Of a stretch of 64,000 nt of DNA, positions 1 through 64,000 are shown piece by piece; position 1 is the first letter of the stretch; every line of letters starts with the position of its first letter. Origin of the DNA: Bolinopsis microptera (Eukaryota; Ctenophora; Tentaculata; Lobata; Bolinopsidae); assembly GCF_026151205.1 (NCBI RefSeq), contig NC_087080.1, positions 7,853,096 through 7,917,095 of the forward strand, given 5' to 3'. Below the pieces are notes generated by a model. It searched no databases. It had not been told where the DNA came from and saw only the letters and a list, made by a program, of their open reading frames with translations. The translations under genes and the position numbers were made by a program.

Positions 1-21
1 CCGAATACCACGTGTAGCAGC

Positions 22-773
22 ACACACATGTTACACCAGATAAAGGTGTACCTGAGGGTGGGGAGCCTGTTAGTTTACACGTGTTACACCAGATAAAGGT
101 GTACCTGAGGGTGGGGAGCCTGTTAGTTTACACATGTTACACCAGATAAAGGTGTACCTGAGGGTGGGGAGCCTGTTAGTTTACACATGTTACACCAGAT
201 AAAGGTGTACCTGAGGGTGGGGAGCCTGTTAGTTTACACATGTTACACCAGATAAAGGTGTACCTGAGGGTGGGGAGCCTGTTAGTTTACACGTGTTACA
301 CCAGATAAAGGTGTACCTGAGGGTGGGGAGCCTGTTAGTTTACACGTGTTACACCAGATAAAGGTGTACCTGAGGGTGGGGAGCCTGTTAGTTTACACAT
401 GTTACACCAGATAAAGGTGTACCTGAGGGTGGGGAGCCTGTTAGTTTACACATGTTACACCAGATAAAGGTGTACCTGAGGGTGGGGAGCCTGTTAGTTT
501 ACACGTGTTACACCAGATAAAGGTGTACCTGAGGGTGGGGAGCCTGTTAGTTTACACGTGTTACACCAGATAAAGGTGTACCTGAGGGTGGGGAGCCTGT
601 TAGTTTACACATGTTACACCAGATAAAGGTGTACCTGAGTGTGGGGAGCCTGTTAGTTTACACGTGTTACACCAGATAAAGGTGTACCTGAGGGTGGGGA
701 GCCTGCTAGTTTACACATGTTACACCAGATAAAGGTGTACCTGAGGGTGGGGAGCCTGTTAGTTTACACATGT
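22..773. repeat. 53-bp tandem satellite array, about 14 copies
   Basis: A 53-bp unit (starting gttacaccagataaaggtgt and ending ttagtttacac) is repeated about 14 times with almost no divergence. The main variation is one base giving either acacgtgt or acacatgt at the unit junction, so several copies carry a CACGTG E-box and the rest do not. Each unit contains a short hairpin, tacacc-agataaa-ggtgta. One copy has a G-to-T change (gagtgtgg) and one has gcctgctag. The array probably begins outside the window. High identity implies recent amplification. Confidence 0.97.
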
Positions 774-2702
774 TTCCTGACCATTGTAGTGACTTGTTGG
801 AAGTGTTTGGGAGTGTAGGTATCACTGAAACGTAGGCCCTCGTCTCATTTCTAACAAAGCTTTATTTTATTGTATTGTAACAGAATTGAGAGAACGAGGA
901 GTAGTGAGGTGCACCAGACATATGGTTGTTAGGTCTTTTATAATGTTAAGCAGCATGCAGATATTGGACACATCTTGATAGGCTTGCTTTGTAAACGAAG
1001 AAGCAGAAGGCGAATGTGAGGCACCATGAATCATTAATAACGAGATGATAATACTACTCACGCCTTATCATACTCCTCGTAAATATTCAAACTATTCATA
1101 TTCTAATATCTTCACCTTGTTAACAGCCTACTAGCGCCATTGTAACCGTACAGAATAACCAGGCCCACACTATAAAACTTACTCAAGTATAATTTATTCC
1201 TTAAAATGTTAATTGTAAGAGTGCTTTGAGGGAATAACCATCTCTAAAGAATAGCACATTTAGCTCTACATATCTACAGTTATTACGTAATGATACTTAA
1301 TGCACTGATACGCCTAACCCACAACAGGGAATACGGTATCAGATTACATCTCCTCCTCACTTATTACCGGCTAGTGCAGCAAATCTCGCTGCTATTTTCC
1401 TACCCGCAGAAAAATATTATCATGGAGTTATTTCTGGCATGCTACGTCAAAAAAAGAAGGCATTTTTGAAGCACTTAGCTAAGAGGTATCTACGTATTTT
1501 GTGCCGACATATTTTCCATCTAGATCTACAAAACTTATATTATTGCACGTCAAAAGTAATGCGAGGAAGTTGGAAGGGATGTTGTAAGGATTTGGAGGGT
1601 GAGATGATGATAGCTGGTAGCACTACAAAATGTTATGCGGAGTGTGTCGTGCGTGCGAGATGAGCACGAGAGCAGCCGAGAGCAGATGTCTCTTCAAAAT
1701 GAGAAATTGTTAAAGATTTCTGAATTCTTTAGTAAGTAAGCGAGGAGTCAAGGGAATGTGATGATAGGCATAACAGTGTAACTCAAAGAAAAGACTGAGG
1801 AATTCATCAGATCAGTAGCAAATTATGCGATCTGGAAGAAAGATGTAGACCCTACCAAGGAATAGCACAACATGATTCTATCAGTACTATTACTAATCAA
1901 ATGAGACTCACGCAGACAGTTGAGGATTTTCCCACAGGGCCACATAGCTGCCTACTTTGACTAGGGGAGAGAAGGGTCGGAAGATAGGAGCGAGGGGGTT
2001 TCCTTCGATAACTGGGGGTCGTTTTAACTTTGCTGGGGTTTCGATGTAGAGCTCGGACTTTTGGAGTCCCCCGGCAGCCGGCATCACATAGCTAGATCTA
2101 TTGATGTATTAAATTAATAATATTATCAATAATTGACAAATTAATTTATCAAGGTGATTTGATAATTGATTGCAAAATTTTAGCAGACAGAGGGAGGGGT
2201 TAGGGTGAGATTTAGGGCTCGCTTCTAATTGTACTACTGAGACAAATCCGTACAAAGATACAATCCAGCACTTACGTGTAGCTATTAATAGCTCCTCGTC
2301 CTGCAAAATGCACAATAATGTCAAGTAGCTATCAATTGAGCACTCACTAGAAACAAGTAACATTGGACGCGCTTAACTGTTAAAAAGATGTAAAAATTAT
2401 TGGACTATACATCGGAATTCAATACTTCAATACACTATAAATTTATGCACGCAAAAATAAAAATAACTGTTTCTGAAAATAGCCTAATAGGTCCCAACAG
2501 GTGGAACAGACGTGATGAAAGGTTAGTAAAATTCATAACTATTAGAATAACATCACTAAAACACGTATTAGAGCATCATCTAACAACTATTATAAAACCT
2601 ATAACTTTGTAAAAACCCAAAGAACCCGCGTTTTTTAATGTCGAAATTAAAGTAAAATTAAACAATAAAAACCATGCAAATTGCAAATTTATCTATCACA
2701 TA
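774..2702. other. Intergenic, nothing recognised
   Basis: AT-rich sequence between the satellite and the TKFC 3' end. I found no exon with convincing splice signals and no recognisable protein similarity. Short open frames here are of chance length. Confidence 0.6.
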
Positions 2703-2708
2703 TTTATT
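2703..2708 (-). terminator. Poly(A) signal candidate for TKFC
   Basis: AATAAA on the minus strand lies only three bases after the TKFC stop codon. A usable signal this close would make the 3' UTR very short. A and T are so common here that chance is possible. Confidence 0.35.
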
Positions 2709-2710
2709 TT

Positions 2711-4483
2711 TTAGATCATAATATCATCAAGGTAAAAACATTTACAGACAGCTTTAACCCAGGTTGCAGCAGCCACAGCACCAGGATCAGCACAAGCGTC
2801 AATGTCCTCAGTTCTGATATATGATGCGCGACCCGCGCGCGGCTTCAGCGTAGCCGTCTTCATCACCCCTGTATCAGCAACTTGCGTACACAGCGCCGTC
2901 ACCGTCGTCATATGCGCCGTGGAGTTAAGCTGCATGACCCTTAGCACCGGGTACAACACATCCAACATGGTGCAATCTCCCTCCTGCGCTTTACCATAGC
3001 GCACAACAGCGCTCAGCGCACTTTCCAAACACGACGCCAAAACACTAACAGTAACTTCCTCACAGGACGTGTCCCCGGAGAGTTTAGCTTGTCCAGCAGC
3101 AGCTGTCAGACCAATAGTGTACAGTGCACCAGAGGTTCCACCCATGTGTTCCTCAACTATGTCAGACAACTGGGTTAGGAGGAGGGAGAAGGAGGAGTAG
3201 TCCAGATGAGGGGTCCTGGTTTGGAGCTGTTTTACAACTCCCGCCACAGTGGACCCACAGTCACCGTCACCAACCTGTCTGTCTAGTTCGTCTAGCTCAC
3301 TTACTTTTGAGAGTAAGTCTGTGTAGATTGTGGAAAGGATTTTGTTGATCCTGTCGTTTAGTATTCCTGCTTTGGGGGTGTACGTTTTGGGTGCTTTTGG
3401 TATGCGATGTGGGACTTGGGGCAGTTTGACTTGATCGCAACCAGGTTTCCAGGCAGGTGCAGAAGTTGGGTAGTGCAGCATTTCCAGAAGTGTACCTTCC
3501 TTATCCAGTCTTATAACTGACAGTGAAATACCGTGCATACCAAGCGACGTCATGTAGACGCCGCAATAAAGCTGGTAACACGTTATATTCTGCAGCTCCA
3601 TCCATTTCACCACCTCCTGACATGCCACGCCCATCTCCAGTTCTGAGGTACCGCCAAGGTTGTTCACAATAACTGCCACATCTTCCCCAGATTTGAGACC
3701 CATCCCTCTCTCATCAGAGAGATAGGCAAACAGCTTGTCGACGGTGGACTTGCAGCATATACTGCCACAACGTAACGCGCCAGGCTCCCCATGAATCCCA
3801 ATACCAAATTCCATAGTACTTGGAGGGAGAGTAAAACTTGGTGCTTTGCCAGGTGGCACGCAGGGTGACACTGCTACTCCAGCTGTGCCCACATTCTTTG
3901 CAACAAGCTGAGCGACCCTGTATACCGCTTCTAAACTGTGTCCCTGGGCAGCACATGCGCCTGCTATCTTGTGAATGAAGAGCACTCCGCATAGACCACG
4001 TGGTCCAGCCAGTGTGTCTTGGTCGAGTAGAGTGGTGTCATCAGCACATATCACCATCTCAACCTTCCTCCCCATCTTCTTAGCCTTCTCAACAGCTATC
4101 CCAAAATTCAAACAATCCCCTGTGTAATTCTTAACGATAACCAGGCACCCAGCGTCTCCCGTCACCTCTAAAATCAGCTCCAACACTAGCGTGGACGAAG
4201 GAGAAGCGAAGACATTCCCCGCCACAGCTCCAGTCAACATACCAGCTCCCACATAACCACCGTGAGCAGGTTCATGTCCACTACCACCACCACAGATTAG
4301 GGAAACATTCCTGGGGTCGGGGCAAGTGTGGAGTACACAAGGGAGGTCACCAAGTTGTCGGATAGTGGGGTGGAGGGTGGTGAGGGTGGTGATGTTCTCC
4401 TGGATACTGGAGTTAGCGGAGTTGTAGAACTGGTGGTCTTGTCCTGAAGTGGTCTTGTGAGGTCGTTCTTGTGGGGTTGTCAT
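2711..4483 (-). CDS. TKFC: Triokinase/FMN cyclase (dihydroxyacetone kinase), 590 aa
   Basis: Single uninterrupted reading frame of 590 residues, near the animal family length (about 575). It phosphorylates dihydroxyacetone and glyceraldehyde with ATP in the cytosol (fructose/glycerol metabolism); the animal enzyme also forms cyclic FMN from FAD. The N-terminal DhaK domain shows GGGSGHEPAHGG (residues 65-76) and IVKNYTGDCLNFG (116-128). FGIGIHGEPG carries the histidine (231) expected to bind dihydroxyacetone covalently. After a linker near 345-385, the DhaL domain has DRQVGDGDCGSTVAG (401-415), where the aspartates bind Mg-ATP, then MGGTSGALY and a C-terminal GRASYI motif. Both domains look complete and no catalytic residue is missing. 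The absence of introns contrasts with its neighbours. The start is the first ATG; alignable sequence begins near residue 35, so a later start cannot be excluded. Confidence 0.95.
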   Translation of the reverse strand: MTTPQERPHKTTSGQDHQFYNSANSSIQENITTLTTLHPTIRQLGDLPCVLHTCPDPRNVSLICGGGSGHEPAHGGYVGAGMLTGAVAGNVFASPSSTLVLELILEVTGDAGCLVIVKNYTGDCLNFGIAVEKAKKMGRKVEMVICADDTTLLDQDTLAGPRGLCGVLFIHKIAGACAAQGHSLEAVYRVAQLVAKNVGTAGVAVSPCVPPGKAPSFTLPPSTMEFGIGIHGEPGALRCGSICCKSTVDKLFAYLSDERGMGLKSGEDVAVIVNNLGGTSELEMGVACQEVVKWMELQNITCYQLYCGVYMTSLGMHGISLSVIRLDKEGTLLEMLHYPTSAPAWKPGCDQVKLPQVPHRIPKAPKTYTPKAGILNDRINKILSTIYTDLLSKVSELDELDRQVGDGDCGSTVAGVVKQLQTRTPHLDYSSFSLLLTQLSDIVEEHMGGTSGALYTIGLTAAAGQAKLSGDTSCEEVTVSVLASCLESALSAVVRYGKAQEGDCTMLDVLYPVLRVMQLNSTAHMTTVTALCTQVADTGVMKTATLKPRAGRASYIRTEDIDACADPGAVAAATWVKAVCKCFYLDDIMI

Positions 4484-7400
4484 ATCTTGTGGGGTCAGGC
4501 TGTCAGAAACAAGGACGAAGAATCAGAGGTCTAGTAGGGGAGCTGTGGAGATCATCCCCATTCTTGCCGTCTACTACTGGGATTTTATAAATGCGGTACA
4601 AAATATCGAGGATTTCTGGTATAGATGGTGATGATCCCCGGGCTCCCCACACTTAGTAAGAATTCGACAATAATCATAAAATGGAAGGTGACTTGTTTTG
4701 TTTAGTAGCATCGAGTGTGAGGTCTATCAATTGTTGTTTGAGAATAACAAAGCAGATTTAGCAAAGATTGAGTCTATATGTTTAAATTTAGCCGACCAAA
4801 GCAAGAGGTATCAAATACTTTTAGGCTTGAAGTCGGAGAAGCATTGTATAAGATCGCTTACTCTAACGACTTAACGAGATAATTACATAACCGGTTATGT
4901 AATTGAATAATTACCTACGTAACCAAGTACACCCGTCATTTTAAGTGTACCGTTTATGTGGTTTAGAGTCGACAATTGTTCGTCGCACAGTTTAGTGCAC
5001 TTTAAAACAGGATACTTCTGTAATTTCGTCATTTTTCGATCAAAACAAAGCAGTAAAACAAGCAATTTGCGTCAAATAACTAAAATTTTTTGTATATTAT
5101 AACAAAGTATATGATTCAAATATATAGAACTGTACCTAGAGTGACGGCAGTTAAATGTTAGATTTGCCAGTGAAACAGATAATCCACCCACATGATTTGA
5201 ACAAGAGCTGAGCTAATTTAATTACCGTCTATCTTGCTTGGTGATGGAATGCAGTGAAGCTCACTGATTATTAGACTACAGCAAAATACTTTGCTCTGCA
5301 GCACTGCTCACTAATTGACTGATTAACTAATCACTGTCCAGTGGAAGTCGTTTTTATGCACTGTGTTTACACATGTAATTCACAAAACGTTATCAATTAT
5401 CCAATTACATAATACGCGGAGGAATTTAACGAAAGTCAAAAGTATGCACAAATTGCAAAGTATGCACAAATTGCAAATGACCAAAATTATGTGTCCATCG
5501 TGCGTGTGCTTAGGCATATCGTTAATTTATGTTTTGTTACAAACGTGAACAGAGGAAGTTTTCATAATATGTGAGGTATGCATGGCACAACAATGTTGCA
5601 AAATGTTCCATATGAAAAGAAACAGACAATATACAATGTACATTATATTGTGATCTATTACTGCGGCATGCAATATATAATGCTATCATGACATACCCTA
5701 AATAAAGCCTACTCACGTATGGTGAAGCAATTCAGATTTCGAAACATATTCGATCAAGTCATTAGTGATTACCCAGATAGAACCCTGGATTCCTGCTCCC
5801 AGATCCAATAACCTAGTCTTACTTAGTACGGTCATTATTAAATCATATTATTCGTAATTCGACTGCGGGAACCATCTTAGATCTGTTTATTGGGGTTTAC
5901 AATAGGGCTGAGTGGTTCAAGCATCGCAATATTCACTATCACTTTTTTAAACTTTTAGCTTGTGGAATACGTGGAATTCTGTCCGGAGATCCTATGAAAC
6001 GAAATAATGAGCTGGAATATATCATAGCTTTGCTCGTCAACAGTTGTTAGCAAAAAATAGCAAGAGATCTGAATATTAATCTGACAAGCTGATCTAACGT
6101 AATTATAACTAAGATGTAGTGTTATAACAAATGCGTAAAATAATCAATTAATTGCATAATTATCAACGTAACCGTACACTAATTCAAAAAATTGTGTAAA
6201 ACTGTTTTCGTCGCAATCAAGTTATTTGACTCAAGATAGAGCAATGTCGTCAAATAACCTGTCACTTTACCAATAGTTTAGATTTAAATATCAAGCATCG
6301 CATCAATCGCATCTCTTTTTACGAAGACTATCAACTTCAAAATGAACAGTAATTTCACGTAGGCACAATAATAGTTCAACATATTATCATGATATCATTC
6401 ACAAGATATAACAACTTAGATACGTAAGATAAAGAAAATAACTAAACCCTCAAGAAATGATTTAAAGTAATATCTTACTATATATAAAGCGAGACGATAT
6501 ATATATATATATCTGTGCCATTTTACTGACACCACGGCATCAACTTTAACGCGACTTTCCGCATAAACCGTAAAAGATATACAACTGGAACTTTTTTGGC
6601 TGGGTCAAATGCTTTAATGGCCTTCAAATCAGCATGAAAAAATAAAAAATTGGCCAAGGAATAATGATTTTAGAACCGAAAATTTGGACCCCCAAGTGGT
6701 GTCAAAAACGCCAATTAAATAGGTAATAATTATTTTAGTATTTTGAGTCTTGACACCGTTTAGGGTTATATTATACGGGTTCCTGCTAGTTGATATAACA
6801 CAGCGACCAAACTTTATAGAATTATATAAACTCGGACCCAGGCCAGGCTGTGTTCATCACAATTAGCACTTAATTAGTAGGTACTAATTAGCACAATTAG
6901 CACTTAGCTTAAAACTACTAGAAGTTTCTTTCAGAATGGACACAATTGTTGAGTTTAAGGTGAAGATCATCTTTCAGTTTTACGATTAAAATCAAAGCAA
7001 AGCTGGAATTAACTGAATAACTTACTACTCAAGCCTAAATATTATAATACGTACTCACACTTTTTTACAGAAAATGTTAAATATAGCAGGCGAGTAATAA
7101 CCAAAAGGTTTCAACCTGTTGACTAAATAAATTGTTATTACACGATAACTAACCGGGTATTATTTTTAACTAAAATCATGATAGGATTTCAAATCTGGAA
7201 TGTGTTAGTATACAAATTTACCTGCACGGTATTATTACCGCTGGATCAAATACCTTAGATAAACCTACCTAAGAGATCTCTTTCTCGCGCAACACAATCT
7301 CAAAACCGTGTTACAAACATAAACCTACAATATTATCACTTCATGTATAGCCCACAACATCATAGAAATAAAAATGTTACAAAACATATTATAATATGCA

Positions 7401-7569
7401 CGGTCTGGAATACGTATAAATTGCATATTATATCATATACTCAAAATTTTAAAATATTATGCAGCGGAGAAATCTACAGAATTCATCATCATCATCATCA
7501 TCATCGGTCGCATAACGTGTATATAATTAATTAATTAATTGATCAGTTAATTAATAGTGTGATGTGTCT
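4484..7569. other. Intergenic, AT-rich, simple repeats only
   Basis: About 3.1 kb between the TKFC start and the RYBP stop. I see a (TA)n run near 6497-6513, a (CAT)n run near 7483-7505 and many short AT palindromes. No exon or element was recognised. The TKFC promoter should be at the low end and the RYBP 3' UTR at the high end. Confidence 0.55.
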
Positions 7570-10052
7570 TCACTCGTTGTCGCCGGCGGAAGGGGCGGGA
7601 GAGGGTGTGGAAGAGGCGGCAGAGGACTTGTCAGGTTCGCACGGGGAGGATCTGAAGTTAATTATAATTAGATAATTAGATAATTAATTTGGAAAATCGA
7701 TTGATTTTACCAGCTGTTCAAATTACATCCCGGTATATTCCGGTGATGTTTCCAGTTTTTATAGCTGAACAAGTGATGAGAAAATATGTGTCAATTATCA
7801 ATATTTCTATCATTTTGTCCCAGTATTTACTTGTAGCAGTTCAAATTAGGTAAAAATTGCTATCGAACTTAAGAATACACTTCACGCGGCTAATGAACAT
7901 TAAAAGATTAAACAATCACCCATTCAACTTGCCGCGCTTACGCTTTTCAGTAGTGTTTAGCACAGTATATGAAATCTTGATTATAGTAGTTCCTCAGAAT
8001 ATAAATATAATACAGGCACGGCTGTAGTCGGTACCCACGCCCATCTTGAGACACCAGTCTTACAACTCATTAAAACTTAACCCACCTAGATTTGGGAGAT
8101 TTGATTTCGGGAAAGTCCGTGATTACCACCGTAACGTTGTTTACCGTTACATTTATCTTGGTGCCCCTGCGAGAATGTTAGAGTTAGAAGGGGTGTGTTA
8201 GGTGTTGGCTGGCTGCCAACTATCAGAGAGCTGTCGTATATTACGGATAATAATATAATATGCAAAGCTTTGACAGCCCTCCAAAACTCTGTAAATGTTG
8301 AGAGCTGCTGAGTTTTCGTGTTATATTGAGCTGTTACGACATGGAAAAAGCATTTTAAAGTCTTAAAGATTGTGCAATGTTTATCTAAGCGCAACAATTT
8401 GTACCGAACTCACTTTGAACGGTCGACGTTTTTTAACCGGCCAGGTCTTGTGAAATTGGTTGCACTTTGTCCGATAACGCTTCTCTGTTGGCGCAAGTGG
8501 CGCCGGCGCTGTTTCCGCAGCAACGCGTTGGTTTGCTTAGCAACTAGTTCTGCAGCCAGCGCTTGTATTTGCACTACTTGAGTCTGTGAGTTAGGAGGGG
8601 TTAATGATACGTAACGGAGGGAGTGCAGGACAACTCGCTTACATTACCAGATGTAGACAACGAGAAAACTTAAAACTTCTCTTTTACATGATCTAACAAT
8701 TAACACATTATTATTTGTCTCAAACTTTTATGATTTGACAGCACAGACCGCAGAAGTCATAAAAAGCGTACTTTCCAAAATCAACTTTTTCAAAAAATGA
8801 GTAAGAGGACTTAACAACACCCAGTCCTTTTTAACATGTGATGTGGCACCTTGCAGGTGGTATTACCTGTGATGTGGCACGGGGTTTGCGCGTGCTGGTC
8901 CCTTTCCTCGTCTCGCACATTGCGCACTTGAACTCTTCCTCTATGTTCTTGTAAGTACACACGGAGCATTCCCAGCTTCCTACCAAGTCACCTGATCAGG
9001 TATATTACATTACTCGACACGTTAATTTGCTCTTTATCTTCGGTGAAAACATTTTGGTTTTGTTAAAAACGACCATATTATGGTAATAATATTAAAATCT
9101 AATCGGGACATGATTATAATATGTGTCCAGAACGCACCAAATTTGGCCAGGGAATACGAGAAATTTAACCACAACCATTTACTGGGAAACTTCGCAGTCA
9201 ATTATCAAATAAAATTTAGGAGTCGCCAAAAGATTACTGCTGTTAATAACATAATTCCTCAGCACTTTCAATAATTAGAACTGCAGAGATCTACCAAGTG
9301 GATGAAGAGACACAAAAGAATTTAAATAATTATCACAGAATGTCATTAGAGTCATTAGTTACCAGGTGGTATACTAATGACACTAAGTGATAATTGACAA
9401 ATTCTTTTGTTCCAGATCATTAGCCATTGTATCGTGATCTAGTAGGTTGTTATCGCGGCTCTTTAAGAAGAGCTAGAATAGTTTCAAAACCATAGGGCGT
9501 GGAAGCACCACCTTTAAAAGTTACTACAATTTTCTAGAACATATTAATGCCATTGTATTCAGTCAGTGACGAGACGGTTTCTGCTCTCTCGCTGGTCAAA
9601 TAACGTTTCTAAAAGTAAAAGCTTCTAGAAGATTATTCTCACCGTTGCTGGAAGTAGCAGGGTTGTTTCCATTGCTGGAGTTGCCGTTGCTATGGTTACC
9701 TGCCTGGGACCGGCGGGTTTGTCTTGTGGGAACTATCTGTAAATTGTTAATTGAATAATTAATTATCAAAGAAAGGGGTGTACTTGTTAAATCAAAATGT
9801 AAAGTAGAACAACAATTGGTCTGATAAGTTCAGAGTTAAAATTAGATTCAATACAAGAATATATTATATATATTTAAATATTACACTATAATAATATGCA
9901 AGTCAAATCTTTACAGCACTTGATAGTACTCTGTAATGACTTGGTGGCAGTACTCAGAGTGATACTTATAATAATAAAGACATGCCGACATTCTATTTTT
10001 TTACCTCTGGTTCATTTTCAATAGGAGGGGGAGATTCCTTGTCTTCCACCAT
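7570..10052 (-). CDS. RYBP: RYBP/YAF2-like Polycomb adaptor, 6 coding exons, about 195 aa
   Basis: Coding exons, in transcript order: 10052-10005, 9736-9643, 8979-8867, 8583-8414, 8166-8086, 7651-7570. All have GT-AG borders and the phases join without a break. Residues about 48-85 form a RanBP2-type zinc finger (W-x-C-x2-C ... C-x2-[11 protein letters not shown] and [18 protein letters not shown]), as in RYBP and YAF2. The C-terminal RING1-binding segment follows: [11 protein letters not shown] (near 131-141), then [13 protein letters not shown] (near 147-158), with a Ser/Pro-rich tail. RYBP/YAF2 bridge RING1-type E3 ligases in variant PRC1 and bind ubiquitinated H2A in the nucleus. Exon 4 adds an Arg/Gln-rich linker. 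The ATG at 10052 is chosen because [10 protein letters not shown] precedes the basic VPTRQTRRS segment. The exon continues upstream to an acceptor near 10083, so a non-coding first exon is likely. Confidence 0.9.
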
Positions 10053-11245
10053 AACTCTACATTTTACATCTGCCTTCAAACGCTACAATAAAACCTGGTT
10101 AGAGTAATTCAGTACATTGCAAACATTGAATTGATGGTAAATCAAGTTAATGAGCAAATAAAGCAGGGAATTTCTGAAGAAACAATGGTTTGTAAAAGTG
10201 AAGTTTGTCAAATAAGTGCGCTGAGACGTGCCGAAAGAAAAAAATGACAACGTGAACCGTATCACACCAGCACACATGACAACTAGCGGACAAAGGAAAC
10301 CGACACCTGACATGCGTTACAATAACCACAGCAAGGACTAATGCTCGCGCAAGTTGCACAGTAGCAGGGAAGCGATGAAAACCTAGAGAATGAAGAAAGG
10401 GTGATCAAACCTGCAACTAGACGCCCGCTCTCATCCTATTAATTAGTGTCTAAATTGTTGCGTAGTGAACAATCTGGTCAGGAGAAACCAGAGACAATAC
10501 GGAATATCGCTGATAAGGTTGTTATCAACTTGGCGCTGGGTTTAATGAGCGGCTGCAAGGGGTGTAAGGTTGGGAGTTAGGGAGCTTTTGTTGTGTATTT
10601 ATTTGGGCTCGGCTAGGATTTCCGGTTTTTCCAGATCATGATTGTTAGATTGTTAAACAAAAAATGAACACGGATGCGATATGTTATACTATAATACATG
10701 TAATATTTTACAGGTAAAAATTTACATAGATCACATTGAATAAGTTACATAATAATATATAATAATGATTTGTGATTTTCCATCGAACATGATAATTAAA
10801 AATAAATTTCTGGCGCATATATATTAACATCTGATTTAATAACTTTAATAATCAACCCCAACAATTCTAGACCCGCTAGAATAAGACTGCCCTTGAAAGC
10901 ACTTCAAAGTGCTGACAGAAAATAAAGAGGAACAAAGCTGGAAAGTTGTTAGCTTAGGGAGTAATACGTATAAATAGTTTACATACTTGGGTGAATGGAT
11001 TTATATTAGCGCTACCCTAGGAGAGGTGCATTACTTTGGCTTTCGTAGTAATGTGAATCAAATTAGACGAACTTTCCGGCAAAAGGCGCATCTTACTTAC
11101 CCAAAACTAGCATTTACTGAACTGTACATTGAAATTAACCCTTGGATATTAATCTGTAAAATACACGGTATAACTTTCTGAACGTTGAGTAGCTGAAATA
11201 TTTCGTTTATATCAACCACACTGTCCCATTCTGATGTGATGAAAC
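10053..11245. other. Intergenic between LZTFL1 and RYBP
   Basis: Contains the untranslated part of RYBP exon 1 (to about 10083) and presumably its promoter and the LZTFL1 3' UTR. No other gene recognised. Confidence 0.55.
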
Positions 11246-13312
11246 TTAATCGTCAGTAGGTTCATATCTTCTTAATTTAGACCTTATTTCCTTGAGCTGT
11301 TCATTCTTTTTACCCAACATTTTCTTCATGTTGTTGTACTGAGTGGTCTCACTGAATTTCCTGTCCAGTTCCTCTTGAGTCTGAAACAAAGAGCATAGGT
11401 TAAAGGGCAAATTGGTGGATTAGGTTTGGCCACAATACGGCCACAATACGGCCACAATACAGCCACTATATGGCCACTAAAAAAGCCGTATAGTGGCTAA
11501 AACCCAAAAAACAATGTAGAGACAAGGGTGTTGTAAGAATTTAAGGGGTAACTAAGCAAAGCTTTGAGTGTATCATTAATCATGGGGCTGCAGCAATCAT
11601 ATAAGGGAGAATTAGTATCTAGACGAATCAAAGAATTCAGATTAATCAAGCTTCATAATTATGAACTCTGCTTGAACTTAAATAAGCTGGTAAGCAGATC
11701 AAAGAAATTGAGCATAGCAAATAATTATACCTGTTCTAGTTGGCTCTGAACTGCAAGTAGCTGATGTTTAGTGCTGACATAATCTCCTGGTACTGAACCT
11801 CCCGTCGAGGAACTGTTAATCGAACTTCTAGACAGTTCACCTTCCAGTCTCTCAATCTGGGGGGTTTGATGAAAGGTTAAATCCTGAGGATTGTGGAGGT
11901 TGTAATTATCGGGAGCATGAACACAGACAAAATTAACTGGTATTTAGCTTTATAATGTAGCGTTAGCATCATGTTATAGCGTGATAGTTATGCTATGCTG
12001 TGTATTTAGCACGTTGACAAATAAACAGAGGCCAACATATTTCAATCTGACAAGTAAATATAACCTAATAATTTAAAATATTTCTGCAGAAATTTTAACA
12101 AATTTGATTTAGAAAGGAATGTTTACCTGCCACTTAAATAGTATAACACCAAAATATTTGTCATAAGTTCTTAGTGTGATTGGTGGCCACAAAATCAGCA
12201 TTGCTGATGACATGTAGCATAATATGGAAATTAACCAAGACAACGTAATGATAAATACCTCAGATTTGAGATTACTGATTTGAACACTTGGAGCCGCACC
12301 ACTGGAAGTTATTTGACTTTTCAACATATTGACTTGTTCCTGCAGCGTCCCCTTCTCTTGCAAGGTATTACTGCAGTTCATTTCCACATTCTCAAGCCGG
12401 CTTCTAAGCTTGCTATTCTCCTCTTCCAGGCGACTGATTTCCAATTTTAACAAGGGCACTGGACCTGTAGACGTGGTGGTTAAAGTTTGAAATGTGTATT
12501 CAGTCGTAATAAGGTGTTAAAAACAAATTATGCATAAATGAGATGATAGTATGGCCAAATTTAATATCAGCACACTTGACAAGGTGACTAATTAAAAAAT
12601 GAATGCACTCAGAAGATTAAAAAATGATCAGCCTCAATTAGATAAAATATAAATAAATTATGAGAAAAGACAATTTTTTGAGAAAAGACAATTTTATTAT
12701 TTATCACCAGTTCAATACACAATCAATCAATAAATATATTGACCTGACTCCTCTAACGGTATAAGTTTTCCTTTAGACTCATTCCTCAGAGATGAAGATG
12801 ATGTACAGTCTTCTAATTTGGCAACTGCGTCCAACAGAGCCTTGTTCTCAAGTTCTGAGGTATCAACATTTAACTTCAAATGCCATTTCTCTGCTTGCTT
12901 GAATAGTTGCCGCAAAAGAAGACAATTAGTGTGATTGCTATCAAGGAATTCTGATTCAACATCTGCTCTAACAACTTGATTTAGTTCCTGAAAAAGGGGT
13001 GGTCATGGTTTAAAAAGAGATGTTTCAATCAAATGTGAAGAAAGTTTTTAAAAGGAAGTGATCAAACACTGCATGCAACCTCCAAATGAGTTTTAAAAAC
13101 TTAAACTTTTTCAAAGAATATAAATTATGATAAAACACTACCTCAAGTATTTCAATTATCTCGTCGCCAGTGTAGGTTTCTTCGGCAGACACTCTGCTTG
13201 AAAGTGTACTCTCGAAATTACCATCTACAGCTCTAAGTTTCTGAGCTCGGCGAAATTTAGAAAACTTCAAATAATTCAAAATGTTCTGATGGTGGTTGTC
13301 GTTAAGTTCCAT
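11246..13312 (-). CDS. LZTFL1: Leucine zipper transcription factor-like 1, 5 coding exons, about 293 aa
   Basis: Coding exons: 13312-13142, 12987-12744, 12464-12259, 11856-11731, 11380-11246. All borders are GT-AG, phases are continuous, and the total of 882 bases gives 293 residues (vertebrate protein about 299). The N-terminus has NDNHHQNILNYLKFSK. The exon 2 product has LLLRQLFKQAEKWHLKL and DTSELENKALLD. The C-terminal half is coiled coil (LEISRLEEENSKLRSRLEN) ending in NMKKMLGKKNEQLKEIRSKL and YEPTDD, matching the family tail. LZTFL1 binds the BBSome and controls its ciliary trafficking; a transcription-factor role is not supported by any DNA-binding domain here. The start ATG at 13312 aligns with the family N-terminus. 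Confidence 0.95.
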
Positions 13313-15139
13313 TTTTAGCTATGGATGGGGCTTACTAGTTAGAATAGTATATAAAAAAGTTTGAGCGTGCATGCAAACACAACAAGTTTCAGCTGCCTCG
13401 AATCTGGTAAGGACTCTCCTTTCACTACCAGTTTAATAACTTGTCTTACCAGGAACCAATGTTTGACATGATGCAAGAAAAATCCAGATAATGAATGAAA
13501 ATTGGCAGTACCCAATTATCTCTAGCAATTAATATAATTAATTGGTGGATCGTTGTATTTTTGTCCTAGTATTTTTTGGATGTTTCAGTCAGTTTGATTA
13601 TGGCATATAGGACAACTTCTTTGGGTAAACAAGAAAAAGTCAGTTGTGGCATATATGACATAAAAGCAGTGTACACTAATACATGTAGATGTGCTGAAGG
13701 GTGCCTTTGGCCTTATAAAATCCTAAACGTTTTGGCAAGGCTCCTCCTCATTTTACCCTTTTTTTACCCTACTAAGTCACGATTCTCGGTTTCCCGATCA
13801 TTCTGATGAGTCAATTACCGAGGAGATTTGACACAGAATCCTCAGCTCACTTCTTACAATATGTCAAATGCGCTGGGGTTTGAATTGGGAGCGGGAGTGT
13901 TAACCACTCGGCTACCATTACAATTCAATAAACAATACAATAAACTATCTTGTTTTGTGAACAGACAGAGCTTAATATTATTTGTATATAGGGTAAACTA
14001 CAATTAAGATATGAAACCATTGGCAATTGGACAAATACATCGATGCGTGTATTATAATCCATTGATTAGCGGAAAACACATGTTTGTCCAAAAAGAAGCA
14101 ACATCAAAATTGACTGTAAATTGGTGTCCTTCTTAATCAATATTTAAATGATTGAAAGCCCCTCGTAATTTGTAATCAAAAACTAAAATTTTGTTTTCCC
14201 TAATATTACTTGTTAACTTTCAAGCGCGAGGTATTTTGACAATTTACGCTACTATTTTGACAAACATTCACCCCAGCGAACGCCGCGGGCTTCATACGTC
14301 GCACAAAATGATTGAATTTCACTTTTAAAATCTCCTCAAGCTTCATGTTAAGTCAAATTACGTATGTTTAGTTTTAAAGTAATCTTGTTCTTTAGATAAT
14401 TGTCTCAATAATCGAATATCGAAGAGTTCAATTCAATCCAAGGAAAATTGTTCAAACTATGAGTGATCATGAATAAAAAATGGATAATTTACACGTAAAA
14501 TTTGCCTCAAAATTTGTTTTGAAAAATAACCATAACTCTGGCTATGATTTAAATTTTGAAAATTTAAAATGCTAGTGCCGCGCACAAAAATGTTCCGCGC
14601 ATTTAAAACGTGTCGATAATGCGCCCAAACCAATGTCGCGTTGGATAATAAAGAATAAGCTGGTTGAATTCACAATTTTCATTTTTTGTTACAGTTTGTT
14701 GCTTTGTGTGGCAGCCATATTGGTTTTGTGCGTGCGCAACTATTGCGCGCTATCTACATATCTTACCGTTAAATGTACGTTTACAGATTTAATCGAGATC
14801 TTTGCGAGGCTTTCATAATTATGTAATATGTATGATATAGCTTGATATGCTGTTACTTCAAATTGCTGTAATTTCTATTTATATTGACTTAAGTCGAGTA
14901 CAAAATGAAATTATTTGCTCTCTAATTTTAAGGATGACGACCTGCAACTGAAATTGAGTGATATTCGACTATTTCAATTTAGATTCGCTAGTCAACAAAA
15001 TGGTTGCTCACTCCGAAATAACGACTTTCAAGTAATGGTATGTACCCTATTTTTTACAACAAGGCTCCCAGCATTATAGTAAAACATAGACAATATTTTA
15101 ATATAAACTATAATTAATTTTTGACCGGGAACATTCAGC
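13313..15139. other. Intergenic with degraded repeat sequence
   Basis: Upstream of LZTFL1. It holds a tRNA-like remnant (13870-13920) and a GC-rich inverted-repeat end at 14269-14296 paired with 18272-18299. No host exon was recognised. Confidence 0.5.
13870..13920 (-). repeat. tRNA-like SINE remnant
   Basis: On the minus strand, tggtagccgagtggttaa resembles an A box of Leu/Ser-type tRNAs. It is followed closely by aattcaaacccc, a B-box match. The spacing is shorter than in a tRNA and no cloverleaf forms, so it is probably a decayed SINE head. Confidence 0.45.
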
Positions 15140-17072
15140 AGTTAACTTTGTCGTATTTTAAAACAAGTTACTTGGGCCCCGTTCGTAGAGAAGATAGATT
15201 TGCTGTGTTTTAAAACAAGTTACTCGTGCCCAGTTCGCAGAGAAGATAGATTTGCTGTATTTTAAAACAAGTTACCCGTGCCCAGTTCGCAGAGAAGATA
15301 GATTTGCTGTATTTCAAAACAAGTAACTCAAGCCCAGTTCGCAGAGAATATAGTTTTGCTGTATTTCAAAACAAGTAACTCGGGCCCAGTTCGCAGAGAA
15401 GATAGATATGCTGTATTTTAAAACAAGTTACTCGTGCCCAGTTTGCAGAGATTATAGATTTGCTGTCTTTTAAAACAAGTAACTCGTGCCCAGTTTGCAG
15501 AGAAGATAGATTTGCTGTATTTTAAAACAAGTAACTCGTGCCCAGTTTGCAGAGAAGATAGATTTGCTGTATTTTAAAACAAGTAACTCGGGCCCAGTTC
15601 GCAGAGAATATAGATTTGCTGTATTTCAAAACAAGTGACTCGTGCCCAGTTTGCAGAGAAGATAGATTTGCTGTATTTTAAAACAAGTAACTCGTGCCCA
15701 GTTCGCAGAGAAGATAGATTTGCTGTATTTCAAAACAAGTAACTCAAGCCCAGTTCGCAGAGAATATAGTTTTGCTGTATTTCAAAACAAGTAAACAGTT
15801 TGCAGAGAAGATAGATTTGCTGTATTTCAAAACAAGTTACTCGTGCCCAGTTCGCAGAGAATATAGATTTGCTGTATTTTAAAACAAGTTACCCGTGCCC
15901 AGTTCGCAGAGAAGATAGATATGCTGTATTTTAAAACAAGTGACTCGTGCCCAGTTCGCAGAGAAGATAGATTTGCTGTATTTTAAAACAAGTAACTCGT
16001 GCCCAGTTCGCAGAGAATATAGATTTGCTGTATTTCAAAACAAGTAACTCGGGCCCAGTTCGCTGAGAAGATAGATTTGCTGTATTTTAAAACAAGTTAC
16101 CCGTGCCCAGTTCGCAGAGAAGATAGATTTGCTGTATTTTAAAACAAGTAACTCGTGCCCAGTTTGCAGAGAAGATAGATTTGCTGTATTTTAAAACAAG
16201 TTACCTCGTGCCCAGTTCGCAGAGAATATAGTTTTGCTGTATTTTAAAACAAGTGACTCGTGCCCAGTTCGCAGAGAAGATAGATTTGCTGTATTTTAAA
16301 ACAAGTTACCCGTGCCCAGTTCGCAGAGAAGATAGATTTGCTGTATTTTAAAACAAGTGACTCGTGCCCAGTTCGCAGAGAAGATAGATTTGCTGTATTT
16401 TAAAACAAGTTACTCGTGCCCAGTTCGCAGAGAATATAGTTTTGCTGTATTTTAAAACAAGTGACTCGTGCCCAGTTCGCAGAGAAGATAGATTTGCTGT
16501 ATTTTAAAACAAGTTACTCGTGCCCAGTTCGCAGAGAATATAGATTTGCTGTATTTCAAAACAAGTAACTCGGGCCCAGTTCGCAGAGAAGATAGATTTG
16601 CTGTATTTTAAAACAAGTTACTCGTGCCCAGTTCGCAGAGAAGATAGATTTGCTGTATTTTAAAACAAGTAACTCGTGCCCAGTTTGCAGAGAAGATAGA
16701 TTTGCTGTATTTTAAAACAAGTTACTCGTGCCCAGTTCGCAGAGAAGATAGATTTGCTGTATTTTAAAACAAGTAACTCGTGCCCAGTTTGCAGAGAAGA
16801 TAGATTTGCTGTATTTTAAAACAAGTTACCCGTGCCCAGTTCGCAGAGAAGATAGATATGCTGTATTTTAAAACAAGTGACTCGTGCCCAGTTTGCAGAG
16901 AAGATAGATTTGCTGTATTTTAAAACAAGTTACTCGTGCCCAGTTCGCAGAGAATATAGATTTGCTGTATTTTAAAACAAGTTACTCGTGCCCACTCCGA
17001 GAAGATAGATTTGCTGTATTTTAAAACAAGTTACTCGTGCCCAGTTCGTAGAGAAAATAGATTTACTGTAGT
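15140..17072. repeat. 52-bp tandem satellite array, about 37 copies
   Basis: The unit tttgctgtattttaaaacaa / gttactcgtgcccagttcgc / agagaagataga is 52 bp and repeats for about 1.93 kb. Copies differ at a few positions: agttact, agtaact or agtgact; gttcgc or gtttgc; agaagata or agaatata; tttt or tttc. Combinations recur, which suggests amplification of multi-unit blocks. A few units are shortened, at about 15794 and 16995. No open frame runs through it. Confidence 0.97.
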
Positions 17073-19796
17073 TGTCAGTTTACGGACAAATAAAGTCGAA
17101 AAGCATTTATCAAAATATGTTTTTGGCTGTCCCAAAATTTCGGATTCTTTTTCTGGAGTTTGGAATTGGCGGGAATTTTAAAACTCTCGTTGTGGTACCA
17201 AACCAATATTTTCAGCGCAGAGTTTTAGCGCGCGCCGAGAGCACACGCGTATTTTTGCATTGAAGTCGCGCGTTATTTGCACGTGCACTTCTACAGATTA
17301 AAATTAGGAGAGGGCCCTTACTGCTTACATTACTAAGTTGTTATGTAGTAATATTGTGAATTTGTCCGAAACTGGAAACAAATCTTGTAAAATTTTACGA
17401 ATAGAAGTTATAGTATTACTTGACTGTAAAAATTTACTGAGTTTCGCTTCCATATTTCAGGATCCGACCGCTGATATTAAAATTGAAGAGTTAGATTTCA
17501 TTGGAACATGGAATTACTGTAATGGAAAATAAAACAGGTCTTGCTGAGGATGAAGAAATGTTATGTGGGGAGAAAATGGGCTACTGGAAGTGGACCTTCT
17601 TAAACAAAGACGACTTTCACAAAATGTTTAAAAGATCACGGTCGCGGCATCGAACCCTGGACGCTTCCCCTGCCACGGTCAGACACTCGAGAATAGTACT
17701 AGTAGTGTGCGCTACTCGAGCTGTTGATATATGAGTTCTTCGGTGTTATTTATATAATTGTAATATGTAATGACTGACAGTGCGAGATATCTTTTTTTGT
17801 TTCTATTTGATGTGTTTAGTGTTTGTGTTGCATTCTAATATAAACCGCGTATTAGTTTCGTGTCAATTTTAATTTGATAAGTTTATCTTTAAACTGTATT
17901 TATTAGCAGTAATAGTTACATTTTGGTATTATACCTATATTTATTATTGTAATACTGTTGTATAATGCTGTTTCTTCCTCATTGTAGCTTACATATAGGA
18001 TAGCATACTTTGCTCTGATCTTTAATCACAGTTGACAATACTTGATTAGGGTTAATGATTGTACGCGTTTGAAATCTTGATTTGATATCATTATAACCTT
18101 TACTAATGTTCAGATGAATGAATTTGATGTTTTATTTTTCCACGGCACTATTGAAAATCCTTTAAGGGATAGAATCGGCACTGTCAAATATCTTTAAAAG
18201 GTTCGTAAACGGAATTACAGTCGATCTCCTGACAAATTTATGTCGAAAATTTGTTTTAACACGCGCAGCAATATGAAGCCCGCGGCTTTCGCCGGGGTGA
18301 CATTACTCATGCTAGTATAGTGCTTGTCATGGAGAAATTAAAGAGGCAGCACTTTTTTCAACCTATTTGCTTACTGGGCCACGCTCAGCCTGTCATTCCG
18401 CCTAATCTCTATTTTACACGTTTATGAACATGATAGCCTGAGGTCCCCAGGTAAGCTATTTGCATACGTGAGAGTAGCATTTTTTACGTGAAAGAACTTA
18501 TATAAGCCACTATCAACTATCAACTATAGCGAGCCCATGTCGATCTATCCCATTTCAATTAACAGCCATTACTTTGATCATTGTACATTGATTTCTTGCT
18601 ACACGTTGTATACCTCTCGTGCACGCGAAGCGTGCACGCCGGCCGGCCGGCCGGCGAGAGAGGCCCTTTTGCGGCCGTCGCGCGCGCTCAAAAGGGGTTA
18701 CAGCGTGTGTCAATTGATTTCTTAACCCTAAACCTAGCCATAAACCTAATCCTGAAACTTGTAGCGCGATCCATTACTGCGCCGCGCCGCGCATTCAATA
18801 ATGCAATTCTCGTGCAACCACATTCGTTAGATCGGCAAAATTTACGGGTCATACAACGACGTATGACAATAGTACCTGTACAGTCCATTAACAATGGAAA
18901 ATTCTAAATTGCTTATACCCTACCTTGCGCGCATTTGTATGATCAGTCCTTTTTATAGTATGCATGAGGAGCTTGGCTTACATCTCTACTATAATTCAGA
19001 GAATTATTTATTCTGTATGCTGTACGACCGCCCACGTGCAAATTAGATGAAAAATAAGAAGTTGCATAATAACCATGGTAACGAGGATTTTTACACGCAC
19101 GTGCACGTGCAATGATTGGCGAATTGCATTTTTATCGGTTTTGTTGATATTACGTTATGTTTAGTTCGCGCGTTCGAGCAACATTTTAATCGGCTGTATC
19201 TTTGGTGGGGATGAATACTTTTTGACACGATTAAAACTGACTGCCAAAGAATACTATTAGGTTCTTCCCTGTTACCACGGGTTTTCTAGTACAATATAAT
19301 GGAGCAATTTACAGCCGATTTACCAAATGTGCCAAAGTCACGTGAAATTTTTGGGCGAGCGAATTAGTAAAAGCCCTACTGACTAGGCGAGCGCTACTTC
19401 ATCATTCATAGCACTCACGCTTGAGACTTAATTGATGATGTTGTAGGTTTATAATATAACCTTGTCATACGTTGTATGACCCGCTGCGCACGTACCGGCT
19501 CCCCCTGTATCGTCAGGACGATAAAGGGGGTCACGACGATACAGGGGGTCACGACGATAAAGGGGGTCACAACTTGATAAAAATATAACCTACCAGGACG
19601 CGCGCTGAGTTGGACTCGTCGACGGTCCTGTAATATTTGGAACAAATATTTTACGAGTATCACCCGTTAATTGATGATGTCAATCCTTCGCAGCTCGGCG
19701 AGGCCCAGTGGTACATCTCGCCGATCTAGCGAGAAGCATTATTGGATGCGCCGCCCACTGTCCAGTAATCAGTAATGCATCGCGCTATACTAGCTA
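17073..19796. other. Intergenic, repeat-derived and CpG-palindromic sequence
   Basis: No host gene recognised. It contains a tRNA-like SINE fragment (17620-17725), the right partner of the inverted pair (18272-18299), a CpG-rich cruciform-capable block (18613-18663), a loose run of telomere-like aaccctaaacctagcc (18723-18750), a short repeat of gataaagggggtcacgac (19500-19570) and a lone copy of the MULE-like end sequence (19335-19372). Confidence 0.5.
17620..17725 (-). repeat. tRNA-derived SINE fragment
   Basis: Minus-strand sequence contains gtgtctgaccgtggcagggg followed by ccagggttcgatgccgcgac, the B-box region of a tRNA-like promoter. The A-box side is degraded. Confidence 0.45.
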
Positions 19797-22716
19797 CTAC
19801 TCCAGTAGCAGGCAGGGGTTGAGTGTGCACTTCGCTGCATAGAGTTTTTTGCTACTGAATCGGGTTAAATAGGTCATTGGTAACTCAAATCACCGAGGGG
19901 CACATTTTGTATCGCTAGTCCCAGTCCTACAGGGCGAAATTTCTAAATTGCCCTCAGTCGCAAATTTGGGATTTTTGTATCTCGGCTTCTAAAAGACTTA
20001 GAGACTCGAATATTGGCTTAAAATAACCGCAATAGCCTTATTTATATACAAGTTATGAAGCAATATAAGGTCTCAAGTGCCTAGTTTTAAAGATATTCAC
20101 GAAAAACTGTTTTTTTGCTCATTGCAGCCTGAATAACCGGATTATTTTTGTATCTCGAGCTATAACTGTCGTAGAAACTTCTCCGATACTGAAAAATATT
20201 CGCAATGAGCACATTTATATAAGACTTATGAATAATTATATGCTCTAAAATGCTTATTTGTAGAGATATTAGCAAAAATCGGTAATTTTGGCTACACCAA
20301 TACAAATTTGGTAATTCGTTTTGTCTTTTTGTTGCAAATTTTCACGTTACAATTTTCAAGATGCGGTTTGTGGCTATCGATAGGGCTTTATATGCTATTG
20401 TATGGTTTTGATACAATCCTTCAGCACCTGACATAGGCAATAGGGGTCACAAACCCTGAAATGTCAGGAACTGGGTGCAGTGGCCGAAATAAATATTTGA
20501 TAATTACTTGAACTCTTGACTCACATACATCTTTTTAACGGTTAGTTAGACATCTTAAACCAGTATTGAACATTGTGTAAAACTTCTGATCCATTTGTAG
20601 CTCAGGTGATGTGCCCCAGAACCTCACGCCTGAGTGACAGTGGGCCTTATCGATCATGAGCCGCAAATCACAATGACTTTGGGCCTCAGAGACAAGGGCA
20701 TTCGTACTCTTGGCTTAAATTGGCTCTTCGTTAGTATCATCAATCAGGTTTATAACTTCTATAGAAGTTAGATATAGATATATCTATATCTATATCAGAT
20801 GATATAGATATCACCTGCCTGTCCAGTGTCCACCTGTCTCTTTGAGATTCATTATTACTTCAAGTTCAGTCATTTCGCTTCTGTTTAACTGTAGGCTTAA
20901 TAAGGGACTACAGTCCAGCAATATCTCTAGATTTAACAATATCTGGTTTCGCTACTAATTGTGTTCAGCAAGCAAGTTTGTAAGTTTCAGTCCTACTGTC
21001 CCAAAATATTGGCCCCCAGATCACTGGTAATGCTGGAGTACTGGTAATGCACATTGCACATAGTAATGCTGATATTTTGCTTAACATAGCCTCTTTTTTA
21101 AGTTCCTTTTTCAGCAGTCTTCCCTATCATACTGGCATAAAAACAGATTCACCTCCTTTATCTCTAAATATAATCTTGAACCTGGTCTCTACAGGTTATC
21201 GAATGTCCACCAACCTCGTGCCCCAATTATTGTCAGCCCCAGGACCTCTGGCACCTGCAACTTTGGGTCCCAGAACTTCGGGCCCAACGATACCTGTCCC
21301 TCAGTGACTCTGTGCCCCACATAATTCTAATTTATGACTCAATGTAAGTTGTAAATGCTGAGATGGACATTCGATAACCTGTAGAGCCCAGGTTCAAGAT
21401 TAAATTTAGAGATAAAGGCCAGTATGATAGGGAAGACTGCTGAAAAAGGAACTTAAAAAAGAGCTATGTTAAGCAAAAAATCAGCATTACCATGTGCATT
21501 ACCAGTTCTGTACTCCAGCATAACCAGTGCTCTGGAGGCCAATATTTTGGGGCATTAGGACTGAAAACTAACAAACTTGCTTGCTGAACACCTTTACCTT
21601 AAAAGTAGCGAAACCAGATATTGCTAAATCTAGAGATATTGCTGGACTGAAGTCCCTCATTACACCTGTACAGTTGAACAGAAGCGAAATGACTGAACTT
21701 GAAGTAATAATGAATCTCAAAGAGACAGGTGGACACTGGACAGGCAGATAATATAGAAGTTATAAACCTGATTGATGATACTAACGAAGAGCCAATTTAA
21801 GCCAAGAGTACGAATGCCCTTGTCTCTGAGGCCCAAAGTCATTGTGATTTGCGGCTTATGATCGATAAGGCCCACTGTCACTCAGGCGTGAGGTTCTGGG
21901 GCACATCACCTGAGCTACAAATGGATCAGAAGTTTTACTCAACGTTCAATACTGGTTTAAGATGTCCAACTAACCGTTAAAAAGATGTATGTGAGTCAAG
22001 AGTTCAAGTAATTATCAAATATTTATCTCTGCCACCGCACCCAGTTCCTGACATTTCAGGGTTTGTGACCCCTATTGCCTATGTCAGGTGCTGAAGGATT
22101 GTATCAAAACCATACAATAGCATATAAAGCCCTATCGATAGCCACAAACCGCATCTTGAAAATTGTAACGTGAAAATTTGCAACAAAAAGACAAAACGAA
22201 TTACCAAATTTGTATTGGTGTAGCCAAAATTACCGATTTTTGCTAATATCTCTACAAATAAGCATTTTAGAGCATATAATGATTCATAAGTCTTATATAA
22301 ATGTGCTCATTGCGAATATTTTTCAGTATCGGAGAAGTTTCTACGACATTTATAGCTCGAGATACAAAAATAATCCGGTTATTCAGGCTGCAATGAGCAA
22401 AAAAACAGTTTTTCGTGAATATCTTTAAAACTAGGCACTTGAGACCTTATATTGCTTCATAACTTGTATATAAATAAGGCTATTGCGGTTATTTTAAGCC
22501 AATATTCGAGTCTCTAAGTCTTTTAGAAGCCGAGATACAAAAATCCCAAATTTGCGACTGAGGGCAATTTAGAAATTTCGCCCTGTAGGACTGGGACTAG
22601 CGATACAAAATGTGCCCCTCGGTGATTTGAGTTACCAATGACCTATTTAACCCGATTCAGTAGCAAAAAACTCTATGCAGCGAAGTGCACACTCAACCCC
22701 TGCCTGCTACTGGAGT
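19797..22716. repeat. Long imperfect palindrome: two arms of about 1.35-1.4 kb, about 155-bp spacer
   Basis: The sequence from about 19797 (actccagtagcaggcagggg) to about 21209 reappears reverse-complemented from about 21364 to 22716. Arms are nearly identical over long stretches, including a mirrored 72-codon frame at 20305-20087 and 22210-22428 that differs at only a few codons. The left arm has an extra TA-rich insert near 20765-20812 and there are scattered substitutions, so the copies are distinct and not a trivial assembly duplication. The spacer is about 21210-21363. I recognise no protein in the arms. Confidence 0.93.
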
Positions 22717-22876
22717 ATACAACCTGAGACACGTTGCCATGTGTAACATAACCCCTTTTCGCGTGCACTTCGGAGAAATTCAAACGAGTATCATCCATCA
22801 AGACCAAAGACTATCAAGTAAGGACGCTACTCAATACTCGTGTCTGAACTTCTTTGCTGAATGACACCAAGCAAGG

Positions 22877-23257
22877 CGCTCCTACTAAATCGCTCGCCCA
22901 AATTTTAAGAAAATTCTTGTGAAAAGGCCCTCTGGGTATGAGATTGATTTTAAACAGTGTATTTTTGGACGCTGATTCCGAATCACCCCCCCCCCCCCCC
23001 CCATGACGTAGGGTAAAAATGCTTCCCTGGAGAGTTATGGGCAAAAAACCGTTTTGGTCACGTGACAGGCTAGTAAAACATGAATTCGATTGTTTAGGGC
23101 TCGGGTTAGGGTTAGGGTTGTTGTAAGGGTTATGGATAGCTTCGGGGTTATGGTTAGGGTTGCGGATTAGGGTTTATGTAAAACCGTTTTGTACGGCTGC
23201 AAAACCATAGAAACCAAAGTCACGTGAAATTTTTGGGCGAGCGAATTAGTAAGAGCC
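22877..23257. mobile_element. MULE-like non-autonomous DNA element with 9-bp target duplication
   Basis: The 381-bp element is flanked on both sides by caagcaagg (22868-22876 and 23258-23266). Its ends are inverted: gctcctactaaatcgctcgc at the left and gcgagcgaattagtaagagc at the right. Nine-bp duplications are characteristic of Mutator-like elements. Inside lie a run of about 17 C (22986-23002) and telomere-like repeats (23098-23172). It has no coding capacity. Confidence 0.8.
23098..23172 (+). repeat. Telomere-like TTAGGG-variant run
   Basis: The sequence has ggttagggttagggttg, then degenerate aagggttatgg and gggttatggttagggttgcg units. It is an interstitial telomere-like tract of about 75 bp inside the MULE-like element. 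Confidence 0.75.
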
Positions 23258-23886
23258 CAAGCAAGGTGATACGACGTCACGACGTGCGTTGGGTCGATCT
23301 ATTATCATAATGAATAGACGGACCACACGTTGTGTCTCTTTTGTTGTCAATAATTTGAGATTCAGCATTTCACCATCGAACATCTTCATATCAAATAAAA
23401 GTAAAATATTTAATCGCCAGTCATGAAAAGAGTAAAATAAATAAATAACACAACTGATTTTGATAGTAGAAGCACTTACTTTTCCTTTATTATCATTTTC
23501 ATGCATAGCATCAGTATGTCAATATTAGCAAAAACCATCAACCCTCTGCCTACTGATTAATGACAACATCACGCATCGCAAATTGCAAAGTAATTAAAAA
23601 TTTCAAATCTTCTCGTCTCCGTTAATTGTTGATAGAAATAAAATCTAAACAACAGCTAGTGCAACGTTCTGATCTTGATTCTACTTGAACGACTCTAAAT
23701 TCTTATGTAACTGTGTAAAGAAGGTCACGTTAAAATGCTATAATTTCTAAAGCTTAAATAGAAATGCTAACAATCTGGTATCCGGGCTATATTAATCAAT
23801 TTACAAATATCTAAAGTTCACACTTTCAATAATGAACAGTGTTGGGAGAATTCAAACGTGTATTAAACTTAAAGCGTTTAAACCAG
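23258..23886. other. Intergenic, nothing recognised
   Basis: AT-rich sequence downstream of the SREK1-like gene. No exon or repeat recognised beyond the target duplication at its start. Confidence 0.5.
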
Positions 23887-23892
23887 TTTATT
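23887..23892 (-). terminator. Poly(A) signal for the SREK1-like gene
   Basis: AATAAA on the minus strand, about 32 bases after the stop codon, a normal position for a short 3' UTR. Confidence 0.5.
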
Positions 23893-23923
23893 TTAATAAA
23901 ATGTGATCAGGGTGATGTGCTGC

Positions 23924-26913
23924 TCAGCGTCTTTTGTCTCTGGATCTGCTTCTAGTTCGCCTCTTACGGTCACGTGACCTCGATGTGCGTTCCCGTGACT
24001 TTGATTTCCGATCTCGTGACCGTGACCGCCGATGGCGGGATCCAGATCTGGCTTTTTTCTCTTTTGATCGTGATCTGTAAGTAAAACCAATATTATCATC
24101 GGTGTCCATTAATTTATAGATTACGATGTTGTACACCAACGACCGAAACGTGTATAGTGCACAGCGCTATACAAATATGTACCTGTCTTTCGATCGTCGA
24201 ATGGACTTCTTCTTTCTCGACTTCGATCTATCACGTGACTTCTTTCTATCACGAGATCGGTGTCTTCTCCGTTTGGATTTACTACCGGACCGAGAACGCT
24301 TCCGTTTTGGAGATCCTTCAGCCTCCGCCGGAGCAACCGTCGGATTAGATTCTGGGAATAGTTTTAGATAAGGGCGTGTTTAACTGGTTTAACTGTCCAA
24401 GTTGTTCACTATCAGAGGAACAAACTCATTGGAGAAGACAATAGTTTTAAACCAACCTTCATTAACAGCGTTTGCAATAAGAGTCTGGGCATCGAGCAGA
24501 CGTTTCATCAGCAGGTCCTTCTCCCGTTCAGCTTCCGTTTGCTTTGTAGGAGGCTTCCTGTTAACAAAAGTCTTAATATCTCCGCCATGTTTAAGTTACA
24601 GTGTACTAAAGCTGATGCTTATGATTATTAAAGATAAAGCTTTTTAAATGTGACGGTATATCAGATAGTTTGATAAAAAATGAGAAGGTTTATCCAAGTT
24701 GGTGGCCACTTACCCGAGCCAGTGTCGACTGTGGATGACTCTTATCTGCATGTTACAAAAGTCGGCTCCGTCGTACTGTAGGGCCACGTTCACTGAGGCA
24801 AGATCAAAAAACTCTATAAAGGCAAACCTAGGGGACACCGGATTAGATAAATATAAACCTTGGGGACACCAGTCAATGAGAGGAAAAATGTACGGCTGGG
24901 CATAGGTTAATTTACCTCAGGCTAGGTTCATTTAAAAGCGGAAAATACAAAAGTAAAGATGCAGAAATTGGAGATCACAGATTGGGGTTTACGAGTCTCC
25001 TTTCATTATTTATTGGAGTTCGATAAAATTCGAGAAATCTCAACATCCTGCTCTATGCTCATTGCTCAATGCAGCAAACTGAAATAGTCGAATATGACAT
25101 GATAATGACTAAAATCTAATGAGTTGATAGAAATTGGGGGAACCAGAGGAATTAAATTTGAAATTTCACAAAAAAGGAGCAGGTGAGTGTGTGTAAATAC
25201 CTCTTTTTCTCCATCCAATCGCCACCTATTCTAAGATATCTGATATCACCGCAAAACTGGAAGTAGTTCAGGATATGTTCAGCAGTTAAAAATGGGTCCA
25301 GGTTGTCGACGTACACAGTCCTCCGAGCTTCCCGCTCCTTTTGCATGGTGTAATCTGAAGCGCCGGTCTACTGTCAAACTAATAGAATCTAAGCGTCGAC
25401 ATTACAGTTTCAATCCAAATAAATTTTCATACAATTCTCAATGTTTTATCTTTAAAACCTTCGACTAGTTTGGGAGCGATAGGCATGGGGACCCCAGTAG
25501 CTGCGATAAGTCGATAATTTGAAGCCAATTTCTGAGAGGAATCACATAGCTCCTTGGTCTGACTCAACCCTGCTACAAGCAAACTCTGGGGGAGAGAACT
25601 AAGTTAGGATTAAGTTAGGGTATTCTTGCATAAGACCAATTTAAAAGCAATGATATAAAATCCACGGATTCAAACAAAGAATAACTGAAACTCAGATCTG
25701 AAACTCACAGGCTGAGGTTTATTCCCGAGGACAGGATTAGCGATATGAGATGGAATAGTAGGAGCAATAGTAGAAACCAGCTGCTTCACCTCTCCCTTAT
25801 TATCTCCCGTCAGGATATTATCTTGTTGTTGTTTGGTGGTGGACATGGCGGCCGCTAGTTGTAGTATCTCGTATTCTGAGGGTATCACGGCTGAGGTGGT
25901 GTTGTTTATTAGTCAGGGGTTTCTTTAACAAGGGTGGGGGTACCTTGTTTGGAGCGTGAAGGTTAGTGACGTCGTATTGATGTCATAGGTGTGAACTGTG
26001 AAGGTTAGTGGGGTTTTTCGGATATTTTATTGACAAAAGTGCTTTTCTGGAGATCAAGTCAGATTTTCGGAGAAATAAATTAGGCTTACAAGAGCTTTCT
26101 CATGGAGATAAGCAACTTAAATTGAAGGCGGTTAAAAGAAACGCGGAAGCTAACCAGATCGTGGGAATTATTTAAAATTTTAAGAAGTTTAAGAATTTAG
26201 ATGATAAGATTATCACTTACAAACGGGTACAATTACGATAGGTTTATCAATGAAGACGGTACTAGTCATGTGCTGGGCAATATACACATACTGTGGACTC
26301 TCAAACTCTAGGTACGCCACTAGCACCCCGAACTTGTTTCTGTGCCTGGTTGGAAATGACGGTGTTAGGTGGGAGATGAGAAGAGAGAATTGGATGATGA
26401 TTATCGAGAAAATATCAAGTGCTTTCATCATGAAATGCTTTTTTAAGGAGTTATGTTACCACTCATACAAATGATTCTAAAAGCAAAGCGATGATTAAAC
26501 GATTTAAATAAACGTACTTGTCTTTTGGGAATATCTCAACATGGTCAATTGGACCTATCTGCTGGAAGAGCTCTTCTATCTGTTTATCTGTTGCTTTTAC
26601 ACTGTGAAATGAGGATACCAGATTTAGCATTTTGTATCAGTCAGTTATCAGTATATTTTCAGAACAGAAAACGCAGGAAACGTAAATTGACGAACCGAGA
26701 AAAGTGAGAATCCTATAAATAATCGGATCTATTATACCAATCTAATTTCTAATTTCTAATTTCTAATTTAATCACTGACCTAAGGTTAGTGACTTGTATG
26801 AGACGAGGTCCTTCAGCAACAGGAGGTGGAGTTATTGTTTCAGTCTTCTCCGTCTCATGGTTGACAGCGGGCACCAGCTCTATTTCATGGTCACCTGATA
26901 ACACTACCGCCAT
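23924..26913 (-). CDS. SREK1: SR-type splicing regulator with two RRMs, 10 exons, about 446 aa
   Basis: Exons: 26913-26780, 26601-26518, 26345-26221, 25890-25709, 25585-25459, 25354-25201, 24827-24714, 24557-24457, 24351-24183, 24074-23924. Every border is GT-AG and phases join exactly (1341 bases). RRM1 (about residues 38-114) has RLIQVTNL and ends TSTVFIDKPIVIVPV, like SRSF11/SREK1. RRM2 (about 228-300) has RTVYVDNL (RNP2) and FAFIEFFD (RNP1). Next is the family helix KPPTKQTEAEREKDLLMKRL. The last two exons are an Arg/Ser-rich domain (RSRSRDRKSKSRERTSRSRD). The family acts in the nucleus on splice-site choice by contacting other SR proteins. Having both RRMs points to SREK1 over SRSF11. 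The RS domain is shorter than in vertebrates. Confidence 0.92.
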
Positions 26914-27341
26914 CCGCAACTACAGGGCGGTTATTAGTTAATTAATTAAATAATTAATTACTTATATAAGTCAGATAAATTAAGTAAAACTGAGAAGAAA
27001 GCGAGGGTTGTACTACAGCAATGAATTATTCAAAAATATTTTTATTTTCATTCCACGTGACTCCGTCGAGTACACCCTTCTTTATCAAGTAATAGATAAG
27101 AGAATGAATAATGTTCATTCGAAAGTGCTTAGTAGATAGAACTGAAAGATAACATAACTTTAGAAACCAGGCGAATAACTTAAATACAAAAAGGTAAACG
27201 AAACATTGCCACTTCAAATGTTCCAGAAAACAAAAATATTCTGATCTAGAATCTTACCACACCCTATACCAAAGTATACGAAACCTACCGAATGTTCAAC
27301 CCTAAATAAAATACTACAATTTCGAATCTTTTAACACACTG
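26914..27341. other. Promoter interval of the SREK1-like gene
   Basis: A 428-bp gap to the next minus-strand gene. It includes an AT-rich ttaattaattaaataattaa stretch (26937-26960) and a minus-strand AATAAA at 27041-27046 that could serve the RMDN1-like gene. Confidence 0.45.
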
Positions 27342-28790
27342 TCACAAACTCAGAATAAAGTTATTCCTGTAAAAGGTCTCAGCCACTTCTAAAACTGCTT
27401 TATCATCGTCAGTCACGGCTTCTTGGTCCAATGTTAATTCCATGTAGTGTTTGGCTTTCCGTTTGTCCCCTAGCCTGAAAAGTTGTTCATTTAAACTTTA
27501 ATACAGATATTTCGTACGATCCAAGTATATGGTTTTGCGGGAAATGCGAGTTGTGAATCTAGTGAATAGGAATAGGAGCCAAAGGGATGGATGATTTTAT
27601 AAATTATACAATTAAAAAGTTACGACGAAATTGTCATTTTAAAATTAGAAAAATTTCAAAAAGATCAAACAATCTAATTAAAAATCCTATAACATATCTT
27701 AAACTAACTGAAAGTAAGTTTTGCCGATAAGGAAGATATTTCTTGTCCAAGCCTTTGGAGCGATCTCTTCCGCTTTAAGAAAGAAACCCAGCGCTTCCTC
27801 GTAACTACACTCGGGTAACTCCCCCAGGAATGTAGAAGCAAACTTCCTCTCCCAATAGGATAACTCCAGTAGCTCCACATGCCAGGTCCCCATCAGAGTC
27901 AGCACAGTTGCATCAGAGGGGTTCAACTCAATCGCTCGTTGGAGGTGATACTTCATAGTTTCCAGATTCTTGATTTGATGTTTCATGCCCTTGGAACCGC
28001 TATACGCGTTTGATATGATAGCTTTCCAGCGGTGCGCGGACGAGTTAGTTTCGTCAACAGCTAGGGCTTGATCGATTAAATCCACAGCTTCCTGTAAATC
28101 AGCTGTGCCCTTTAACCCCTTCATGTTGAGTCTTTCCCATTCGGCACGAGCACGTCTCCACAGAACTTCAGCATTGTTGAGGTCCTGGTATCGCTCCATG
28201 GAGTGGATTAGTTCTAAATACTCTTGCTTGTCGTAAAGTTCGTCTAGATATTTCAGTACATTATGAGGAGGTGGTGGATCGATTGGTAGAGGCTCGGGTG
28301 TGGGCTCTTCAGTGTCAGCTGAGGCTGAGGAATAAGAGGGTCAATGAAATAAAGCGTTCTTTAGAAAATCTTAAATTCCATGAACATTAAGAAAGATTGA
28401 AAACAATTTCACCGGAAAGTTATCGTTTATTTTTATCATTTTACTAAGACGAACCTGCTATGATGCCGGCAGCTAACAGTCCACTCCAGTAATATTTAGG
28501 ACATTCTTGTCGGTCTGTAGAATATTCTGGGTTACATATTTCCCTGTCCACCTCCGTGATGATGCGTAATTCCGTCTGTAGTCTTGTTTTTGCACGATAC
28601 GAGTTTATTCTGAGAAGTTGAACATTAACATCAACATTGTTAAGCACAGTAAAACAAACCACCTTGTTTTGAAAACCTAAATAATTGGTTAAAGAATAGC
28701 GAAATCAGATGAGGAAGAATGTAACTAAATAAGACTGATTACTCACAAAGTACATGCCCGTTTACTGCATCCAGAGTATCTTGTAATCAT
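27342..28790 (-). CDS. RMDN1: RMDN1-like protein, copy A, 4 exons, 315 aa
   Basis: Exons: 28790-28747, 28609-28455, 28324-27709, 27474-27342. Phases are continuous; 948 bases give 315 residues, close to human RMDN1 (314). The N-terminus MITRYSGCSKRACTL is basic and could be a mitochondrial targeting segment. A hydrophobic stretch YYWSGLLAAGIIAG is followed by a Pro-rich linker. The large exon encodes an all-helical TPR-like domain: LDELYDKQEY, LWRRARAEWERLN, SSAHRWKAIISNAYSG, LQRAIELNPSDA, LLELSYWERKFAS. The last exon adds LGDKRKAKHYMELTL. The family is linked to microtubules and mitochondria. A second copy lies 520 bp upstream with identical exon structure. Confidence 0.9.
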
Positions 28791-29310
28791 GGTTCAAAGT
28801 TCAATGTCCGGTTAAAATCATCAAAGTAAACGTACTATCAGTTCAGTACGATTTTATCATCGTTCCTACATGGTCAAATTAAGAATTATGGATGTTCTCA
28901 TAATGTACCAGGTATTAAATTACTAACTTAAGCACATTTAGACAATTTAACTTGAGTATTTACAGTAAAATGTTTGGTCCTGTATGTTTATTCGAAAATA
29001 TTTTCAATGAGCAAAAAAGTCGAGCCATGTGATTAACGTTCACATAATACAATTATGTATAAAACCTAGATCGATACTTCTCTGGTTTATCATCCAATTT
29101 CAAACAGTAATTTCACACAACTGGCATAAAAGCAAAAAATCCAGAGGATGAATCGAATAAATTAAATTAAATCCTACTCTGTATAAATATATTAAGCACA
29201 AAACAACCGACTATATAAACATTAGTACCTTAAACTTCAAATTCATTTAGACATTTAGGGTCACATTTAGGGTCACGTGATCTAAACGAGCTAGTAAGGA
29301 ATCATGATAA
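28791..29310. other. Spacer between the RMDN1-like genes
   Basis: 520 bp of AT-rich DNA that should hold the promoter of copy A and the 3' UTR of copy B. Nothing else recognised. Confidence 0.45.
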
Positions 29311-30963
29311 TCATGACTTAAAGTTAGTTTTGTAGAACTGTTTAGCTTCCTCCAAAAAGGCCTGATCTTCGTTTGTAACAACAGGTTGAGCCATTGCTAA
29401 CTCCAGGTAATGTTTCGCACACGGTGTTCGGTCCAACCTGAAATTCGTTAGTAGTGATTAGACGTGGAAACTTATCTTCCAACAACACTAAACTGTGTGA
29501 TCTGGCAAATCTTAGAATTTAACAAAATCTGTTCGACAAGTTTAGATGTATACTTATAAAATATCAAACCTGAAATAAGCTTTGCCGGTCATAAAAAGGT
29601 TCTCAATCGAAGTCTTCGGAGCGACTTCCTCAGCTTTCAGGAACAACATTAAGGCATCTTCATAATAATACTCTTCTGGCATTTCCCAAAACAAATTAAC
29701 GAAAACTCTTATGAGCAGCGGCATGTCCAGCAGGTTCATGTACAGAGAGCCTAGCAGAGTATTTGCAGCGGCCTGATTAGGATCCAAGTTAATAGCACGC
29801 CTCAGATGATATTCCATTGTTTTCAGGTTCTGAAACTGTTTCTTAAATCCAGCTAAAGTGCTGCAAGCGTTCGACAGAATAGCCTTCCAGAGGTGTGCTG
29901 AGGAGTTCTTCTCGTCTAAAGCCAGCGCTTGGTCGATCAGGTTTTCAAGTTCCTGCATTTGAGAAACCCGACCTTTTCGGTTTAACACATTATAGTCCTG
30001 TCCCTCTTGTTTGAGCAGCTCCCATTGCACGCGGGCGCGTCTCCACAGCACGTCCGCACTGTTCAGGTTGGTGTAACGCTGCATAAAGTTGTTCAGAACA
30101 ACATATTGCCGGGTGTTGTACAGGTTATCCAGGTATTCTAGAAGTTCAGGTGGGAGGTCGTCTGACTTGGTGGGTTCTTCTGGTTCTGTAGAGGCTGAAA
30201 GAGAATGTTGTTATTGGTTAAAATCTCAGAACTTTCTCTGCCACACGATATGTATATGGACAAAGTTTGGTAGGGGTGAGGGGTGTCTCCACTTTTTCTA
30301 AGATATTTCTCACAAAAATGATAACTGACACCCCTAAAGTTGAAATTGCAATTATGAGTTACAAATTGATTTAGTCCGGCATGGGCGCTGACACACTCGA
30401 CTAACCTGCTAAAATACCAGCAACTAAGAATCCAGTCCAGTAAATTTTAGAAGACTGTTCATGTTCTCTACCAGAATGGCTTTCTCCTTCGCAAAATGGC
30501 GTATAATATGTCCGCGTAATAACTGGTGTGTTTGTTTGTGCTCTGTCTTTCACACTGTATGAGCTAACCCTGGAGGGAAATTAGAAGTCAGGAGTCACAT
30601 GATACGGAAATGTGAAGGTATTGTCGGGGTAACCTGTTAGAGCACTTTCACTTTCATTAAGAATCAAACAGTGTAAAACAAGTCCTTCATATTATGGAGC
30701 TAGGGTGTGGGCTAGCTACACGGACACCTGGTTAAAACGTTTTCATCATATTACATAATCAATAAATGTATTTAATTGTATTTGTTGTTGTGAAGATAGT
30801 TTAAAACTATGTCACCAATGTAGATGATACACATTGCACCACATTGACTACAGACACACAAATTACACCTTACAGACATTCTTTAAACATCAGAAATTAG
30901 CAAAGTTAATTATACTTACAGTGTACAGGCCCGTTTGCCACATCGTGCGTATCTTGTAATCAT
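29311..30963 (-). CDS. RMDN1: RMDN1-like protein, copy B, 4 exons, 319 aa
   Basis: Exons: 30963-30920, 30569-30406, 30194-29570, 29437-29311, with the same exon phases as copy A (960 bases). The N-terminus MITRYARCGKRACTL nearly matches copy A, and the hydrophobic segment is IYWTGFLVAGILA. TPR-like motifs align with copy A: LWRRARVQWELLK, SSAHLWKAILSNACST, HLRRAINLDPNQA, LLDMPLLIRVFVN. Copy B has a four-residue-longer helix (YNVLNRKGRVSQMQEL) and a more divergent exon 2. The two genes are a tandem duplication old enough for much protein divergence while exon 1 stayed conserved. Both look intact. Confidence 0.9.
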
Positions 30964-31165
30964 AGTCAGTAAGTTACCACGGTAACCATGTGTCATCTCC
31001 GAACTTACATTCTACCTACACAGCACAAATTAATTAGACAGTGTATCGTGCTGGTACTACACTCGTACCATCGCTACTGTAATATTTCGTGAGCGTATTT
31101 TGTAAATTCTCAAACAAATATAAATATAGCCCCTACTTGCTAAAATACACAAAAATAACAGATCA
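30964..31165. promoter_or_regulatory. Upstream interval of RMDN1-like copy B
   Basis: Presumed promoter by position only; no clear motif. Confidence 0.3.
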
Positions 31166-31438
31166 ACATGTTAGAATGGAGGTGTGTGGTAGGAGAAATG
31201 TAATATGATACGTGCCATAATATGTTAGAATGGAGGTGTGTGGTAGGAGAAATGTAATATGATACGTGGTAGGAGAAATGTAATATGATACGTGCCATAA
31301 CATGTTAGAATGGAGGTGTGTGGTAGGAGAAATGTAATATGATACGTGCCATAATATGTTAGAATGGAGGTGTGTGGTAGGAGAAATGTAATATGATAGG
31401 TGTGTGGTAGGAGAAATGTAATATGATACGTGCCATAA
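31166..31438. repeat. Short tandem array, 54-bp unit with nested sub-repeats
   Basis: The unit gttagaatggaggtgtgtgg / taggagaaatgtaatatgat / acgtgccataatat (54 bp) repeats about five times. Some units carry an internal partial duplication of ggtaggagaaatgtaatatgat. The minus strand reads through as a 118-codon low-complexity frame that I do not take as a gene. Confidence 0.9.
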
Positions 31439-33318
31439 TATAATGAAGACCTGAATGGTATAATCACATCAAAAGAGCTCGTGTTACACGCGCTGAGCTT
31501 CTTTTTACGTTCGTGTGCTAGAAGTATTTCATTTTGCAATATTGCTGTGTGTTTGATATGTTGGAGTGTTGCAGATATCATTTCTGTTTTAAGTTCTCTT
31601 TGGTTATAATATCTGTTTCAGCTCTATTACGTAGGAAGTTTAACTGTGCGCATTTATATTAAATTATAGTCTGGACTATTTGCGTCATCATGATTGACAG
31701 CTGTTCTTTATTGCCAAACGGTTCATAGCAACTTGCAGTACGTCAGTATGTGTTTAATATATCGGAATATTGCAGATATATATCTTTGGTTTAAATCGTA
31801 TTTTCTTTGGTTATCATATACGTTTTCCAGCTTATAACCAAAACAAGTGAATTTAACTCAGCACAAATAGTCTAGACTATTTGCATCATCATGGTTGACA
31901 GCTCGGCATTCCTTTATTTCTTTATCGCTAAACAGTTGGAAATTTTAGCTGCTAATCTTGGTTTAATGCCGCTCAATTATTCCATATATGGATAAACAAA
32001 TTGCTATCAAGAAGCAAGTAGTATGAACAAGTGATATATAACCATACCCAACCTTAATATCAGTTGTTGTTTTCGTGATTTCATTTGGGATAGTAATTTG
32101 ATTTACAAGCGTCCGCACATAAACTCTAACCAATTAGTGTCACATACACTTACAGCTGATGGAGTTCCCTAATTACTTCTACATATATCCTACATATTAC
32201 ATTGCTCTCACTACATGTCACGGAGCTTATTACACTGAGTTCTGTGTCTTCATTACACCCTCCATTACATTTCCTTTTGTTCGTATCAGTTCTCTCACTT
32301 GTAGAGTAGCTTGTATACTTACTGAGACTGTGTACTGTTGCTTGTATACTATTGCTGTGGCTTGCAGAGTAGCTTGTTTACTTACTGTATGGTTTGTACT
32401 GTAGCTTGTACAGTTACTGTAGAGTACAGTATCTTACATAATCTATTTAGTGGCCTAGATACATGTTGTATTAGTATATTAGACTCTATTACGTAAACGT
32501 TCGTAATTTGTGCGAGGGTGGCTTTTAAGTGTCCACCGTGTAGTTCGACCTTCGACGAAGGTCATTCGTTGTTTGAAATTATTACTGATTTCATTTTTGT
32601 GAAGGTATAAAAAATATAACGTTTTTATCTTTAATTTAACCGTTATGTTGTAGCATTATACTTAACTGATTATAATTCGTGGCAAAGATTGGACTAATCT
32701 ACGAAGTATTAGTGAGCGAGTACAACTGATTGAGAATCCTATCAAGAAGCTCCAAGTTTTCTTAGTTTTAAAGATGGGTTCAACCTCGTGAGGCGTTTGT
32801 CCAATACATTTGTCCAACATGGGCTGTATCCACACTAATAAAGCACATGACAGACGACAGTGACAGATATACATGTCGCATTTCCCGCATGTTTTAATAC
32901 TGGATAAGAAGACGTCAAGGTGTATTTACTCAGTGCCTGTTGACATGTACACACTTTGTATACATGTTGTTATTTGCTGTTGCTCTCTCTACCTTTGCGG
33001 ACGATATACACTGTAACCCTGTTGGGTTGTATTTTAGCTTTCGGAGTTTTGTTGTATTGCTAGACAGTAGACAAGGTTTCAGATTTTTTGTGTGTTAACT
33101 TAAATCATTTGCAGCTTTTTAGGAAAATTTTGTGTTGCATGTCATGAAGGGACAAGGAGAAATTCTCAAATCCGTGTGGAATATGCTATATTATTCAATA
33201 TAGATCCATTCATAATAATGATATTCTTGAATTACAGACTGTAAAGCAATATCAATATTCCGAATTTAACCGCTTGTAACCCTACTTGTAAGGAAGTAAA
33301 TGTCAGAGATAACTTGAG
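31439..33318. other. Intergenic, nothing firm
   Basis: About 1.9 kb upstream of the plus-strand membrane protein gene, so its promoter and any 5' untranslated exon should be here. It contains two diverged copies of a block (around 31600-31700 and 31800-31900) sharing tagtctgga/actatttgc and tcatcatg. No coding exon recognised. Confidence 0.45.
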
Positions 33319-34094
33319 ATGCCGTCCTACCCGCCTACTAGTGAAGAGATCCTGGAGGATGATAGGCCAGTCCATCCGCCAACCTACGAGGATTCAATAA
33401 AACCAGCCCCCAGGAGAGCTTCAGCAGCAGGTAGGTTTCAGCGTCATAAGCACGTGTGTATCTTTGGGGATCTTTGTTTGTTACACGCTTTGTGAATATA
33501 GCCTTGTATTGAGTAATAAAGAAGTTCTGAGGCTATATATTTACCACAGGAAAACCAGAGCGTCCAGCCCCTCCTTACTGCGCAGTAGAGCAGATCTCCC
33601 GACCAGTACCAACACCCAGCTACCCTGCACCAGTACAGTACCCAGCAACAAGTGGCCAGTACCCACCTCCAGGTGGCCAGTACCCACCTCCAGGTGGCCA
33701 GTACCCTGGTACCGGTCAGCCCCCCTATGTGGCACGTACTGATCAGTACGACAGACGGAGGACTATAAGTATGGTGGGTACTGTCCCACCACACCAACAA
33801 CCCCACCAGCCTAACATCGTGACGGGTCAGTGTCATAAGTTGGAGATATGGCTGGCCAGTAAGACTGGCATGAGATCGTGTCTGGTGACTATGATCATGT
33901 GTGCTATTCTGACGATAGTGGCCTGGATCATTGGCGTTGGACAGATATCTGTGTTTTTTGTTATTGCTGGAATGGTGTCGCTGGGACTTCTTATCTGGTC
34001 GTTTAGTTTGAGGAAGCAGATTGCAAAGAGAGTGATGCAAAATGAGAGGAATATTAATTTTGATAGGGTAGAAATAAGACGTGTGCCAGCTTGA
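33319..34094 (+). CDS. Proline-rich two-pass membrane protein, 2 exons, 218 aa, family not recognised
   Basis: Exons 33319-33430 and 33550-34094 (GT-AG, phase 1). The ATG begins MPSYPPTSEEILEDDRPVHP and is the first after in-frame stops. The first half is disordered and proline-rich: HPPTYEDS (a PPxY motif, the type bound by WW domains), two copies of PPPGGQY, and several other tyrosine-containing prolines (APPYCAVE, QPPYVA). Two hydrophobic stretches follow: CLVTMIMCAILTIVAWIIGV (near 146-166) and ISVFFVIAGMVSLGLLIWSF (near 169-188). The tail is basic (RKQIAKRV). Architecture resembles small PPxY membrane adaptors that recruit NEDD4-type ligases, but that role is inference. It is convergent with PPP4R1. 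Confidence 0.8.
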
Positions 34095-35422
34095 AGGGAG
34101 TTGATTCTACTTAAACATGTTTGAACTTCGTTTCGATGATAGCAAGTTTCTTAAATGTTACTTTTTTAGACTTTAAATTGCGGGTATCCTCATTTTACAT
34201 ATCATCAAAAAGCACACAATTACAAGTTGTGATTATCTTACTGACTTACTAATTGATGTGTCTGAGACCCGGACAATGACGAGAAATGAAATGGACGTTA
34301 TCTTTTTAATGAAATTATGAGAATCTAATAGATGCCTGATGCAATATACGAGATGTTATTTTGAATGATTGACAATTTTATGTAGATTTGTGATTTTATG
34401 ATTGATTTTTTACGAAAAGTAAGCAATAAAACGATAAAAATTGAATAATTTATTCAGATGTAGAACACTTGGTATCAAGTTTGCCCCGATTATGAGAAGT
34501 AAATTTCCTCCAAACAGTTTCTTATCATTCTTACAAATTCTTGGCTTATATAGTTATTGACTTTCATAGAGTAACAAAAATCAAGCTTGTATAAAACATT
34601 GTTCGCCTTTGTGATTGACGAGGATGTAAACCCAACACAAACTCCGGGGTGACTCAAAATCAACCGTATAACCGACCATCGGTCATAAAAATCTACTTCC
34701 AAGATCTACTCTACGATATATTATAAAGATCTACGCTAACCATCCCGAAATATAGTTAATTTCAGGCCACCCTTTACAAAATCAAATCAGCTACACCCAA
34801 AAAGTGGGCACAGAAATGTCTTTTTGGACCTAATTTCGTCACGTTCATTACTTATTATATAATCGTATCAAAAACTCTTAACCATAGACCTGTTCTTTCT
34901 CTAAGCTCTGATAGAGCGATTAATATATTTACAAGCAAGACATATCACATATCAAATCAATCAATTCAAGTTAGCAATTAACAATAGGACGAAATAAGTC
35001 GTTCAGGTAACTAAATCTACTCTACAAAATTGACCACATATAATTATAAAGTAGGCACATGGCATATTCAGAAAAATAGCAGTTCTAAGGAAGTCCCTCA
35101 CTAGGATATAACTTAACAAATTAGTTTGCCTAAAGTTTAACTGTACCTATAGAGCTATCGCTACCAAAGTTAAAAAGAACTATCAGAAGTGACGTATATA
35201 GGCTTGTCATCACACAATACTATCATTTCACAGTTAAAGGAAAGTTATAAAAATATTTGCATTATATATAAGCAAAAATCTGAATCCAGACCGGTTTTCG
35301 ATTTTCGAGGGATTACAAACATTTTTACAATCTGAAATTTAACAATCCATGCTCTAACACATAAAATACACCAACCTATCACAAAGGGGCTCGAGGAACA
35401 CGTGGGATGCTTGTTTACATAG
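34095..35422. other. Convergent 3' interval
   Basis: Between two convergent genes. AT-rich; holds the plus-strand poly(A) signal at 34425 and presumably the PPP4R1 3' UTR. No gene recognised. Confidence 0.45.
34425..34430 (+). terminator. Poly(A) signal for the membrane protein gene
   Basis: AATAAA about 330 bases after the stop codon on the plus strand, preceded by a TA-rich stretch. Confidence 0.5.
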
Positions 35423-35475
35423 TGACGTCACTGAATAGGGCAGTGACGTCACGTGATGACGTAGTAATGACGTCA
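35423..35475. promoter_or_regulatory. Cluster of palindromic CRE sites (TGACGTCA)
   Basis: Perfect TGACGTCA occurs at 35423-35430, 35444-35451 and 35468-35475, with a TGACGT half-site at 35456-35461. Two of the full sites run into CACGTG E-boxes (35450-35455 and 35473-35478). The last site overlaps the PPP4R1 stop codon. This is the consensus for CREB/ATF factors. Activity is unproven. Confidence 0.6.
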
Positions 35476-38400
35476 CGTGCCCACAGCTGGAGTGACAGGC
35501 GAATTCACGTGAGTTGAGTAGTGTCGAACATCAATGTCGCTGTCATTTTGTAGTTCTAACAAACTTTTTTCAACTTGATCGTTCTTTGTATTCTCTGAGA
35601 GTGATTCGTTTAGAATGTGCACAACAGTAAATTCTTTTCACTACGTTTAGAACAGTCAAGTTCAACGAATTTAAGTCGGACGAATATAAACGTTAGTCTC
35701 GAAAGTTCCGCATGCAACTCTGGCTTGAAAATTTAAACCGCAAAGTTGAATAACAACTTACTTTGAAGTAAGAGCAAAGCCTGTCCGACCCAGAGTCGAA
35801 CATTGGGTGTCCTATCAGTTACAAGTTCCAGCAGTTCGTTAACGAAGGAGGTGTCAATTACATCGTACTGTTCGTCTTGTAGCAGCTCCAGGCAGATTAA
35901 CACGTAACTGAGAACACGGTATGTTAATAATATGTGCTACATTGGCGTGGTTTATCTATTAATGTACCAGATTATTCCATTAATTGTTAAAACGAATAAA
36001 GCAAGTCTACGCCTGTCGTCATTTTTCGTTTCCCAAAAACCTCTTTTTATATGTATTAATGGTTCTTAAGGTGAACATTATCAGTAATCAGGCATACCTC
36101 TGACGGTAAGTGAATTTGTTTGAGCTGGCAAACTTTGTCCTGATAGTCTCACACGTCGTCTCATAGTACTCGGTCTCCGACTGATTCTTGAACTTTTGTA
36201 TCAATTTTGATAGCTGAAAATGTTATGAAATCAAGAAATTTTGTCATAAAATTTTACTCAACTCAATACATTTCAGCATCGTGCGTGTCCAGTAGAAAGT
36301 GTGAATTAAAAGTTTAGATGGAGCACGATATTTAGTTATAAAAGAGGAAACAGAGACTTATCACTTACAGCGGTGAAGCTAGCCTGTCTCACTTGAGACA
36401 CCTGATCCACGGTCAGGTTAAGAACGATAGGCTGGATGTGTTCGTAAACCTCCTTCGTCGTGTACAACTCGCTCAGGTGGGGCAACTGGCTGTAGGATGG
36501 ACATATACATTTTTAATTTCTGTACAATAGTTGAAACACAGAGGTAAATTTCACATGGTTTAGGTACAAATAAAACATACAATTCTTTTCTTACCTCGCA
36601 AAAGTTTGCCTATATCGCCAATTTTTGCGGTCTTCACATTTCTGAATTTCTTTCATTTGCTGGAGCAACTCTTGTCGGTAGCGTGGGGACACGTTCTGTT
36701 GGATAACAAGTTTATTGGAATGTTAGAACACTAATAATAACAATTAATCATTCTGGTAACATACCCGAATTGCGTTTTAAGTGCACTAGATTGGAAGCAA
36801 ACTCACAACGTCAAGTTTTTTCAGGTGTTCACGTAATTAAAATATGATATCAAACTGTGAAATTTCACCGAATTTTGCGTAAAATCGTTATCACACTGCA
36901 CACACTGCAAGACGAGACCTTAACAAGCGATAACCACATGACAATGAATCGCACAAGTATTCTTCCCTTTCTGTTTTGATACACAGCTTAGCTCAATTGA
37001 GGAATTCTGTTGTGGTCAAGTTTGAATGGCAGCATGTCAAATTCGATTAATAGTTCTTTATGATGCTAAGACTAAACATATTAAAATATACACATCAAGC
37101 CAAGCAAAAACTGCTGCCTTTTGCAGGATGCAATGGTGTTTATCAAAGCGATTCTTAAAATAATGCTGCGTTAACGATGGCCTTTTTGATCTTTGTACAC
37201 ACGAATCTGCGCCTGTAACTTATCTGCATAAATAATACAAGTTGTATAAGTGATATTGGACGAAGAATTGAAATATTAATAGAATTACCTGCAAGAACTT
37301 TGACAAGTTTTTGAGTAGACCAATCTTAACAGAGTCAATATCGTATATGAAGTTGTTGAAGGGGTGGATAAGATCTTGTTCCGTTTGTTCGGGCCCAATC
37401 ACATGTGCTATTTCGTGCAGCGAACAGGCTAGAGTCTGACGTACATTTGACTGAAAAGGACCTTGATAAAAGGAAAGAACTTGATAACGTATTTTTGAGT
37501 AAAACGCGAACATATTATTTGCTTATAACACTATAACAGCGCTATTCTTTTATATTTTAACTTCTTACCATGGAATGCGGTAAGTTCTCAGCTAGAGTAA
37601 GATATGTATTTCTCAGTAAACTCCAAGAATCTTTTCCTAAAGTGTAAACGACACCAGGAAACGCGTAAGCACAATGGGTGAGGATGTCGTCATCCTGACG
37701 AGGGTTATTTTCGTCTACGTTGCTGGCCATGCTCGTGTAGCAGTCTATTAGCGCTCCAGGAACCGGCGACTGAAATGACTGTGTTTGAAGGTTTATGTGG
37801 TTGTCTAATTATAGATAAACTTTCGGGTGGACATTTTTTAGTGATAAGAGCGGTAATTCTGCGTCTTGCCGGGATATTTTACCAAATATTGAAGCGCGCG
37901 TAGAATACGCGCGCAAAACTAAATATTGAAAAGATGAGTTTTTAACGCAAACTTGTTGATTTTACACCGCGCGCGACGTGTACAACTGCGTCAAAACCTA
38001 AGGTTTCGCTCATGTTCAGCTGACACCTATATTGTGAATACACCGTCGTGACTTTTGGAGGAAAAATTCTGCGCTTATTGCGACAGTCACATACTCGAAT
38101 CTGGCATAATCGTGGAGGAAGTTCAAGTATCGAATTTTGAAAATTCTACAATCTCACAATTATTTTCAGCGTACTAGAATTCCTAGTGACAAAAATTATT
38201 ATTCATAAAGATAATAAGCAAGCATATAAAGTAAGGTCGCCGTGCATGACGTTTCATCAGGTGACAATTATATATTTCGGCGAAAAATAAAATTTTGAGA
38301 TTCAAACTTCGGTCGGCCCGACGCGACGGTAGCTCAGTTGGCAGAGCGGCGGACTGTAGCGGTCTAACCAAAGTTATCATTAGGTCACCAGTTCAAATCT

Positions 38401-41400
38401 AGGTCGTCGGACATTACCTTTTTTGTATCAACATATAATTTTCGAAATCATAATTTATTTCGAGTCTATTTCATACTCCGGTTGATTAGAGCTATGAGAT
38501 AATCAATAGGATCAAGTCATATATTCTTTTAAGTTGGCACCACTCTTGTAACGATACTAAAAATAATGAAAAAGAAGGAGTATGAGTGCATAAAAACAAC
38601 TGGTGACGTCATGAATGGGTCATTAAGTAATACCATGAACTCACCGAAACACTCGGAATATCTGAAGTCTCAATATCCATGTCAGATGAATCCTGTAAAG
38701 TGTGGACAACAGTTACTCTAAGGTGTAGTCACTATAGTTACCAAAGTAGTTACTATATAAGTGTAGTTACGACTTACGGCTCTAGGTTTTAAAATACAAT
38801 TACCGCATCAAGAGACGACTTACGAAAGTAGGAATACCCCGAAATACATAAAGCAAGGCATATTTTCTAGAAAGTTCCGTTACATTCGGTGCCATGCATA
38901 ACGGGATATAATATGATACATATTTTTGTTCGCAATGCCGTGTCCAATAACACATCATGATATTTCAGGACATGTTTTAATTTTAAATGAACAGCTCGAA
39001 TACTCATTACTCAGTACTTACGCTGGCCAGCTCCAGATCCTCATCTTTTTGTGAGAAGCTGTACGCTGTTTCGTTTTCATTTTCATTCTCCAGCACCTAG
39101 ATTGGATTAGACTGGTAACAACACCAGAAATTGCACACATTAAACTGTCGTACATACCGTTAAGTGCAGAATGTCAGGATTGAGTATGGTATGTAGAATA
39201 GTGTAAGTGTGTACAGTGTAGTGGTGTAATAAAGTGCTGTGCAAGCTGCAGAATGTTATTATCAGCTGCCACGACTATCATATTACAACTCTATATCCAG
39301 ATATACACCTACTATAATCAGTAAAACACGTCTAGTATGCTAGGAGCGGCTATTATCAACTGTTCTTGTGTCACGTACATGCACTGTTCATATGTCACGT
39401 GATCAAGTGAAAATGTGGGATCTTGTTAACTGACAATGTTATATATATGTTATGGTCAGTAATACTGACTCACTGACTGGGCCCCAAGGGATGCATTTGT
39501 TTTCAATATTGGTGTGAACTGTGAAAGTTTGTATTCCAGGTTAAGTCGGATTTTGCAACATTTCACACCTAATATATGTTATTATGTTACAAAACTAATA
39601 TATGTTATTATGTTTGCATACCTAATATCTGTTATCGGAAAAGGATAATAATAAAACATGGAAGAATGTGACTTACCCCAAATACAGGTTTGGTTATATC
39701 AATGGTTCCGACTAAGACTCCTCCTTCCTCTCCTTCTTTCTCCTTACCCTCCTCACCGGTCTCACAGTCAGATAATTTAATTATCTTGGGAGCTAGCGGG
39801 TCTTTGTGGAACTCACTGTGAAGAGAAAAGGTTTTAAGTTATTTACTTACTTCTTTTAATGTTTCAAGTCTAGATCAAATTAATCATGAAAAAAGGATTT
39901 AATTAAAAACTATTTTAGGAGTTTTTAAAGCTATTCCACAGTAGATCCCGTGATTAAATCTCATTCACATCTGCCTCATCCCCCAATCATTCACCAAAAG
40001 CTACGTCTTCTTAACCGTGTGATAAACATGACAAATTTGGAAACTGATTATACAAACAATTCAACATAGTACATATATCCATTATCCAACCACAGCAGTT
40101 CATCTCTTAACTTTCTTTTGATAACTCTTGTTAATCCTTCTATGCTTAATCCAGGTCCCAACTCCCTATCTGTACTCTACCAAAATGTCCAAGGTCTTAT
40201 TCCTTTCAGTAACCTAAGCTCCTCCCATCCCCTTCTTGATGGTAATAAGATTTCCGAACTTCAATCCTTTGCTAACATAGAGCAGCCTGACATAATTGCC
40301 CTAAATGAGACTTGGCTCAAAAAGTCTATTTCTAGCAACGAAATCTTTCCTTCATCTCAATATGAAATCTTCCGCAATGACCGCACAAGAAAGACTCATC
40401 CTCAAGATCCTAATAACCCTAAAAAGTTTAGGGAAAATGGAGGTGGTGTTCTTTTGGCTGTTCGGTCTGATCTCGACGCCACTACAACCCGACTACCAGT
40501 TAGCCTAGGTGCAGAAATGCTTGCCGTTAAAATTGCTTTTCCTAACAAAGAGAGTATTGTAATCTGTACTTGTTATAGAGTAGGAACTCTTGGGTTACCT
40601 AATCATGATGTCATAGTTAGTTATATTCGCAAGCTAGTTTCCAAAAAGAATCCCCCTAAAATCTATGTTATTGGTGATTTTAATCTCCCCCATACAGACT
40701 GGCTATCTTCATCCAGTACCGTACCTATTGAGCAATCCTTCATAGATTCTTTCAGTGATCTTTCTCTCTCCCAGTTGATCACATCACCCACCCATAAAAG
40801 TGGTAATACATTAGACATTCTTCTCAGTAATTATGATAACACAATTGATAACTTGAATGTCTGTGATCCTCATTCCGTGTGCAAATCTGATCATTTTCCT
40901 GTCACTTTTTAAATTAAAAGCTCCTTTTCCCGTAAGAAAACTCCTAAACGTAAAATCTATAATTTTAAGAAAGCAAACTGGGACATCGTGAATTATGCTC
41001 GATTAATTGGCAAGTCCTAGAATGCCTAGATCCTGATTCGTCTTGGAAGTTAGTTAAAGACTGCATTATGAATTTAGTTGATATACATATTCCTAAAGTA
41101 ACTATTAAATCAGAGTTCCAACCCCCGTGGTTCGATAGTGAACTTTTTTCTTCATGCCGTAAAAAAGATAGACTCAGAGCTAAATTTAAAACTTCTGGTT
41201 CTATTTCTGATGAGTTAAAGTTTGTTACTAGCCGTAAAGATTTTAAGAGGCTCTCATCAGCCAAAATAAGAGATAATCTTTTCAATAGTGATGATCCAGC
41301 GCTTATAACTAAGAAGTTTTGGTCACATGTTAAGTATAAATCTAACTCCTGCCGTATTCCTAATTGTGTTAGTTATTCTGGACAGCTTCGGTTCAAACCC

Positions 41401-44400
41401 AAAGATCAAGCTGAACTTTTCAATTCTTTCTTTTATAACCAGTTTTCGGATCCTTCACTTTATGACACTGACATCTCCTATGTCAATGATGTTGATTTTG
41501 ATATTGACTTCGATCATCGGGATGTTCGTAAGCTTCTTTCAAATGTTAATTCAAATAAAGCCCAGGGACCAGATGGCATACACGGTAAAATTCTAAAAAA
41601 TTGTTCCGTAGGTTTAGCTTACCCTCTAACATGCATTTTTCGTGGATCCTACAACAGCGGCTACATTCCACAAGAATGGAAACTTGCAAATGTTGTCCCA
41701 ATATTTAAGAAAGGTAAGAAAAGTGAGGTTGAAAACTATAGACCAATATCCCTTACTTGTTTAGTCATGAAAGTTTTTGAGCGCATTGTTAAACGTAAAC
41801 TGCTTTCTTTGACAAGTACCCTTCTTGATCCCAGGCAGCATGGTTTTCTAGAGCACAAGTCATGCACAACCAATATGGTTGACTTTTGTGATAGCCTGGC
41901 ATTGTCTCTTAACGAAAACATTATTAATCATGTTGTGTATTTTGATTTTGCTAAGGCATTTGATTCTGTAAATCATGATATCCTTCTTCATAAGCTAAAG
42001 ACCTTATATAAGATTGATGGTACACTTCTCAAATTTCTTACCAATTACCTTCAAGGCCGTTACCAAAGAGTGGTTATTGGTAATGAGATGTCATCTACCC
42101 TCTCAGTTAATTCTGGTGTCCCCCAGGGCTCTATCCTTGGTCCCTTACTTTTTGTATTGTTTATCAATGATATTCCTCTTGGCCTTTCGGATAATACTGA
42201 TATTGTTTTGTATGCCGATGATACAAAAATCTGGCGTAAAATACATTCATCTTCTGATAATACTAATTTACAAATGGATATAGACTATCTCTCTGACTGG
42301 GCACTTAGAAACAAAATGCGATTCCATCCAGCAAAATGTAAAGTGCTTATTGTTTCAGGAAAACCATCTTTATCTCCTCCATTCGCATATAATCTTGATG
42401 GCTCTCCTCTTGTGTATGTAGAGTTAGAAAAAGATCTTGGAGTCGATGTTACTCCTAAGCTAAGTTGGAATAGTCAGTGCGACAGAATTTATACTAAGGC
42501 CTGCCAACAACTTGGTATGGTCAGAAGAGATGGCCATATTGTCATTGATCTGAAACGTCGCCGGGCGCTTTACCTCTCCCTAGTTCGTAGCCAATTCGAA
42601 AATTGTTCCATAATCTGGCGCCCTTGTAATAAATCACTTAGTGATAAATTAGAAAGTCTCCAAAAGAGAGCTATTAAATGGATTCTGTCTGAAGAGGGCC
42701 GCAGTTATCCACCTGAGCAATATGTCAAAAAGTGCAAGCTTGTCGACATTCTCCCTTTGTCTCAAAAGTTTGACTTGAATGATCTTATTTTTTTCCACAA
42801 AGTTCTGAACAATTTAATTCCTGTATCGCTGCCTCACTATCTCTCTTTATATCAGGGCACTTCTCGACTAAGACGTTGCCACCTCGACAGTCTGTCTATT
42901 GTGTCATCAATTTTACCTAAGTTAAGTCAGAATTCACTCACCATATGTACCTCAAATAGCCCACTGGCAAAATCATTTTTCTACAGAACCCACATACTGT
43001 GGAATGGACAGATTGTGTCTACTAGTCTTTTCAAAGCTGAGGTCACTAAGCATCTATGGAAATGTTTATTGGATAGTGAAACAACAGTCTAGCCTAGTCT
43101 TCTGCTCCCCATATTATTATTATTTTTGTTTTATTAATTTTTATCTACCTTCCTATACTTTCAACATCATATCACACTTCACCCGCACACCTTCTCACAC
43201 ATTAATGACCATATCAGACCTGTATCTAATGTATCTGGAATTTGACGTATTGAAATACCAATTTTGACTATATATCCACAGTTATTCACCATGGATTTGT
43301 TTGTTATTAAATAGTTTTTCATAAATTTTTGGATTTAGATTAATTCGATGTAATGGGTCCAAGTTACTGCGGACATAGTTCACTATGTGTTTACCGTGTT
43401 TGGGTGCCCATCATATTTTACAGATGGGGGCGATATTTTGAACGATTCTATTTTATATTCATCTATTGCTGTACTCTGTAAAATTTGAAAAGTATTTAAT
43501 AAACAAAAATCTTATAACAGGCCATCACGGCCCCACTTTCACATTACTCACAGACTCAACACCAACCCTACTTCTTACAAATGTATCCTAAGACAGCTCA
43601 ACTCCCAGCTACTCTGGACCACTAAGCATGACATGATTCTCCCCTCGTCAGTCTTCCTGACGCCCAATAACGCCCCTCTTATATATCTGATCCAGGTACC
43701 ATTAGTCTCGTGTAACCACCTCAAGCAATCACAAAACGTTTAGGGGCCAAGGCCCAAGCGAATGACTCGGTTGTTGAAAGTATTTTTTAGAGTTCTACGC
43801 TAGAGTGGGCCAATAATCCAGTGGAGCTGCAGCCCCCACCCCCTCCCCAATATCTCACCTTAACTGATCGGGTGTAGCCCCCCCCCCCACATATCTCACC
43901 TTAACTGATCGGGTGTAGCCCCCCCCCCCCCCCCCGGCCCCAATATCTCACCTTAACTGATCGGGTGTAGCCCCCCCCCCCCCCCCAATATCTCACCTTA
44001 ACTGGTCGGGTGTAGCCCCCCCCCCCCCCCAATATCTCACCTTAACTGGTCGGGTGTAGCAAGACCCCAGTCAGGGCTCTTACTGACTGAGAGGTTACTG
44101 TCAAATACTTCCTCCTCTTCCTTTGCTCCTCTTCCTGACTCCACTGTTGGTTCTACCTGGTTCTCCACCTGGAGGATAGCATAATTAATTAATTACTTTA
44201 TTGATATTTTAATTACTTGATAGCTTCCAGTCACCAACTGTTCGGAAATTCAGGCGGAATTTAGACGTGGTCTTCTCATTTTTAAATTGTTATTAAATTG
44301 AATGATCGTTCTGCTGAGCTAGCATATATTTTGGAGTAAGTTTTTATGTTGTGCACAAATTTCAAACCTGCACGTTTTCCTTGTCCTCTTCTACATCTGG

Positions 44401-47400
44401 CCCTTTTTCTAACAGTGACTGAAAATAGTTCCTCAGCTGCATGCCTTGTTCCTCAATCTGAGGTAATTAATTATCAAAGAATTAGTAAGGTAATTCATAA
44501 TACAGTGAAAGCAGTATTAATGACATTCTCACTTTTCAGAACTAAGTGCCTAATATAATTAAGATATAACATCTGAACAGTTTTATTCCTGTTCCATATG
44601 ATCGAGGATAGTCAGGGCTACAAAACCTGACCAAGTTTAGCTCAATCCAGTACTGCGCGTTCGAGATATGAGGTTAAATATACCAAAAATAGGGGTTTTC
44701 TGGTGTGACATCATTGTAAATTTTTTGGAGTATAACCTCAATATCTCACAAACTATCCATTTGTGGTCTTTCTGAGTTACACTATCTGTTTCCTCTGGCA
44801 ATTTCGGTTCAGAGTCAATTAAGTTTGAAACAAAATCTCAGTAAATGTGAAAGTTCTGAGGATGTCAAGTTTGTAACAAGCGCGCGCGCGCGCGCGCGCA
44901 CACACATATGACCTCATATCTTCCACATTTAATGATTTTTCATGGAAATTCTTTCACCATCTTGTAGCACTCATGTGCTGAGTAGGATAGCATTCTAATC
45001 ATGTCTTTAAAAGCTTTAGATAGATACTGAGGAAGAAAATTCATGCTTGTAACAAGCGCGCGCGCGCGCGCGCATGGCCCATACTATATGATCAATGGAC
45101 GGGAGGATTAAATTACTTTCATACACACCAGCATGCTCATTGATGGCTTAAAATGAAGCTAAGACATACTCCTATCAGATCCACCATAAGTTAGATACCA
45201 TAATAATCATTAAATGTGTCTAAAATGAGGAAGCTTTGACAAGTGCGAGTGGTTTTGGCAAATTTTGGTATAAAATGGGCCCTAATATCATATTTTTCTC
45301 ATTAAAATCACATATATCACGTATATTTATGTGTGTTGGGTGTATCCTCATTGGTATCAACCATTTCAATCATCAAGAGCAGCTTTCCTGATTCTTTATC
45401 TCATGAAAATGGGCAAAAAAGCTCATAAATAGTCCAAAACCGGTCATTTTCGCCGCTTTAATAACCTCATTCCTGGCACCCAGAACACTTTGGGTACTCA
45501 AAACATAATTTTTCGGATACCTCAGACCCCTAACTAGCACATGGAGCCAGAAAGAACAGCATGTAGAGACTTTTAAATTTCTATGGTTGAGAACCCAATG
45601 TCACACTATTCGTTCATTAATCCTGCTTTCACTGAATAAATTAAAAATTACTTCAATTAAAAATTACTTCATAATAAATTACTTCAATTGATGGGCATAT
45701 TGCCTTCGATGTTCACTGTCTATTCATATCTTGATATAAAGCGAAACGATAAATAAATTATATACATAAGAGTAAGGAGCAGTTTTTAACAGTGTTGAAC
45801 TATAGAAAACCCATAGAAAATTTACTATTAGACCAATGCAATTGGTTGATAATTCCCTAAAAAAAGAAAAATGTATCTGAAAGATAGGAAAAGGAACGAG
45901 AAGAGATTGGAAAAAAGAAAGAAGATAAAAGAGAGTAAGTGAGAATAAGAGAGAGGCAAAGAGGGCAGGAAGAGGTATTGACTCATTTTAAACGTCCGAA
46001 GGACGGCCTTTTTGCTATGTAGTAGGAAATGGTCAATATGAGAAAAGCTAGTTCTGGAAAATCACCCAACTTTCTGCCAGAAATAAGAACATTTCTGATA
46101 GGTATAATCGACATTCGACAAGGATCTCATCACAAGTCAGAGATTTTAAAAATTATCTCATCATAATCGGAACATGGGCGACTATTAGTATGAGAACACC
46201 CGGCAGTGTTATATGCGCTACTAGTTCACAATTATGTAGTTAGTCCACCATGACCAATAGCCATCCTCGGTCAACTGTATCAAAATAAAATTGAATTCGT
46301 AATAATGCTACATATGTTGCCACCATAATAGAATATTATCACTTCGAGATGGCCAGGCCTACTCTCATGCTGTCTATATGTGATGATTAACTCTGAAAAA
46401 CTAGGGACAACTGGGGAATGATCCCAGAACCTCGAGATTTCGCGTCTCTTGCTCTACCGGGACTTTCCCAAAGTTCCCCAAAATTCCCCAAAAAAAATAT
46501 TAGGTTCTACCAATGATTGTAGGTATTGTTTTTTGTTCTTTTCGTTTATTTTATATTATATTTACATATCTATACGTGCTCTGTATAGCATTCTTACAAA
46601 ATTGAGCAGTAAACACAACTATATTTGAATTGCACCGAGCAATGATAAATGATGATACAGGAGTTGAATCAAATGTAATGCAAAAAATCAGATAGTAAGG
46701 CATAACTTACAGCTCTATTGAGTAAAATACCAATTGATAATAATTCATGTATTACAAAACTATGATTACACACATCGGACAGGTTTCCCTGATAAGTGAC
46801 AACAATCAATCTTGACTTTGGAGGGTTGGAGAAGCAATCAAATACCTTTTAGGGGTGTAAACTTCGTTAAGTAAACATCATGAGACCCTCAAATTATTCG
46901 TTATATACTTATATAGTAGTGCTGCAAGTATCAACAAGTAAGTTAAGATGAGGGGGGGGGGGTCATGTTATTTTTTGTCCGTTTTTGTCCGTTAATTTTT
47001 GTCCGTTCTCAGAAAATAGGGTACCGAACGGTCAAAAACGGACAAAAATTGTAACTTTTGATTTAAATTTTCTCCAAAATTTGCAACAGGCTATCTGCAG
47101 AAATGGGTAGCCCGGTTAATGACCATGGTCCTTTCTCAAACTTATAAACCTCAATTAGGCACAAAGAATAGTCTACACATTTTTTAATAACATAAAAAGG
47201 GATTAAAATCAATTCATCTATGAAAAATATCATGTAACAACTTTTCCATATTACTGGAGAGTAAAACTTTGTTAAACACAAAGATTCTTGAGCACATTTT
47301 GAGTAGGACTCAAATGCGTTTAAAAACATTTTAGTATATAACAATAAATTATGTAAACAATAACACCAACAATAATTATAAATTGAACAAATTATTGAGA

Positions 47401-50400
47401 GATGAAAGATAGGAAGAGGAGGAGGGGGACTGAGAAAGGGGACTGAGGAGGGCCAGGGGGACTGATAAGGGTGCTCAGGAGGAAGAGGAGGGGGGCTGAG
47501 GAGGAGTGAGACTGAGGAGGAAAACTGAGGAGGAGGAATGAATAGGAGGAGGAGGAGAAGAAGAAGGACTCAAGAGGAGGAGGACCGAGGAGGAGGAGGA
47601 CTAAGGAGAAGGATGAGGAGGAGGACCCAAGAGGAGGAGGACCCAAGAGGAGGACCCAGGAGGAGGACCCAGGAAAAGGCCCCATGAGGAGGAGGAGGAG
47701 AACTGGGGAGGAGGAGGACTGATGAGGACTGATAAAGAGGACTGAGGAGGAGGAGGACGAGGACGAGGAGAAGGACTGAGGAGTGAGGAGGAGGACTGAT
47801 GAGGAAAAGGAGGTGTATAAGGAGGATGAGGAGGACTAAGGAGATGGAGGATGAGGAGAGGACTCAGGAGGAAGAGGAGGAGGAGGACCTATGAGGATGA
47901 GGATGAGAAGGAGGGTGACTGGGGGGATGACTGAGGAGGAGGAGGAAGACTGAGGAGGAGGAGGAAGAGGAGAACGACTGAGGAGGAGAACGACTGAGGA
48001 GGAGAAGGAGGAGGAGGAGGGCCCAGGAGAAGGAGGACCCAGGAGGAGGACCCAGGAAAAGGCCCCAGGAGGAGGAGGATCCTCCTCCTCGAGGAGGAAG
48101 ACTGGGGATGAGGAGGACTGTTGAGGACTGATGGGGAGGACTGAGGACGAGGAGGAGGAGGAGGACTGAGGAGGGGAGGAGGAAGAGGACTGAGGAGGAT
48201 CAGGAAGACCCAGGAGGAGGACCCAGGAGGAGGAGGAGGAGGAGGACTAAGGAGGAGGACTGAGGAGGAGGACTGAGAAGGAGGAGGACTGAGGAGAACT
48301 GAGGAGGAGGAGAAGGATGAGGAGGAGGACTGAGGAGGAGAATGAGGACTGAGGAGGAGGACTGAGGAGTACTGAGGAGGAGGACTGAGGAGTACTGAGG
48401 AGGAGGACTGAGGAGTACTGAGGAGGATGGCTGAGGAGGATGGCTGAGGAGGATGGCTGAGGAGGATGACTCAGGAGGAGGACTTAGGAGGAATGAGAAG
48501 GAGGAGGACTGAGGAGAACTGAGGAGGAGGACTGAATAGGAGGAGGAGGAGGGGGACTGGGGAGGACGGAGGAGGAGGAGGACTGACGAGAAGGACGAGG
48601 AGGAGGACTGAGGAGGAAGAGGAGGAGGATGAAGAGGAGGAGGAGGACCCAGGAAGAGGAGGAGGAAGAGGACTCAGGAGGAGGACTTAGGAAGACTGAG
48701 AAGGAGGAGGACTGAGGAGAACTGAGGAGGAGGAGTGAATAGGAGGAGGAGGGGGACTGAGGAGGACTGAGGAGGAGGAGGACTAACGAGAAGGATGAGG
48801 AGGAGGACTGAGGAGGAGGATGAGGACTGAGGAGGAGGACTGAGGAGTACTGAGGAGGATGGCTGAAGAGGATGGCTGAGGAGGAGGACTGAGGAGGATG
48901 ACTGAGGAGGAGGACTGAGAAGGAGGAGGACTGAGGAGAACTGAGGAGGAGGAGAAGGATGAGGAGGAGGACTGAGGAGGAGAATGAGGACTGAGGAGGA
49001 AGACTGAGGAGTACTGAGGAGGAGGACTGAGGAGTACTGAGGAGGATGGCTGAGGAGGATGGCTGAGGAGGATGACTCAGGAGGAGGACTTAGGAGGAAC
49101 GAGAAGGAGGAGGACTGAGGAGAACTGAGGAGGAGGACTGAATAGGAGGAGGAGGAGGGGGACTGGGGAGGACTGAGGAGGAGGAGGACTGACGAGAAGG
49201 ATGAGGAGGAGGACTGAGGACTGAGGAGGAAGAGGAGGAGGATGAAGAGGAGGAGGAGGACCCAGGAAGAGGAGGAGGAAGAGGACTCAGGAGGAGGACT
49301 TGGAAGACTGAAAAGGAGGACTGAGGAGGACTGAGGAGGAGAAGGAGGAGGAGGAGTGAATAGGAGGAGGAGGGGGACTGAGGAGGACTAAGGAGGAGGA
49401 GGACTAACGAGAAGGATGAGGAGGAGGACTGAGGAGGAGGATGATGACTGAGGAGGAGGACTGAGGAGTACTGAGGAGGATGGCTGAAGAGAATGGCTGA
49501 GGAGGATGACTGAGGAGGATGACTGAGAGGGAGGAGGAGGAGGAGAAGGACTGAGGAGAAGGAGGAGAACCTAGGAGGAGGACCCAGGAGGAGGATTCAG
49601 GAAGAAGAGGAGGAGGAGGACTCAGGAGGAGGACTTGAAAGGACTCTAAAGGAAGAGGACTGAGGAGAACTGAGGAGGAGGAGGGGGACTGGGGGAAGAC
49701 TGAGGAGGAGGAAGACTGACGAGAAGGATGAGGAGGACTGAGGACGAGGACTGAGGACGAGGACTGAGGAGGAAGAGGAGGATGGCTGAGGAGGATGACT
49801 GAGAGGGAGGAGGAGGAGGAGGAGGAAGAGGACTGAGGAGGAGGAGAAGGACTGAGGAGGAGAAGGAGGAGGACCTAGGAGGAGGACCCAGGAAGAGGAC
49901 TCAGGAGGAGGAGGAGGAAGATGCGGACTCAGGAGGAGAACTCAGTAAGAGGACTGAGGAGGACTGAGGAGGATGGCTAAGGAGGATGACTGAGAGGGAG
50001 GAGGACTGAGGAGAACTGAGGAGGAGGACTGAATAGGAGGAGGAGGAGGGGGACTGGGGAGGACTGAGGAGGAGGAGGACTGACGAGAAGGATGAGGAGG
50101 ACTGAGGACTGAGGAGGAAGAGGAGGAGGATGAAGAGGAGGAGAAGGACCCAGGAAGAGGAGGAGAAAGAGGACTCAGGAGGAGGACTTAGGAAGACTGA
50201 GAAGGAGGAGGACTGAGGAGAACTGAGGAGGAGGAGGATAAGGGGGACTGGGGGAGGACTGAATAGGAGGAGGATAAGGGGGACTGGGGGAGGACTGAGG
50301 AGGAGGAGGACTGACGAGAAGGATGAGAGGAGGACTGAGGAGGAGGACTGAGGACTGAGGAGGAAGAGTAGGAGGATGAAGAGGAGGAAGAGGACCCAGG

Positions 50401-51294
50401 AGGAGGAGGAGGACTGAGGAGGATGGCTGAGGAGGATGACTGAGAGGGAGGAGGAGGAGGAGGACTGAGGAGGAGAAGGAGGAGGACCTAGGAGGAGGAC
50501 CCAGGAGGAGGACTCAGGAGGAGGATGAGGACTCAGGAGGAGGACTCAGGAGAACTGAGGAGGAGGAGGAGGAGTGAATAGGAGGAGGAGGGGACTGGGG
50601 AGGACTGAAGAGGAGGATTCCACTAAGGAGAAGGATGAGGAGGAGGACTGAGGAGGAGGATGAGGACTGAGGAGGAGGACTGAGGAGTACTGAGGAGGAT
50701 GGCTGAGGAGGATGGCTGAGGAGGATGACTGAGGAGGATGACTGAGAGGGAGGAGGAGGAGGATGAGGAGAAGGACTGAGGAGGAGGAGGAGAAGGAGGA
50801 GGACTCAGGAGGAGGAGGAGGACTCAGGAGGAGGACTCAGGAGGAGGACTGAGAAGGAGGAGGACTGAGGATAACTGAGGAGGAGGAGGAGGACTGAATA
50901 GGAGGAGGAGGGGGACTGGGGGAGGACTGAGGAGGAGGGGGTCTTGTGGAGGACTGAGGAGGAGGAGGACTGAGGAGGAGGACTGATGATTGAGGAGGAA
51001 GAGGAGGAGGACGAAGAGGAGGAGGAGGACCCAGGAGGAGGAGGACCCAGGAGGAGGACTCAGGAGGAGGAGGAGATCGACTGAGGAGGACTGAGGAGGA
51101 GGTGGAAGAGGAGGAGGAGGAGGAGGAGGAGGAGGAGGAGGAGGAGGAGGAGGAGGAGGAGGAGGAGGAAGAGGAGGAGGAAGCATCTAAATGTTATTTC
51201 CATTTTTGTTATTTTTTGTCCGTTTTTGTCCGCTCTATTTTTTGTCCGTTTTGAAAATATAGGGTACCGAACGGACAAAAAACATGATCCCCCG

Positions 51295-51374
<80 letters not shown>

Positions 51375-54300
51375 CTCCCTAAGATTCAATACCTTATAAT
51401 AACATACATGTTAACATTAATGGGTATTAATGTATATTAGAGAAATTTTGAATAATTTTGGGGAATTTTGGGGAACTTTGGGGAGTTTTGGGGAACTTTT
51501 TTTTGGGGAACTTCAGAAATCTTGGGGGACTTTCCCAAAGTTCCCCAAAGTTCCCCTTGGACCCCCCCCCCCCCTCCCCAGTTGTCCCTAGTTTTTCAGA
51601 GTTAATCATCACATATAGACAGCATGAGAGTAGGCCTGGCCATCTCGAAGTGATAATAATAATTAAATGTTTCGCAGATTGGCAATTGATCGGTGTAGTT
51701 GGTGTTGTACACACTGCACTGATAACGATATCACGTTGTACGTGTAATGTAAATATAGTGTGGATAAAATGCGAATATATATTCTAAATAACTGATAAAA
51801 TGATATTCCACACAAAGCATGAAATTGTGCTGTATATGAGTGGTGATTTCGCTCTGAGAATCAGGGTCAGTAGCTCAATTGGTAGAGCAAGAGACGCGAA
51901 ATCTCGAGGTTCTGGGATCATTCCCCAGTTGTCCCTAGTTTTTCAGAGTTAATCATCACATATAGACAGCATGAGAGTAGGCCTGGCCATCTCGAAGTGA
52001 TAATAATAATTAAATGTTTCGCAGATTGGCAATTGATCGGTGTAGTTGGTGTTGTACACACTGCACTGATAACGATATCACGTTGTACGTGTAATGTAAA
52101 TATAGTGTGGATAAAATGCGAATATATATTCTAAATAACTCATAATAGAATAGTTGTGACACCATATATCATGTAGGGTATTACTCCTTTAACCGGCTAT
52201 TATAATTCAAAAGAAATTTTAATTTACGTTATTAATGTGATATTTGATAAATAATAACCTGCATTGAGTCCATATCTTCATCATCCTCCTCCTCATCGTC
52301 CTGTCCGTGAAACATTGCATTAAACTCGTCCCTATTCGTCTTATCGCTCATTCGCTCCTCCAAATTACTTGTTATCTTCACATCCTCCGTGCTGACCGCC
52401 TCTACAGCTTGTGCTTTATTTTCAGTGTCTACCACCATTTCTTCACTTTTTGCGTCTGTCGGTGTGTCTGTTTGTGTGTCTGTCTGTGTGTCTGTTGGTG
52501 TGGCTGTTTCTGTGGCTGTCGGAGTGCTGTTTGTTCTTGGTTCTAATGGGGGAGGAGAGCTGGAGGCACTTTCTGAGGTCGGTGATTTTGGTTCCCCGTA
52601 CAGCTGGAATGAGACATTTTGAATTAAAAGGGTATAATGGAACAATTTTAACTGTCTTTCTTAACTTTAAAACTGATAATTTCCTGCAGAAAAATACTTG
52701 TATGTTCATTCTCCTAATATTCTAGATAAGAAACAAACCGCCGCCTGCCAAAAGTTTAAAACAAAATATTTCGAGCTGAAACGCTGGGACGTTACACTTG
52801 CAAATTAAATAAGTTTCGTAGTTCTACATGATTTGATTTGATGTGCTTTTATACGACCACTTGCACTGTAAGGTTGTGAAATATTGTAATGAGGAATAAA
52901 TCAAAAAGGAATTTAACTCGTCACGTGACCATTGACCAACTGTACGTAGGGCTCCCGCTGCTATTTATAGCACATAACATTGCAGCAGCGTTACCTTACA
53001 ATACTTTATTATAAAGAGACTCAACTTTAAATTTCGTTGATCAGAATAAGATAACCATTTTTTATATAAATAGCATAACATTTCAAACAAGTGAGACACT
53101 CCAAATATGTGGGTAGTTAGTTGGCAGAGGAATCATTTCATGGAAATTAGAAAGTGTTAATCAGTTATAACTAAGTATTAGTTATAAATAGCATAATAAT
53201 AATTAGTTAATTAGATAATCACCTCCTTCTCCAGAGCTTCAGTATCCATGTCAACAGGAGATTTCCAGAACAAGAAGTTATCGTACTCAGGATTTGTTGG
53301 GGACCGTTCACGTCCACTGTAAATGTAAAAGTCACGTGTCATGAATAACATCAATAGTCACGTGTCATGAATAACACTTCAGTGTACATAACACGTATTA
53401 TTATTCTACAGGATAATTAGTGCTACACATAGTTTCAACATACCTTAGCTCGATTATCTTGATAACACACCTGTACCAACTTAATATCAAATTTTTGAAA
53501 ATATCAGCCTTAACTCACGATTTTAATTGCACGCACTATACATACTAATACAAAAGAAGCCATTAAAATTGTCTCCATAAAAATAAAATAGAAAAGATGA
53601 AAATGAACTTACTCCTCCCCAGCTTTGAGTTTATTGCCAGCACCTCGGTCTGGCTCACAATTCTGAAAGGTAGTGATGAAGGGCCCGAGCTGTTGATACG
53701 CAGCCAGTTTAACATATCGTGACGTGTCATTCAGTAGATGTAAGAAGAGTGGGGTCAGCACTTGTACTCGAACGGGCTGTTCCACAGTGTTTGAGATAGA
53801 GGTGAACCCTTCAGCGCACGCCTGAAATATACAAGACTGGTTACAGCTCAGGGGTGTAGAGTTGTGGAGGGCGGTTTATTTTGGAGTACAGCCAATTTTA
53901 TACTTGATGTTTAAAGTTTGATGTTGGTTTGTAGGGTAGGGGTGTTTAGTGTTTACTGTGTACATCCGGTGAAGTTGATATATGGCACGAGATATAAGGG
54001 GGATTAAGTCAGAACAATAAGTTTAAATTTAGATATAATTATGGGTATGTAGTTAGGTTTTAAAGCAAGGCCTAACATTCTCATTTTAGCATTTAGACAC
54101 CTAATTCCTAAATGAATTGGTAAGTGAGTCTCGACACCTTAACCTACACTAAGGATCAGTACACATACAGGTAGTGAAATACATGTACAATGTACAATGT
54201 ACACGGTTATGAGACAGTGTATACGCGCTTGTACTGTTCCTGTGTTAGGGAGATATTTCTTTAAAACAAAACAAATTACAGACTCGCTGAAAGTGATTTA

Positions 54301-56741
54301 AAGACGGGCCACTTGTTATAATATGGTGTTATCTATATTTGTTATATAAATCATAATACTGAACATTCTAACCTTCCTGACGCCCCAGATATCGTCGTTA
54401 CAAAGTTGCGAGAAAACAGGAAGGAGCTTCTGTTCGACCACCTTGCTACCAGATACTTGACATATCTTAGGGAACGAACTTGCACAACACTGTGGGATAG
54501 TCATTCCGGTCATTTATTCTTGTATTATATCTGATTTTGGAAACATTTTAAAGATCTGAATTTTTTAACCGTTTAAGTGTGTGTACATTGCAATTGTACT
54601 ATTACTCTAAAAATCTAATTAGAAATAAAGACAGTTTCTTGTATACATACCTTTCGTACGTGAAGTAACAAATCGCTGCATAATTCAATGTATCTGTCTA
54701 AAAACTTCTTAACTATAATCTCCCCGCCCAAAAATGAAGCTAGAGCTGATATTAATGTAATAGCTTCTGGTGGGAAATCGTTCAATTCGTGCGTCTGTAA
54801 AGTAATTTAATGTTAATTATTTCAGTTAAGTAATCCATCAAACACATTGTTGAAACTAAGTATGAACAATTAAGTTAATAATAATTTAAAGATAACAATT
54901 TACTGATCGTGCGATTCCTCTGCACGCGTGTTCGCACTTAAACTTTAAATTAAGCATCACATGTTATGTTTCTATACACCGTAGTATCCGTTTTAATGTA
55001 CTACAGGTACATACATCACACTGTGCAGTTGCATACAATATTGCTAAGACTTAGCTTTAATAATAATACAAGATCAGACTTGACGCAAGACGCCGGGGAG
55101 AGGTAAAATACACACCAACTTCTAATTGAATCTTTTCTAATATTTAAATAAGATGAAGGGTACCGACTCGTCGTATGAAAGGAGTGCTCACATTTGTATC
55201 TGGCATTAACATTTCTTGAATTGTATCCACATATAGCATTTCTAAATCGCCTGAAAAGTTGGGAGTTAGATATTGGTAAGAATGCATTATCTATCTAGCC
55301 ATCACATACGGTATGACGTATGTGACATACCTATCATGCTTTAGCCAGAGCCTTGAACAGGTACAGACTACTATATTAGCTTCTTTCATTTCAGGAATAA
55401 TCTTAAATAAAAATGGCTTTGTTATCAAAATCCAGAAACAAAACTGGAAAATGAAAACATGTCCGACAGGAATGTAGTATGTACATAGTTTTCAAAATAT
55501 AGCAAACATATTTTGTGTTTAGTAAAAATGTTAAAGACAAACGTTTTATGTAGAATCCTCTGTTAGTTAGAATAATTAGTGATGTCTGAGCAGATTTTCT
55601 GACCTGAAATATTAACCAGTAATTTTTAAATGTAGTAAATTATGAACACGCCCAGTCTTGAGACATTAAAAATAGGGTACATCCTTTGAACTTGCAAAGT
55701 TTCATTCCATAGCAGAGACTCAGCATGTAAAACTTTCGTATAGATACCCTATAGTGTATGGATACGTGTGGATTATTATTTGAATCAGGATTAGATCTAG
55801 TCCTGATTCAAATAATCCACAATTTATATATTTAGGATTTTCTCGATTAATAAATATTGTCTTAAATATATTATAGGTTCATTATTTACTGTCAATTGAC
55901 AATATGGCACAAATTCCTTTGAAATGTAACATCAGTTTTAATACTACAAACTTTAAATTGAGCTGTGGAATGTTGAAATTGGCACAAATAGCTAGCCATC
56001 AGTATTTATTCTGCATAATTTGGAGAATAAAAAATACGATAATTTCAAAAAGGGAAATTGCCAGTCACCTGATGATTCTGATCTCTAAGAGAGTGTATTA
56101 GACAGGATGTTATGAAGTGGAACAACATTTCTTTACAGTTAGCGTTAGTCATACACCTCACCCCAATGAACTGAAGCTGATCCAGTAAACTTACTCGTAC
56201 GTTTAGATCTGAATTATACCCAGTCAGTCAAAATATACTCCCTGCATTATTTGACATGTTAGTATTTCAAAAATAACGCAATTGTAACCTATGACATGAC
56301 TTATACAAACAAAAAAGCCATAGTTATGGACAACCTAAATTAACACATATTAGCAGTGCCAGCAGTTGTGTACCTTGGTCAGCAGCCAGTTCTGAAGCTA
56401 TGTGCTTTATCCTGTCGTAGTCTTCTTTAGTGTCACAGTGCTTCAGCGCCTCATCTATATCAAGACACGCCTGCTGCCTGAGTAGTGATATAACTATTAA
56501 CGAGTCTGTCACGAGATCTGTCACTCTCGAAACCATTTTGTAATAACATCATTTATTCGGTCATTACTATGCCAAAAGTCATTATGAGAGTTTATAATCT
56601 TGTAATGTACCTGTAACTGGGGATTTCTATCTGAGAGAGTTTCTCAAGTCTGTCCAGAACATGAAGTTCAACATCACTTGGTTCATCTAGAGAGGGAGGC
56701 TCTCCGAATAGCTCGAGGTTACGATTTGGCATGTACATCAT
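35473..56741 (-). CDS. PPP4R1: Protein phosphatase 4 regulatory subunit 1, 22 exons over 21 kb, about 966 aa
   Basis: Exons: 56741-56611, 56525-56374, 56208-56069, 55603-55543, 55250-55192, 54794-54651, 54489-54373, 53821-53614, 53316-53223, 52603-52259, 44457-44368, 44168-44041, 39815-39677, 39096-39022, 38692-38645, 37769-37569, 37450-37289, 36695-36595, 36489-36369, 36213-36098, 35907-35762, 35594-35473. PPP4R1 is a HEAT-repeat scaffold for phosphatase PP4. Matches: [12 protein letters not shown] and [17 protein letters not shown] (N-terminal HEATs), [18 protein letters not shown] (exons 7-8), FLFWKSP (exon 9), an acidic Thr-rich middle, [14 protein letters not shown] (exon 16), [18 protein letters not shown] and [18 protein letters not shown] (exon 17), [14 protein letters not shown] (exon 21), and SDIDVRHYS near the end. 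ATG 56741 has an upstream in-frame stop. Phases agree everywhere except exon 8, where my count is one base short. Exons 4 and 11 use unusual gtttg donors. Confidence 0.93.
38318..38411 (+). pseudogene. Decayed intron-containing tRNA-Tyr (GTA)
   Basis: Sequence tagctcagttggcagagc (A box) and ggactgtag (anticodon loop with GTA) is followed by a short intron-like insert of about 16 bases and ggtcaccagttcaaatc (B box). This is the layout of tRNA-Tyr, which usually has an intron. The 5' acceptor strand carries a 5-bp tandem duplication (ccgacg-cgacgg): without it the stem would pair with tcgtcgg. Two mismatches are present in each of the anticodon and T stems. It lies in a PPP4R1 intron on the opposite strand. 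Confidence 0.7.
40118..40912 (+). pseudogene. LINE endonuclease domain, interrupted by a stop
   Basis: A 264-residue endonuclease/exonuclease/phosphatase domain: [20 protein letters not shown] (catalytic Glu), [33 protein letters not shown] (Asp-x-Asn), [14 protein letters not shown] and SDHFPVTF (Ser-Asp-His). All catalytic motifs remain. After the stop, the same frame continues with [20 protein letters not shown], the usual linker, until the frameshift near 41000. The original protein therefore ran on into the RT. Confidence 0.85.
41068..43092 (+). CDS. LINE reverse transcriptase, 674 aa, intact motifs
   Basis: Reverse transcriptase with its motifs in order: [29 protein letters not shown] and [54 protein letters not shown] (motif A, near 292), [20 protein letters not shown], and [10 protein letters not shown] (motif C, near 382). 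The C-terminal thumb-like region has EKDLGVDV and [10 protein letters not shown]. The ATG at 41068 is only the first methionine after the frameshift; the frame is open upstream to about 41000. The missing fusion to the endonuclease makes the copy probably immobile. Confidence 0.88.
   Translation: MNLVDIHIPKVTIKSEFQPPWFDSELFSSCRKKDRLRAKFKTSGSISDELKFVTSRKDFKRLSSAKIRDNLFNSDDPALITKKFWSHVKYKSNSCRIPNCVSYSGQLRFKPKDQAELFNSFFYNQFSDPSLYDTDISYVNDVDFDIDFDHRDVRKLLSNVNSNKAQGPDGIHGKILKNCSVGLAYPLTCIFRGSYNSGYIPQEWKLANVVPIFKKGKKSEVENYRPISLTCLVMKVFERIVKRKLLSLTSTLLDPRQHGFLEHKSCTTNMVDFCDSLALSLNENIINHVVYFDFAKAFDSVNHDILLHKLKTLYKIDGTLLKFLTNYLQGRYQRVVIGNEMSSTLSVNSGVPQGSILGPLLFVLFINDIPLGLSDNTDIVLYADDTKIWRKIHSSSDNTNLQMDIDYLSDWALRNKMRFHPAKCKVLIVSGKPSLSPPFAYNLDGSPLVYVELEKDLGVDVTPKLSWNSQCDRIYTKACQQLGMVRRDGHIVIDLKRRRALYLSLVRSQFENCSIIWRPCNKSLSDKLESLQKRAIKWILSEEGRSYPPEQYVKKCKLVDILPLSQKFDLNDLIFFHKVLNNLIPVSLPHYLSLYQGTSRLRRCHLDSLSIVSSILPKLSQNSLTICTSNSPLAKSFFYRTHILWNGQIVSTSLFKAEVTKHLWKCLLDSETTV
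43848..44060. repeat. Tandem array of five duplicated exon-end/splice-donor units with poly-C
   Basis: The unit aatatctcaccttaactg(a/g)tcgggtgtag occurs five times, starting near 43849, 43891, 43942, 43987 and 44031, separated by 9-19-base C runs. On the minus strand each unit is the last 20 bases of PPP4R1 exon 12 (ending cagttaag) plus its donor gtgagatatt. The copy at 44031-44060 is the one contiguous with coding exon 12; the other four lie in the downstream intron. Confidence 0.92.
44880..45073. repeat. Two alternating CG tracts
   Basis: Runs of (CG)n, each 18-19 bases, lie at 44880-44898 and 45056-45073. Each is preceded by the same ttgtaacaag. Alternating CG is the strongest Z-DNA-forming sequence. 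Otherwise this intronic interval (44458-46330) has nothing recognised. Confidence 0.85.
46330..46500 (-). repeat. tRNA-headed SINE, copy 1
   Basis: Minus-strand reading: ggtagagcaagagacgcgaa, then tctcgaggttctgggatcat, then gttgtccctagtttttcaga and gagagtaggcctggccatct. It shares this order with the copies at 51575 and 51866. The upstream portion is made of ttggggaa-type repeats instead of the rest of the tRNA-like head. Confidence 0.75.
46501..46949. other. Intronic AT-rich DNA, nothing recognised
   Basis: PPP4R1 intron 10 sequence between the SINE and the satellite-bearing element. Confidence 0.5.
47400..51183. repeat. GGA/ACTGAGGAGG purine satellite, about 3.8 kb
   Basis: The plus strand is almost pure purine: gga triplets broken by regular act or ctg steps (gaggaggactgaggaggagg, gaggagtactgaggaggatg, gactgaataggaggaggagg). 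Multi-unit blocks recur at intervals of several hundred bases (gactgaatagg near 48530, 49135, 50030 and 50890), so there is higher-order structure. It ends in an uninterrupted (GGA)n near 51110-51170. It lies in PPP4R1 intron 10, so the transcript carries the pyrimidine strand. Long frames on the minus strand are repeat artefacts. Confidence 0.96.
51295..51373. repeat. Homopolymer of about 79 C
   Basis: Uninterrupted C run at the right end of the satellite-bearing element. The exact length is unreliable in any assembly. Confidence 0.85.
51430..51790 (+). repeat. SINE copy 2, head replaced by G-rich and poly-C sequence
   Basis: From 51575 to 51790 the sequence matches copy 3 (51928-52140) almost base for base (gttgtccctagtttttcaga to atatattctaaataact). 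Upstream, instead of the tRNA-like head, are ttttggggaactttggggag repeats and a C run at 51561-51575. Confidence 0.85.
51866..52140 (+). repeat. SINE copy 3 with tRNA-like head
   Basis: The head ggtcagtagctcaattggtagagcaagag has an A box. An anticodon-like arm and ggttctgggatcattcccc (degraded B box) follow. The body continues for about 215 bases. The base before the would-be anticodon is G instead of U33, and the acceptor stem does not pair, so this is a SINE and not a tRNA gene. Confidence 0.8.
55768..55820. other. 53-bp hairpin in PPP4R1 intron 3
   Basis: Arms gtggattattatttgaatca and tgattcaaataatccac pair almost fully around ggattagatctagtcc, with one 3-base bulge. It could be a remnant of a small palindromic element or an RNA hairpin. 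Confidence 0.6.
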
Positions 56742-57089
56742 CTTGTTTGTCAATTATGGTTCATCAGCTGAGTGAAGACTTGATTAGTATGTTTGAAAAG
56801 AACGAAGTAAGTAGAGTTTCAACACATGATTAATAGGGTGAGTGATCAGGATGCGTTATGAATCAAGAAGGAAAATAATTTGTAATTTTTTAGAACAATA
56901 TCAATGAAATTAAGATTAAATTTAGGAACAGTTCGGCAGGAATGTGCATTGAAATTTACCGTATATCAGGTAGATGAAAAGTTCAAAATAGAAATTAAAG
57001 TCCTCAATTACAAACAAATGGAATGAAAGCTTCATAGACAAAACTCATAAATTTGATAAAACATTATCAAATATATAACAGAAATAAGA
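56742..57089. promoter_or_regulatory. Upstream interval of PPP4R1
   Basis: The 518-bp gap between FNTB and PPP4R1 must hold the PPP4R1 promoter or 5' untranslated sequence. AT-rich, no clear motif. Confidence 0.35.
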
Positions 57090-57095
57090 TTTATT
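57090..57095 (-). terminator. Poly(A) signal for FNTB
   Basis: AATAAA on the minus strand about 165 bases after the FNTB stop. Confidence 0.5.
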
Positions 57096-57259
57096 TTAAG
57101 AGAACCGGGCTTCTTTGTACAGATTTTAAATATTCTAAACTGTAAACTGTAAAAAAGGTACCAACATAAATTTAGGCAAACAGAATTTTCCTAAAACAGA
57201 AGATCTTGTTCACAATACCAGGAAGAATATTAAGTTTTTTTCAATACCTATAAAGGCGT

Positions 57260-58471
57260 TTACTTTGATGGCGCTTCATTGACACTTCTTTTGTTTCTAA
57301 GATATTTAGCCATCTTATCAGCCTTGTTTAAAACAATGTTGAAAACTGGATGAGTTGGTTCAATGAGATTGTTCTGATCCCCTCTTATGAAAGTATTTTC
57401 AAAGGAATGCTGCGCAACCGACAAACCACTGAGGCAGTAACAAGTGTGATAGTAGTCTCGAGATTTACCTGGCTTGTCAACTAAGCCTCCACTGGGGTAC
57501 TGACAGCAAAACAGAATGTAATCTTGCAATGCCACTTGCGAAAAGAGCCATTCTTTCTCGTCAAGATTTTTGAGATCAGTCTTTAAAATGTGGTGCAGTA
57601 ATGGAAAAACACCACCCTGCCAAAATGAGTAACATCCATCGACCATTTTATTTGTCCGACCCTGAAAACCTCCTTCAAATTTCATCTGTCTGTGAACAGC
57701 CCAATCTAAAAGTTGATCTTTGTTAATGAGGTGGGTTTTGTTTAATAATATCAGGGCAGCAAGAGAGCAGAAAGTGTAACCACCATGAGCTTCAGTCCCA
57801 GGACGTGATCCAAACCCACCTTCAAAAGTTTGGCACTTAGCTATCCATTCTCCAGTGTTGGCAAAAAGCTCATCAGAATGTATACCACTGAGTTGAGCTA
57901 CAACTGCGGCACAGTAAGCACCTCTCACATCTAATTCACCATCTTTGTGCATGGTAAAGGATCCATCATCATTATGCATATTTTCAAGAAACTGCTTGAG
58001 CTTGTCTGTATCAATAATATCATAACAAGGCTCAAAATCGAGTGAAGCTAAGGCTGAAACTGCAGCATATGTTGTAGCAAGATGTGGCAAGTGTCCAATG
58101 TTACCACAGAAACCACCAGAATCAGCTTGGACAGACTTTAGAAACTCAGATAATCTTAACTGCTGCTCTTGCGATATTTGATCACCCAATAAATTCAGAG
58201 AGTGTAAAATCCAATAACATAACCATGGTCTACTAGCATCTAAGCATTCAAAGTTTTCTGATAGTCTTAGGAGGCCCTTTCGTAGATAGCTTATATGCCG
58301 ACTTTTGTGCAGAGGGAAAGTCTCTTTGAGTCTTGTTCTTCCTTGACAAGCAGAATATATATGTTCCACTGATTCTTCAACAGCAGTTTGCTCCTGAGAA
58401 GTTATAGTTACAGGACCATCCAACTGCATTCGCAAACTAGCCATATCTTTTCCCAATGAGAGAGCCATGAC
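57260..58471 (-). CDS. FNTB: Protein farnesyltransferase beta subunit, main coding exon, 402 aa
   Basis: Catalytic beta subunit that, with the alpha subunit, attaches farnesyl to CaaX-box cysteines. Motifs include ECLDASRPWLCYWILHSL, five QxxxGGF-type barrel repeats (ADSGGFCGN, NDDGSFTMH, FEGGFGSRPG, FEGGFQGR, PSGGLVDKPG), and the zinc ligands Asp277 and Cys279 in MVDGCYSFW and His341 in RDYYHTCYC. Diphosphate/FPP residues are His228 (HGGYTF), Arg271, Lys274 and Tyr280. Numbering starts at the ATG at 58468. The exon begins with acceptor ttgctttacag just before gtcatgg, so at least one upstream exon exists, probably untranslated or encoding a short N-terminus; it was not found. About 400 residues in one exon is unlike the many-exon PPP4R1 beside it. 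Vertebrate FNTB is longer at the N-terminus. Confidence 0.95.
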   Translation of the reverse strand, partial: VMALSLGKDMASLRMQLDGPVTITSQEQTAVEESVEHIYSACQGRTRLKETFPLHKSRHISYLRKGLLRLSENFECLDASRPWLCYWILHSLNLLGDQISQEQQLRLSEFLKSVQADSGGFCGNIGHLPHLATTYAAVSALASLDFEPCYDIIDTDKLKQFLENMHNDDGSFTMHKDGELDVRGAYCAAVVAQLSGIHSDELFANTGEWIAKCQTFEGGFGSRPGTEAHGGYTFCSLAALILLNKTHLINKDQLLDWAVHRQMKFEGGFQGRTNKMVDGCYSFWQGGVFPLLHHILKTDLKNLDEKEWLFSQVALQDYILFCCQYPSGGLVDKPGKSRDYYHTCYCLSGLSVAQHSFENTFIRGDQNNLIEPTHPVFNIVLNKADKMAKYLRNKRSVNEAPSK

Positions 58472-58599
58472 CTGTAAAGCAAGTAAGAGGTTAGGAAATA
58501 AGGACAAAGTATTTAAATTCTAACATCATGTGGTCAAAATGGTCTTAACCTGGGCTGAAGGGTTGCAAAAGCATAACTCATCCTGTTCCTTTTCCATTG

Positions 58600-58765
58600 G
58601 TAAGATATATTATATATAATTTTGATTTCCTTCTAATGGTAATGTTGTGTAGATCCAATGGAATCCTAAGCTCACTCCCTAGCCCAGGCAACAATACGAT
58701 TTGAACCCACACCATTAGCTTGAGAGACAGATGTTATAACCACTCAACCATCTAGCATCTTATTG
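58600..58765 (-). repeat. tRNA-Leu/Ser-like SINE
   Basis: Minus strand: gctagatggttgagtggtta (A box, long D-loop), ctctcaagctaatggtgtgg, and gtgggttcaaatcgtattg (B box). The stems are imperfect. A non-tRNA tail runs towards 58600 and ends in ataatatatc. Interpreted as a SINE. Confidence 0.6.
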
Positions 58766-58984
58766 CAGTTCAGCGAGAGATATGTTTTACAATTTATGAT
58801 TCAATCACCAGCTACAGTGGATAAATACAAAGCCATGTAAGGAGGAGGTTAAATCAAGGAGCCTGTGTAGGGGTAGCTTTACCTGATCATAATGGGGAAG
58901 TTGCAAGATTTAAGCATTTCATTTGGACAATAAAATCAAATCAAATCAAATGAGGCGAGCTAGACTTCATTACATCTATGCAGC
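58766..58984. repeat. Retroelement tail fragment with (AAATC)n
   Basis: Contains ataaaatcaaatcaaatcaaat (58925-58947), the same pentamer tail seen at 58990 and 61980 at LINE 3' ends. Confidence 0.5.
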
Positions 58985-59705
58985 CCCAGAGATATAAGAT
59001 TTTGTGTTCAAATCAAATCAAATCGATGAAATAAAAATTACACAAACATCATCACACATAATCATGAGCATTTCTACAAAAATTTGTGAATTAAACTAAA
59101 AAGCTAGGTACAAAGATCAGACCCAGTAAAAATTTAATTAATTATGCTTTCTGCAGCTATAGAAGTATTAATTGTTTTTTAGCAACATGAGGATTTAACC
59201 TAAGATATTCATTATGCTTTTCTTCTTAATGAACATAATTGGCCCCTCAATTCTAAATTTGAATTCTTTTTTTTTTTCTTAAATCCTTCAAATTTAACTT
59301 TATAAAACTGTCTAAAAGCTCTGGGCGGCAGTGGCGTAACGAAGGGCCCTGCCGACCCCACTGGAGCGGGGGGCTTCATCTTAGGGGGGCACCAAATCGT
59401 TGTTTGAATGTTGAATGTGGGACAATTTAGAAAAACTGCGCGTTTTGCTCTAGAAACACACTTTTAAAAGAGAGTTTACTGGCGAATCCTCTAAAATCAT
59501 CTAATTTGTTCAACTTTAGGGAGGGGAGCCAAAAGGGGAGGGGGCACCAACAGGGGGTGTCTTTTCAGCAGGGTGCCAACAGGCAACGTTGCGCCACTTC
59601 TTGCCGGACATCCAGTGCGGATGGAGTTGGTATAACTCTCTCTAGAAGGAACAGTGCAAATTCTTAAATTTAGTACCACTCTTACTAGATCTACTATTTG
59701 AAACC
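58985..59705 (-). mobile_element. 5'-truncated CR1-like LINE 3' fragment
   Basis: It matches the 3' part of the LINE at 61978-64000: the same (AAATC)n tail, then acacaaacatcatcacac, aacatgaggattt(a/c)a, atattcatt(a/g)tgctt and, after an interruption, ttcttgccggacatcc and agaaggaacagtgc against ttcttgacatcc and gaagaaaagaactgtgg. The interruption is the 271-bp element at 59329-59599. Frames are disrupted. Confidence 0.8.
59329..59599. mobile_element. hAT-like small DNA element nested in the LINE fragment
   Basis: The left end is cagtggcgtaacgaaggg and the right end, reversed, is aagtggcgcaacgttgcc, matching the CAGTGGCG terminal motif common in hAT elements. Flanks ctgggcgg (59321-59328) and cttgccgg (59600-59607) agree at 6 of 8 positions, consistent with a decayed 8-bp target duplication. 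No coding capacity. Confidence 0.7.
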
Positions 59706-60108
59706 AAACACTCCCATCACCTGTGGATGTGGGAAAACAAGTGATCTTGACCACCTTCTCACCTGTAAGCTAGGGGGCTACGTGATAATGACCCACAACA
59801 ACATCAGAGACACATTGGCAAATCTCCTTCGTGAGGTATGTCATGATGTGAAAGTCGAACCCCAGCTACAGAAGGTAAATGAGGGTGACTGCCTCAACCC
59901 CAAGACTATAACAGGTGACCAAGCTCAGCTTGACGTATCTGCTAGAGGAGTTTGGACTCCATTTGATAAGACCTTTCTTGACATAAGGGTTTCACACCCC
60001 AATTGCTTATCAAACAGGACCAAAACTCTTCAAGAAGTATACGAAGAGAACGAGAAGGAGAAGAAGGATGAGTACTTGGAGAGAGTGTTGAACGTAGAGA
60101 AGGCCACT

Positions 60109-60791
60109 CCCAGTGACATAAATTTAAAAAGGGACTAGGAATCCAGTCTGGAAAGAAAAAACGGCTACCATATATTTTTAAAACGACTACCATAAATTTT
60201 TCGGCCGCTCCGCGGCCGGATAACGATTTCATTTTACTTTGCTAGTTATTTTACAGAGGTTTAGTTATTCATTAGTATAGTTATTAATTCATTAGTATAG
60301 TTATTCATAATTAGCAAAAGATTGTGAAAGAATTTCTTTCCGGGTCTCGAACTCGCGATCTGCTAATGTAGTACCGACGGAGTAACCAACTAAGCTACGA
60401 TTCCATGTACGCTTTTGTAATATTTACATATAGGTCTTCGCGCGTTCCTGCAACTACCATACTACCATACTACCAAACAGTCCATACTACCATACTGGTA
60501 GTAGGAAAATCTTGGATCCTGACAGAAATATCTTGGATTATTTGGTAACGCGCAAATTAAGCGCAAGAACTAGGAATCTGCTGGGAATCTGGCATTTGCG
60601 CTCGATTCGAACATCTTCTCGGATAAATATAGAATTAAAGTACAGTGCGCGGCGTTACAGTGTGTAACAACCGAGAGCGACTATTTTAAAGTTGATTTAA
60701 TAATTTTGTTGACAAAAATTAGTCGGCGTGGCTATGGAAATTAATATGGCTAGGAATTAGATTCTTAGATTCCTCACTTTATGTCACTGGG
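60109..60791. mobile_element. 683-bp DNA element with perfect 8-bp target duplication
   Basis: Identical 14-bp inverted ends, cccagtgacataaa and tttatgtcactggg, are flanked by the direct repeat aggccact (60101-60108 and 60792-60799). An 8-bp duplication suits hAT, P or Merlin-type transposases; the superfamily is unresolved. The interior is non-coding and holds a tRNA-like sequence, attagtatagttatt repeats, and a tggtagtagg/ctaccatactacc inverted pair. Confidence 0.88.
60341..60404 (-). repeat. tRNA-like sequence inside the DNA element
   Basis: Minus strand ggaatcgtagcttagttggt (A box) and gcgagttcgagacccgg (B box) are spaced as in a tRNA, but acceptor and anticodon stems do not pair. Probably a nested SINE head. 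Confidence 0.55.
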
Positions 60792-61057
60792 AGGCCACTT
60801 TCACCCCGGCTGTATTTCTTACAACTGGAGGCATGTCCAAAGAATGTAAGCGATTTGTAAATAGAGTAGCAGACCTCATCGCCAGGAAAAGGAAAGAGAG
60901 GTATTGCGATGTGGTAAGACATGTGAGGACAAGATTAAGATTCGCAATGTTAAAAACCACACTCATTGCTCTACGAGGGTACAGAGGGAAAAAAAGGACA
61001 GCAAATATGAGAAACCACTATCAGAAGTCTCTTATAACCTCATCCCTGCCCCTATGA

Positions 61058-61977
61058 TGCAATGGAGTAGATGTGTATATATTTGATTTTTGATATTTCA
61101 TATTATACAATATTGGTAGCAGTGGACAATTTCCGTTACCTCTGTATTGTGCTCTGCCAATTGCAACACTTGAATTACTTCATTGTATATATATACTATT
61201 GGAAACCAGATTTATACTCAATCTGCTCATTCTAAACATAGAAAAGACAATTATTTTGAGAAAACACAACAGTTTCTAGAATTACATTAGGGGTCTTCAT
61301 CTACATCACGAACATATTGCGTTGTCTGTACAAACATGCTAATAAACAGATCTACACTCAAACTTCGAAATATTTCTAGAAAGGCCCTCACCAGGATAAA
61401 CCAGCTTTAATGGATTAAAAATCACCCAGGGTAAAAGTCATCCCATGGCAAGTTATCGGCGAATTGCTGTTTCGATAACTTGATGTGACCGTATAAGAAA
61501 ATTGATGTAATTTCTCGTTAGAATTAGGGTCTTAGCATGTGCTTCAGTCAAATATTGGCTTATGGAGTTGGGGTCAGAGAATAAGGGTAAGGGTTTCGAA
61601 TAGTCCCTCACTCACAACTCAGGACCATGTATGATCTAAGAAAACGTGATAACCAAGTCTAGAGTGAACAATCATCATCCTATTCTGTACACCTAATATG
61701 TAAATATATATTACTGGGGATCATGATGTTGGCAACTTAAATGCTATCAATACGACTGAGGCCACGATTGGGTTCCAGTTGCATAAATAATAAAGTAAAC
61801 AAACGTTTCTTCATATCAAAAGGTTGCCAGATCGAAAAGTGCGCTGATGCTTAATGGGCGGCGCTCAGCCAATAACTTTGCCATCCATATCTTCATTCGA
61901 TAAGTGTTACGTTTATGAACACTGATGAAATCTCAATGTAACTCAATGCAATCTGCACCTACTACACTTTGTAATTT
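61058..61977. other. Retroelement-derived or intergenic DNA, nothing recognised
   Basis: No coding sequence recognised between the two LINE remnants. Confidence 0.45.
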
Positions 61978-64000
61978 CAAATCAAATCAAATCAAATCAA
62001 AATCAAATCAAAATATAATGACACAAACATCATCACACATCATCAAAAATATATCTACTAAAGTTTTAAAAATATCTTAAATCTATTGGCCTAAACAACC
62101 AAGATAAAATGAATCTAATTTACATACTTTCCACTACTATATAAGTTAATAAAGCGTTTCTTGGCAACATGAGGATTACACACAAGATATTCATTGTGCT
62201 TCTCTTTATTAGTAGCATAATTTAATCCCTCAATCTTACCTAATACTTCGTCCGAAACATACCAAAAATGAATATCATTTACGGATCCGTTTAAAATAGT
62301 CTCTTTTTTGAAAGCTTCTAATCTTATTTTAAAACTTAACACAGTCCCACAATTCTTGACATCCGAGGGGAGTTTGTTCCAATAAGGTCTCACCCTCTCC
62401 GGAAGAAAAGAACTGTGGACTTTCTTCATTTTACTGCTACTTTTACTGCATCTACTGTTTGATACCACATTAAAACCAGATCTGCTCATACTGAACAAAC
62501 CGGCTCCGTAATTGGCCAAACCACTTATCATTTTAAAAGATTCAATGAGGTCCCCACGTATTCGCCGCTCTGCCAGCGTTGTTAATTTGAGGATTTCCAG
62601 GCGACGACTGTATGGAAGAGTACCCACCTCGTCAATCAGACGGGTAAACCGCCTCTGGACGCTCTCCAGCTCCAAGATGATCCCCCAACTTTCATGAGCC
62701 GCAACTGGACTCCACAATTGAACACAATACTCTAAATGGGGTCTTATTAAAGCTTTGTAAATGGATATCATCACAGATTTTTCCCTGATAATCAGATTTC
62801 TAACAATCCAACATATCATTCTGTTGGCTTTAGATATTGAAGCCTTAATCTGTTCATTCCAAAGCAGAGAGTTATGGGTTATAACTCCCAAGTCTTTTTC
62901 CTGTACAGATTCTGCCAATGTAACTCCATTAAGAGAATAACTTGATCTTGGGTTATCGTTAACATCTAAATGCATTACTGAACACTTAGTAGGATTAAAC
63001 TTTAAAAGCCATTTACTCTCCCACATCTCTAGTTCGTTCAGATCATTAGCTATAGTTTCATGCTCGGAGGCATTAGCTATAAGCTTAAGATCATCAGCAA
63101 ATATTTTAACTTTACTTTTAATGTTATCTGGTAAATCATTAATAAATAACACAAATAGTAATGGTCCAAGGACTGATCCCTGGGGAACTCCTGACCATAC
63201 AATCTTCCACTCTGAAGTTTCACCTTCTACACACACTCTCATAGTTCTATTTGAGATAAAATCTGTAATTACATCTAAAACTTTAGTATTCTTACTATAA
63301 CTTCTAGGTAATGGGCCGAGTGGCTCATTAACAAACACAGAACTAAAGGCACTTGCAAGTACCTCTGCAGACTCCCCTGCACTAGTTGTCCTTGTACCGT
63401 CTTCCTTATCTAAACTTGGTACCGAAGCTTTAACCTTTCTCTTATTTCTCAAATAAGAATAAAATGATTTACAATTGATCTTTAAATTGGAAGTTATCTT
63501 CTTCTCATATCTTATCTTTGCTTTCACTTCCTCATTCTCATAAATGAGCTGTTTACTACTTGCATGACTAAGATTAACACTAGAAGGTTCAATATCAAAT
63601 GCAGTCCATGCTTTATCTTTGTTCTTTCTCATGCGCTTCAATGAGGATGTGTCCCATGGCAGCTTCACAGGTCTGTTGTTTTTATAGACCGAATTAGTCG
63701 GTACTATCCCAGCAACAGTCGTAAGTTTGCCATGTAACTCATCCCACATAAGCTGAACATCATTAGAGCAACTAAAATCCCAGTTAATATTTTCAATACT
63801 AAACTTTAAAATATCATCATTAGTTATTTTACCCCATGATGGTTTCAGAATCTTCTCTTTACATTTAATTGAATCTACAGAAACACTTGACATACGTTGC
63901 ATGCCACTTTTCGCGCGCGAAGGGATACGAAACATGTATCAAAGAAACACTTAGATCGACTACCACACTGACATGATCACTTTTGCCAATCTGATTAATG
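61978..64000 (-). mobile_element. CR1-like LINE, internally deleted, running off the window
   Basis: The 3' end is a (TTTGA)n-type tail at 61978-62012 on the minus strand, then a 3' UTR of about 100 bases and the ORF at 62115-63935. Beyond 63935, up to the window edge, another frame reads IGKSDHVSVVVDL, the Ser-Asp-His end of the endonuclease domain. The endonuclease and RT regions are therefore out of frame with each other in this copy. Confidence 0.8.
62115..63935 (-). pseudogene. LINE ORF of 606 aa lacking reverse-transcriptase motif A
   Basis: A long open frame carries the linker after the endonuclease (RPVKLPWDTSSLKRMRKNKD), FSSVFVNEP, then jumps near residue 215 from LGPLPRSYSKN to TKVLDVITDFISNRT. 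The RT stretch that should lie between (GPDGI, FKKG, YRPISL and the motif A aspartate in DFAKAFD) is missing without loss of frame. Downstream motifs remain: [31 protein letters not shown] (near 278), EKDLGVITHNSLLW and LEYCVQLWSP. The protein cannot be a working polymerase. The ATG at 63935 is only the first in frame. Confidence 0.85.

Follow-up and report, generated by a model that had tools for sequence, protein, structure and literature searches.

Tandem copies of a coding exon end and its 5' splice site in a PPP4R1-like gene of the ctenophore Bolinopsis microptera, with similar arrays at other exon ends

In the ctenophore Bolinopsis microptera, a coding exon of a PPP4R1-like gene is directly followed by an array in which the end of the exon, its 5' splice site and a G-run recur five times. 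The array is probably a mirage, namely, a neutral minisatellite at an exon/intron boundary, seeded by G-tract microhomology and removed whole from the first donor. Other genes of the same genome also have arrays of exon tail, donor and G-run that begin where a coding exon ends.

The array at the PPP4R1-like exon

The window (the whole 64,000-nt stretch analysed, from contig NC_087080.1) carries the array on its minus strand at 43831-44060, as five head-to-tail copies of GCTACACCCGAYCAGTTAAG/gtgagatat plus a G-run (a slash marks the exon/intron boundary). The sequence, TRF and a repeat finder agree on this. TRF reports a period of 44-45 and 5.1 copies over the same span (scores 307 and 321; 331 at period 93), and the repeat finder five copies with spacings of 41, 52, 45 and 44. 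The unit consists of a 20-nt exon tail, the donor gtgagatat and the G-run, and the original of the repeat is the last 20 nt (44060-44041) of exon 44168-44041. Intron 44040-39816, which is 4.2 kb long, has the array at its 5' end. The features are as follows.

44041..44168, minus strand: coding exon upstream of the array, 128 nt, ...ATPDQL + AG; acceptor tatcctccag before 44168, open frame
44031..44040, minus strand: 5' splice site 1, exon-proximal, gtgagatatt; predicted from sequence and reading frame as the sole productive donor
43987..44016, minus strand: copy 2, exon tail 44016-43997 and donor 43996-43987
43942..43971, minus strand: copy 3, exon tail 43971-43952 and donor 43951-43942
43890..43919, minus strand: copy 4, exon tail 43919-43900 and donor 43899-43890 (gtgagatatg)
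43849..43878, minus strand: copy 5, exon tail 43878-43859 and donor 43858-43849
43831..44060, minus strand: whole array, G-runs between copies (C-runs on the plus strand), from TRF and the C-run list
39677..39815, minus strand: next coding exon, predicted from sequence; acceptor ttttctcttcacag; starts T GAG TTC, ends GGG/gtaagt, phase 0
37569..37769, minus strand: following exon, ...PHSM, predicted from sequence; acceptor catttcag, phase 0; ends ATG/gtaaga

The array has the marks of a mirage: the copies are tandem and head to tail, the unit spans the adjacent exon/intron boundary, and the splice signal is kept in 5/5. All five donors share the 9-mer AAG/GTGAGA, at a similar distance to the G-run in each. 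The initial annotation had proposed five copies of exon tail and 5' splice site at the exon end, a duplicated tail of 20 nt, and separation by C-runs that are G-runs in the transcript, and all of this is borne out. The tandem spacing also holds, with a range of 41-52 instead of 42-51, as does the extent of the array apart from one edge, which had been placed at 43848 and lies at 43831. Every copy had been said to keep gttaag followed by gtgagatatt; gttaag/gtgagatat is indeed present in all five, but the final t in only four, the fourth copy from the exon ending in gtgagatatg.

Assembly from homopolymer-rich long reads might have produced such an array artificially. The genome does contain G/T hash stretches (for example C1:585013; C and L numbers denote contigs and loci), and G-run lengths vary, those of the present array being 11, 17, 16 and 15, values that may include long-read homopolymer error. 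However, the units differ by an ordered substitution, GACCAG in the two exon-nearest copies and GATCAG in the three distal ones, and exon-end arrays with different units are found in other genes, which makes an artefact quite improbable.

Introners can carry splice sites, and a mobile or introner-like element might have inserted at the exon end. A whole-genome search (264.65 Mb, 232 contigs) with a 25-nt unit pattern, allowing up to 3 mismatches, gave five matches, all inside the array, and none in the backward control; homologous copies at unrelated loci were thus not found. Moreover, in each of the 15 exon-end arrays described below the unit derives from the array's own exon. The insertion of such an element was rejected as a candidate and is scarcely credible.

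Reading frame and predicted donor choice

The exons of the gene are predictions from sequence, and the choice of donor is deduced from their reading frames. Exon 44168-44041 starts in phase 0, is open in the frame set by the preceding exon, and ends in phase 2 (TTA AG/); the first base of exon 39815-39677 completes the codon AG/T (Ser). The phases agree only when exon 39815-39677 is joined to the exon-proximal donor (44041/44040). Splicing from donor 2, 3, 4 or 5 would give TTA AGG TGA, with a stop in the second codon. The glycine-rich insertions that had been suggested for the downstream donors are not borne out, as each of these donors meets TGA in the frame of the neighbouring exons. With 0/4 of them open, alternative tandem donors yielding protein isoforms were rejected at this array.

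Further exons of the gene match HEAT repeats (5.5e-13 and 9.6e-8) and its top PDB match is the PP2A-A scaffold (1.2e-16), while a Pfam search of the linker gave no match. A PPP4R1-like HEAT gene on the minus strand is thereby supported; the name PPP4R1 is one that we presume, from a resemblance of the C-terminal exons. The region of the gene also holds an AGG-rich array of 3.7 kb (window 47477-51181) and a C-rich run of 85 nt (79 pure C; 51289-51373). Elsewhere in the window, a 52-nt unit is present in 37 copies at 15153-17070, and a farnesyltransferase beta subunit is encoded on the minus strand at 57263-58519 by a single open frame without introns (PDB 1jcq, 3.5e-135). In line with a ctenophore genome, two glutamate-receptor proteins encoded outside the array have ctenophore receptors as their top PDB matches (Mnemiopsis ML032222a and 4zdm, from Pleurobrachia); a third scores higher with kainate receptors. 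The closest genomic counterpart of ML032222a shares 75% and 72% identity with its two halves.

Arrays at other coding exon ends

A DNA search with the array led to C13, where about 46 copies of an unrelated unit stand in tandem; this unit comprises the last part of a sushi exon with its donor and a G-run. The pattern CAGGTRAG...G6...CAGGTRAG gave 46 matches against 0 in the backward-letter control, and AAGGTRAG...G6...AAGGTRAG gave 114 against 8. These are counts of rows, and they overstate the enrichment in distinct arrays, since one array each supplies 30 of the 46 and 40 among the 100 listed of the 114. The listed matches to these strict patterns (46/46 and 100/114 rows) fall by eye into at least 18 places. 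Of 13 looked at, 11 are at coding exons (three with an SMC2 exon, two with VPS11) and two, C11:5204753 and C9:584008, are not. Those left out were C12:2141960, C2:10947162 and SMC2-like rows at C9:166-184, 234 and 285 kb.

Altogether 32 arrays were examined (the window array, the C13 sushi array, L010-L024, L025-L029, L031 and L041-L049). Fifteen, in 14 genes, begin precisely where a coding exon ends; as most of the 32 were picked for a donor-like motif in the unit, 15/32 is no genome rate. Besides the array of the window they are the following.

L009 and L043: sushi genes, coding exon end (L043 Pfam score below cut-off)
L010: ADP-dependent glucokinase, coding exon end (PF04587 4.8e-21; PDB 5ccf 2.6e-6)
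L011: SLC7 cationic amino-acid transporter, coding exon end (PDB 9uat 1.7e-11)
L013 and L014: EGF-like exons, coding exon end (below Pfam cut-off)
L017: Ly6-like exon, coding exon end (by eye)
L022: Kazal gene, coding exon end
L045 and L046: VPS11, two copies, coding exon end (PF23356 3.7e-16)
L048: SMC2, coding exon end (PDB 9f5w 4.5e-34)
L042, L044 and L047: three exons without assigned family, coding exon end

Two further arrays probably belong here (L012, L026) and one is undecided (L015/L030, known without its upstream end). The remaining 14 have no visible adjoining exon (L016, L018, L019, L020, L021, L023, L024, L025, L027, L028, L029, L031, L041 and L049). A Pfam search with the exons of L017, L026, L042, L044 and L047 gave no match.

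The two VPS11 loci look like paralogues in sequence, agreeing at 508 of 643 aligned upstream bases, with 114 gap columns; their spacings are 63, 60, 63 versus 55, 55, 61. An SMC2-like exon is found on three chromosomes, each time with one and the same 61-nt exon-end unit behind it, at C2:10996400-10999600 (L048), C9:108500-110500 (L052) and C13:10792300-10795300 (L050). That the units on C9 and C13 are a dispersed satellite was ruled out, since both places inspected carry the SMC2 exon and are thus gene copies. At C2:10970000-10972000 there is another repeat, and the SMC2 unit is absent. The longest run of donors is in L047 (C13:15593587-15602022), where near-identical 65-nt units stand at a coding exon end, with 60 donors in the 5.5 kb read and further matching rows that bring the array to about 8.4 kb overall.

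Two other repeats were noted. At C9:7355640-7360400 (L015, L030), at least 4.7 kb consist of 47-nt units ending in GTGAG/GTGAGT, with short G-tracts. At window 24-774 on the minus strand (and further left, outside the window, in L053), a 53-nt unit is repeated about 14 times directly before the open frame of a membrane-protein-like exon (YTFIWCNMCVLLHVVFG...), for which Pfam gave no significant match. This unit holds CTCAG/GTACACC and may, from its sequence, be a second mirage in the window, of donor or acceptor type.

Downstream donors and constraint

Over the 15 arrays, 213 downstream donors with intact motif, within the stretches read, were scored. With 205 of them translation would stop ahead of the new donor, with 4 the frame would shift, and with 4 the insert would be open and in frame. 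The last four comprise all 3 downstream donors of one VPS11 copy and 1 of 4 in the Kazal gene, where short in-frame peptides could be added as alternative isoforms. With only 4/213 open overall and none at the PPP4R1-like array, such a role of the downstream donors is highly improbable. In the ADP-glucokinase and the SLC7 transporter, whose downstream exons were read too, the junction made from the exon-proximal donor aligns to 5ccf and 9uat with no gap at the point where the exons meet.

Another possible role is regulatory: surplus donors with G-runs would compete for U1 or fold as G-quadruplexes, and downstream use, ending in a stop and degradation, would tune expression. The stops after 205 of the 213 donors agree with this, and the motif shared by the five donors of the PPP4R1-like array, at similar G-run distance, makes competition possible. 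However, copy number ranges from 2 to 60 across unrelated genes, and the donor is no better conserved among copies than the rest of the unit. In 220 copies of 9 arrays, mismatches amount to 13/1100 (1.2%) in the donor, 46/4747 (1.0%) in the exon tail and 30/1957 (1.5%) in the intron part, with no conservation specific to donor positions +1 to +5 (P 0.50 and 0.52 versus the other parts). The GT is intact in 220/220 scored copies, which might be taken for a sign of constraint; given about 1% mismatch per base, we estimate this outcome at less than once in a hundred for independent copies, but the copies are not independent and those scored were limited to at most 5 mismatches. Also, mirages in amphioxus are reported not to disturb splicing (PMC3087553, PMC3902484). 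A regulatory function of the arrays is thus unlikely.

Unit build and strand bias

In the 15 arrays the repeated exon tail measures 13-45 nt, with a median of 21, and 6-28 nt of intron precede the first G4. The G-run abuts the exon tail in 10/15; in L043, L047 and SMC2 a G-rich tract lies inside the tail itself, and L013 and L044 are slightly different. The tail begins with G in 9 of 14 independent tails (binomial P 0.002 against 25%) and lacks an initial G in the other five genes. The G-starting tails fit a first duplication between an intron G-tract and an exon G.

GTGAGT...G7...GTGAGT gave 168 matches against 88 in the backward-letter control, and GTGAGT...C7...GTGAGT 26 against 18. The comparison favours G-runs on the transcript strand (168 versus 26 rows, for the GTGAGT patterns only, the G7 rows and their control being inflated by a few long arrays). 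The G7 list holds by eye at least 22 distinct arrays in 100 of its 168 rows, 11 of which, chosen by eye, were inspected; the C-run array inspected (L024) has no visible adjoining exon. The acceptor pattern TTTCAG...G6...TTTCAG gave 62 matches against 17 in the control, which on visual inspection are for the most part single occurrences or members of one dispersed GC-rich family, and no exon is visible beside L023, an array with an acceptor-like unit.

Two broader, less biased lists, with flanks read for 4/9 and 6/22 arrays, do not establish a preference for splice sites over the rest of the genome. One list (100 of 3278 rows) spans the first 11.8 Mb of C1 and shows by eye at least about 9 regular G-run arrays; two of the four whose flanks were read are at coding exon ends (L010, L011). 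Units starting with TC (100 of 148 rows listed) form by eye at least 22 arrays; among six with flanks read, L010 is verified and L026 probable. In most unread units of both lists no strict donor was seen by eye.

Proposed origin

The mirage at the PPP4R1-like gene would have begun when a stretch made up of the final ~20 nt of the coding exon, its 5' splice site and the G-tract that follows directly in the intron was duplicated in tandem. In the first duplication, the intron G-tract may have been joined to an exon site that contains a G and lies 13-45 nt further upstream, through slippage or through microhomology end joining in a tract prone to form G-quadruplexes, and unequal exchange or slippage would then have enlarged the array. 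The spliceosome is envisaged to take the exon-proximal donor, with the remainder leaving with the intron, so that the extra donors would be neutral passengers. We propose that the arrays are tolerated because the first donor is used.

A wider reading, which we offer tentatively, is that mirages, instead of being peculiar to amphioxus, are the product of a mutational process recurring in a distant animal lineage. The process may be drawn to transcribed 5' splice sites with a G-tract on the non-template strand (coupled to R-loops or G-quadruplexes) and supply exons of essential genes with 2 to 60 or more donors that are nearly identical and compete, with the exon-proximal one reliably chosen by the ctenophore spliceosome. 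If this were true, the arrays would be a natural genome-wide experiment on donor choice.

Significance and relation to known systems

To our knowledge, donor choice among equal sites has so far been asked mainly with artificial constructs. If confirmed with RNA, the present loci would reveal how, in normal genes, one 5' splice site is picked by the spliceosome out of many equal ones, and the arrays would be raw material for splice-site shifts. Mirages would then extend from cephalochordates to ctenophores, with G-tracts pointed to as the seed.

Mirages are described in amphioxus Adh3 and the globins BflGb6 and BflGb9 (PMC3087553), and in lancelet troponin C and PGBD5 (PMC3902484). The initial annotation called the duplication unusual, which is fair in general, but the phenomenon has a name (PMC3087553), and it has counterparts in the same genome. 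What is new is the ctenophore host, the recurrence in many genes and the regular G-tract-anchored build of exon tail, donor and G-run. A search of the open literature, most subscription papers lying outside it, found no report of mirages in ctenophores, including Mnemiopsis and Bolinopsis.

The amphioxus mirages, like the ctenophore arrays, are minisatellite-like tandem duplications of an exon/intron boundary, with AG/GT signals in many copies. The Adh3 unit is 10-72 bp (PMC3087553). The globin units are 150-160 bp and involve both boundaries, whereas in the ctenophore the clear cases are of donor type. The ctenophore arrays differ further by the G-tract in the unit, the regular order of exon tail, donor and G-tract in 15 arrays, and donors that are nearly identical and number up to 60 within the stretch read. 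Tandem duplication carrying AG/GT is shared with the Rogers model of intron gain at AG/GT proto-splice sites, which PMC3087553 cites. Unlike in that model, the ctenophore copies are contained in an intron that already exists, and no trace of an additional intron was observed. Instability of G-tracts or G-quadruplexes, with repair by polymerase theta end joining, likewise has a G-tract at one breakpoint and short microhomology, features that the junctions of the ctenophore arrays suggest.
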